Positions 1 through 64,000 of a DNA stretch of 64,000 nt are shown piece after piece. Under the pieces are notes generated by a model. That model made no database searches and was not told the origin of the DNA. It was given only the letters and a program-made list of their open reading frames with translations. The DNA is from Pelobates cultripes (Eukaryota; Chordata; Amphibia; Anura; Pelobatidae): NCBI GenBank assembly GCA_933207985.1, contig OW240921.1:92575537-92639536 (forward strand), in the 5' to 3' direction. A program made the translations under genes and the position numbers. Numbering within the stretch: position 1 is the stretch's first letter; each line of letters starts with the position of its first letter.

Positions 1-240
1 ACACACAGCGCCCCCAGAGACACACAGCGCACCCAGACACACACAGCACCCAGACACACACAGCACCCCCAAACACACACAGCGCACCCCGACACACACA
101 CAGCACCCCCAGACACACACAGCACCCAAACTCACACTGCACCCCCAGACACACACTGCACCCCCAGACACACAGCACCCTCACTCACACTGCACCCCCA
201 GACACACACTGCACCCTCACTCACACACACAGCACACTCC
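1..240. repeat. CA-rich minisatellite
   Basis: Tandem units of about 19 bp of the form cagcacccccagacacaca, with variants cactgcacccccagacacac. The array runs off the left edge of the window. No coding signal is visible. Confidence 0.9.
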
Positions 241-253
241 CACACATATACAG

Positions 254-287
<34 letters not shown>

Positions 288-546
288 AAATAACCCTCAG
301 TGAGTTAACAGACAAAGAAAATTAGAAACCTAGAATGTGACAGCAGATAAAAACACCCTCACACACAGCACCCCTCTTACATACACACACTGCGCCCCTC
401 ACACATACAATAAGTCCAAATATATATATATATATATATGCATACACACACACACACACACACTACAGCACCCCTCACACTGCACCACTACACACATTAC
501 GCTCCAGATACACACTAGATCCCTTACCCTATATGCACTCTTAATC

Positions 547-582
<36 letters not shown>

Positions 583-840
583 GGTCCTTTACACAGTAGA
601 TCTCCTACACACACACACTACATTCCTTGTCAGCAAACACATGCAACATTCTCTAAACACACCCTCTCTACAACCCCTACACACACTATGTCACCTATAC
701 ACACACACTTCAGCCGGTATGCACTCGGCTGCATCCACACTCTCTACAGTAGCCACACATTACACCACAAACACGAATGAAATTGACCTATTTACACAAT
801 ACCACACCACACTCTACACACACGCAATCCCACAAGCGGG
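241..840. repeat. Mixed TA and CA microsatellites
   Basis: Contains (AT)n at about 263-287 and 419-438, (CA)n at about 441-465 and a 40-bp (AC)n at 551-590, joined by degenerate CA-rich units. Threonine/histidine-rich open frames across it only reflect the repeat composition. Confidence 0.85.
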
Positions 841-865
841 CTCCAAACACATGCACCATACGCTT

Positions 866-1165
866 TCCTGGCCCTTTTGTCCTCTGGTATCCCACTTGTG
901 GAGACACCAGAGACAATTTAAAAGCAAACACAGCGCAAGCATGTTATTAAATTTGCTTGCGCTGCGCAGAATAAATTCAGGGCCTTTTTCTAGTGCCAGA
1001 GCTCTTTAGCAGGGCTCTGTGCATTGAACCAACATGCTCACTTTGAGAGGGGGCATGTTGTCATTAGTGATGACAAAACACACACTTTCTGGCCCCGCCC
1101 CCTTCTTAGGGGGCCGCTCTGATTGAAAAATGCCCGGGCCTAATTTTTTCCCCAGTCCGGCCCTG
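866..1165 (+). repeat. Interspersed repeat tail, copy 1
   Basis: This segment starts near a tctggtatcccact motif and ends in cccagtccggccctg. It shares blocks in the same order with copies ending at 6429 and 35366: a tctggtatccc block (this copy and the second), a gtcattagtgatgacaaaaca block, a ctggccccgccc block and the terminal block. The first two copies directly follow CA-rich arrays, so the arrays look like an internal part of the same repeat. The end resembles the reverse complement of a CAGGGCCGGACTGG terminus, which would suit a hAT-like element, but no matching left terminus was found. Confidence 0.6.
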
Positions 1166-2268
1166 TTTGTACACCTTTGTAAGTCAATAAAGTTTTGAAT
1201 ATAAAAATTACTGCAGGTAACGATAAGTCAAGCCCAAATGCTGTGCCTTTGGGCTCAACCTAACTTTAACCTTCAAAAGGTCTGTTTGGTACTTCTTAGA
1301 TTATTCCTAAATGGACATGATGGTGGAATGATTTATAAATACCTTTAAAAAGCTTTAAGAGCTTTGTAAAACAGGATAATTAATCATGTTAATAAGTTTC
1401 GGGATCAATGGCTGGCTTTCCAAACTGAAGCGACAGAAGAGAACATATATGCAAGCAAGATGAGGTAGGTTGTAGCATTTCGTGGATTGGACTGGACTTC
1501 AGTCAGATGTGCATTATAAATACTTACCCTAAGGGTATTAAAGGACCACTAAATTCACTCAGGCCCCTTCATCTCAACAATGTAGCCTGGGTTCAGTGGT
1601 TCTGTCCCTTCAAGGTAAAACATTGTCATTTTTCAGTGGCAGTTACACTGACAGCCACCTGAGGCATATCTGCTGCATTGACAGAGGAAAACTAGGTCAT
1701 GTGATGCTTGGGAAGCTTGGATGCATAGACAGTGCTCACTGCGCATGTGCTTCCTATCCCTAATTTTGTTCTATGAACAACGCGGAAGAAGGCATGCATT
1801 GCTAACTCCATGGGACTGCAGTAAGAGGTAAGGTAAACAGAGCCAAGGGAGAACAGTGATGCAGAACATTACTTTAATTTTGTTCCCTTTTCTAATAAGA
1901 TGTCAATTTTCAGATGTATACAGCCCTGCTTAATTTCAGTGATGATGCACATGCATGTACTGGACAGGCCAGACCCATATAAACCTTAGAGTTCTGTATC
2001 ATTGCCCTGCTGTCGTCTCATTTGTGATTCCCAATAGCACTTTCTTTGCTCATTGTGTTCTCTGGTAAAGTAACCTGGCGTGTTTGACTATCCTAATCCC
2101 TGTACTCCTAGACCCAGCACGGAATTACTTTCTTGCATATTGGCTCGATTCTTAACTCTGTTTTTTTGGCATTGAGTTAAGCCCAGCAACTCTAAGGTCT
2201 GGTAATACACACAGCTATCCCTATGCTTTTAAGATAGCATAGGTTCAAATTCTGTGTTGGGTCATACA
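1166..2268. other. Non-coding stretch with a partial TTAA MITE
   Basis: No gene is seen. A TTAA at 1538-1541 followed by aaggaccact and, further in, a gtggcagttacactgacagccac block looks like one end of the T2/Kolobok-type MITE family seen elsewhere in the window, extending to about 1870 without a clear right end. Confidence 0.5.
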
Positions 2269-2935
2269 GTGGTGTATTTTGGATTTGTGCCTCCTTAGGC
2301 ATGACTAAACTCAAGCACCCCCAAGTCTAAATTTGCCCCACCCCTTCCTGTCAAGGCCACACCTCTTCCTGTTTACGATCAGCACGCACTTTTTTGACTG
2401 ACAGTCACAAACCCTCACTGATACATGAACTGACATACACTCACTGACAGATACACAATCATTGGCACCCACTGTTTAACCCACTGTTTAACCAACACAA
2501 AATTTCACTGACAGACACAACTGAAAAACCCACTCTCTGACAGGCACCCACTCTCAGATACATAAACACTGATATACACTCACTGACAGAAACACACTGA
2601 CAAACACACACTGACACACACTCACAGAAACACAATCACTAATTTGATACACTTACACATTCACTCACAGACACACACTTACTGACAGTCACACACTGAC
2701 CGAAACACACACTCACTGACAGACACATGCACTCACTGACAGACACACACCAACTGACATACATATTAACAGACACACTCTAACAGGCGTACACTCACTG
2801 ACAGACACAGACACATTTACTGACAGAGACACACACACTCACTGACAGACACACACACATTCACTGACAGACAGACACAAACACACACTGACACACACAA
2901 ACACACTCACACACACTTTTTCTTATACATTTACA
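2269..2935. repeat. Minisatellite, cactgacagacacaca units
   Basis: Begins with a cagtggtgtattttggat segment and then runs into many imperfect 16-22 bp units of the form cactcactgacagacacaca. It is probably the internal array of another copy of the CA-rich interspersed repeat. Confidence 0.8.
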
Positions 2936-2954
2936 TATTATTGTTATTTTCTGA

Positions 2955-3330
2955 ATTTTTATTTAAGTCCACCTAGCCTCTTTACCTTTGGAAGAGCTAG
3001 AGTGGATCTTGTCCCTGGGGTGACTGCTGGACTCCTGGCTGGGTTGCTTGCTGGGCTCCTTTGTTCCTGGTTTGGCTGCTGGGCTGGAGGAAGCTGTAAT
3101 CTTCTTCCCGGGGCCAGAATGATGTCTTATTCCTTCTCCTGGAATCACAGGAGAGCAAGAAGAGCTCAAAGATCCGTGCTCCCTCGTCTTCCACCTGCAG
3201 CATACACAGGCAAGCTTCTTGGATGCTCCCTAATACGTAGCCATGATACAAGGCTAACGGGGCATTTACAGGGGCTGAAAGTGCCACCGAAGGCAAATAC
3301 CTTGTCAACTCACGGGAAAATAAACCTCTG
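2955..3330 (-). other. Unassigned open segment
   Basis: Two overlapping minus-strand frames stay open here. One is Ser/Lys/Pro-rich and ends KGKEARWT at 2963. The other is 127 aa long and includes the segment ALYHGYVLGSIQEACLCMLQ. The base composition differs from the flanking CA arrays. I recognise no family. It could be a captured coding fragment or part of a repeat. From 3331 to 3780 there is a GC-rich stretch containing the small palindrome ccctatagggt and then T-rich DNA. Confidence 0.25.
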
Positions 3331-3779
3331 GGGTCATACCCTTCACAAGGCCCGGGCTGCCCAACGGGCAAACCGGGCAAATGCCCGGTGGGCCGCGATG
3401 GCCATGGGCCAAGGCCAGCAGGAGAAATCTAGGGATTTCCCCTGCTGGCCCATGCAGTGCAGCACCGACCCTAAGAGGGAGTTCTGTCCCCTCACGGGCC
3501 AGTGGAAGAAAGAGTGCACAGGCAACGAAACACTCCATGCACGCAGGGCAAGCAGTCTGTCTTCTCATGAGTAACCCACAGCAACGTTCTGAAAAAACGG
3601 CGCTCACGAGAGGCAGAGATGTGGTCTGTACCCTATAGGGTACAAACTATATAACCTTGTGGCATGCTCCCTCTCACTGAACCACCAGGGATCTGCGTGC
3701 TCCCTCTCCCCCTGCAAGGTAATAAGGGAAAGGGGGAGAAAAAGTTTTTGTTTTTGTTTTATTGTTTTTTTTTATTATT

Positions 3780-5446
3780 AAATTACTGTATACTAACTAT
3801 ATCCACACACCCTCTCATACTTACAGACAAGCACACTATACACACACTAAACACATATACACACACCACAGCCCCTGCACTAACACAAAAACACACTCTA
3901 AACCCATATACACACACCACAGCCCCTGCACTAACACAAAAACACACTCTAAATCTATATACACACATCACAGCTCCTGCACAAACACACTATACACACT
4001 CTAACCCCATATACACACATCACAGCCCCTACACTAACACACTGCACACACTCTAAACCCATATACACGCAACACAGTCCCTGCACTAACACACAAACAC
4101 ACTATACACTCTAAACCCATATACACACACCACAGCCCATGCACTAACACACAAACACACTATAAACCCATATACACACACACATCACAGCCCCTGCACT
4201 AACACACAAACACACTATACACTCTAAACCCATATACACACACATCACAGCCCCTACACTAACACACTATACACACTCTAAACCCATATACACACATCAC
4301 AGCCCCTACACTAACACACTATACACTCTAAACCCATATACACACAACACAGTCCCTGCACTAACACACTATACACTCTAAACCCATATACACACACCAC
4401 AGCCCATGCACTAACACACAAACACACTATAAACCCATATACACACATCACAGCCCCTGCACTAACACACAAACACACTATACACTCTAAACCCATATAC
4501 ACACATCACAGCCCCTACACTAACACACTGCACACACTCTAAACCCATATACACACAACACAGTCCCTGCACTAACACACAAACACACTATACACTTTAA
4601 ACCCATATACACACACATCACAGCCCCTGCACTAACACACAAACACACTATACACACTCTAACCCCATATACACACATCACAGCCCCTACACTAACACAC
4701 TACACACACTCTAAACCCATTTACACACAACACAGCCCATGTACTAACACACTACACACACTCTAAACCCATGTACACACAACACAGTCCCTGCACTAAC
4801 ACACAAACACACTATACACTCTAAACCCATATACACACACATCACAGCCCCTACACTAACACACAAACACACTATACACACTCTAAACCCATATACACAC
4901 ATCACAGCCCCTACACTAACACACTATATACTCTAAACCCATATACACACACAACACAGTCCCTGCACTAACACACTGTACACTCTAAACCCATATACAC
5001 ACACCACAGCCCATGCACTAACACACAAACACACTATAAACCCATATACACACATCACAGCCCCTGCACTAACACACTACACACACTCTAAACCCATATA
5101 CACACACATCACAGCCCCTACACTAACACACTACACACACTCTAAACCCATATACACACAACACAGCCCATGTACTAACACACTACACACACTCTAAACC
5201 CATATACACACAACACAGTCCCTGCACTAACACACAAACACACTACACACACTCTAAACCCATATACACATACTACAGCCCCTGCACTAACACAAAAACA
5301 CACAATACTCACGCTAAACACATATACACACACTACAGACCATGCACTAACACACAAACACTTCACACACTTTATACCAATATATACACACACACTACAG
5401 CCCATGCACTACCACACAAACACTTCACACACTTTATATCCATGTA
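3780..5446. repeat. Minisatellite with about 50-60 bp units
   Basis: Roughly 30 imperfect copies of a unit combining ctaaacccatatacacac, atcacagcccctgcactaac and acacaaacacactatacact. The unit length varies because the CA stretches expand and shrink. Valine/cysteine-rich minus-strand frames and Thr/His-rich plus-strand frames are artefacts of the array. The array is split by a MITE and resumes at 5653. Confidence 0.92.
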
Positions 5447-5652
5447 CAGGTGATACTCGAAAAATTTGAATATCGTGCAAAAGTTAATTTATTTCAGTAA
5501 GCCATAATCTTTGCACTTATGACAAATCATGGCTTGAACTATCTTGCTTTGCATGTAATGGGTCTATCTCATATATTAGTTTCCCCTTTTACGTTGCATT
5601 ACTGAAATAAATGAACTTTTGCACAATATTCTAATTTTTCGAGTATCACCTG
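5447..5652. mobile_element. 206-bp mariner-type MITE
   Basis: Perfect terminal inverted repeats begin CAGGTGATACTCGAAAAATT and are flanked by TA on both sides (5445-5446 and 5653-5654). The inner parts of the arms are also partly complementary. It has no coding capacity. TA target duplication and a CAGG terminus fit a non-autonomous Tc1/mariner element. It is inserted within the CA minisatellite. Confidence 0.88.
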
Positions 5653-5990
5653 TATACACTAACACTACAGCCCATGCACTATCACACAAACACTTTACAC
5701 ATTTTATACCCATATATATTCACACTACAGCCCCTGCACTACCACACAACACTTCACACACTTTGTATCGATATATACACACTACAGCCCCTTCACTAAC
5801 ACATAAACACACTACATACACTCTATACCCTTATATACACACACTACAGCCCCTGCAATAACACTCTACACACAATCTATATCCCTTTATGCACACTACA
5901 CCACCCACACTCACACAAACACACTACACACACTGCACCCCCGACACTCACATATACACACACACACACACTAAACACTAGCCACACATA
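5653..5990. repeat. Continuation of the CA-rich minisatellite
   Basis: Units of the form actacagcccctgcactaacac resume after the MITE and decay into short CA runs near 5960. Confidence 0.8.
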
Positions 5991-6129
5991 GTATGCCACA
6001 AACAGACCCCTTTACAAACACAAAACAACATAAATAGTCTGGCCTATGCACATACAATCTCAAATGCAGCCTTCAAACATATACACCACCACATGGAGCA
6101 TCTCCATACATGCACAATACACTTTGACA

Positions 6130-6429
6130 GCCCTGTTCCACTTTTTTTCTCTGGTATCCCACTATTGAGAACACCAGAGACAAGTCACCAGCAAAGGCAG
6201 TGCATGATTACATTGCACAACACCCCCCCAAATACAGGACATTTACTTCACCCAAGAGCACTGGATTCTCTGGAGGGGCATCACACTAACATACTCATTT
6301 GGCAGGGTAGGAGGGGGCGTGCTTGTCAATGGTGATGACAAAACAAACCGCCTTTCTGGCCCCGCCCGTCCTAGTGGGTTGCTCTGTCTTTAAGTGCCCA
6401 GGCCGATTTTTTGCCCCAGTCCGCCCCTG
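6130..6429 (+). repeat. Interspersed repeat tail, copy 2
   Basis: Same ordered blocks as the segment ending at 1165: tctggtatcccact, gtcaatggtgatgacaaaaca, ctggccccgcccg and a terminal ccccagtccgcccctg. As in the first copy it directly follows a CA-rich array. Confidence 0.65.
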
Positions 6430-8565
6430 CCCTTCACAATACTGGGTTGAGGCCTCTTGTGTAAACTTATTGTCAGTTCTGTTAACACCAGCTTTATAAA
6501 TGACTACAAATGTGCAATGATTTTATATTACCCTTCCACATTAGTGACCCACAATGCCAGCCGCTTTGTCGTCATTTGTTGAAACATGTTGACTGTGGCT
6601 TTTATGGAGTGTTTAGTTTGCATTCAGCATTTCAGTCATTTGATCACAATGAAAGCACAAATGGAATAACTGAGAGCCAAGAACATATGCTGCAGGGGAC
6701 TCCTTAGAGCAGAACATGATTGGATTGCCCTGGGAATTGGATGCTTTCCACTCTGCTGATGAGAAGGTTACGTGTCCAACATGCTTAGCCTGTTCCTTCA
6801 CCTTATATCTTTAGCCCATGCTATATCCTTAGCATTTCCACTCGAACTCCTCTACCAAACCTTTACAAAAAAACATGATGTCACATGATGGGAAATAATT
6901 GAATGACCTTAATAACCTAATAGGAAGCTGAATTTCATCTTTTACATCACATGTGATTAGTAAGTCAACAGCCCATATTTACCAAGCGGAATACGGTTGG
7001 AATTCCACCAGGCCAAGCGAATTTGCAGCAAATGTCCCAGTTCTAGTCGGTGTCTGGATTAAAATCACTGCTTTTACATCTAAATTCTATACAAAGCACT
7101 GATTTTAACCAAAATTAGAACAGAATGCATCTGGCAGGATGAACATTAGCAAATGTTCATTATTTTTCCTCTTTGTAAGTGAATTGATCATTTCAACTAT
7201 TTGTCCACTGATGGCACTCTTTGCCCGCTGGTCCCCGGCCTGTGCTTGCTAGCCAGACGTCACATTAAAAATGTTCCAAATTAAATAACTAAAATACCCT
7301 ATGGGGCCCTCCCCGTTATCGTATTATAGGCCCCACCCACTGGGGGGGATACTATGGCTCTCCAGTATGAATTTTATCGTATGGCAACTGATAGGGGCAG
7401 GGGTGGACAGTAATCTTTTAAATTCAAGCCCATAGCATGAACAATGTCCAAATTTTGCAGTCCAAATGGCCCCATATGCAGCCCAATGGTTTTGCCCCAT
7501 TTGGTATGGACACATTTGGACTTCGGTGGATAACCCTGCGAGTTTGCCTTTGCATCCAGTATTTGCTGAAATCAGAATAGCAGTGAGAGGTACTAAGGGA
7601 TATTCAGGTGCATACTTTCAGTCTTAAATGAAACTAGAAGGTCAGCATTTTAAGAAAAGCTGCTCATAGCTGGCAATTAGTATCACTGTGTACCAAACTC
7701 CAATTATTATTAATATTTAGAAATGGCTGTGCCGAGCAATGGCCAGGCTCCACTTACAATTCTGTAACGACAGAGTTAGAACCGTATCCTAGTAACTGGC
7801 CTGGAACCTTTCAAACCCTCCCACCTCTGCACTAATAAACTAACTTCAAAACTCTGTACCGGCTGCTCTCACCTAACACTAATTAGTCCTCCAAGCCGTC
7901 TCCAAGTAAAACCAGAGGGAGAGGTATTTCTTACAGATTAATTAAAACATTCCTACGGTATTAAATCATATTCAGCTTTGGTCTTAGATCTCTGGACTGG
8001 GGAGCATCTCCTGACACTAGTAACCACGGTAACATTGAGATTATACAACTATGGAAGACCAACAATTGTGTTTTTTATTTCATAAAACAAGCTGGAGACT
8101 TGTTTTTAAATGGACTGATCCAGAGGCCAAGGACTAACTGCAGAGCAAACTCTGCGTTGCTGACCTGTCATCGCCTCTATCATTTCAATTGCCAAAGCCA
8201 GCAGAAAACCACTTCTTAGGGGCTTTGTTTTTGACACATACGTACTTGGCTTGGAAAGCTCGACATTTCGCTACAGTGTGTGCTATACACATATTTTCAC
8301 AGGTACCTTTACTCAAGCCGCATTATTGTTCACATTTTAAAGAAATGACATAATTTGCATATTTTGCAGATCACTTTAGAATGCAGACTTTAATTGGACA
8401 TTCTACTACTTTTGTAGTCTGTCCATGTTGCATATTTTTAATTTTAGTAATGATACTACATTTTTGTTCTTATAATGGTTGTTCCCCCCCCGCCCCCCGA
8501 AAAATATGCTAGTAAAAAATAACAGGGTTATTCACTACAGTTAGAATTCAAAGCGAATTTCAAAT
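6430..8565. other. Non-coding stretch
   Basis: AT-rich sequence with no convincing gene, RNA or element end. A short C-rich run lies at about 8485. Short open frames here have no recognisable content. Confidence 0.5.
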
Positions 8566-8569
8566 TTAA

Positions 8570-9248
8570 AGGGGGCACTACGGTCACCAGAACCACTACA
8601 GCTTAATGTAGTTGTTCTGGTGTTTAAAGCCTGTCCCTGCAGGCTTTTAATGTAAACACTGCCTTTTCAGAGAAACGGCAATGTTTACATCACATGTCTA
8701 GTGGCTCTAGTCACTCAGATGGCCACTAGAGGTGCTGCACAGTGTGTAGCACCTATGCTTAGCATTTCCATGCTCTGCATGGAGACGCTGAACATTAACC
8801 ATAGAGATGCATTGATTCAATACATCTCTTTGAGGAAATGTGAATTGGTGCAGAGTGGTGTTTTGCAGGGCATGCGCAATAGCCTCCCAATGTATTGCTA
8901 TGGGAAAGCACAGGATAGGCTGAGATTATCTCAGCCATGGAGGCAGAGCAGGGTGGGGCCAGCCTCAGTTAGATCAGGATGGCATGGGAGAAAAGGTGAG
9001 TAAACTCACCTTTTCACTGCTCTAACAGGGGGCTAGGGACTATACAGCCACACCAGCACTATTGTGCCAGGAATACATATTTATATTCCTGATACTATAG
9101 TGCAGGGGTGCAGGTAGATTCCCAGATGATGTAGAACTACAACTCCCATAATGCTTTGTATTCATTTAGAATGACAAAGCATCATGGAAGCTGTGGTTTC
9201 AAAACATCTAGGGATCTACATTTTAGGCACCCTTGCTATAGTATTTAT
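8570..9248. mobile_element. T2/Kolobok-type MITE, TTAA-flanked
   Basis: TTAA at 8566-8569 precedes agggggcactacggtcacca, and TTAA at 9249-9252 follows the other end, which reads ttcctgatactatag before an inserted hAT MITE and ctatagtattta after it. The family, with terminal TTAAAGG and TTAA target duplications, corresponds to Xenopus T2-type MITEs of the Kolobok superfamily. Related copies lie at 22266, 33538, 56840, 58662 and 61395. Confidence 0.75.
9103..9235. mobile_element. Nested hAT-type MITE
   Basis: Termini CAGGGGTGC and GCACCCTTG are inverted, flanked by an almost perfect 8-bp duplication (ctatagtg at 9095-9102, ctatagta at 9236-9243). The interior has small palindromic segments including actacaactcccataatgc. 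It is inserted close to the right end of the surrounding TTAA MITE and is therefore younger than it. Confidence 0.75.
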
Positions 9249-9614
9249 TTAAGGTCAAAATAACCAAACTGGAAAAAAATTCTGTACGTCAGCTACGCTT
9301 TGAATTTGTCTATTCTGGCCTTAAGTTTGAAAATTACTTTGAATGTCACTTTAGTAAACAACCGGGTAAGATGTTTTATCATTCTGATTTCTTCATAAAA
9401 TACAAAGAATTTATCTCTCAAAGACAGATCTCTGAGGCTACCAGTACTCACATTTTTAATAGATATAATCTTGTATTTGTCTTCATAACAAGTGTAGGTC
9501 CTAAAGTTAGTTAGGTGAAGAATGCCACCTTAAAGGGGAACTGTCATTTGCCTGGACTTTACACCATTGAATAAAACATTTGACATCCCCTACAACTTCA
9601 TGAACTATAATCTA

Positions 9615-10036
9615 CAGTTGCAAGAAAAAGTATGTGAACCCTTTGGAATGAGATGGATTTCTGACCAAAATGGTCATAAAATGTGGTCTGATCATCATCT
9701 AAGTCACAACAATAGACAATCACAGTCTGCTTAAACTAATAACACACAAAGAATGAAATGTTGCCATGTTTTTATTGAACACACCATGTAAACATTCACA
9801 GTGGAGGTGGAAAAAGTATGTGAACCCCTAGACTAATGACATCTCCAAGAGCTAATTGGAGTAAGATGTCAGCCAACTGGAGTCCAATCAATGAGATGAG
9901 ATTGGAGGTGTTGGTTACAGCTGCCCTGCCCTATAAAAGACACACACCAATTCTGGGTTTGCTTTTCACAAGAAGCATTGCCTGATGTGAATGATGCCTC
10001 TCAGAAGACCTACGATTAAGAATTGTTGACTTGCAC
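9615..10036 (+). mobile_element. Truncated Tc1 transposon, 5' end
   Basis: TA at 9613-9614 is followed by a Tc1-type terminus, CAGTTGCAAGAAAAAGTATG, and a second related block near 9811 (gtggaaaaagtatgtgaacc). The sequence runs through a 5' untranslated region into the first codons of a Tc1 transposase, where one frame reads SEDLRLRIVDLH at about 9998-10035. It then stops abruptly, so no transposase remains. Confidence 0.75.
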
Positions 10037-11820
10037 TAATGCGTTTCACCCAAAGGGGCTTTTTGAAAGTGAAGATTTTATCCGGAGGAGCCACACTTTT
10101 TACCTCCTTGGTGGGGAGGAAACCACCTAGGCCACACAGGATTGAGCAAAAACCTCTCCTTATGTGAGTTTATCTCCTTTTATTTTACATCAACAAAACA
10201 GAGAACACTATTTTTCTGTTTTTAGTCTCATTTTATGTAATTGGTGAATCTGTGACACTGCAATTTGGAGGGAAATACTCGTGAACGCTCAACACTTCAA
10301 CTGGCCCTTGACCCTGACCTACCATCTACAAGGAACCATCTAAGCGACATATCCACAGGCGGGGATCATACCGCCCAGGCGCATATATCTAGAGCTGAAC
10401 GTATGCTCCAGAAAATTGGAAGTGGCATTTCTCCTATTTTACCTCAGCACCTATAGAATATGCTACACTATATTCTGTCTTCATATTTTCCACATTGACC
10501 CACCACCATACGAGTTTGTAGGACACCCAGAGGGCGCTGCTTCCTTGTACCCTTTCTTGACTTTTATCATGAAATGCTTCATTTTCTTTTATTTTAAATA
10601 TTTATTAAATTACTTTATAATACAGTTCAGAAGAGGCCAGAGCAAATATTGCAAATGAAGAGGAGAAATAGCAACATTGTGTAATTTCTCCTCTTCTTTG
10701 TATGCTCTCTACGCTTACTGCTAACTGCAAAGGACAGAGCTTATAGTAATGACTGAAAAAGAGCAAAGATGGAGATACAAAGTGCAGTTTAAAAAGGTGT
10801 ACGTATTTTTAAATAAAGGAATGAATAGACATAAATATTAAAAACCTGAAAAGTAACAGTTGCCCTTTAAATAAATCCAGTGATCTTTGTGTGAATCAGC
10901 CTGTTCCCATAATCAGATTTGTGGTTAGAAACAATACATGTGTATCATGTTTCATTCTGTCAATAGAGAATACAAAAAACAACAAAAAAACACTTCTAAC
11001 AAGGGTGAACAGAAAATTCTACCCACAAATATTTGAAGCATATATATTGGTGACCTGCTAACCACATCAAGGTAACAGGCCAACAGTATAATCTATTGTT
11101 TGTACTTTGTTTGTGATTAATTTTGTAATGTTAGTGCAGACGTTAATATTATTGTTATTGCATTTTTATTATCTCTGTCTGCATGTCTAGTGGCCCTTTG
11201 TAATTCATCATCATTATTACTATTATTATTTTTACATTTATATTATTTCCATTTGTCCAGTGACCCTATGTCACTGGACAAACCTATGTTCCTCTAATAT
11301 TTGTTTGCTATATGTTTCTTACTCATATCCATTTTTCTGTCCCCTGTCCTCTATGTGATATTATTTCCCTTCTACGTACTTATGGTCTAAAATCCAATTT
11401 TTCTGTTTGTTTCTTTTATACTTCTGCGTCTCAAATCATCTTCTACTGGCACTTATCCCACTGTCTCTCTTACCTCTTTGTGACTCTTATCGCTCTCCCT
11501 ATGTATTTTACCCCTCTGTGTCTCTTATCCCTTTTTGTGGCACTTAACCATTTCGGTTCTGGACTGTCCTTATGGGTAGGATCAATCCGATATGCAAATT
11601 ATATAGGTTCTCTGTAATTGCACAAGTGAGCAAAAAACATTTTGATCTCTTTTCGGGGATTTACCGAAGGGCAAACTATTGTTTTTATCTAAACTTTTGT
11701 ACATTTTTCAGAGATCTCATATTCTCTGTTTGTTGCTTCCATGCATTTACGTCGGGTCTCCCTAAGTTAAAAGGGTAATCCAGACATGGACCATGTGTTC
11801 ACTGAGCCTAAAGGTTATCA
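10037..11820. other. Non-coding, possibly decayed retroelement
   Basis: Starts with gcgtttcacccaaaggggc, which on the minus strand ends in gaaacgc like the right part of a hammerhead motif but lacks the CUGANGA core. No gene is recognised. Poly-pyrimidine and AT-rich stretches dominate. Confidence 0.4.
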
Positions 11821-11831
11821 GCTCCACCTCA

Positions 11832-11858
11832 CTGAAAAGGCCCAAAGAAGGCCGAAAC
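11832..11858 (+). other. Hammerhead-ribozyme-like core
   Basis: Reads CTGAAAA, then GGCC, a 7-nt loop, GGCC, then GAAAC. This matches the hammerhead arrangement of CUGANGA, stem II and GAAA, except that G8 is A. G8 is a catalytic base, so the copy should be inactive. Stems I and III were not convincingly found. Such motifs occur in Penelope-like retroelements of amphibians. Confidence 0.4.
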
Positions 11859-11869
11859 GATCAAGAGAA

Positions 11870-14769
11870 CTTGCTGGCATTTCGGATCTTGCCCCTTTTG
11901 GGCGGGAATCAAATGGTAAAGATTCACACTGTAATGGCACTAGTACGCAATGACTATTTTGAAACCTTAGAGAAATTCAACAGCTTGCCTTTCGTCAAAT
12001 TCGTGCTAAGTCTTTGTCCGTCCTTAGACTTCTCATGTATTGTCTGTGTTTGTTTAATATATTCAATATATTACCCAGTACCCTCAGTTCCCTAAAAAAA
12101 AAAAAAAAAAATCTGTAATAAATAAAATACCAGAACTACCAAATCTTATGCATGCTTATCACTACATAGAAACATGAAGGAACCCACAACCACTAAAAAT
12201 ATTAAAATCCTTGAGTAATTAATATACTATCTATTGTTACATTGGTTGTGCAGTAAGATTCCATTCAGAAGCCTCCAAATAAAGTTATTGGAGGCAAAAG
12301 TAGGAACAGAGCCTCCAGCGAATCAGTATGATGCCTCGCTAGTCTACCATCTAAACTTTTTTTTATTTTTATTTTTTTATATCTGCCAGTGCTGCTTTGG
12401 TAGAAGGTATTGCTCTTTGGCACTCTTCCCAGACTAATCTTGAAACGATTGTGTAGAAATCCATAAATATATATTTAAAAAAAATTTAAATATGTGTCTC
12501 AAAAAATATGTCTAAAGCATGGTAAAGCATCAAGGTAAAGTACCACAATGTGAATAAAAGTAGACGAAGAGGGAGGAAGAGACAGGCTATAGAGCCATTT
12601 GACTCTAGGGGTTTACAATGCTTTGGATTTATTCCTAGCAAAGTGAAACAAACGCCGGGTGCAGTATCTGAGTAACGACCCAAGTTATGTCAAGTATAAT
12701 CCACAAATATGAGACTTGGGTTTGTGAGTGTGTTCCATTTCTATCAACCAATGGAATGACTAGAAGGGTATAACTAGTCATTAGTTGGGATATTGATCAC
12801 CTGGAGTTATTAGTGAGACGAGAAGCGTCACTGTTGGAAATAGGAATTGAGGCAGGCACTGCATTATGGCATTGTTTATTTTTAATTTGTCTCCTTGTAC
12901 CAACAAGCCTGTGACGCCATTTGGTTTCTGTGCTGCTCCTATCCTGCGCATCATATTCAGACCATTACTTTTAATATTGTAAAAAGGACTATGTTTTCCT
13001 ATTTGCCCTAGCATTTAAATGAAGGACAGTCCCATTTGCGACTAATGTAAAGGGTTACTTCCTAACTCTATTTTTAATAGGTTTAAATTAACCTTTAAGA
13101 AACACTATAACTACTACAGCGTGTTGCAGTATTTATGGTGCCATGAAGCCCTAGAGACCCCTCCCATGGTAAGTAGTTAAACTGTATGAAATTGGTTTGA
13201 CGTCTTACCTGGGTCTGCTGGCTCCACTTTTTATTCAACAGCTGAACGTCCCGTTACCTCCCCTGAGCTAAGCCAAACGGTGCAGGGCCAGCTCGTTGGC
13301 TGAGAGCATCAGCTGATCAATGGTTTGACTACTTATATTAGGTTGGAGCTGCGGAACTCGTAACACCATAACCACTCCTAGCACCTTTTAATATGTAGTA
13401 AATGTGAATGAGCGCTGGAGTTTAGAAATGAAAGAATGTGACAGAGGCAAAATATTCTCTTTTTCTCTATTTATTTATAATGAAGAGGAAAAAAAAAAAA
13501 AAAAAAAAACCCTTGATGAACAGGTTTATTTGCCAAAGACTGAATTGTAGCACAATAAAATCCGATGGCAAAATGTAGGAAAAATAACTAGTCACAACTG
13601 TTTTTGCTAAATTTGATTATTCATTTAAGTCCCTGTGGTCACATACAAAATGGGGCAAAGCAATATGGTTGTGTACGGGGCCATTCAGACGGCAAAATAA
13701 GGACATTCTTTGTAAGATTTGATATTGTCTGAATTTTGCAATTCTGGCTCCAAATGAGATAGAATTTTGCCTGTATTTCAACTGGAGCAAATGCTGCCAG
13801 AGAGCTGGAATATATAAAGTTCAGGCCCAGACTCGTAAAAGCCAGACACCTATTCTCCTTGTATTATTAAAGTAACTAAAACTAATTTTATTTAGGTTAT
13901 TTATCTTTGATAAATGCTTACCAAGCTATCAAACAATTTAACATTTAAAGCGATTTTTAAATTAATAATAATTTACAGTGGTTACAAAAATATGAAAACC
14001 ATCTGGACAAAATTCGGTGTTTAATGAATAACTCTGTAAGATTTTAGTTTGCTACAATTTAAAGTTTAGTGAATTAGTGATCCAGAGGAAGGCGAAAAAA
14101 AACGTGGACATTCCATTAGTAAAATGCCCAAGTAAAAAATTCCTTCCTGACCCCATATTAAGGCGATCGGCTACAAATCAGTCCCTGGATCTGTATTACA
14201 TTGATCTCGTATGAATCATTTACCATCACCCCATCCCTTTATACATCACCATCCTCCTCTGATCCTGTTTAGGTCCATGCAGCAGTAATACTGCTTAACA
14301 GACTTCATTCTAGGAAACCAAAGACATTAATATGTTAGCATTGTCCAGTATTATCCTGAAGGTTTCAGTTTGTTCTGATTATAGATGTAGCACCTGATGC
14401 GTTCCTGTTTACGATGTAGTCCCAGCTAAACACTGACTGGCTTCAGAGAGTGCAAGCAATTGTTACATTCCCTCAGCTTATTATTATGATGTAAGAGCCA
14501 TAATGACATCACTGCTAAGTACAACCTTATAAGGTAAATGGGCACAGCATGTATAATGGCTTGAGTTTTTATATCCTTTAAAGGTTATGCATTATACAGT
14601 TTGTATGTATATATTCTCTTACAGTGATAATTCAGTTGAAAACACCCTAATTGTTTTAAATAACTAATATAACTAATCCAAAAATAAACCCAAGATAATA
14701 ATTCCTAATGTCTGCCTGGGGGTTAAAAACAAAATATTTATTATGATGTTCTAAGTCAAAGGTAGATCC
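11870..14769. other. Non-coding stretch with MITE remnants
   Basis: Holds A runs near 12094 and 13489, a TTAA-family MITE fragment at about 13090-13400 beginning aagaaacactataactacta, and near 14130-14210 a segment (attccttcctgacccc) that looks like a dispersed frog repeat. No gene is recognised. Confidence 0.45.
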
Positions 14770-14803
14770 CCAGCCACTAGTGCGTTAGGCTCTCTCCATA
14801 GCA

Positions 14804-17800
14804 TTGAATACTCACTGCTATACTCAAACTCACAAAATTATAAAATTATCCCATTCACTATATGGCCAAACAAAGATGATGTCCAAATTCCTACTCCTTA
14901 TGTTACTTGCCCTTGCAAATGATGTGGAGTCTAACCCTGGTCCCCCAGCTAATTCTAGTCCTAATCTTCCCACTAAAAAAGGCCTCTCTTTTGTGCACTG
15001 CAACATCCGTAGTTTACTCCCAAAACTGGATGCACTGCAAGCCTGGTGTTCCCATTACAAACCAAAAATCATTGTGCTCTCAGAATCATGGTTAACAGCT
15101 AAAATACAAGACACCGCCATTGCAATACAGGGTTATTCAGGTTTTAGAAATGACAGAGCAAAGAGAGGAGGAGGCATTGTTATTTATGTTGACAATAAAG
15201 TTTACCCCTTTACAAAACCTTAGTCCTCCTGCCACCTTTGATTTCCTTTCTGGCACAAATGAGATCCGTGCAGTAAATCAATCATTGTTGCAGGAATCTA
15301 CCGCCCACCTAGCTCCCCTGTGCATTCCCTTTCTGACATAGCCCATCTCCTTAGTGAAACCATAGCTCAAAACCCAAAAAGTGAACTGTTGGTCTTTGGA
15401 GATTTTAATATTGACTGGATGAACCCTAAAAATAATAGTTCTTGCACACTGTTTAAGACTTTGCAGCTAACGCAATTAATCTCCTCCCCAACTCGCATAA
15501 ACATTAAAAGCCATAACCATACCCTGCTCGATTGGATACTCTCCACTTCTCCTGATAGAATCCAGGAGGTCGGTGTTCTCCCAAACACGTTCAGTGATCA
15601 CTGTTTAGTGTACTGCGTGCGCAAAATAAAGGCTATTAAATCCTCTCCCAAGGTTAAAATAACTAGGTCCTTCAAAAAATTTAATCTTGAATCCTTTTTA
15701 AATGACATCAAGAATCTCTCATGGCACAGATTAAACATTATCCCAGATCTAGACTGTGCTGTTGAATACTTTCAGTCTGAACTCCTACAAATTTGGAATT
15801 TGCATGCCCCGCTGCGTAAGGTGAGGGTAAAAGGAGCACATATGAACTGGATCACAGCTGACCTCATCCAAATGTACCAGTTTCGGGATTCTTTGTGGTC
15901 AAAGTTTAAGCGTACTGGCTCTATGAATGATCACGGTGCATATAGACAATGGCGAAATATATGCACAAAACAGACAAAACTGGCCAAGGCCCAATATTTC
16001 TATGAAAATCTGAACAGTAACATCTCAAACCCTAGAAACTTTTGGAAAGTCATAAATAAACTACAAACTCCACCAAACCACTCCCAACCCTCCACTGGGA
16101 AAGTGGGTAACCAAACCCTGCAACTTCCCTTAGATGTAGCAAATGCCTTTAACAATTATTTTGTCAGATGCTCTACTGCCCTGATTGCCAAGCTAATAAA
16201 TGACACGCATCCTGAAACTACAAATGTGGATCAGGTCACACTAAATTTGCAAAGGCCCAATATAGACAAGTTTATTTTTAGACCTGTACCTGTTAGTGTC
16301 ATAAAAAAAAACATCTTAATAATCTAAAAATGAAAAACCAGTCCGGACTGGATCAAATCCCAGCAATGCTGTTGAAGCTCAGTGCGCCGGCAATTGCTAA
16401 ACCCGTCTCAACTCTAATTAACGAATCCTTGGTGTCTGGATACATACCCAAACTTTGGAAGACTGCGAGAGTAGTGCCTATCCATAAAAGTGGTGACACT
16501 ACTTTGGTTTCTAACTATCGCCCAATATCATTGCCAAAAATCTTAGAAAAATGTGTCCATACGCAACTTTGTGAGTACTACCAACAATTAAACTATCAAT
16601 CGGGCTTTCACCAGAATCACTCCACTACAACTGCCCTCCTAAAAGTTTGCAATGACATCCAAACTGGCATGGAACAAGGAGCCCTAACTGGAGCTATTTT
16701 CCTTGATTTTGCTAAGGCCTTTGACACAGTAGACCATGACATTCTACTGCACAAACTCCCCCCCCCCAAAAAAAAATCAGGTATTGGTGATCATTCTCTA
16801 AACTGGTTTCGATCGTATGTATCGGATCGCTTGCAATATGTGTCCATTTCTGACAGTGACTCCCTCCCTCTCCCAGTCACGTGTGGTGTTCCCCAGGGTT
16901 CCATTCTCGGCCCCCTACTATTTACATTATTTATAAATGATCTGCCTAATGTCTGCCAATCCTCAAATGTACACATGTACGCAGATGACACGGTAATCTA
17001 TGCGAGCAAATCCAATCTACCGCAACTTGAGGCTGTGCTCCAAGACCAGTTTACAGAGGTAGAAAAGTGGATCGCAAAAAACAAACTCTTCCTGAACACT
17101 GACAAAACTGTCACAATGATCTTTGGAACAGTACCTAAATTACACAATTCCCACCTATCCAGCAAAACAAATTCAAATGGCACACTGACCGCAGTCCACT
17201 CTTTCAAATACTTGGGTATGATATTAGACCCCAATCTATCTTTTGGCCTGCACATAGAAAAGCTTGCATCTAAACTTTATCCAAAATTAGGTGCCCTGTA
17301 CAGAAACAAAGCCTGCCTAAGCCCTACAGTAAAGGAAAAGATTGTACAGCAAATGCTGATGCCAATCATTGATTATGGGGATGTAGTATACGCATCTGCA
17401 TCGCAACCCACATTAATAAACTCAACACATTGTATAACTCGTTCTGCCGATTTGTGCTACAATATAATTACAGGACCCATCATTGTGACATGCTAAAAGA
17501 ACTAAACTGGCTATTGCTGGAATCCAGACGCACCCTTCATCTTTCCAGCCTTGTTTTTAAGAGCTTTTCTGGGGAAACTCCCACCCTACATGAACAAAAT
17601 GCTTTCCCCAGCTGTTCCCACTTTCTATAACCTCCGATCCAGTACCAACACTTTACTTAGTCTACCTCAATACAAAAAGAAAGCGGCCCGATCCTCCTTC
17701 TCCTATAGAGCACCGCAATTGTGGAACGACCTTCCGCACAATTTAAAATCTTCCTAAGCCTAAAGTAATTTAAGAGATCCCTCTCTACATACCTCAAAAC

Positions 17801-17822
17801 AGAATGCACGTGTCATGGTTGA
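14804..17822 (+). pseudogene. L2-like ORF2: endonuclease plus reverse transcriptase, frameshifted
   Basis: The protein would nick target DNA and prime reverse transcription of the element RNA. Endonuclease motifs are split over frames: HCNIRSLLPKLD near 14997, LSESW near 15078, GDFNID near 15398 and SDHCLV near 15594. The RT region carries SGLDQIPAMLLK near 16345, FLDFAKAFDTVDHD near 16699, GVPQGSILGPLLF near 16885 and the active-site box YADD near 16978. I place frameshifts near 15215, 15270, the A run at 16302-16310, 17420 and 17565, with stops between. The catalytic motifs themselves survive, so decay is moderate. The ORF starts with a 2A-like peptide. L2 versus Rex1 or CR1 needs a tree; membership of this group is firm. 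Confidence 0.85.
14921..14944 (+). other. 2A-like ribosome-skipping motif
   Basis: The ORF beginning near 14804 contains DVESNPGP, an exact match to the D(V/I)ExNPGP consensus at which ribosomes skip a peptide bond before the last Pro. It is preceded from an ATG at 14876 by a leucine-rich hydrophobic stretch that resembles a signal peptide. 2A sequences are known at the N terminus of some non-LTR retrotransposon ORFs, including from Xenopus and sea urchin. Confidence 0.85.
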
Positions 17823-17997
17823 TTATATATTTCCTGCCTGTTCTATGTTAAATTTTGTATATTAATATTGTTTTTGTATTTTGTTGTACCTAATGTAACA
17901 ATGCAATGATTTGTGGACCCAGGACATACTTGAAAACGAGAGAAATCTCAATGTATCTTTCCTGGTAAAATATTTTATAAATATAAATAAATAATAA

Positions 17998-18270
17998 ATG
18001 CTTTCCTATGGGGATTTCTCTGACGCTGGATGTCCTCATGCAGAGCGTGATGACGTCCAGTATCAGTTAGGGGCCTAAAGTCTGGTATGATTCCAGAAGT
18101 GTTTCTAGTGGCTAGTGACAGTCGCTAGTGACAGCCACTAGAGGCTGACTTAGTGCTGCAATGTAAACATTGCAGTTTCTCTTAAACTGCAATTTTTATA
18201 TTGCATCACTAAGTCCAACAGAGTGTCGTCAATAAACTGAAGTGGTCTGGTTGCCTATGGTGTCCCTTTA
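17998..18270. mobile_element. Right half of a TTAA MITE
   Basis: Contains the family blocks gacagccactagaggctgac, tgcaatgtaaacattgcagtttctc and a right end aactgaagtggtctggttgcctatggtgtcccttta, then TTAA at 18271. No left half is present upstream of the LINE. Confidence 0.65.
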
Positions 18271-18688
18271 TTAATCATCACTTCTCTGGAAATGGCACAT
18301 TTGAAAAAAAACAAAAAAAAAAACCAATATCTTTTATTACATTTATACTAAGGATGACAGGGATCCAAAAAGGAGGCACCCAGTTCAAAGATAGATTTAA
18401 ATATGGTGGTTTGGATCAGGATGTCTACATTTGATTCTTCACAAACACACATTTTCTAAATATATAGGGAATAAGTAATTATAATAAGACATATTTCATT
18501 AAGTCAGAGCTCTTCTTTAAAGAATCAGCACTTTTTATTTGCCGATTTTATTAAACTTTAGCCAGTGAATTAGGCCTCTCAGCCCAAGTTACATTGGTGT
18601 AGGAAGTGGAGAAATTGTTGGGACTAGTCTAGTGAGATGACTGGGGGTGATAGTATAGCTTTTAAAATCAAATGATTTACTATTTAAG

Positions 18689-19216
18689 TGTAACAGTCAT
18701 GAGGGAACTTATGGAACAGTTTACCAGGAGTTGGAGCCTAGGTGCAGGAGATGACACAGGAGGAGGCAAAATCCAAAACACAGTACAGATTAAGGGGAAA
18801 TCCAAAGGCAGGGTCAGATGAGAAGCGGAAGTCAGGGCTGGCAGCGGAGTAACAAAGTCGGTAAATCAGGCAGAGGTCAGAATCCAGGAAATCAGTCAGT
18901 AGCAAATCAAAGATCCAGCAGGAAACACCAAACAGGCAAAATGACCAGATACTAAGGCTCAGGCAGGGCTGGCTTTTACAGCCTGCTAATTAGGTGCAGC
19001 TGACCCTAATTGGAAAAGGGCTGCAGGTGGATCAGTGCTGCTTAATCCAGGGCAAGGTGGTCAGGAAGCAGAAAAATGCAAACAGAGACTGAAGCCCCAT
19101 GGTGGACAGCACGGCAGAGAACCTGCCTGGGATGCTGGAGCTGTGAGTTCAAAGCCAGGTCTCTTAAAGGGGTGTCCATTCCTTGCTGTCTGCAGGGCTT
19201 GGGCTGTGCCGTGACA
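18689..19216. mobile_element. Solo LTR, 528 bp
   Basis: Starts TGTAACAGTC and ends CCGTGACA, with the canonical TG/CA ends, and is flanked by identical 5-bp direct repeats TTAAG at 18684-18688 and 19217-19221. Length, ends and duplication fit a solo LTR left after recombination between the two LTRs of a Ty3/gypsy-like or retrovirus-like element. No internal coding sequence lies next to it. The family is not assigned. Confidence 0.75.
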
Positions 19217-19221
19217 TTAAG

Positions 19222-22200
19222 AAAGATGACAAGTATCAAAATATGTTTGAAAGGTGTTGGTTACCTAGTCCACGTAGCTTTTAGAACAATTACATTTCAG
19301 CTAGAAGATGTACAAATATAATTGGAAAGACAAATAATACTTAATTACATATTATTTTGTGAGAAATTACATATTTATCTATATTAAATGTCTGACAGCT
19401 GACATTTTTTTTTCATTTTGCGTATAGAAAATTACATTGTTTAATGGGAGCATTTTTGTCGTCAAAGTCTGCTCCCACGCTCTGATTTTCTTAGTTTTTT
19501 ACATCAATGGGTACTCCTCAGATGGCCCGTTGGGTGGTTTAAAAGACAATTGCATCCTGCTAGTTTGGCCATCTAACTGATACAAATGAAAACTTTTGGA
19601 AAGCAATGCCTATATACCCAGCTCTCTTCTAATTAGCTAGAGATGTTCATCCTATGGCACTCAAACAGTTAATAGTGGGCGATGTCATTTCATTAACAAA
19701 AAACATTCTTTAATGAGATTCGGATGAACCAACTCATTCCTCAAATGATCTGAATTTTACTTCTGTCCAGAAACCTAGTATTTAGCACAGTTTAATTTAA
19801 AGTGTCTGGATAACTAGATAATGCTTTTTATTTTACACATTTTATTGGAACATAGCAAGTGCTATCTCATATTTCACGTTTAAAAAAACCTTGCTCCATG
19901 TGGTGTACTTTTAAGTACAAAATAGCAAAATGTAGCCCTGTGCGCTGTAGTGTGTCCGAATCTTAGATTCGTCTATCAGCATGCCAGTTTGAGATTATCT
20001 GGTTCTATACAGCTATCACTTATGCATTAATCACAGAGCAAAGTGAACCTCTGAAAATAAAAAGCGAGACGGCTTGTTCACCATCCTACGCAATGCCAAG
20101 TGAATATATACACTTGCTGTGCCTACGTGCCCTGGGCTGCTTGATAAACCGCTTGCTCTCGGTGCCAGACAGAGATGGTATCAGGTGAGCTCTGGCAATG
20201 AAGCCAAAATTCCATAAAGGAGGCAATTTACATTCCATGTGCTCGTATTTTTGGAGCCAAAGAAAGTATGCACAGGATTCAATTAATTGCTCCTGATGGC
20301 ATGACCCAGGCTTCATGTTCATCACAGTGACTGCATACCCATTCAGAGGAGTCTCTAAAAATTTACACTTTGATGTATTTTAGCTAAAATGCGCAAACCC
20401 AATAGACATAATTATTTACTATAGTCCAAGTTCATAGAACGTGTGGCTTTTCAGCTTTAATATTGATCGATAACTCCCATAATTCTTGGACAGCCATGTA
20501 AAATGTAAGTACTACTGATGATGTACTTTCATACCATATACTCCTGTAGTATGTCTTTTTTCATGGTCTTCACGCAAGGCTAGGTTTATGAACGGGCTAT
20601 TGTAGACAATGGTAGGCGAAGAGAAAGAATTATCATATGTATAAATGTGTTGCTTTTTTTTCTTTTACTGTCTATTAGAACATAAAGACAGAATACTGGA
20701 GCTATTTCATATTAATTGCATTCTTTCATCACTTGGGAAATTATGTATAAGCTGCCGACCTGCAATATAGCTATATCCCATATGTAGTTTTTCAAGAGAA
20801 GTGCACAGAATATTTAGAACAGGGGTACCTTAACTGTAAATCCCCAGATGCTTTAGATTTGCAACTGCTATGATGCTTTGCCGTTCTAAAGGCTGGCCCA
20901 TCATCATGAGAGCTGTGGTCCCACAGCATATTGTGATGTAAGATTTGGCAAGACTCTACAATACGTGCCGGATTATTGGAGCTGAAAATGTTTAAAGATC
21001 CCCTAGCTTCATGGAGTCATAGGGCTGTGAAATTTAGAAAATCTTTTCTGCATTTCTTATCAGAAGCAGCTAGAGTCGGGTCAAAGATAACAAAACACCT
21101 AAATGTCCTTAAACTGGAGACATTTGCCTCTAGACTGCGACAAATATGCTATTAAATGAACTTGTAAATCCATCGCAGTGATATTTTATTTACCTCATCC
21201 AAGGATTTAAATTTGATCTTTTTCTGTTCAAAATGTTCCTGTTCAAAAAAGAACTAATTTATAACAGCAACACACGTTTGTTTTAATTTAATCGAAGTAA
21301 TCATATAAAATTAAGATGGCCTTGAAATATTCTTTAATCTAATCAAAATCAATTTCTAGATTTGAAACACTTAAAGGAACAATCATGCTTCAATTAAAGT
21401 TTGGGTTATATAAAAAATAGAGCACAGTCACTGAGCAAGTTATGGAATAAGTTAGTTGTTGTGCCAGACTATTTGCAATATTCTTTTATTTTTATTTTTT
21501 TTACTGCATATTGCGTTTGTACACATTATTTTAAATATTTATGCTCATACTACATTTATTGCAAGATCTATTTTTTACTTTTATGATAGCTGTTGGCTCA
21601 CCTCTATTTATTTATTAAAGTCATGGAATGCGATTACTTTTACTTTTATTATCTTATAAAATTTTAATCCTGGGGGCCTCCATTAGTTTATTCTTCTCTG
21701 TTGCTGGTCAGTGCATGTGATTGAATAACATTGATCTTCTGATTGGTTGAAAATCTAAATTAGCCAATAACAGTGCAGCTTTAATTTGAAATAAAAAATG
21801 GGTTAGTTTATTTGTTTTTTGTCCTGCAACTTATCGTCATACGGTTGCACATCTTGCATCCAGTGAGGAGTAGTCCATAGGGGCAAATGGGGCAGTAGAC
21901 GGACCCTGCAGGTTTTGTTGCAAAAAAAAAGAAAAGAAAAGTATTTGGAGAATTATAAGGACTAGTGATAGTGATAAGTGTATGTTAGAAAGCACAGTGA
22001 TTGTCATGAATATATCTGCAATTTCCATTAACTCCTGATGACTTGAGATGCAGCTGGTTTTCAACAGAGCATGGCATCATATGGGTTTAAATGGGTAGAG
22101 ACTAAGAATTTGGGTGTGTGGGGGGGAGGGCATACTGCCCCAATGTCTAGCTGCCGCTGCTTGCATCAGTAATATGAGTAAGTGCAAATCAGGTGATATT

Positions 22201-22261
22201 TTCTCCTGCATTTGCTTATATAGTTTGGCATGATTTAAACGTATGTAAGTTCTTTTTTTAT
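19222..22261. other. Non-coding stretch
   Basis: No gene is recognised. At about 20822-20960 a diverged copy of the CAGGGGT hAT-type MITE is likely. The remainder is AT-rich with scattered A or T runs. Confidence 0.45.
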
Positions 22262-22265
22262 TTAA

Positions 22266-22800
22266 AGGGACACTATAGGGTCAGGAACACATACATGTAT
22301 TTCTGACTCTATAGTGTTAAAAACACCATCTGGCCCCCTCTTGCCCTCCTAAAATATAATAAAATCTTACCTTTATTTCAGTCTGCTGCTGGCTCTGCCC
22401 CTGATCTGCCTCCTTGGCTGACAACATCAGAAGTGTTGATCACAGTCAATCACAATGCTCCCCCATAAGATTCTCTGAGACTGTCAAGGAGGCAGATCAG
22501 GGGCAGAGCCAGCACAAGCCAAGCACAGCCCTGGTCAATCAGCATCTCATCATAGAAATGCATTGAATCAATGCATCTCTATGAGGAAGGTTCAGTGTCT
22601 GCATGCTAGAGTGGAGACACTGATTGACAGTGCTGCACACTGTGCAGTACGGCCCCAGGAAACACATATAGGAGCCATGTGAGGAGTGGCCACTGGAGGT
22701 ATCCCTAGACTGTAATGTAAACACTGTCTTGTCTCTGACACTTGCAGTGTTTACTGCAAAAAGCCTGAAGGGAATGATTATTCTCAGAACAAAATGTGTA
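22266..22800. mobile_element. TTAA MITE, right end unclear
   Basis: TTAA at 22262-22265 precedes agggacactatagggtcagg. The interior shares, in reverse order and orientation, blocks with the copy at 8570, such as atgcattgaatcaatgcatc and gtaatgtaaacactg. It also contains its own inverted arms ctctgcccctgatctgcctc and gaggcagatcaggggcagag, about 80 bp apart. The right end could not be placed. Confidence 0.65.
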
Positions 22801-22909
22801 TAAATACAAAGAACTTAAAATGAAAGGAACTTCTTTCCTGATTCCTTCAATGAGACTGACTGTGCAACCCTTCAAGAGATATACTGAGACAAAGTAGGCA
22901 TTACTTTGT

Positions 22910-23720
22910 CTCAAAAAACAAAAACAGAGAGTAAGCGCTAACTAATATATGGGCAGCAACCCTTTAAGGGAGTGCCTCAAGAACCCTTAGAAATAATACA
23001 GGAAGGAAGAGAAAATAACTGGTAAGGGCTGCGCCAACGGGAACAAGAAATAACAAATAGTCCAAATAAATCGGTACAATAAAACAGAGTCTTATCTAAA
23101 GTGTACTCTTGGAGGTCATGGAATCTATCCGTACTTGATCCAGAATAATTGTCCTTTAGTATTCCTCCGTGAAGATCCGCTCGTATATATAAAAAATAAA
23201 AGAGTAGAGAGCCAAATAGTGTAAAATGCTTCAAATGATAAAAGTGAATAACAGGTTGAAATAAAACTCACATTTAAAAGAGCTATAACTCGGTCTAGTG
23301 TGGAAGGCGTACAGCGGTTTAATCCCCGCTTGTGGGATATAGGATAAACTTCCTCCGTCTCTGGTATATCCAACACTCAGGTAAAAAGAGAAAGCCAGTA
23401 GTGTACACTGAGTAAAATATAAGTAATAAAATAAATAAAACTGAATGGGTACTCACAAGACAGTAGCAGGACACTTGCTCCTTGACGTTAGCGCTGGTGG
23501 TATGATCCCCACCTAGGATTTCTTGGAGTCCAGGATGGTAGAGGGATGACAGGTAGTAGATAATATAAAGTGTATTAAAGATAAATGGCATGGATAAAAA
23601 GTAACCAAATATACTTTAATAATTATAAAATACACAATTAAAAGTCCATAAACGCGTTTCGCCAACATGGCGTTATCAATATGGGGTTGTCTCAGTATAT
23701 TTCCTACACCTAGACACTGT
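22910..23720 (-). repeat. Retroelement-like repeat with degenerate hammerhead
   Basis: On the minus strand, 23679 to 23651 reads TTGATAA, a GCCA-TGT-TGGC stem-loop, then GAAACGCGTT. This resembles a hammerhead core with C3 and G8 both mutated and one extra base before stem II. The GAAACGCG block is typical of Penelope-like elements of frogs. No reverse transcriptase is recognised in this interval, so it may be an untranslated end. Confidence 0.35.
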
Positions 23721-25363
23721 GCGGACCTACCACTGTCAAGAAGTGTCTATCTCCCAGCCGTCACCTGTGACGTCTGCAGAGATATTAGCTGTGTCTATGG
23801 AGGCAAGTAAATCTCACATTGCCCTGCCCCCACCGGCCACCGGACCACTAGCCGCGATGTCACCGTCATTGGGTCATTGCAAATTATGCTAAGTCCATAG
23901 ATGGTGACAGTGCAGCTATAAAGCAGTAAATTGATTCTTCAAGATCCCATTCTGGACTTATTGTGTAACTATGATTATTTGACTAGCTTTCTGCCCACTA
24001 GAATTACTTGATTTGACATATGGAGGATATATTTCAGCTTGAATTTATATAATTATTTTTTATTTTTTTTATGTAACCTTAGCCACTCTTCATTGCTCCA
24101 GTGTTTTAGAACTGGCCATGAGCCATTCTACATTTCTAAATGAGGGGTATCAATTTGTCAGTCTGCCTGTCCTGAATTATGTCAATAATCTTATGTGATT
24201 ATGTGGTTTTTATCTTAAACAGTTTGTGCGGTGTTTTGATTCTTTACTGGTGAGAAATCTGTTGAAGCAAAATGTTTTTTTAACTATGCCATGCAACCTC
24301 TGATACTCTAGCTTGGTAATGGCTAGAGGTGGCTTCACAATCTTTGTCAACTACATTTCCCATGATGCCAAGCCACTGTTAAGACTGGCTGAAGGTCATG
24401 GTTAATGTGGTTCTGAAACATCTTCCGAAGTGCTAAGCCCATCACTGTATTAACTGTTGATAACTACAACTGAAATAGTTGGCTGGCAGAGGATCATGGG
24501 AGTGCAAGTTTATAAACAGCTCAAGCGATATAAGTGGCCAAAACAAATACGACTACATGGTCTCCTGGTGTCGGGTCCTCGGTCACTGACCGAGGACCCG
24601 ACATAGTCTGCCCACATGCGATTTAAACCACCTAATTAGAGAGCCGCCTCTGGCCTTTAGGTTTTTAGCCTGCTATGTAAAACATTGCCTTTTAGTAGAT
24701 AGAGCAATGTTATGATTACAGGGTTAATAAACGTATAGAGGCTGTCTTCCTGACAGCCACTAGAGGGTGCTTCAGCTAAATAACAGAGTCAGACCTTGTT
24801 ATTAAATCAAAGGACTCTCATAGAGAGCATTTGATTGGTGCAGGACCGCGTTGTCCTGTGCATGTGCACGAGCCTTTAAATGCTTACCTTTGGAGAGCAA
24901 TGGAATTTTGAACATGCAAAGTGAACAACGTGTCAATCAGAATTAGAACAGAAAATTAACAGCTTACTTTAAAGATGTTGAGATGGCACACATCAGACAC
25001 ATTCAATTAAAGATATTTTCAAATCTGGATTCTTTCAATGATAGGCAAGTGAAGTTTTCTCTTGAAGAGGCACTGTCTTTCTTCACTTTTAGAACAACCA
25101 AATAGCTAACTAAAAGTCAGTGTTTTTTATTTTATTTATTTTTTTATAATTTTCTTCTTTCTTTACATTTTAACGTACATACTATGCTGGCTAAAAAGTG
25201 GCTCCGAAGCTTCATGGGGTAGCGATTCCCCTGAAATGTGGATGTGTAGCAGAAGTAAAAAAGATCTTTTCATCCCAGTAAACACTGTTTCTCTGGAACT
25301 GTAAATTTTGCTTTATTATATTTCAACCACTCTACTTTCTATAACCTGATCTAAATTTTTTAC
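23721..25363. other. Non-coding stretch
   Basis: No gene is recognised. Near 24310-24440 there is a diverged segment with actacatttcccatgatgcc, similar to the interior of the hAT-type MITEs. A perfect 35-bp palindrome lies within this stretch at 24569-24603. Confidence 0.45.
24569..24603. repeat. Near-perfect 35-bp palindrome
   Basis: Arms of 17 bp, tgtcgggtcctcggtca and its exact complement, are separated by one base. The arm is GC-rich in AT-rich surroundings. It could be a small MITE or a recombination product. Confidence 0.8.
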
Positions 25364-28300
25364 TTTTTTTGGCAATCTTTATTTTATTGAGGCTTTGAGC
25401 ACATATGCACAACATGAGGGCGGTATAGACGTGTACATAATCCAGCACAGTTCAATACAGCCTAGTACCCCAGTACAAAATTTTTGCCGGTTAATTTTTC
25501 CTCCCTCCGCCTTGGTCTTAAACAGAACAACCAATGGTAAATGTAGGATCCAAACAAAGTAACATCTGCATAGTAACATTAATATAAAGGTCAGGCCCTT
25601 AATGGTCTGTCAAACCCGCTGGTTACTCTATACCGAACCCATTGCTGCCATACTTATGGCCTGTTCCAGAATTAACCCCGTTATAGAGCTCGGGATATAT
25701 GTCAGGGCTTCGGTCACTTATTCTACTCAACTATTGTCACAACCAAGAGCAATCTGTGTAGAGTCAAATGAAAGTCCATGTATTGTCCGGGGACAGTCCG
25801 TAGTGAGGAAGAGTCAGTAAAGCTCGAATTTTTTCTGTGCAGGGCGTCTCTCTCGAAGGAAAGGGTCGATGGTGAGAGGGGGGAGGAAAATGGGGAATCG
25901 GCCATGACTGGGCGGAGGAGAGGGGGGAAGAGGTCCCCCGGCAGCCCCCGGCCCCCTTCACAACCTCGGGTTTCCAGGAGGCCACTCACCTACTCGGCCC
26001 CTCGCACTCAGTGTCTTGCTGCTCTACGGCCATGTATTCAATCCAGGGCGCCCACAGCCGGGTGCATTTCTCCCCTGTCCCCCGCAGGTTCGCCGTGAGG
26101 CTCTCCATGGTGTAGATTTCTTCTACCGCTTCCATCCAGTCCGATAACGTTGGTATCACCTGCGTATTCCAGTGGGCCGGAATCAAGCTCTTGGCGGCAT
26201 TCAGGAGATGCCTCGTGAGAGACCTCTTGTACGCACCTAGGGGCATTGTGGTGTGGTGGAGGAGCATCTGCAGGGGCTGCATCGGCACGTCCAAGTCCAG
26301 TATTTCCCTGAGTTTGTCATGTATTAGCTGCCAGAAAACCGCTATGTGCGGACATGACCACCAGATATGGAGGTCCGTGCCTTCCGCTGTTTCGCATCTC
26401 CAGCAGCTGGGCGTGGGTCTCAGGCCCATACGGTACAGCCGGTAGGGCGTCCTGTACCATCCTGTCATAAATTTATAATTAACCTCTTGCAGTTTCGCGC
26501 TGGTAGCACTTTGATGAGCGAGGATGTGAATCTTCTCCCACGCGGAATCCGACAGAGTGTCTCCTGTAGTAAGTTCCCACGTAGCCTGGTATTGTGCCAG
26601 AGGATACCGGGTTGCGTCAAGTAACAAGGAGTACAACGTAGAGATGCCTCTTGGCAAGTGTGTCCCCGCGTCGCAAAGGGCCTCAAAGCGGGTTAGGTCC
26701 CTGTGTATTAGCTGCTTGCCCGGTAGGGAATGATAGTAGTGCCTTATTTGCTGATATCGGAAGCTGGTTATCCCCATTGGGGGTGCCTGGGAGACCAGGG
26801 CCTCAATGGGTTTCAAATTTCCTCCGGAGCACCATTCTCTCAGGTACAGTTTGTCCGGGTCACCGAACGCCACTACATCTCGTGTCGCCAATCCTCCCGC
26901 AATCTCAGGGTTGTAGACCACCGGGGTCAGCGGATTCGGGTTGGTCATAAAGCCCAGCTTATAGCGGACAGTGGCCCACACTTGTAGGGTTGCTCCTATG
27001 AGCGGGTGCATCCGAATGTCCGTCGACTGCATGGGTTTCAGGAGCCACGTAACCCACAGAATGCATCCCCTAGCCTCAACGCACTCAAGGTTGACCCACT
27101 GCTTTGCTGTGTCGGGTACGTGCCAGTCCACCACCCGGAGTAGATGCATAAGTAAGGAGCAAGGGCAAAGCCACACCACCCCTGCACTTAGGGCGGACCA
27201 ACAGTTCACGTCGGAGTCTAGGAGCACCCCCTGCCCATATAAAACGTCTAACAGCCGTGTCTAGGGTGTGGAAAAAGGTCACACCCTAGACACGGATGGG
27301 GATTGTCTGAAACAGGTACAGGAGGCGCGGCAGGAGGTTCATCTTAACAGCGTTTATTCTCCCGAACCAAGACACACAAGCCGCCCCCCAACTCTTCATA
27401 TCCGCTCCCAGCGTCTCCAGTAAAGGTAGGTAGTTTTCAGAGAAAAGCCTTGACAGGTCTTCTGTCAGCCATATGCCGAGATAACTTATTCGCCATGTAC
27501 ACCATCTGAAGGGGAAATTCGCCCTCAGTTGGGCCGACAGACCCGGGGGAAGGTCAAGGGGCAGAGCTTCCGATTTATCAGCATTCAACTTTAAATTGGA
27601 GAGTGCCCCATAAACTCGAAAGGCTTGAAGTAAATTCGGGAGTGTCACCGTTGGGTTTGCAATAAAAAATAGCAGATCGTCTGTGTAGGCAGCTACCTTG
27701 TGTTCTCTTCCCGATACGGTGAATCCCGTTATACCCCCGTCCTGTCTGACCGCCGCAAGAAACGGCTCGAGTGTAAGGGCAAACAGGAGGGGGACAGGGG
27801 ACACCCCTGTCTTGTTCCATTGCTAATCGAGAAGGAGGGGGATAAGGCTCCGTTTATCCGCAGGCAGGCCTTCGGAGTCGCATAGAGCGCCGCTATCCAG
27901 GCCTGGATATGCAGGCCAAAGCCCATCTCCCGAAGCGTTTCCCTCATGAACTGCCAATCCACCCGATCAAAAGCCTTCTCTGCGTCCGTGGAGAGCAGAA
28001 GGCCCCATCGGGCGGTAGTCTTGCTGATATGCATGAGGTTAAGAGCCCTGACCGTATTATCCTTTGCTTCTCATCCCGGGATGAACCCTGTCTGGTCTGG
28101 GTGTACCAGGTCCGGGATCACCCCACTAACCCTGAGTGCGAGGATCTTCGTGAATAATTTAAGGTCCGCATTGAGGAGGGAGATGGGCCTATACCCTGTG
28201 CATGACGTGGGGTCTTTTCCCTCCTTCGGCACCACCGCCACCGTAGCCATAAGGGTATCCTCTGGAAACCTCCCACCCTCCAGAATGGAGTTAAGGCTCA

Positions 28301-28864
28301 CTAGCAGCTCCGGCAGGAGGATCTCCCCAAAGGTCCGTAGGTATTGTACCGGGAACCCATCCGGTCCTGGGGCCTTGTTCGCTTTTGCGGCCTTAAGGGC
28401 ACCCGACAGCTCCTCTAAGGAAATGGGGGCGTCCAGCGACTCCGCCTGTGCTTGGGTAAGCCTCCGGGAGACGTATTGCTCCAGGTATTCCCTTATTCTG
28501 GTCATCTTCCATTGCGACTCCTCCATGCCAGTAGCTGCAGGTAGGTTATAGAGCTTAGAGTAAAACTTGAGGAACCTAGTCATGATCCCATCAGGGCATC
28601 GTATGGGGGGTGCCCCTGCAGTTTGCAGCATTGTGATTTGGAACTGTCTCCGCTTCTTTTGAATCATCCTAGCCAACATTCGCCCACATTTGTTTGAGTG
28701 CTCGTAATAGAATCTGTGGGACTTACGGCGCGTATATAGAAAATTCCGGGATAGGAGGTTTTTCAGGTCTCTTCTGGCTTCTAAGAGTGCGCAGTGGTTG
28801 TCGTCCGTCGCGGCCGATCTGTGTACCTGCTCGAGTAACGAAGCCCGGGCGTATAGTTCCTTTA

Positions 28865-30427
28865 CAGGGAGTGCAGAATTATTAGGCAAATGAGTATTTT
28901 GACCACATCATCCTCTTTATGCATGTTGTCTTACTCCAAGCTGTATAGGCTCGAAAGCCTACTACCAATTAAGCATATTAGGTGATGTGCATCTCTGTAA
29001 TGAGAAGGGGTGTGGTCTAATGACATTAACACCCTATATCAGGTGTGCATAATTATTAGGCAACTTCCTTTCCTTTGGCAAAATGGGTCAAAAGAAGGAC
29101 TTGACAGGCTCAGAAAAGTCAAAAATAGTGAGATATCTTGCAGAGGGATGCAGCACTCTTAAAATTGCAAAGCTTCTGAAGCGTGATCATCGAACAATCA
29201 AGCATTTCATTCAAAATAGTCAACAGGGTCGCAAGAAGCGTGTGGAAAAACCAAGGCGCAAAATAACTGCCCATGAACTGAGAAAAGTCAAGCGTGCAGC
29301 TGCCACGATGCCACTTGCCACCAGTTTGGCCATATTTCAGAGCTGCAACATCACTGGAGTGCCCAAAAGCACAAGGTGTGCAATACTCAGAGACATGGCC
29401 AAGGTAAGAAAGGCTGAAAGACGACCACCACTGAACAAGACACACAAGCTGAAACGTCAAGACTGGGCCAAGAAATATCTCAAGACTGATTTTTCTAAGG
29501 TTTTATGGACTAATGAAATGAGAGTGAGTCTTGATGGGCCAGATGGATGGGCCCGTGGCTGGATTGGTAAAGGGCAGAGAGCTCCAGTCCGACTCAGACG
29601 CCAGCAAGGTGGAGGTGGAGTACTGGTTTGGGCTGGTATCATCAAAGATGAGCTTGTGGGGCCTTTTCGGGTTGAGGATGGAGTCAAGCTCAACTCCCAG
29701 TCCTACTGCCAGTTCCTGGAAGACACCTTCTTCAAGCAGTGGTACAGGAAGAAGTCTGCATCCTTCAAGAAAAACATGATTTTCATGCAGGACAATGCTC
29801 CATCACACGCGTCCAAGTACTCCACAGCGTGGCTGGCAAGAAAGGGTATAAAAGAAGAAAATCTAATGACATGGCCTCCTTGTTCACCTGATCTGAACCC
29901 CATTGAGAACCTGTGGTCCATCATCAAATGTGAGATTTACAAGGAGGGAAAACAGTACACCTCTCTGAACAGTGTCTGGGAGGCTGTGGTTGCTGCTGCA
30001 CGCAATGTTGATGGTGAACAGATCAAAACACTGACAGAATCCATGGATGGCAGGCTTTTGAGTGTCCTTGCAAAGAAAGGTGGCTATATTGGTCACTGAT
30101 TTGTTTTTGTTTTGTTTTTGAATGTCAGAAATGTATATTTGTGAATGTTGAGAAGTTATATTGGTTTCACTGGTAATAATAAATAATTGAAATGGGTATA
30201 TATTTGTTTTTTGTTAAGTTGCCTAATAATTATGCACAGTAATAGTCACCTACACACACAGATATCCCCCTAACATAGCTATAACTAAAAACAAACTAAA
30301 AACTACTTCCAAAAATATTCAGCTTTGATATTATTGAGTTTTTTGGGTTCATTGAGAACATGGTTGTTGTTCAATAATAAAATTAATCCTCAAAAATACA
30401 ACTTGCCTAATAATTCTGCACTCCCTG
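28865..30427 (+). mobile_element. Complete Tc1-like transposon nested in the L1
   Basis: A 1563-bp element with perfect outer inverted repeats beginning CAGGGAGTGCAGAATTATTA, flanked by TA at 28863-28864 and 30428-30429. Inner copies of the repeat core occur at 29044-29064 and 30218-30237 (gtgcataattattaggcaac and its complement), about 180 bp inside each end, giving an IR/DR arrangement as in Sleeping Beauty-type elements. One transposase gene fills the interior. It inserted in the opposite orientation to the L1 ORF2 it disrupts. Confidence 0.95.
29083..30099 (+). CDS. Tc1-like transposase with first catalytic Asp changed to Asn
   Basis: An open frame of 338 aa, the usual length for the family, starting at ATG 29083 (MGQKKDLTGSEK). 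Residues about 1-110 form the paired-type helix-turn-helix DNA-binding region, with a basic stretch GRKKRVEKPRRK at 49-60. The DDE domain follows. The second Asp is D237 in IFMQDNAPSH and the Glu is E275 in SPDLNPIENLW. Thirty-seven residues separate them, fitting the DD37E group of Tc1-like elements. The first Asp is expected in the VLW(S/T)DE motif, but here it reads VLWTNE, with Asn at 144 (codon AAT). A single G-to-A change explains this. Cleavage and joining need all three acidic residues, so the protein is probably inactive but could still bind its ends. Confidence 0.93.
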   Translation: MGQKKDLTGSEKSKIVRYLAEGCSTLKIAKLLKRDHRTIKHFIQNSQQGRKKRVEKPRRKITAHELRKVKRAAATMPLATSLAIFQSCNITGVPKSTRCAILRDMAKVRKAERRPPLNKTHKLKRQDWAKKYLKTDFSKVLWTNEMRVSLDGPDGWARGWIGKGQRAPVRLRRQQGGGGVLVWAGIIKDELVGPFRVEDGVKLNSQSYCQFLEDTFFKQWYRKKSASFKKNMIFMQDNAPSHASKYSTAWLARKGIKEENLMTWPPCSPDLNPIENLWSIIKCEIYKEGKQYTSLNSVWEAVVAAARNVDGEQIKTLTESMDGRLLSVLAKKGGYIGH

Positions 30428-32299
30428 TAGTTTGTTGTTGTGCTCCTGTTTACGCTTGGTACAGATCTTGATGAAGTGGCCTCGTAGGACACATTTATTG
30501 GCTTCCCACCGAATCTGAGGCGAGGTATCCGCAGTGCGGTTTTCTGCAAAATATTGCTGCAGGACCTCCCGCGACTCAGCCTGTAGCAAGGGGTCCTCAA
30601 TCACCTGTGTATTCACTCTCCACTGTCTACAGAGGGGAGCGCATCGTGGCTAAGACCGGGGCGTGGTCCGACCAGATCGTCGTTTGTATATAACAGGATA
30701 GGAGAAGATGCAAGTATTCATGCGCTATCATGATGTAATCAAGGCGGCTATGTCCATGATGCACCTGTGAGTAGAACGTAAAGTCCCTGTCCTCTGGATG
30801 GAGAACCCTCCAGGAATTGGCCAGACCTGTTTCTCGCAATGCCTTCCCTGACCTGCATATACATAAGTCTGGGTGCGAGCTACGTCCTCTGGAGGTGTCG
30901 ATACGTGGATCCAGAGGGACATTGAAGTCCCCTGCTACTATGAGGAGTCCCTCTCTGAACTTGTCTAGTTGGCGGAGGGTCCCGGCTAGGAAGCGATATT
31001 GGCCCGTATTCGGAGCGTATAGCGATGCGAATGTGTATTTTTTTGTGGGCAATAGTACCTTTCAGGAATAAATAGCGACCCTCAGGATCCGCCTTTGTTT
31101 CAAGGCAGCAAAATGGTACCCCTGCTCTCTTGGCCCCCAGGTTATTGGCGAAGTATCACAGGGAATCGTGCATTGTGTAGAGCGGGGCTGTTCGCTCCCT
31201 TGAAATGGGTCTCCTGGAGGAATGCTATTGAGGCCCGAGAGGCCCAAAGGGACCGAAGCAGGTGCGACCTCCTTTCTGGGGCATTGAGTCCCCTGACGTT
31301 GTTGGTCCAAAGGCGTAGAGGGGCAGGGCAGAACCCCCCAGTCCGAGGGCCAGACATGACCGATAGGAAAGGGAAACTCGCGAAGGGGAGCCAGGAATGC
31401 GGGAGAAGGAGAGGAGGGGTGGGGCAGCTCAGTCGTAGGGGATCTGTCGGGAGGGAAGGGAGTCCCTGCCCTGAGAGGTCGTCCCTAGAGGGGAAAGTTG
31501 GACTTGACTGTAGGGAAAGAACCCGCTAGGTCTGAGTCCCCAACCCGTAGTTGACTCAGTCTCCTGCTGGCCTCCCGTCTAGTGTCCCCAGTCGATCCAA
31601 GGAGTTGTGCGCGGAACCCGAGCAAAAAGCCACGTGTCTGTTAATGAAGGTGGTAGATGTAGCTGTGTCAACTGTGTCCTATTCTACCGGCCCTGTAGCG
31701 AAGCTCTTAGTAAAGGTCGGTATGGGTACTGCTACTGCTAGTCTCCTTACTGCTCGTCTGCGGTAAGCCCAACCGTCACCCGGCCGTTTCCACGATCAGC
31801 CCCCTATTTAGTGAAGCCCTATACTGCCTCGGTGGTCGTCTCAGATCCTTTCCCCCGCGACCCCCCTCACTGACCACCCCAATATCCCCCAACATCACAT
31901 TCCAGCGGCCCAGATCCAACACCCCTCCAGGTCCCATCCAGCCTCCCAGAGCGACACAGTATTCACATGGCCACCCCAAGTCCTGGCTCCAAGCCCACTC
32001 CCCCCTCCCAAAACACAGTGAGGGGACTCAACGCTAGCTATTCCAACCGCAGGGGTCGTGGGTACGGGAGGGGAGGGGACAGGGAACAGGAGAGGAGGGA
32101 GGGAGAGGAAAGTCACGATCTTCATTGTCCCGGTCATCTCGCAGCTGGGGGGGGGGAGGGAAAGGGGGGGAGGAGGGGAGGTCCATTCAGCAGATCACGG
32201 GCCACCACCCCACCTAATTACTATTTCCCAATATGGCCATCCACGGTGCCCAACCCCAGTACCTTCCTGCAGAACATTCAGCTCCTGTGGGCAGTCCGC

Positions 32300-33382
32300 C
32301 TATTCCTTCGCACCTGCAGGGCCGCTTATCATTCGCGCGGGGTGCTCGCTCGCCCGCGGTTGCTCCAACTGTGGACTCTGCTCCCCTGATCTTCCTCTTG
32401 GTGCCAGCGGATTTTCCAATAGCCAATTATGGATGCGGATATGGGGAATGCGCAGGCTCCTCAGCGTCGGGGTGACATCGTCAGGCCAGCGAATATATAG
32501 CCATGAGTTCCCATGCCGGATCTGGAGACTGAAGGGGAACACCCAGCGGTAGGGTATATTCTTCTCCCGAAGGGCAGCGGTGATGGGCCAGAGCGCTCTC
32601 CTGGCATCCAGTGTCAGGCTAGACAGATCCTGGAACAGTGCCACCTCGGCACCCTGGAACATGAGCTTGTCGGTGCCCCTAGTAGCGGTCATCAGAGATT
32701 CCTTCAGCCTGTAAGCGTGCAGACAACACAGGACGTCCCTGGGTTTCCCATCCTGCCGTGGAGGGCCCAGGGCTCTGTGGATCCGGTCAAATTGGATGTC
32801 TTCCGGGCACTCGCGGCCCAGGATGTGTCTGTAGAGGGCCTGCGCTGTATCCTGCAGTGGTGCCACGTCCGGCTCCGGCAGCCCTCTAATCCATATATTC
32901 TGGTGACGGCTGCGGTTCTCCAGGTCCTCCACCTGTCGCCTCAGTGTCAGAAGGAGGTTCCCCTGCCATGTGGCGGCTATTTCTGCTGCCCTATGTTGGG
33001 AACGACTCTCCTGCGCCTCAGTCTCCAGGGCCTCCACCCTGGCCTCCACTGCAGAAAGGTCTGACCTGATTGCAGAGATCTCCTCCCTTACAGCTGTGCG
33101 AAATTCCTGCAATAGGCTGCTTATGTCTGACTTCGTGAGCATATGAGTGGAGATCCGAGTAAGCTCCTGGCGGATCAGGCACAGCGCGTCACTCCGGTCT
33201 CCATCTTCCGACGAGACACCCGCGCTTTCAGCCCCAGGGGATTCCGGCGCCATTTTAGCTGCCGGCTCAGCTCCTCTCAGGTCCGCCGGCGTGGTGACAA
33301 AATCATCTAACGTGCCGGTGTATCGGCGAGGGGAGACGGTCGCTGGTGTCCCGTGAGGCATAGCCCTCTTATTCCGGACCAT
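32300..33382 (-). CDS. L1-type ORF1 RNA-binding protein
   Basis: Open frame of 360 aa from an ATG at 33382 (MVRNKRAMPHGTP). The same frame is open upstream to at least 33439, but this ATG matches the usual L1 ORF1 start context. The middle (roughly residues 75-165) is a heptad-rich coiled coil with many Glu, Arg and Leu. It is followed by an RRM-like part with NIWIRGLPEP, FDRIHRALG and the L1 ORF1 C-terminal domain with ALREKNIPYRWVFPFSLQI. Such proteins trimerise, coat the element RNA and act as chaperones in retrotransposition. It is uninterrupted although ORF2 of the same element is badly broken. Function is inferred from architecture. Confidence 0.85.
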   Translation of the reverse strand: MVRNKRAMPHGTPATVSPRRYTGTLDDFVTTPADLRGAEPAAKMAPESPGAESAGVSSEDGDRSDALCLIRQELTRISTHMLTKSDISSLLQEFRTAVREEISAIRSDLSAVEARVEALETEAQESRSQHRAAEIAATWQGNLLLTLRRQVEDLENRSRHQNIWIRGLPEPDVAPLQDTAQALYRHILGRECPEDIQFDRIHRALGPPRQDGKPRDVLCCLHAYRLKESLMTATRGTDKLMFQGAEVALFQDLSSLTLDARRALWPITAALREKNIPYRWVFPFSLQIRHGNSWLYIRWPDDVTPTLRSLRIPHIRIHNWLLENPLAPRGRSGEQSPQLEQPRASEHPARMISGPAGAKE

Positions 33383-33537
33383 GGTACTGCGGCAGTTCAC
33401 GCTAATTATCGCCGGTATTAGGCCGAGGGCACAGAGCACAGGCTCTACATGTCTGCTCCCATGCTCGGTCCAGCCACGCCCCCCTAAAAAATTTTTTGTG
33501 TGGGTTTTTTTCTTGGTTTTTTTTACGACTTGTGTGA

Positions 33538-33984
33538 AGGACCACTATTGTGCCAGGAAAACATACTTGTTTTCCTGGCACTATAGTGCCTTGAGGGTGC
33601 CCCCACCCTCAGGGTCCCACTCCGGTGGAGCTGAAGGGGGAGGAAGGGGTTAATCCTTTACCTTTTTTTCAGCGCCGGGCTCCCTCGGTGCTGAGGACTC
33701 TCCTCCCTCTTCTGATGTCATCGGTTGAATGCGCATGCCCGCAAGCATTCAGCCAGTCCATAGGAAAGCATTCTCAAAGCTTTCCTATGGATGCTGGCGT
33801 CTTCTCACTGTGAAAATTACAGTGAGAAGCACAGAAGCGCCTCTAGCGGCTGTCAATGAGACAGCCACTAGAGGTTGGATCTCTGAAACTGCTATGTTTA
33901 AAGAAGAAAGGGTTAATCCTAGCTGGACCTGGCACCCAGACCACTTCATTAAGCTGAAATGGTCTGGGTGCCTATAGTGGTCCT
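33538..33984. mobile_element. T2/Kolobok-type MITE
   Basis: Ends are aggaccactattgtgccagg on the left and ctatagtggtcct on the right, the latter followed by TTAA at 33985-33988. The left flank is gtga rather than TTAA. Internal blocks gacagccactagaggttgg and cttcattaagctgaaatggt match the copies at 17998 and 56840. Confidence 0.75.
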
Positions 33985-35189
33985 TTAAGTACTGTGTTTA
34001 CAATACAAACCATGATACGGCAAGGAACATCAGCCTAAAATTAAGAAAGTATCAAAGGAAGAAAGTGAGGTGTCTCATTTGTCCTAATAAATACAATTGA
34101 AGATACTTGTAGTGCCTGTATCCTCTTTCTACCACTGATATCTACTCCCTGGGGCTGGTGCTGGCCCTTGGTCCAGTTTAGCAGCAGGATCTTCACGTGG
34201 TTTGAATGCGGTTCGTTTTTCTCTTTTTTTTTTTTAATTAAGACATCCATACCATATAGAGCCACTAGAAAAAGGGGTTTTACTTATACGGTTGTGTCCT
34301 ACTATGGTTATGCAGAAGCAAGAACTGATAATATATATATATATATATATATAATACAATGATAGCCTAGTGGCAGCTACGGTAGATTTACTAAGCAAGG
34401 ATTAAACATTCCATAAATTCTTCCAATAGGACATAGAACCAAAACAATATAGAACTGTAAAATAGCCAGACATAATGATGCACCAGTGGGCTAGGCAGGT
34501 CATGGATGCACAATATCACAATGTATACAAGGTTACGAGAGAGGGGAAAAGAGCCAGTGCCCCAAGCACAAACAGTATATATAAACTGTTAAGGGTGAGA
34601 GAAAGAAAGACCCACTAACCCCTAGGTACAAAATGGGAGGGAGAGGAAAAGGGTGAAAATTTTCCAGTTAGCCCTAGTAATTACTAAAGGCTTAAAAGCC
34701 AGCTCATTTTTGAGAAGGAAAAAAATAACATAAGCAGAAATAACTGAAAATAATATAAGTGAGCAAAAAACTAACTAAACATGTAATTTGAAGATGTCCA
34801 AAAGACATAAAAATTGGATGCAAGCCCGTTGTCACTCAACCTTCAACATGCCTGTCCAGAAGGGAACAGAGGGAACTATGGTGTCCATTTGCCAAGTGGG
34901 GATATTAGCTGTCTCTAATGTTTAGACAGGTTGCAAAAAGAGTCTCAGTTTCTGCAGGAACATAGCTGTACCCCATCTTTAATGGCTACTAGTGATCTCA
35001 CTGGGCCCAGTGGTATGTTATAGCAGAGAGCTATGAGGTTTTGGTGACAGTATGAAGAGATTGTAGAAACTGCAATGTGGATCTGCAGAGGTAATGAAAG
35101 AAGGATATAGGTGATGCTTCAAAGAAGAAGGGTGGTTTACCCAGCATACCCACCATCATCATTAGTACTGAAATTGCAGCCCGTCCCAC
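33985..35189. other. Non-coding stretch with (TA)n
   Basis: No gene is recognised. A (TA)n microsatellite lies at about 34330-34353, and the rest is AT-rich. Confidence 0.5.
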
Positions 35190-35366
35190 ACACATCCCCT
35201 ATCCCCCCACACTACACGTGAGCTTCCCTGAGGGGCATTAAACAGATATGCCCACTTTAGAGAGGCAATCGGGTCATTGGTGATGATACAACATACACCC
35301 TCTTGGGTCATGGCCCTGCTCTGCCTTTAAATGCTCGGGCTGAATTTTTGTCCCAGTCCGGCCCTG
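35190..35366 (+). repeat. Interspersed repeat tail, copy 3
   Basis: Carries the same ordered blocks as the copies ending at 1165 and 6429: gtcattggtgatgatacaaca, tttaaatgctcgggctgaat and the terminal cccagtccggccctg. No CA-rich array precedes this copy, so it is probably truncated. Confidence 0.6.
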
Positions 35367-37348
35367 ATATGTAGTATATCAAAATGCTGAATTGGATAGC
35401 AAAAAAATAAGTATTTTAGCTGATTGCAATGAAGCCCACAAAATCTGTGTCCACTCACTTTGCTGGTCACTCGCCCCCTGACCTAAATGTTTTGTCATCT
35501 TGAGGGCTCAATTACTTTGATCTAACCTCACAAGTATGACTTGTGGTCCATGAATGTATGATCTTTGGCACAGCACAGAGAATAGATGCCACGGAATAAG
35601 GGATGGGTGGTGGATTAATGAATTAATAACGGAGGGAGAGAGGGACGGACAGTTCCAAGGATCAGCATATAGAAAAACATGTATATCTTAAAATATGCAG
35701 TATCAAAATGAATACAACTGAATTTGATCCTGGATGTAGTTTCACTCTGGGTGGCATTCCCAATACAAAACACAATCAATTACCTTATTAGCAATGTGAT
35801 TTAGCCTAATCAGTACCTAAAGAAAAAAAGGCTGTTATGACTTTGTCAAATGTGTTGTGCCCTTGGGAAAAAGTTGTGTGTTAATAAGGTTTCATGTAGA
35901 ATAGTAAGACCATCATATTTCTAAACAATCTCTAAATGTCTTTGATAACTCTTAAAAATAAGGGCCTTTCAGCACTATGTAGTATATATCACCTGTCCTG
36001 TCATAATAGTATATGGACAATTAGCAGAAGCACCACCATATTGGTACGGCTGTGTTTTAGGTCTAAGGAAATGTGTTATTGCAACATGTTAAGTGGAGGG
36101 CAATGTCAGTTTAAACAGTGTTAATGTGTGTAGTTGATGACAGAGGTCTGTAGTACAGAAAATAGCGATTACTACAGAGGAAGGCATAATCATGTTTGGA
36201 CAGGTACCTTTCCTGGATGAAGATCCCCTTCACTGAAATATACATTTCACATTATTCAAGTCACTCTTTATTTTGTCTTTATTTTTGTTGTCAATATATG
36301 TCATACTGACACTCTGCCTAAATATAATTCTCAAAAAATAGTTCCTCCAAATTTTTTACACAAAAAATAATTTCTGCTTTTACTTCACGGTGAGATATGC
36401 ACCACAGAACCATTAATAATCTGCATATAAATGACAATAACAAAAAAAAAGAAAATACAGAATCCCCTTCTAATAGCAGAATATATTAATTTACTCAAAA
36501 GGTTTGCAATAAAACAACACAGTAACAAAACTCAGATTCTGTGTTTGGAAGTCTTAGCTGTATGCATTGGGCATTGTGCCTGAAGTGGTTATGGTATATT
36601 CACGTGTGGCTTCACTTAAAATACTGGGCATCAAATTTCTTCAGTTACTTGAAAAGTCATCAAAACAAAATATATGGATTAGAGCAGAGGTGCTGAGAAC
36701 GTAGCCAGTTTTTCTAACAGATAAGAACAGACTTTGGGGAAAACAAGGTGGAGGATTGAGTGTTTAGAACTTTTATATAATTTATCAATCTTTCTTGCAA
36801 CTAAGCTGCAAAATAGAAAATGAGCGATGAAGGAAAGTAGTAACTCTGCTTGGTAAAGGAGATAGATGAAATGTAAGAAAGTAGCATTGAATTGATAGTA
36901 CAGAAGGTTTGTTGTACTGTGAGCAGTACACTATACACTATACTCTGGAGGATACTTAGCCTGACTTTAGGTTGCTTGAACTAAATGAGGAACGCACTCA
37001 CTAATTCTATAAACAATATCTAGAGCTCAGCAGGCCTAAATCCTGGCTTAGCATCATGGGAGATGTAGTTTAAAGACAGCTGAAGGTCAAAGGTAAATAC
37101 AGTATCTCTGGATTAAATAATGCAATCAGACATGAACATTTCATTCACAAAAACACTACAATCACTTACTTATTCATTCACACAATTTTCATATATATAC
37201 AAACTGATTCAAACACATGTGACACATACACATTCACCCACAAATTCTAAGCAATCACATGCAATGCACACATGCATATACATACATATCTGTAGGTGGC
37301 ACTTCTTAAGGTTATTGCATGATACAGACCAATTACAGGCCTTCCAAC
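35367..37348. other. Non-coding stretch
   Basis: No gene is recognised. Near 37040-37090 a segment with gcatcatgggagatgtagttta resembles the hAT-type MITE interior. CA/TA-rich DNA occurs at 37190-37290. Confidence 0.45.
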
Positions 37349-37764
37349 TGTCACGATTTTGGCCGTGTCACTGACATGTATGATCTTTGTTTCTTTGGCC
37401 GTATGCCCGTACCACGGACATATATGATCTTTCTTTCTTTGTCTGTATCTCTAACATGTATGATCTTTGTTTCTTTGTCCGTATCACGGACATGTGTGAT
37501 CTTTGTTTCTGGACGAGGAAATTGTCCTCGATCAGCAGAGTGCAAGCTCATTCTATGGACAATAGGAACATGCTGCCTGTCAGCCTGGAGTGTTTGATGC
37601 CAGATTGGGTGGGCTTATTTATTTCCCAGGTGGGTTTTGCCCATTGTGACCTCCAAAGCCTGCCCACCTGTGCCCTGAATCCATACTTCCCAATGTTCAG
37701 GCATGCATGTATATGGAGGACCTGTATACTAGGATGGGTCTAGGGTTGCAGTACGGTCGTGACA
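37349..37764. repeat. LTR-like unit with internal tandem repeat
   Basis: Starts TGTCACGATTTTGG and ends GGTCGTGACA, with inverted TGTCACGA/TCGTGACA termini typical of LTRs. With TG/CA ends the flanks do not match; moving each end one base inward gives a 4-bp AACT duplication. At about 37373-37520 there are four imperfect 37-44 bp units of the form acatgtatgatctttgtttc. A solo LTR is the best guess, but a MITE is possible. Confidence 0.45.
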
Positions 37765-40700
37765 ACTGGGTTGTGCGCAGTGAATCCTCTATTATTTGTT
37801 AAAATGCTCGAAACATTTTTTTTAAGGTTACTGTCGATTCTTTGCACTCATACTGATAAAATAAACTATGCACACATATGTAGTGGTTATGGTACTTTGA
37901 GTGTCTCTTTAATCATTTAGGAAAGGAACTCTTTCAGGTTTTGCTGTAGCTCAAATGAAACAATTGTTGATTTACAAAATTACTTACACTTACAAAATCT
38001 CATGCCTAGGAATGCAATCACCCCGATCTAACTTGGGTGTTGTCATGTGTTAAAATAACCTATTCATTAACTAATCTTATTCTTCCCAGCTCATGTTTTC
38101 TTTGCATTAATTAGACAAGAAAGTGTAGAGAAACGTGCAAGCCCAGACTGGCACAAACTCAGGAGATGGAAATAAGTGGGTGCCTAGAATTGTCAATACA
38201 GAGGCATCAGAGTGAAAATGTTATTTGCACAGAAAGTGACAATGACCGGTATTAAATGTCATACGTTAGGAATGCCAGGAGGCACAGATGGCGAACTATG
38301 AATAATAACATGGTAACAATGCCAGGAATATCGAGGCACACTTCCCTGGTAAGGGGCCAACCCGGGAGCTTCAAACAATGGTGGCTGTACCTCGTACGAC
38401 TTCGGCAAAGTTACAGAAGTGGGATGCTCATCCTTTTAATGGCCAAGAGTGTCAAAAGCCTAAAGAGTCAGCTGGGTGCCCTGAGCCATTGAAAATGTGT
38501 CTATGTAATGAAAAATGCACAGAATTAATATCAGCCAGCCCGGCTAGTTCTTGTTCTGAACTGGCTAATGACTGATGGAGTTGGAGTTACATCTCTGGCA
38601 GCTATCCTAAATATCTCTATATCTGAAGCTTTTCATACTGAGAAGCTGCACATTTATACTTCTCGCACCATGACCACTTTAAATCACTGAAGTGATTATG
38701 GTACTTTAATTAGGTTTACACTCTTAAAGAATTGCATATGTTGTGGATATTTGCACTCTACCTCCTGTGAAACTCACTATGGCACTGATTTCTGGACACT
38801 CAACTACTTCTCACTATTTTCAACATTTTTTTTTTAAATGTACAAAACAGGCAGCCAATCAGGAGGAGACTGTAAGGTGGATATTGAAAAATACTCTGTA
38901 CATGAGCTCAGAATGCAAGTGAACACGTTAAAATATAAACTTAATATCGCTGAACCATTTTGAGAACATGTTAAGACTACAGGTTTTTTGAATGCACTGG
39001 TTATTAATGTTAACATTTGGTTTTCGCGAGTAAGAGCTACTCTTGAGTCACTTTCAATGCAAACATTTGCCACTTTTCAAGAGGCACTCAAGGCAGAAAT
39101 GGCAGTATGTTCCTCTGATACAACTCAATAATGGAAAACAATATTTCTGGATATTTTGGAGTGATAGCAGTAACATTTGCAAGCAATACAAATACCTCCA
39201 ATGCCGGGTCCTTACCTTCCATGAAGGGGCGAGACCATTACAGTTTAGAATGACAATTATTTATATATCGACAACATAGTCCACAGTGCTGTACAATAGG
39301 TAAACAAAACATGATTGACATACTGGAACAGTGGGTGCACAAAAAAGCTTACAATCTAATGAACAGCTAAAAAGAACCCCACCACAAAGAGAGACGCCTT
39401 CAACTTATCATTCAAAGAAAAAAAAGAATGTAACAAATTAAGCTGAAATCCTCACTTTGTGTGAGTGGTTTGCGTTCATTTTACGGAAAATAAACATCTT
39501 TACCATAGAAAGCTATGGAAGGACCTGAATTGTCAGAAAAATAAAGACATCTCCACTTTGGAGTGATAAAGCAATGGAGGAGGATCTGAGCCCAAGGATT
39601 TGCTTTTAAATTATTGCTATTCAAATATGAATATCCTTCTCTTTTATTTTGTTATAAATATGTTTTGATTTTAATGTATTCTATTTATAATATTTTTGAA
39701 AAAAAAAAAAAGTGGTTTATCCAATAAAGTCGTGTATCTACCCACTCATTGCTAAATGTATTCCCACTCGTGTGTAGATAATAGCACGTCTCCATAAATC
39801 CCTGGTTGCTTGTAAAGACATTACAATTTATAATATAATAGGTTACAGAAAATAATGTTTTTCATAACTTTAAATTCTTCTAGTTCTTAGAAGACTATAG
39901 AAGTCCAAGTCCCACAAAAATATGTTTTATTCTCTTCTTCGCTTCTCGAATAATGTTCTGTTCTCATGCTTCATTCTAATTGAGTTACTGGAAAATATAA
40001 TCAACCACTCCTACTTTTTTGGCACGTCTCACGTCTGAATACTCTTTTTTTCTTACCAAATGTGGGAGCAAGCAAGGCCAAACTAGATTAGATATCCTTC
40101 CGTGTGGTACATAACAAAAAATATTTATATTCATCGTGATTCACACTTCCTGATGGATGCAGTCTGCAAGGTGTTTTACAACCACTGAAAGCCATACACT
40201 CCCAAATTATATCACTCCTATCACTTTATCTAAGACATTGTTTTTAACCAAATCCTAAGTGATCTAGCAGGCACATTACAGTTACGCGTTACATTCACTG
40301 CCAGTTGGTTTTTGTCCGGGGACATGATGAAAATGCCCTCCACCTATAAAATAATCCATTGACCTTTTATTGTCAGACAGTTAACCACAAGACACGTGAC
40401 CGTTTGTTTCTTTTTTCAATGTGCATCGTCAGTGCTGATGTCAACATTGGAAAAGTTGCTAGTTTTTCAATATTGAACTCTAGATGGATGGGCATCACAC
40501 TGGCTGAAAGATGCAGGTGGTGGATCTCCATCACGAAAGGGTGTTGCAGTTGTGTATTGTCACTGAAGAATAATGGTCATCACCTAAGCACCCTCTTGTC
40601 TCCTCTGGTTGAGTCCTTGGGTAAAATGTGTCCTCTATGATGTGACAGAACAAATGAATGAATAGAAGAATATTTGAGCATGCAAGAATTCCGCAGCCTA

Positions 40701-43700
40701 ATGGTCAGGGCAAGCAGCAGAGAATTGGCAAAAGTACACCATCCAGTCATTAGGGCAGGTAGTTCATGTTCAGCAATGGTAGATGATCCAAGATTAGTGC
40801 TAGTGACATTTAAAAACAAGTCAACAACCCGAGGAGAGCATGTAGGAACTGAGAGATGTCCAGGAGTCTAGAAGCACCTGATAAAGTGAACAATGCAGGA
40901 AGTATAGATGTCACCTGTGTGTCATTTGGAAGTTCAAGTTCCTTAAAGTGGTAGAAAAGTCTTCATGTTGCGTACTATGTTATATTGGCAAAACAAACAC
41001 CAACCACAATGGTTAGATAATATTAGATGGCTAACATGGACCAGCACAGAACTGTGATATTGTGTTGAAACTAGCCCTAGAACATCAAGACGTTAGATGC
41101 CGAATGCAGGTGTTGATGTCTGCATATTTTTGGTGAGAGAGGATGTAAAAGTCATGGCATTATCTCACCCTCTTTCCCATGAAGCTCTAGAGAAACGATG
41201 ACAGCGTTAGATGAAAAAATACCTCGTAGAGCAGTCAGCACCCAAGACTTTTCATTCATCTGACTCAAAAGCTCTAAATAAATATTATAAAGATCGTTTG
41301 TTCACATATGCTTTTGTTCACATGTGTTTGTGAGTAGTATTTTATGGAATAAGCTTGGCAACATTTTAAAAATTGGTCTGTACTATCTGCTGTGCATATT
41401 TAAATCTGCTTTCCATATTTCAATGGCAACATTTGGATTTATTATAAAAAGATAGCCAGCACTCCACAAGATGTGGCATTAAGCCTGTCTGAATATATGT
41501 CTGTGAGTACATTAAGTGCAGCAGAAGTAGCCATTATAGACATATTACCCTATAATTTGTTCTTTATATATTTTAAAATCTGTGGAATATGCCAGTTGTT
41601 CTATCATTTAAACACAAGTTTGAGAAACAGAAGACAGAATATATATGGAATTTTTTTTCTTATTCGGTTGCAAGTTCTCTTTATATCTCTCTTTTTACTC
41701 AGAACGTGAGCTATGTTTTCCTTATTTCACTAGAAAAACGTTTCTTAAAAAAAAAGACAAATAAAGCACCCAAAATGTCCAGAACCTATAAACGAATGCT
41801 GATGAATGAGTTAACCTTGGTACAGCTACATGCTTAAGATCTACTCTCTTTGGATGTTTCCACGTCTTGTAATGCTATAATCTTGAACTTAAAAAAAAAT
41901 AGAACTAAAATATGCTTGCCTTGCAACAACGCGGCTTAGTTCTGCAGGCAACCCAATCCTCATCCTCCACTGATATAACTTCACCCTCGCCGCAGGGGAA
42001 GGGATGTCGGGATAGACGGAGCTGTGGGGAGGAAGCCTGTTGTCAGTATGCTGATGACAGATGTCCAATATGCCCAGAATTAACACGAGCCAAGCCAGAA
42101 CTCTTGTTCTGGGCTGGCTAATGACACTCCAATGACACTGCCTGAGAGGCAGTTACACCTTTGTCTGCCCAGGGGTAAAACTCTGTATGTGCAACATTTC
42201 ATAGCGAAATGATGCTCATACAAGTTTCAATCACCATGACAACTTCAAATCACTGCAGTAGTCATGGGTGCTTGGCGTAACCCTTTCAAATGGATATTAT
42301 TAGGATTTTTACAATTTGGTTATTGATTTAATATTTTTGGACAAGCTTTTCAAATGATTTCATATTTTTGGACAAAAAACGTGCGTCATTTCTCCCCCCG
42401 GGAAAATAAGCTCTATCTGCGAAGGATCCAGTGGAGTCACGGGATCCTCCATAGACCTCACTGCTGTACTACGTGAGAGTACAGCAGTGACGTCAACTCA
42501 TGGCAGCTGAAGCACGAGAAGCAGAAGAGGACCAGCAGGAAGATGATGGACCAGGGGCAGGTTCTGTTAGGAAATATTCACATTTGCCTCTCTAGTCACC
42601 ATTGGGGGTCTTTGCAAATTATGAAAGGTTCCCAGACAGTGGCAGTTCCACCTTAATGCCATGAATGGCAGACATGGAGGTAAGTTTTGGTGCCTTCGCT
42701 GAGTTTCTCTGATCTAGATGAAATCTGCCTATCTTCTCATTACTTCAAGATCATCTGAGACCTTGACAAGCTTTATAAAACCTTGCATGCTGCATGGAGT
42801 TGAAAGGTGTCCATATTTTATCTAATGGACCTGGTAATTAGAATAGTAAGTTTGTATCCTGTATATCCGAGATTAAGCTATCTGGCCTAGCTGTTGGTGG
42901 AAATAATCATAGGAACCACACTCTCTCCCAGTGGCCACTGCTGCTCCGGAACAGGACCAGCAATCCCAACACGCTAAGGCAGCAAGAAAGATTCTCAGGC
43001 ACTTAAAGTGTAAAAGCCGCAGGCAGATTTATTGAAACAATAAATGGGAATCTTTCTTGCTGCCTTAGCTGTTGGTGGAAGCATATTACTATGTTCAAGA
43101 GAGGTTGCTAAGTCAAGTTGAAGTCAAGTAGATGGCTGTTCTGTGCATCCATCCATTTTCATCCATTCATCCATTTTCCAGATCAATTTAAAGAAAGGTT
43201 TCGGGGCCAGATACACGTAGGCGGTACTGGAGTGGCAGCTCCATGTCTGTGCTTAGGGACCAGCGATCTAAAACACAAATTTTTTTTACAGAATTTAGCC
43301 AATTTCTCTATTGTTTTGTGTCCATATATAGTTGTGGTTCCTATGGTATGTGCAACCTCAAAGACAGAATTGTACAAAGAATTGTCAGTCAAGCAGGCCG
43401 GCTTGCTAAATAAGGTGGCCTGCTAGTGCTTGTCTGAGTGCGTCTGTCTAAGGATGCGCTTGCGTTACACTTTCGGGGGCCAGTTTTCTGACACAGATTT
43501 TGAATTAAATGTACAGAAAATAAAATTAGTCCTCCAAATCTCTGCTTGTGAGGTGAAATAGTCCTCTATGGCCCATTTAAAGTATACTTGGGCTCAACAG
43601 ATCAACAGTTTAACATTTTCTAGAAGTTTAGAGTTTGAGCAATTAATTCGATATGATTCCATATTTGAAAACCATCTGATATGTTTGATGAAGTGCAAAT

Positions 43701-44880
43701 TCTTCAAACAATCAAACCTGAACTGTTCTGTGTTACACCTGTCTTCAGAGGCATATAAGTAAGGTGTGTCACAATGCGGCGTTAAGATAGTTTTGAACTA
43801 CAAATCCCATCATTCTCTGCCAAGTAATGGTTTGGGATTCCCTTAGTGTTGTAGGAGACATCTGACTTAATTTATAAGCTACATTTCAGCAATTAGGATT
43901 TAAGTATCCTGGAATAAAGCTGTGAGTTTAATTTGTGGCCAGTTGCCAAATGGATTGAAATTAAACTAATAACGTCTATTAGCCTTCTCTAAACTCAAAA
44001 CTGCAGGATGAAGCAATAGGCAAATTTCCTAATCTTTACATATATATCCAAGCTTCCAAATCTGACCTTTTGTAGAAAATCATGACCTGCCTAACATCAT
44101 GTCTCTTTATATCCTTCCAGAAGAGGATTAGACAGATCCCTTGTTATTATCGTCTGGGCATGTTGTTGGTCCTAAATGGGTTAATGAATTCTGGTTCTGC
44201 CTCTTATTGGTTACATCTGGCATCAGTTGGCAATATGTTCAATACCTGGCTTCCAAAACGAGTCACCACACTTTGCTGCGCTCCTTTTTGGCAGCTGGTA
44301 AGTTAAACACATTCCTTAACTAAGAAGAATAATCCTGGTTTAAATCTCTGTGAAGAAACCAGACTAATGCAGGATTAGAATACGCTTTGATGGGTCATTA
44401 AATACCTCACAGTATTCATAGCACGACTGAGCCTGCACATAGCAACGACAAGCTTTGATTACTTTTGTATCAAATGAGTTATTTTCACAGGGGCATGAAA
44501 ATCACTCAATATATAAACTACCAGAATTTGTTTTGTTACAAAAACTGTCTCCTTTTATATAAATACAGTTATATATTTAGAATACAACTGTACCTGTCCA
44601 AGCGCTAGAACAAGCTAGGAAAGCTCGTAATGATCTATTTGACTTTTTTCAGAGAGAGAGAGAGAAAAGGTCACAAATTGTAATTTTCTTATTATGCATT
44701 AACCACTCTTTAGTATGTTTTATATTTCATGACTGTAGTATATTTGACAGATTTTATATAATAAAAAAAAATACATTATATGCCAGGTTTTATACCGTTA
44801 AACAGCGCAATCACATTAACATAAACACAGGTTAATACACAGATGCACACAAAATCTGCCCTTGTTGCGTGGCCAGCGCA
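37765..44880. other. Long non-coding stretch with MITE fragments
   Basis: No gene is recognised. TTAA-family right-end blocks (accactttaaatcactgaagtg) occur at about 38669-38715 and 42225-42290, each preceded by a related segment with ttgttctgaactggctaatg or ttgttctgggctggctaatg. At about 39245-39375 there is the dispersed frog sequence with tccacagtgctgtacaatag and aaaaagcttacaatctaatg. A-rich runs occur at 39698 and 41745, and a (GA)n run near 44653. Confidence 0.45.
42973..43069. repeat. 22-bp perfect inverted repeat
   Basis: gctaaggcagcaagaaagat (plus tc) at 42973-42994 is exactly complementary to 43048-43069, with a 53-bp spacer. No target duplication was identified. Confidence 0.75.
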
Positions 44881-44889
44881 TCCTATAGG

Positions 44890-45200
44890 CAACTTAGGCA
44901 GTTGCCTAAGGTGCACCGGCCGGGGGGCGCCATATTTGGGTGACCCGGCAGGAGGGTAGAGCACAGGGCTCCCTCCTGCCAGTCACTCAATGTAGCGTGG
45001 CCGGGCAGCGCGGGCCGCGGTACAGGAACTTCTGTTTCCTGTACCCACTCAGTGAGCACTTCCTGTCAGTCCGGCTGGGTACAGGAAACAGAAGCTCCTG
45101 TACCATGGTCCGCGCCACCTGGCAGGGCCGTCCTGTCCACAGACCGCGCTGAAGCCATGGCTCCAGGCAACACTCTGACAGGGGCGGCATTGAATATCTA
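44890..45200. repeat. GC-rich repeat with a hairpin
   Basis: Begins with caacttaggcagttgcctaa, a sequence common at repeat ends in fish and frogs. Inside it, gcggtacaggaacttctgtt... at about 45016-45052 is nearly complementary to 45076-45113 (gggtacaggaaacagaagct...). The block is much richer in GC than its surroundings. Confidence 0.55.
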
Positions 45201-45340
45201 ATGAAGATCCAATGATGTATCTGTTTGTATCTGTACGCTGCACATACAAACTCCAGGCACCATAACCACTTTAAACTATTGAGGTGGTCATGGTGCTCAG
45301 GGTAGCATCAACTGAATGATTGTTACTTGATGCCATTCCG

Positions 45341-45531
45341 CATGACATTTGCACTGTCGTTATTCGGCATGTGCTATAAACTTTAACATTAATAATACAC
45401 GGACACATTTAATACTGTTGGAGTATAACGTCCACAGCTTTATTAATATGAATAAATTAACATATTTAGGGTCATTGTCATAAATGACATTATTTACTAT
45501 CCCCCCGCACAATCCCCTGACAATGACCCTA
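45341..45531 (-). repeat. Ngaro B2 repeat (outer copy)
   Basis: Near-identical to 47947-48137, with about four differences in 191 bp. Both copies start catgacatttgcactgtcg. The copy is cut by the assembly gap at 45532, so its inner limit is unknown. Confidence 0.85.
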
Positions 45532-45631
45532 NNNNNNNNNNNNNNNNNNNNNNNNNNNNNNNNNNNNNNNNNNNNNNNNNNNNNNNNNNNNNNNNNNNNN
45601 NNNNNNNNNNNNNNNNNNNNNNNNNNNNNNN
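45532..45631. other. Assembly gap, 100 N
   Basis: One hundred N bases, a usual placeholder for a gap of unknown size. It lies at the edge of a repeated segment, where assemblies often break. Confidence 0.99.
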
Positions 45632-46002
45632 GAAAGCAGATTAAAGTGGGGAGATGGCTTCCTTATTATCCACTTTCACCACAATTTGTTCCATCTGAGA
45701 AAGCTATTGGCAGCCCAGAGCGAAGCATATCAATGCGGTTTATTCAGCTGGTCATTATACATGCAGATCCACGTTTCCCATTCAATTGAGCTGCCTGGGT
45801 CACGGTAAGGTACTTGTGCTAAGCCGCAACAAGTGGAATTAGACGGGTGGCTGTTGGGAACCTCTCCAGACATCTCTCACCTGTAAAAGAGTGATGAGAT
45901 TGTACCTACTGGATTGTAAGTCCACAGATGTGCAATTCTGCTTTAATTGAACACTGTGTTTGGTTGGAGTTAGCCTGGCTGGTACAAAAACTCAGCTGTG
46001 AT
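45632..46002. other. Unassigned spacer
   Basis: No match elsewhere in the window and no recognised gene. It lies between the gap and the minisatellite, and may be element spacer or foreign sequence joined by the gap. Confidence 0.4.
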
Positions 46003-47371
46003 CCCACACACTCAGCGTTATCACTCACTCCGTCCAATCACGCACTCAGCGCTTTCACTCACTCCGTCCATTCACGCACTCAGCGCTTTCACTCACTCCG
46101 TCCAATCACGCACTCAGCGCTTTCACTCACTCCGTCCAGTCACACATTCAGTACTATCACTCACTCCATCCAGTCACACACTCAGTACTATCACTCACTC
46201 CATCCAGTCACACACTCAGTATTATCACTCACTCCATCCAGTCACACACTCAGTACTATCACTCACTCCATCCAGTCACACACTCACCGCTATCACTCAC
46301 TCCATCCAGTCACACACTCAGTACTATCACTCACTCCACCCAGTCACACACTCAGCATTTTCACTCACTCCACTCAGTCACACACTCAGTACTATCACTC
46401 ACTCCACCCAGTCACACACTCAGCATTTTCACTCACTCCACCCAGTCACACACTCAATATTATCACTCACTCCATCCAGTCACAAACTCAGTACTATCAC
46501 TCACTCCATCCAGTCACACACTCAGTACTATCACTCATTCCACCCAGTCACACACTCAGCATTTTCACTCACTCTGTCCAGTCACACACTCAGCACTATC
46601 ACTCACTCCGTCCAGTCACACACTCTGTGTATTGGTCACTCACCCATCCAGTCACACACCAAGTACTCATCACCACTCCATCCAGTCAGCTACCACCTCA
46701 GCTATCACCTACCCATCCAGCTCACACACACCTCAGTACTAATACCACACCACCCAGTCAGACACCAGCACTATCACCTGTCCAGTCACACACACTCAGC
46801 ACCACACCACCACCTCAGTCACACACACCTCAATATTATCACTCACCCATCCAGTCACAAACTCAGTACTATCACTCACTCCACCCAGTCACACACTCAG
46901 CATTTTCACTCACTCTGTCCAGTCACACACTCAGCACTATCACTCACTCCGTCCAGTCACACACTCAGTATTATCACTCACTCCATCCAGTCACACACTC
47001 AGTACTATCACTCACTCCATCCAGTCACACACTCAGCACTATCACTCACTCTGTCCAGTCACACACTCAGCACTATCACTCACTCCGTCCAGTCACACAC
47101 TCAGTATTATCACTCACTCCATCCAGTCACAAACTCAGTACTATCACTCACTCCATCCAGTCACACACTCAGTACTATCACTCACTCCACCCAGTCACAC
47201 ACTCAGCACTATCACTCACTCTGTCCAGTCACACACTCAGCACTATCACTCACTCCGTCCAGTCACACACTCTGTGCTTTTACTCACTTCATTTAGTCAC
47301 ACACTCTGTGCTTTTACTCACTTCATTTAGTCACACACTCTGTTCTATTACTCACTTCATTTAGTCACACA
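46003..47371. repeat. 34-bp minisatellite
   Basis: About forty units of cactcactccatccagtcac followed by acactcagtactat, with alternatives ccgtcc, ccaccc and ctgtcc at one site and gcgctt, gcattt or gcacta at another. The middle (about 46620-46850) is degenerate. The unit length is not divisible by 3 and contains no stop in any forward frame, so plus-strand frames of over 400 aa stay open without implying a gene. Confidence 0.95.
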
Positions 47372-47394
47372 CTCATGGGGAACTCAGGTGAACC

Positions 47395-47946
47395 ATTCAC
47401 AATTCACAAGCCGTGGACATACCACGTGAATATTTTGCGATGCGGTCTGATCACACTGGCCTTTGGCCACTTATACTCCATGGTTACACAGGACTGTCCT
47501 ATTACTACACAAGCCTCTGGTTCTGGTCTGCCATTGATCATTTGTCCCATCAGAAGGCCCTCTTTGGGTGCCTGATATTTTCACAGACTCACAGGACTGT
47601 ACCAAAGATAACAGCTCTGGTTGTGAGGGGCCTCCATGAGCTGGTAGGAAGACCAAAAAGATCTCTGTGCTCGGCCTTAAGCCCCCTCACCTCCTTGAGG
47701 AAGTATTGTGGTCTGCACCAATTGGGTTAAGACCACTTTAAGAGCTCTGTCGTGTTCTCTTTCCACTTATTGATGACTCAGAGCACCACAACCAGAGCGC
47801 TGAGCCATTGACAGAGTGCCAGAACCACAAGGGAGCCATTAAAATGGTTTTGGTGCAGCCCACAATGCTTCCCCTCTGGGCCACCAAGAAAAGATGAGCA
47901 GGAGGGGGAAACACACTCAGCCACCACACACAAACACTTACAGAAA
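47395..47946 (-). repeat. Ngaro A2 repeat
   Basis: Identical to 54113-54668 except for one substitution (47566 versus 54284) and a 2-bp CA indel. It abuts the minisatellite on the left and the B1 repeat on the right. Open frames inside it occur in both copies and have no recognised content. Confidence 0.88.
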
Positions 47947-48137
47947 CATGACATTTGCACTGTCGTTATTCGGCATGTGCTATGAACTTTAACTTTAATA
48001 ATACACGGACACATTTAATACTGTTGGAGTATAACGTCCACAGCTTTATTAATATGAATAAATTAACATATTTAGGGTCATTGTCATAAATGACATTAAT
48101 TACTATCCCTCCGCACAATCCCCTGACAATGACCCTA
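47947..48137 (-). repeat. Ngaro B1 repeat (inner copy)
   Basis: Starts directly at the A2 boundary, sharing the dinucleotide ca, and matches 45341-45531. The B/A junction is what a circular intermediate of the element would contain. From 48138 to 48402 lies an untranslated 3' region. Confidence 0.85.
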
Positions 48138-48402
48138 CCACATGAACAATAATTAACATCAATTACCAATAAACTTGTAAACATCCGGCCTACCAACGAG
48201 GCCCCATATCATAATGATAACTGTAGGGGTGTACCCAGACACCCCTACACCCCCAGGTTCATCGCCACCGAAGAGCTAGAACCTACCAACCATGACACCG
48301 TCTGGCCTACTTCAGCCTAGGCCCTGGCCTGTATAGTTCCAATTCCCTGATAACTTCCAACTTAACCACGCCCTGTTCCGCCACAGCACTTGTCTTGACC
48401 CC

Positions 48403-48981
48403 TTAAGACCATGTGCGACCCCCACCACACTGAAACAGAGCTCGGGCTATGCCTTCCTGGAACCCCAAGTTCAGCAAGTCACACCCCACCTCCGACAGGT
48501 GTACTCCGTCCCTCCTAAAATAACCTGGCAACATGCCCTCCAATTCCCGATGCCTCACCACTACTCCCCCCATCCGATTAACAAAAACTGCCATAGTCCT
48601 ATTAATCTTCCCCCTGCATCGTGCCACCGCAGCAGGGTCCCTGGCGTGCCGCCATGTAAAACGAGGCACCATCTCGGACCACACCACCACCACGTCAGGG
48701 ACCAGCTCCCGCAGCCGATCCATGTCCCTCTTCATTCGCCGTAACAGTTCCCGTTGGGGAATCAGCCCTAAGTCATTCCCCCCACCGTGCACCACTACCA
48801 CATCCGGAACCGGACCCCTTGCCACTTTTCTAAATAAGACATTACTCAAGCTCTGCCAACTAAAACCTCGAAAACCAAACCAGGATAAGACCGCCCGTTC
48901 CAGAGGAAAGCCCAGCTGTGTTCCTTGTCTCCGAACTGCAGCCCTCTTCTGTGCCCAATAGACGAACAAGTGGCCCAACAA
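48403..48981 (-). pseudogene. Ngaro SGNH hydrolase with catalytic Ser lost
   Basis: About 192 aa are seen from the TTG at 48981, but the frame continues upstream (VWLLGHLFVYWA) with no ATG close by. A CAG acceptor-like sequence behind a pyrimidine tract (tttgtctcttttcag) lies just upstream, so the exon may be joined by splicing. SGNH blocks present are G39 (FRGFSW), N69 in HGGGND, and D158 with H161 in RDGVHLSE. The first block should be GHS, but here it is GHL, with codon TTG at 48969-48967. TCG to TTG is a CpG-type change. Without the Ser nucleophile the esterase should be inactive. The role in the element is unknown, though an esterase acting on lipid or acyl groups is the family expectation. 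Confidence 0.8.
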
Positions 48982-49060
48982 CCAAACTTTCCAACCTGAA
49001 AAGAGACAAAATTAGTTACACCGCAATGCCAGTGTCCCCCAGTCCCGGCCATTTGTCCCC

Positions 49061-50071
49061 TCAAAGTTCCACCATCCCGTCGGGCCTCACATACGAGCGA
49101 AACCGCACGGATTCCCACCTTCCAATCCTCTTGATCCGCTCATCACCAAAACCTAAGCGTGCCGCCTCCGTAGCCGCACCGATACGGAACGAATGCGACC
49201 CGAATTGCATGGGCTGCAGGCCCAGCTTCACTAAGCCTAAACGAAAAATCCTAATGAATTGAAACCGTGACAGCGCCGTGCCGTCAGCGTGCAAGAAAAA
49301 ACAACCGCTAACGTTAGGACGGATACCCAAGTACCCTGCTCCGCAGGCCACCGGGCACAACCCTGACCCCGGCAACTCGAATAGCACCACGGAGCAGCCT
49401 TTGCCGAAAACATCAGTTTTCGATCGGCCCAACCGAATCTGCACGCGATCACTCTTAACTTCCACATCACCGCGCTGCAAGCCACCAACTCCCGCCTTGT
49501 TGGTGCTAACCAACTCCCCGATCCGAAACGCCCCGAAAAACGCCCAGACAAACGCACCGGAAAAAAGGACCACCTCAAATGGCGAGGAACATAACCCCGG
49601 CAACGTTCCCACCAAACCTTGTAAGACCGCAAAAGACACCGGTCTCCTAACGTCCGTCGACGTCTTTCCCCTCCGAAAACCCCGAACCGCCTGCCGAACC
49701 AAGAAATGCTTTGTCAAATCTTCCCACCCTTGGAATTTAAACCAGAAAGCCAAGGCGGACATATGCCTGTCTACCATGGCCGGCGAAGCCCCCTTCGCAA
49801 ACAAACGGCACAACAACCATAGAAAGACATCCAACCTATGGCCCTCCGAAAGGTCCCCACCTACCTCCTCTACAGTTTCCTCCCATTCCTTCCAAACCTT
49901 AGCATAAGATGACCACGTGCTCGATGCCAAGGATTTCTTTATGTATTCCCCAAGCACGATGTCCGAGTCGCCACATCTCGTCTGGGCAGGCCTGCCCGTA
50001 TTCCCGCGCCTCCGGAGCCGCTCCCCGAAAACGATCCCACTGAAAACGAGAAAGCGCATCAGCCACCACAT
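49061..50071 (-). CDS. Ngaro tyrosine recombinase
   Basis: An open frame of 336 aa. The first codons overlap the end of the RT/RNase H frame, as is common in DIRS-like elements, so the true N terminus is uncertain. The N-terminal half (about residues 40-135) is the SAM-like core-binding domain (YIKKSLASSTWSSYAKVWKE). The catalytic half has R183 in FRIGEL, H293-x-x-R296 in SHSFRIGAA, W319 in GRWES and the nucleophile Y327 in FRSYVRP. All key residues are present. The enzyme would integrate a circular DNA copy by strand exchange, which explains the absence of a target duplication. It ends shortly after the Tyr. Confidence 0.9.
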   Translation of the reverse strand: MWWLMRFLVFSGIVFGERLRRRGNTGRPAQTRCGDSDIVLGEYIKKSLASSTWSSYAKVWKEWEETVEEVGGDLSEGHRLDVFLWLLCRLFAKGASPAMVDRHMSALAFWFKFQGWEDLTKHFLVRQAVRGFRRGKTSTDVRRPVSFAVLQGLVGTLPGLCSSPFEVVLFSGAFVWAFFGAFRIGELVSTNKAGVGGLQRGDVEVKSDRVQIRLGRSKTDVFGKGCSVVLFELPGSGLCPVACGAGYLGIRPNVSGCFFLHADGTALSRFQFIRIFRLGLVKLGLQPMQFGSHSFRIGAATEAARLGFGDERIKRIGRWESVRFRSYVRPDGMVEL

Positions 50072-51518
50072 TTGAGAATCCCGGAATGTGCCTAGCCCTG
50101 AATACTAAATTGGAAGACATGCAGAGGAGCACCAATTGCCACAGTAGGCATAAGACTGGAAGCGAAGATGCCGACAAACTGTTGATTGCCTGCACCACGG
50201 CCATATTGTCCGAATAAAACACTACTCGCTTGTTTGCTAATTCTGCTCCCCACAACGCTACCGCAACCACCACAGGAAAGAGTTCCAAAAATGCCAGATT
50301 GTTGATCAATGGGCTCGCCCTCCATGCCTCGGCACACCACCGCCCCGAAAAATACGCCCCGAACCCCACGCTGCCCGAAGCGTCCGTAAACAGCCCTACT
50401 GCTTCCGAAGACACCACTTGCTCCCGAAAAAAGGCCTTGCCATTGAAGTCCCTCAAAAAACGATCCCACACCTCTAAGTCCGCCTTCATGTCCGCGGAAA
50501 CCCTGATGTAGTGTGACGGCATCCGTATCCCGCTCATCGCCCGCGCCAACCGTCTACAGAAAACCCTCCCCATGGGTATGACCCTGCACGCAAAGTTCAG
50601 GCTCCCTGCCAGAGACTGTAATCCCCTCAGCGTCACCTTCCGTGCTCTCCCGATCGTGTGAACCAAATCCTTCAGTTTGTGCAATTTGTCCTGTGGTAAT
50701 CTATATTCCCCGATCTCCGAATCGATCTCCAAACCCAGAAAACTGAGACACGTGGCGGGTCCCACGGTCTTGTCCTCCACCAAAGGAACCCCCATCGTCT
50801 GCGCTACCCATTGGAACACCCGTAGTATCTGCTTGCACCGGTCTGAGCCTCGAGGGCCGACACATAAGAAGTCGTCCAGGTAGTGTACAACCGTGCCCCC
50901 GGCCGATTCCCGCCGCACTACCCATTCCAGAAAAGTGCTAAACTTCTCGAAATAGGCGCACGATATGGAACAACCCATCGGCAAGCACAGATCCACAAAG
51001 AAACCCCCCTCAAAACAACACCCCAAGAGGTGATGACATGACGGGTGTATGGGAAGCAGCCGGAACGCTGCCTCCACGTCCACCTTCGCCATCAGCGCTC
51101 CCCGCCCAGCTCTCCGTACCAACTCGACTGCCCTGTCGAATGATGTGTAAGATACTGAACAGAGTGCCGCGTCGATGTCATCATTCACCGATGTCCCTGT
51201 AGGATACGATAAGTGATGAATCAACCTGAATTTGCCAGCCTCTTTTTTGGGGACCACTCCAAGTGGGGATATCCGCAACTCCGCTAGAGGCGGGTACGGG
51301 AACGGCCCCGCCATCCTCCCTAAAAGGACCTCTTTAGCCAGCTTGTCCCGCACCACCTCCGGGCGTTCCCGCACCGATTTAAGATTGGCACAAACCGCCC
51401 CTGGTTCCTTGACCGTGAAGGGGATCACGAAGCCCTCCCTAAAACCCCGCCACAAGAACGCCGCATCCTCCTGGTTAGCGTATTGCCTTAGCCAAGGCAA
51501 CATCGCGCCTAACCTCAC
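49899..51518 (-). CDS. Ngaro reverse transcriptase/RNase H
   Basis: Frame of 539 aa; the first ATG is codon 6 (MLPWLRQYA), but homology to DIRS-type RT (ASPVRLGAMLPWLRQYA) extends upstream in the same frame, which overlaps the end of the gag frame. RT catalytic residues are D147 in AKVDVEAAFR and the YLDD box at 213-216. The DIRS-type RNase H follows, with D379 in FTDASG, E412 in LELFP, D437 in YSDN and D487 in VADALSRF. No stops or frameshifts are seen. It lies between ORF1 and the recombinase and overlaps both. The DNA adenine methyltransferase domain of classical DIRS elements is absent, which fits Ngaro. Confidence 0.92.
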   Translation of the reverse strand: MRLGAMLPWLRQYANQEDAAFLWRGFREGFVIPFTVKEPGAVCANLKSVRERPEVVRDKLAKEVLLGRMAGPFPYPPLAELRISPLGVVPKKEAGKFRLIHHLSYPTGTSVNDDIDAALCSVSYTSFDRAVELVRRAGRGALMAKVDVEAAFRLLPIHPSCHHLLGCCFEGGFFVDLCLPMGCSISCAYFEKFSTFLEWVVRRESAGGTVVHYLDDFLCVGPRGSDRCKQILRVFQWVAQTMGVPLVEDKTVGPATCLSFLGLEIDSEIGEYRLPQDKLHKLKDLVHTIGRARKVTLRGLQSLAGSLNFACRVIPMGRVFCRRLARAMSGIRMPSHYIRVSADMKADLEVWDRFLRDFNGKAFFREQVVSSEAVGLFTDASGSVGFGAYFSGRWCAEAWRASPLINNLAFLELFPVVVAVALWGAELANKRVVFYSDNMAVVQAINSLSASSLPVLCLLWQLVLLCMSSNLVFRARHIPGFSNVVADALSRFQWDRFRGAAPEAREYGQACPDEMWRLGHRAWGIHKEILGIEHVVILC

Positions 51519-53795
51519 TGGGGACGCCCCCAGTTGCAGCCGAGGTGGCCGCCACCCCTGCGGTTCCCCCCCTGCATTAAGCTTACCTTTCTTGAAGCAT
51601 CTGCTGGCGCCGTGATTCCCTCCGCAGCCCGAACACTCGTGCCTAAATCGGCATGAAGTACCCCACTTGCATTGACCCTAGTTGTATGTCCAGCATAGGC
51701 CCTTCTTTTGTCCCGCTGGCACAGCCATGCCTGAGGCTGTCCCAGCTGCCCCGAGAAAGGGCGCAGCCTTCTGCGCCATCATAATCCTCATCCATAGCGG
51801 CAGGTCCATTTGGTCCCACCGCATGGTAGGGTTGGCCGCCAAGCGTTGCCGAAACTGCTCATCATATTTCCACCATGCTAGGCCCCCATACGTCCGATAC
51901 GCATCGCCTATCCCATCCAAGTAGCAGAACAGTTGCGAACAGCTCCCCGGCCTCTTTTCCCCTATTACACTAGCCAGGATGCAGAATGCCCTCAGCCAAT
52001 TCCCAAAAGTCTTCGGTATCTTACGATACCTCCGCCTTTTTTCCTCTTCCTCCTTCTTGGCGTCCTTCTTATCCTCCTCCTTCAAGTCTTGGAATTCCTC
52101 CAAAGGGAGCAAGGAGAAAATTTCCATGAACTCCCCCTTCCAAATCTTTTCCTTGACCTCTAATTTCAGGTGACAACCTAGGGGGCCCGCAAAAGATACG
52201 TGTACGTTTTGACGTGCCGCGTCCGAAATGTCGCCACAACCGACTGCCGGCTCGGCCCCCCCATCCGCCGCACCGGACGCCACCACCGCTTCACTTGTCT
52301 CGCCACCGCTCGCAGGTTGGCCCACCGCCCCCAGTGCCTTAACCGCCGTGTCAGGGGACCATACTTTTCCGAACTGCAATGGTGATTCCCCCCTCCCTGA
52401 CCATGCCTCCAATAGTGTTTTTAAATAGCCCAATAACTGTTCGGAGTGTTGTGCAGATATGGACTCACCGTTGGAGACCCCGGCCGTGCCAGGCCCCGGG
52501 GATGCCGACCTTCCGTCCGCCCGTTCAGGCTCCGGAGCATCCGGTTGACGCCGACTCCCATCCGCCTGATCCCTCCTCAGGACCGTAGGGGTAGCGCTCC
52601 GCGACCTGTAAGGAGAAGACAACCTGGGTAGTCTGTACTGCTGGGACCCTACCCGTCCTTCCTCCCTACACTCCTTTCCGCAGTTCCAAGCTTCGCACTG
52701 CCTCACCGGCCTAACTTCCCTGCTCCTGGCGACCCGCTGCTGTCCTAGCGCACTGTCACCTGAGGACCCAGATGCGCTGCGCCGTCTCCGCCCCCGACCG
52801 TCCTTGGAAGCGGACCTCCTCCTCCCCACCCTGCAGCTGGCCCTGGAACCACTGCGCCTGCCATGTGAAGGACTCCTGTCCCTGCTCCACTGCCGATCGG
52901 CTGACCTCCTGCTGCTGCTGGGCCTGGCGCTACCGCTGCGCCGCTCCCGTCCGTAATCCCCCCTCTCCATGGTCCCGCTGCGGTGCCCCCCGTGAGAGCA
53001 GCCTGAGGGGCCCATCCTTCCACTGCTACTGCTCCTGACCTCCCTATCCCACGCTGTACCGTGTGGGTCACCCTTCTCCGCTGTACCTGGCCATCCGCTG
53101 GCCGCTGCGCCTGGTTCAGATGCCCCCCGCACCCCCTGGCAGCCCGCTGGAACCTCTGCCGCTCTCTGCCCGATCCTGTCGTCCTCCTGCCGCCCCTCAC
53201 CCCTATGCCTGGCACTATCACCCGTCCTGGCCACATCTAAGGCCGCCCGCGAGCTGATCCCGCTGACCAGGCCACCCCTGGGTAGCTGGGGGGCCGCCTG
53301 CGCAGGAGCATCCCGCGTCCCGCCCGCCCCCTGCCCCTCAGTGACCAGAGTGGACTCACCGGGACGCCTCAATGAAGTGCTGCCGATCACGTGCTCCTCC
53401 GCTCTCCCGGCCGCCATTCCCGCCGTGCTGGAGCCCTCCTCTGGGGTACTTGTGCTGCCCGCCGCCATCTTGAGTGGGGCGCGTTTTCCGGCAGGCCCAC
53501 GCTTTGCGGCCGTCCTCGCCTGACCGGCGCCGCGTCGCACAGGCGGCGCCGGCCGCTTTCCAGTGCTGTCCGACCCTCCTGCCTCCTGGCTGGGTGCCGA
53601 CGGGCTCCTCCGCCGCCGTGGAGCGGGCGCCATGCCCGGACTCAAACGCTGGGGCGGCCGTGCTCTTCGCGCCGTCCTGCGCTCCGCTGGTGCTGGAGGG
53701 GGAACTGCAGCCCCCAGTTGTTCATGCAGCCAGGCCAGCCCTCGGTCCTTCACTGCAGCTCTCACTCCGGCCAGGATCTCATCCAGGGACGCCAT
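51515..53795 (-). pseudogene. Ngaro gag-like ORF1 with one in-frame stop
   Basis: Starts at ATG 53795 (MASLDEILAGVRA). The first two thirds are rich in Arg, Ser, Gly and Pro. The last part, from HVSFAGPLGCHLKLEVKEKI onward, holds the conserved gag-like region with KTFGNWLRAFCILASVIG and RQRLAANPTMRWDQMDLPLW. A TAG at 51680-51678 ends the frame after CWTYN. The same frame continues without it into Cys/His clusters: C-x7-C-x5-C-x3-H, then C-x2-C-x3-H-x4-C (CSGCGGNHGASRC), running to TGA at 51515. The stop therefore lies inside the first zinc finger, and CAG to TAG would explain it. The frame is also open upstream of the ATG through the NOTUM piece to 54188. Confidence 0.82.
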
Positions 53796-53801
53796 GGACC
53801 T

Positions 53802-54107
53802 GCGGGTGATTATTTCGTGGGACAGACAAGCTGGAGCGAAACTTGCCCCAACATCTTTCAAAGTGTTCCTCAACTCTCGACCCAAATTCTGGATATAGAG
53901 CCACTGACTCTCCTGCACAGGTTGTCCACTCAGATGAACATTATCCACAGTCAGCTGGGCTTCGTCAAACAGCCACTGGACCACAAAGACTGGACTTCTA
54001 AGAGTTGGGTACATCTTGTATCCAAAGAAGCAGTTCCATTCTTCACCTTCTTTGAACTGCTGCTTGCACCTTTCAGGGACAGCTCCATTCCAATATCTGA
54101 TTCCTCT
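53802..54107 (-). pseudogene. notum: NOTUM exon fragment fused to the Ngaro ORF1 frame
   Basis: 102 codons read RGIRYWNGAVPERC, GEEWNCFFGYKMYPTLR, VFVVQWLFDEAQLTVDNVHL, IQNLGRELRNTLKDV and CLSHEIITR. This is the C-terminal third of the NOTUM hydrolase domain, with no stop or frameshift. NOTUM is a secreted carboxylesterase that removes palmitoleate from Wnt proteins. The Asp in WLFDEA and the His in LSHEI are 49 residues apart, the spacing of the Asp and His of the NOTUM catalytic triad. The Ser block is absent. The upstream edge is an acceptor-like gaattccag, four bases from the end of the A1 repeat. The downstream edge continues in frame through cgcaggtcc into the gag ATG. No other NOTUM exon was seen in the window. 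It is either a host exon captured by the element or a host locus hit by the element. Confidence 0.85.
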
Positions 54108-54112
54108 CTGGA

Positions 54113-54668
54113 ATTCACAATTCACAAGCCGTGGACATACCACGTGAATATTTTGCGATGCGGTCTGATCACACTGGCCTTTGGCCACTTATACTCCATG
54201 GTTACACAGGACTGTCCTATTACTACACAAGCCTCTGGTTCTGGTCTGCCATTGATCATTTGTCCCATCAGAAGGCCCTCTTTGGATGCCTGATATTTTC
54301 ACAGACTCACAGGACTGTACCAAAGATAACAGCTCTGGTTGTGAGGGGCCTCCATGAGCTGGTAGGAAGACCAAAAAGATCTCTGTGCTCGGCCTTAAGC
54401 CCCCTCACCTCCTTGAGGAAGTATTGTGGTCTGCACCAATTGGGTTAAGACCACTTTAAGAGCTCTGTCGTGTTCTCTTTCCACTTATTGATGACTCAGA
54501 GCACCACAACCAGAGCGCTGAGCCATTGACAGAGTGCCAGAACCACAAGGGAGCCATTAAAATGGTTTTGGTGCAGCCCACAATGCTTCCCCTCTGGGCC
54601 ACCAAGAAAAGATGAGCAGGAGGGGGAAACACACACTCAGCCACCACACACAAACACTTACAGAAACA
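54113..54668 (-). repeat. Ngaro A1 repeat (5' end of the element)
   Basis: Direct copy of 47395-47946, over 99 percent identical. Its outer end is cttacagaaaca, after which the sequence changes to gaaccctgtg. Its inner end lies next to the NOTUM fragment. Confidence 0.85.
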
Positions 54669-55639
54669 GAACCCTGTGTTTTAGATGGAGCCCCAGTCTG
54701 GCACACTGCCTAGGGCCCTGGGCAACCTTAACCCAGCTCTAGGGTAGTGCCAATGTCTAAATTCCATCTGTCTTTTTAAGGTGGGTGTAGACCGGATTAT
54801 CCAGAAAGCTAATTGGCAATATTATATTGATATTAACCCTGCCTAACATGTGACAGCTATGTTAATATATATGGAGTGGAAGAAGAAGAGATATGAATAT
54901 TTAAATAGTTTTGGGCCGAGTGCTATAGTTTCATATGAAACTGTTCTGGATTAGAAGGGAAGTCTCTCTTTAAAAAATGATGACATCGCCGCTTGGTGTG
55001 TGGTGGCTCAGGCTGGTTAGGGGGGTTGACAGAGCTGCTTAAAAAACATTATTCTTTTCATGATAACCCAGTCAGCATTTATCTGGGAGAAAAGGAGCTG
55101 TTATATGACATGGCCACGTGACAACTAATCACAGAAATGAGAGTGTCAGTTCTCACTGTGAGAATTGCAGCGATTTGAAAAACGAATTGCAAGAAAAAAT
55201 AAAAAATGGGCTTAAATAGCCTGTGTGTAAATGTTCTCCAATGCAGATGTAGTCACAGCTCGGCTATTGCGACCTAAATCTTGCAATACGTTTTTTTTTT
55301 TTTTTTAAGGTCACTAAAGAATGGGTGAGGTGTGTGTTTGTACGGTGGTTATTCTGTGATGCACGTTATTTTTTCTTATTTGTTAATTTGTGCTGGAAAA
55401 TTCACACAATTATTTTAAAATGTATCCAATATTTTTGAAATGAGAGTAATCCTAATTTAGAACACATTTAGAACAAAAATTTTAAATTTTAAACATTTAA
55501 CATAAAAAGTTTAAAGATACTAGGACTATTATTACTGTGGAGCTCTGTTATACATTCAGACACACCTACAATATGGAGCTACTAGCAAAGAGGGACATTG
55601 GGATAAAAAGGGGGAATAAAAAACATTTCAGCTGCCATG
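54669..55639. other. Non-coding stretch
   Basis: No gene is recognised. It begins with gccccagtctggcacactgc, which resembles repeat ends in this genome, and contains a T run at about 55291-55308. No candidate first exon of the downstream gene was found. Confidence 0.5.
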
Positions 55640-55647
55640 TTGTCAAC

Positions 55648-55932
55648 TAGTGATGTCGCGAATTTTTTGCGAATGGTCCGCGAACGGTTCGCCGCGGTTC
55701 ATGGCGAACCGTTCGCGGCGGTCTCCAGTCTGCTGACACTTCCCGGCCAATATGCAGCAGACCCTCCCTCCCAGACCCTCCCACCTCCTGGACAGCATCC
55801 ATATTGAAGGATATGGATGCTGTCCAGGAGGTGGGAGGGTCTGGGAGGGAGGGTCTGCTGCATATTGGCCGGGATCTGTCAGCTGACTGGAGTCCGCCGC
55901 GAACCGTTTGCGAAAAATTTGCAACATCACTA
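55648..55932. mobile_element. Palindromic hAT-type MITE
   Basis: A 285-bp element with ends TAGTGATGTCGCGAA and its near complement, flanked by a perfect 8-bp direct repeat TTGTCAAC (55640-55647 and 55933-55940). Almost the whole element is one inverted repeat with arms of over 100 bp that meet at about 55805 (ggacagcatccatattgaag). An 8-bp duplication is the hAT signature. The one open frame across it is only the palindrome. Confidence 0.93.
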
Positions 55933-56603
55933 TTGTCAACGGAGGAATATATAGGAACATGCCATTGGTTTTTATAGTAACATCGTGATTATTCTACTTT
56001 CAGAACTTTGCTCCATGTTTGCTGTTTATACATAACCCTCATGTGTTCTCTCTGAGAAACAAGTTATCTCGAATAATAAAACACAATGCAGTGAGCAGAG
56101 AGAATTGAGGACAGGCTGCTGAGAGATAACAGATCACGTCTGGGTAACTGAATTCCCAGCTATTGTTCAATCACAACTGCTATTTTTCTCCGCTAGCCAA
56201 CAGTGACCAATCAGACTAGGCCATGTGTTCCTTGTACAGTTTTAAGACTACAGCTCCCACAAGCTCCAGCCAGCCTCCAGGGTTCGGAATCGCAGTTCTC
56301 AAAGTGGAGAGATGTTACTTATCCTAGATCTTTAGCACTGTGCAGGGGAATGGAAAATCTGCAAAGCGGTATGACCTGTCTAGATGAGTGAACTACTGCA
56401 GAATTAAAATGACAAATACATATGTGACAGAAGTAATGATTTTTTTTCTGTCTGCAGAAAAGTGGTGGGTTTCATTACCATCCTAGAAGATGGATAGTAA
56501 ATATAAGCTGAGCTAACACTTTGTCTTTCTCCCTCTTCTCCCCTCTCTTTTCCTCTTTTCCTTTCTCCCCATCTATCTCCTCTCGTTCTTACTTTCTCCA
56601 TAA

Positions 56604-63203
<6,600 letters not shown>

Positions 63204-64000
63204 GTGAGTATCCACCACATTTGCAATTATTGTTGAGTGTTAAGTGTGCCTTACCCTCTCTGTCTGGGTTCCCTAAACCGTGGAATTTGCCTTAAGAGTT
63301 TGCTAACTGTTATTACTGGGAACGTCTCGTAGGTCTGTCAGATTTGGGAAATATTGAATCCCCACTGATTGGACTGTGACATTCTGAAATTTTGGTTAAT
63401 GAACTTTCAACTTAACTGAGCAACTTCACAGGTACCAGCATAGGCTGCAAGGTTTAGGGGTTTCCTGGAATTGAACTCCATTTGACTTTAGTTGAGAGAC
63501 CACATAATATGGTAATAGTGTTTTATATGGCTATTACTCAAACTAGGGATTGAGTGAAATAATTTCTCCAGAGCAAATATAGATTATCAGATGCCTTTTG
63601 AGCCAATTGCCGATAATAGGTGTCGATATTCTGTAAATTTGAAGTTTTGACAAAGCAACACAATTTCTATACAAATCTGGCATTGACTGAACATGCTGCC
63701 AGCAACCACACTCCTATTACTCTCAGGCAGCTAGTACATGCTGGAATCATTGAGATTGTACAGTGCTCTTACTGATAGGAGTGTGATTGATGACAGCAGT
63801 CACACTCCTATCACTCTGTCAGCCAGCCCAGAACATTACAATAGATTATTCACCTTCCTGACGTCAGCTGAGCTCCTCATTCAGGAACTCACTGGGAGGG
63901 ATGACGTGGGGTCGCGACGTGGAACCTCATTGGTTGGTGGTTGGAGTTTCTGGATGCGGAAGACAGCGTGCAGTGACTGGGAGAAGTTAGTGATTTATTG
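63204..64000. other. TMEM145 intron, 5' part
   Basis: Follows the donor at 63204 and runs to the window end without another recognisable exon. Near 63715-63835 there are short inverted segments (cactcctatta and its complement). Confidence 0.6.

Follow-up and report, generated by a model that had tools for sequence, protein, structure and literature searches.

The window analysed here is a stretch of 64,000 nucleotides from Pelobates cultripes (C10:92575537-92639536). At 47949-54112 it holds an insert in which a spliced piece of the host gene NOTUM, a Wnt antagonist, runs, on the minus strand, into the gag-like frame of a retrotransposon that appears to be Ngaro-like. The insert is flanked by two copies of a host sequence, X. 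The features are as follows, in window coordinates:

47395-47948, host target sequence X, left copy, 554 bp, 99.46% identical to the right copy.
47949-48178, minus strand, terminal B repeat of the element, single here, ending in GCAAATGTCA; the inner boundary is approximate.
48403-49011, minus strand, SGNH/GDSL hydrolase frame, 202 aa between stops (PF13472, 35.1 bits, cut-off 32.9).
49061-50104, minus strand, tyrosine recombinase-like (YR-like) frame, 347 aa between stops, named from a weak PF00589 match and its position after the reverse transcriptase (RT).
49899-51677, minus strand, RT/RNase H frame, 592 aa between stops (PF00078, 39.6 bits, cut-off 29.6).
51678-53795, minus strand, gag-like ORF1, 705 aa from MASLDEI, its first 60 residues related to at least 150 places in the genome.
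53796-53799, minus strand, GTCC, the first bases of the element after its predicted 3' splice site, from comparison of the join with other copies.
53800-53847, minus strand, NOTUM exon C, 48 nt, whole, up to the splice donor (C5:12036432-12036479, donor flank GTAAGTGT).
53848-53995, minus strand, NOTUM exon B, 148 nt, whole (C5:12036566-12036713).
53996-54096, minus strand, NOTUM exon A, 101 nt, whole (C5:12040677-12040777).
54097-54112, minus strand, last 16 nt of NOTUM exon Z (C5:12041015-12041030, donor flank GTACGCAA).
54113-54668, host target sequence X, right copy, 556 bp, a host repeat that the first-pass annotation had called the A1 repeat of the element.

Over 836 aa (54188-51678, minus strand) the reading frame stays free of stops, leading from the NOTUM-coding stretch through CGCAGGTCC into MASLDEI, and the continuity that had been read from the letters is thereby confirmed. 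The join lies at 53800|53799, where the 3' end of exon C (CCGCAG) is followed by the G of GTCCATGGCG, with the gag ATG at 53795. The gag start, GTCCATGG, is met by exon C exactly at the splice donor point of that exon. The first in-frame ATGs of the frame are at 54014, inside exon A, and at 53795, the gag ATG itself; ahead of the NOTUM piece none was found in the 54188-51678 frame.

The NOTUM part, 313 nt at 54112-53800 of the minus strand, is composed of the last 16 nt of exon Z followed by exons A, B and C (101, 148 and 48 nt). Comparison with the gene on C5 shows that the three introns between these exons are all absent at the exact splice sites, which in the gene read Z|GTACGCAA, ATTAG|A|GTAAGTCA, CACAG|B|GTAAGTGT and TATAG|C|GTAAGTGT; exon C ends there at a CAG|GTAAGT donor. 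The stretch had been described as a single NOTUM exon of 306 bp without stops. Stop-free it is, but it is 313 nt long, and the alignment to four exons on C5 rules out a single exon. Between the piece and the C5 gene 310 of the 313 bases are identical, and all three differences are synonymous, which fits an allelic source. Selection on the NOTUM-gag fusion is possible, although three changes cannot show it. Against human NOTUM chains the translated piece gives an E value of 9e-61 over residues 2-104, and it also matches the Pfam family PAE above the cut-off. Of the catalytic triad the piece retains Asp and His and lacks Ser, presumably in line with the stretch that is covered, if the triad positions are as we take them to be. 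As the piece comprises about 103 residues and lacks the protein start, NOTUM activity of the fusion would not be expected.

The intact gene, with its introns, lies on C5, so that the DNA flanking the insert is not the real notum locus. Against its exon boundaries, 53800 falls at a donor and 54112 inside exon Z. A further NOTUM coding exon was located at C5:12029759-12029460 with an approximate query sequence, which puts the intron after exon C (roughly C5:12029760-12036431) at about 6.7 kb. The NOTUM family is also matched by a locus on C7. The latter gave no DNA match to 53750-54250 (40 of 86 candidates scored), and the C5 gene is therefore the likely parent. Exons B and C are also present on C2 (C2:144616985-144619631), together with intron sequence and at 99.66% identity, adjoining an N gap; this copy reflects either a duplication of part of the gene or a contig that was placed wrongly.

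When window bases 53750-54250 were searched at the DNA level against the 3.09-Gb genome, with 40 of the 86 candidates scored, the window itself gave the single match over the full length, and 41 others were partial. The partial matches comprise query bases 1-54, i.e. the gag start, at many places, the NOTUM part in three blocks on C5 and in two on C2, and the right flank, which recurs from 47395 onward in the window and at C10:22349009. The joined segment is thus present in the window, and no second locus with the NOTUM-gag join was found among the scored candidates. Since the join was found at one locus, NOTUM does not seem to be a stable part of the element: the proposal that host sequence forms a 5' extension of a Ngaro-like gag holds for this copy, while the idea of a fixed exon carried by the element does not.

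The element itself is seen directly as a set of open frames that closes with a canonical B end. Its terminus, GCAAATGTCA, occurs within 2 mismatches at 192 places in the genome. Split direct repeats in the order A1 ... B1-A2-B2 can be read in relatives of the window copy. In one of these (L110) the B terminus is present twice, 666 bp apart, around A2; the A1 start of other copies reads TGAAGCCCATGG or TGAAGCCC, and the B1 end is followed by the same A start. The distance from the gag ATG to the B end is 5847 nt in the window copy, as compared to 5860 nt to B1 and 6526 nt to B2 in the copy at C5:119070070. From these distances the window copy has one B and lacks A1 and A2; in addition, the leader of another copy has no match anywhere in the window. 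RVT_1 is matched above its cut-off, RNase H (PF13456, RVT_3) below it at 18.3 bits, and PF00589 only weakly (E 0.02, 15.1 bits against a cut-off of 27.1). A methyltransferase domain is a feature of DIRS-like elements; a scan of four frames at E 0.01 matched none, a weak test of absence. By its repeats, RT and SGNH frame the family would be classed as Ngaro-like, the recombinase match being weak. No RNA family reaches its gathering score in 47300-54800. A second element B end, 97.9% identical to 47947-48137 and with a different flank, lies at 45342-45531, where it is cut by an N gap (45532-45631). Elsewhere in the window, a stop-free 348-aa frame at 29053-30099 resembles a Tc1/mariner-type transposase by eye and is enclosed by LINE-like frames on the minus strand (25986-33544).

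In order for exon C to be spliced to gag, the element should contain a splice acceptor at the join point, and the sequence of its other copies agrees with this prediction. A total of 87 gag starts was gathered from two pattern searches (84 from the first and 3 more among the 83 of the second), counted place by place, two of them (L049 and L050) being 1.2 kb apart. All 87 have GCAG before the join point, and in 86 this is directly preceded by 17-20 pyrimidines in 20. The remaining one is the window copy, with 11 pyrimidines in 20, in what is NOTUM exon sequence. A pyrimidine tract followed by CAG is what we take to be a typical vertebrate 3' splice site. The pattern extends to diverged copies from a protein search (150 of 1727 candidates scored): all 20 that were picked have 16-20 pyrimidines in 20 and a CAG 0-4 nt before the gag ATG, with the proviso that they were chosen by hand from rows of 68-83% identity, not at random, and that several are near-identical to each other. 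The letters of the tract differ among copies, e.g. CCCCCCTTTTTTCTTTGTTTCCCTGCAG and TTCTTCTCCTTTCTTTTTCAG. In the close set there is no excess of pyrimidine-keeping changes within the tract (12:8, versus 12:11 elsewhere in the leader), so the case for constraint rests on the diverged copies, which themselves share descent. A spliced native leader was found in 0 of the 87 gag starts, a point against the main reading given below, and any use of the acceptor during the normal cycle of the element would be putative. A candidate native donor, GAA|GTAAGG, is predicted at leader position 22 of the one copy inspected. On the antisense strand, a donor-like word CAG|GTRAG is present in the leaders (e.g. 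L046, L112-L130) of 84 of 86 close copies and 18 of the 20 picked diverged ones; it may let antisense transcripts splice into upstream host DNA.

At the insertion site, X occurs once, with both flanks, in an inverted empty-site relative on the same contig (L012, C10:22339453-22351427). This relative is homologous to 45632-62242, and the homology stops on the left at the only N gap of the window and on the right at 62242, which points to either a segmental duplication or a misplaced haplotype. Identity is 99.35-99.49% in the two cleanest blocks, 96.1% in the block beside the insert and about 90% over a 34-bp minisatellite (46005-47375, 40.3 copies). The minisatellite and a 208-bp near-palindrome with 91% arms (55704-55911) are also found in the relative. 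The sequence from 54113 is host DNA that flanks the insert on both sides and is single at C10:22.35 Mb, so it is not the element's A1, and the earlier view that the NOTUM piece adjoins that repeat falls. A single base and a 2-base gap separate the two X copies in the window, and at seven positions these are alike where the relative differs; both therefore arose after the two loci parted.

The manner of insertion is unusual. DIRS1-like elements insert without target-site duplication (PMC3266345), as would be usual for a tyrosine-recombinase element, and one ordinary copy of the present family (L032/L110) shares no flank word above 9 nt. The window insert, in contrast, is flanked by a repeat of 554/556 bp. 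Insertions of the L1 type come with poly(A) and a short target repeat. Here poly(A) is absent at the element end of the insert, whose 3' end is GCAAATGTCA, and given also the length of the repeat, an L1-type processed pseudogene was rejected. As neither the tyrosine-recombinase nor the L1 route fits, the insert was probably formed when a staggered break took up a linear cDNA. Instead of such capture, the site may have undergone repair within an older element. We know of no insertion route for which a target repeat of 554 bp would be typical, and this counts against the main reading given below.

Very probably, judging from the sequence, the insert derives by reverse transcription from a host-element RNA whose splicing involved a predicted element copy in the NOTUM intron following exon C. 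Transcription would have started at the NOTUM promoter and proceeded into the sense-oriented element in this intron. The spliceosome would then have joined the exon C donor to the acceptor of the element, which took the place of the next NOTUM exon. The resulting NOTUM-gag-RT-YR RNA would have served as template for reverse transcription, probably with the enzyme of an element, up to a point inside exon Z, where the cDNA copy ends. Without A1 in such an RNA, the cDNA would not be closed into the usual circle of the element and was likely captured at a staggered chromosome break; capture of this kind would leave a long target repeat. Directly visible are the exon structure with its precise limits, the acceptor sequence of the other copies and the host repeat around the insert, and three exact intron removals combined with an exact exon-end join are not produced by chance. 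The host piece ends at the 3' end of an exon, as expected for exon trapping (exon C, CCGCAG|GTAAGTGT in the gene), and exon trapping by a tyrosine-recombinase retrotransposon is the likely process. Neither the predicted source copy nor spread of the chimera was found: 60 kb of C5 around NOTUM contain no element sequence, and among the 40 of 86 candidates scored the join was seen at a single locus. The partial copy on C2 was considered as a source locus with an intronic element and rejected, 30 kb there containing no element sequence and no leader.

The absence of a source element in these 60 kb of C5 is also what a template switch would predict. Here, the RT copying an element RNA would have jumped at the gag start, via GCAG, onto spliced NOTUM mRNA. 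GCAG is common to the end of exon C and the element's acceptor, so a jump would leave the identical sequence, and jumps at microsimilarities have been described for retrocopies made by LTR retrotransposons (PMC5408686). However, the jump would have to land precisely on an exon end and on the acceptor at once. A comparison of 512 nt of NOTUM cDNA with 766 nt of the element's 5' region yields 1338 maximal 4-nt words in common, and judged by the printed exon ends the GCAG of the join is the single one that lies at both. This puts splicing well ahead of an RT jump, which we consider unlikely. The exact splice boundaries and the missing source element would both be accounted for if a NOTUM pre-mRNA had been trans-spliced to an element RNA from elsewhere, with no element ever in NOTUM and the later steps unchanged. 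Trans-splicing of such kind is, as far as we are aware, rare in vertebrates and is held to be very improbable here, even though it cannot be told apart at this locus from splicing within one transcript.

Two further readings depend on the assembly and on the history of the family. With an N gap 2.3 kb to the left of the insert, an element end cut by that gap and a 99.4% relative on the same contig, an assembly artefact has to be weighed. The insert contains no N, though, both of its ends lie in gap-free sequence and the gap is 8.2 kb from the join; an assembly error would moreover not excise three introns at their exact splice sites, and the target is unbroken in the empty-site relative, as expected. 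We regard an artefact as scarcely credible. It is harder still to credit the first-pass proposal of a mobile Ngaro subfamily that carries NOTUM as a regular 5' exon. The open element frames of the window copy make its onward movement conceivable, but a single locus shows the join among the 40 of 86 candidates scored, the native leader precedes 86 of the 87 gag starts, and the window copy itself is devoid of A1 and A2.

Reverse-transcribed splicing of an RNA from NOTUM into the element, as preferred above, has its closest parallel in the exon trapping of the human SVA_F1 (MAST2 exon 1) and chimpanzee pt_SVA_D6 (STK40 exon 1) families, where likewise the 3' end of a host exon was joined to the 5' part of the element, splicing being the explanation given, and then retrotransposed (PMC6139936). 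SVA elements, however, are non-autonomous and L1-driven, and these families have spread (94 and 84 copies; PMC6139936), whereas the window insert is Ngaro-like with its own RT and YR-like frames, contains four exon pieces, lacks poly(A) and was found as one copy. In maize Bs1 and other chimeric retrocopies of LTR retrotransposons, a piece of host mRNA is also found in retroelement cDNA, but these are explained by template switching (PMC5408686), while the join in the window coincides with an exon end and a splice acceptor. Host exons spliced to the ORF1 (gag) of a tyrosine-recombinase retrotransposon are known from the LAP2alpha domain of TMPO and from ZNF451 (PMC4495291). The LAP2alpha fusion is a resident, selected gene derived from a DIRS1-like element, for which a carried acceptor had been inferred (PMC4495291); in the present case the element is Ngaro-like, the product was copied to a new place and the acceptor sequence can be read in 86 of 87 copies. 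By analogy, the window insert can be viewed as the mobile counterpart of the DIRS1-type ORF1 in TMPO and ZNF451. The architecture agrees with that described for Xenopus Ngaro-like elements (A1 ... B1-A2-B2, RT and YR frames, in amphibians SGNH after YR; PMC9210276), an account that treats neither a gag splice acceptor nor exon capture. PMC3266345 makes no mention of splicing, introns, exons, capture or transduction. Among the open-access literature matches listed, taken by title and the start of the abstract, no earlier account of host-exon capture by Ngaro or DIRS elements was found.

A broader reading is offered tentatively and seems doubtful at present: the Ngaro clade could possess a conserved gene-trap, consisting of a strong 3' splice site at gag and an antisense donor (CAG|GTRAG) in the leader, with Gag made as a fusion to whichever host gene an element enters and host exons repeatedly mobilised as cDNA. 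A like acceptor would then explain how a DIRS-type ORF1 gave rise to LAP2alpha. If splicing into the element is the correct explanation, the insert would be a physical record of a splice event between host exons and gag of a tyrosine-recombinase retrotransposon. The acceptor sequence would be visible in the element family itself, where before it had been inferred for the DIRS1-type origin of LAP2alpha (PMC4495291). The origin of such fusion proteins would become testable by RNA-seq and minigenes, many copies in the genome keeping the site, and exon trapping, as known from SVA, would extend to another class of retroelements.
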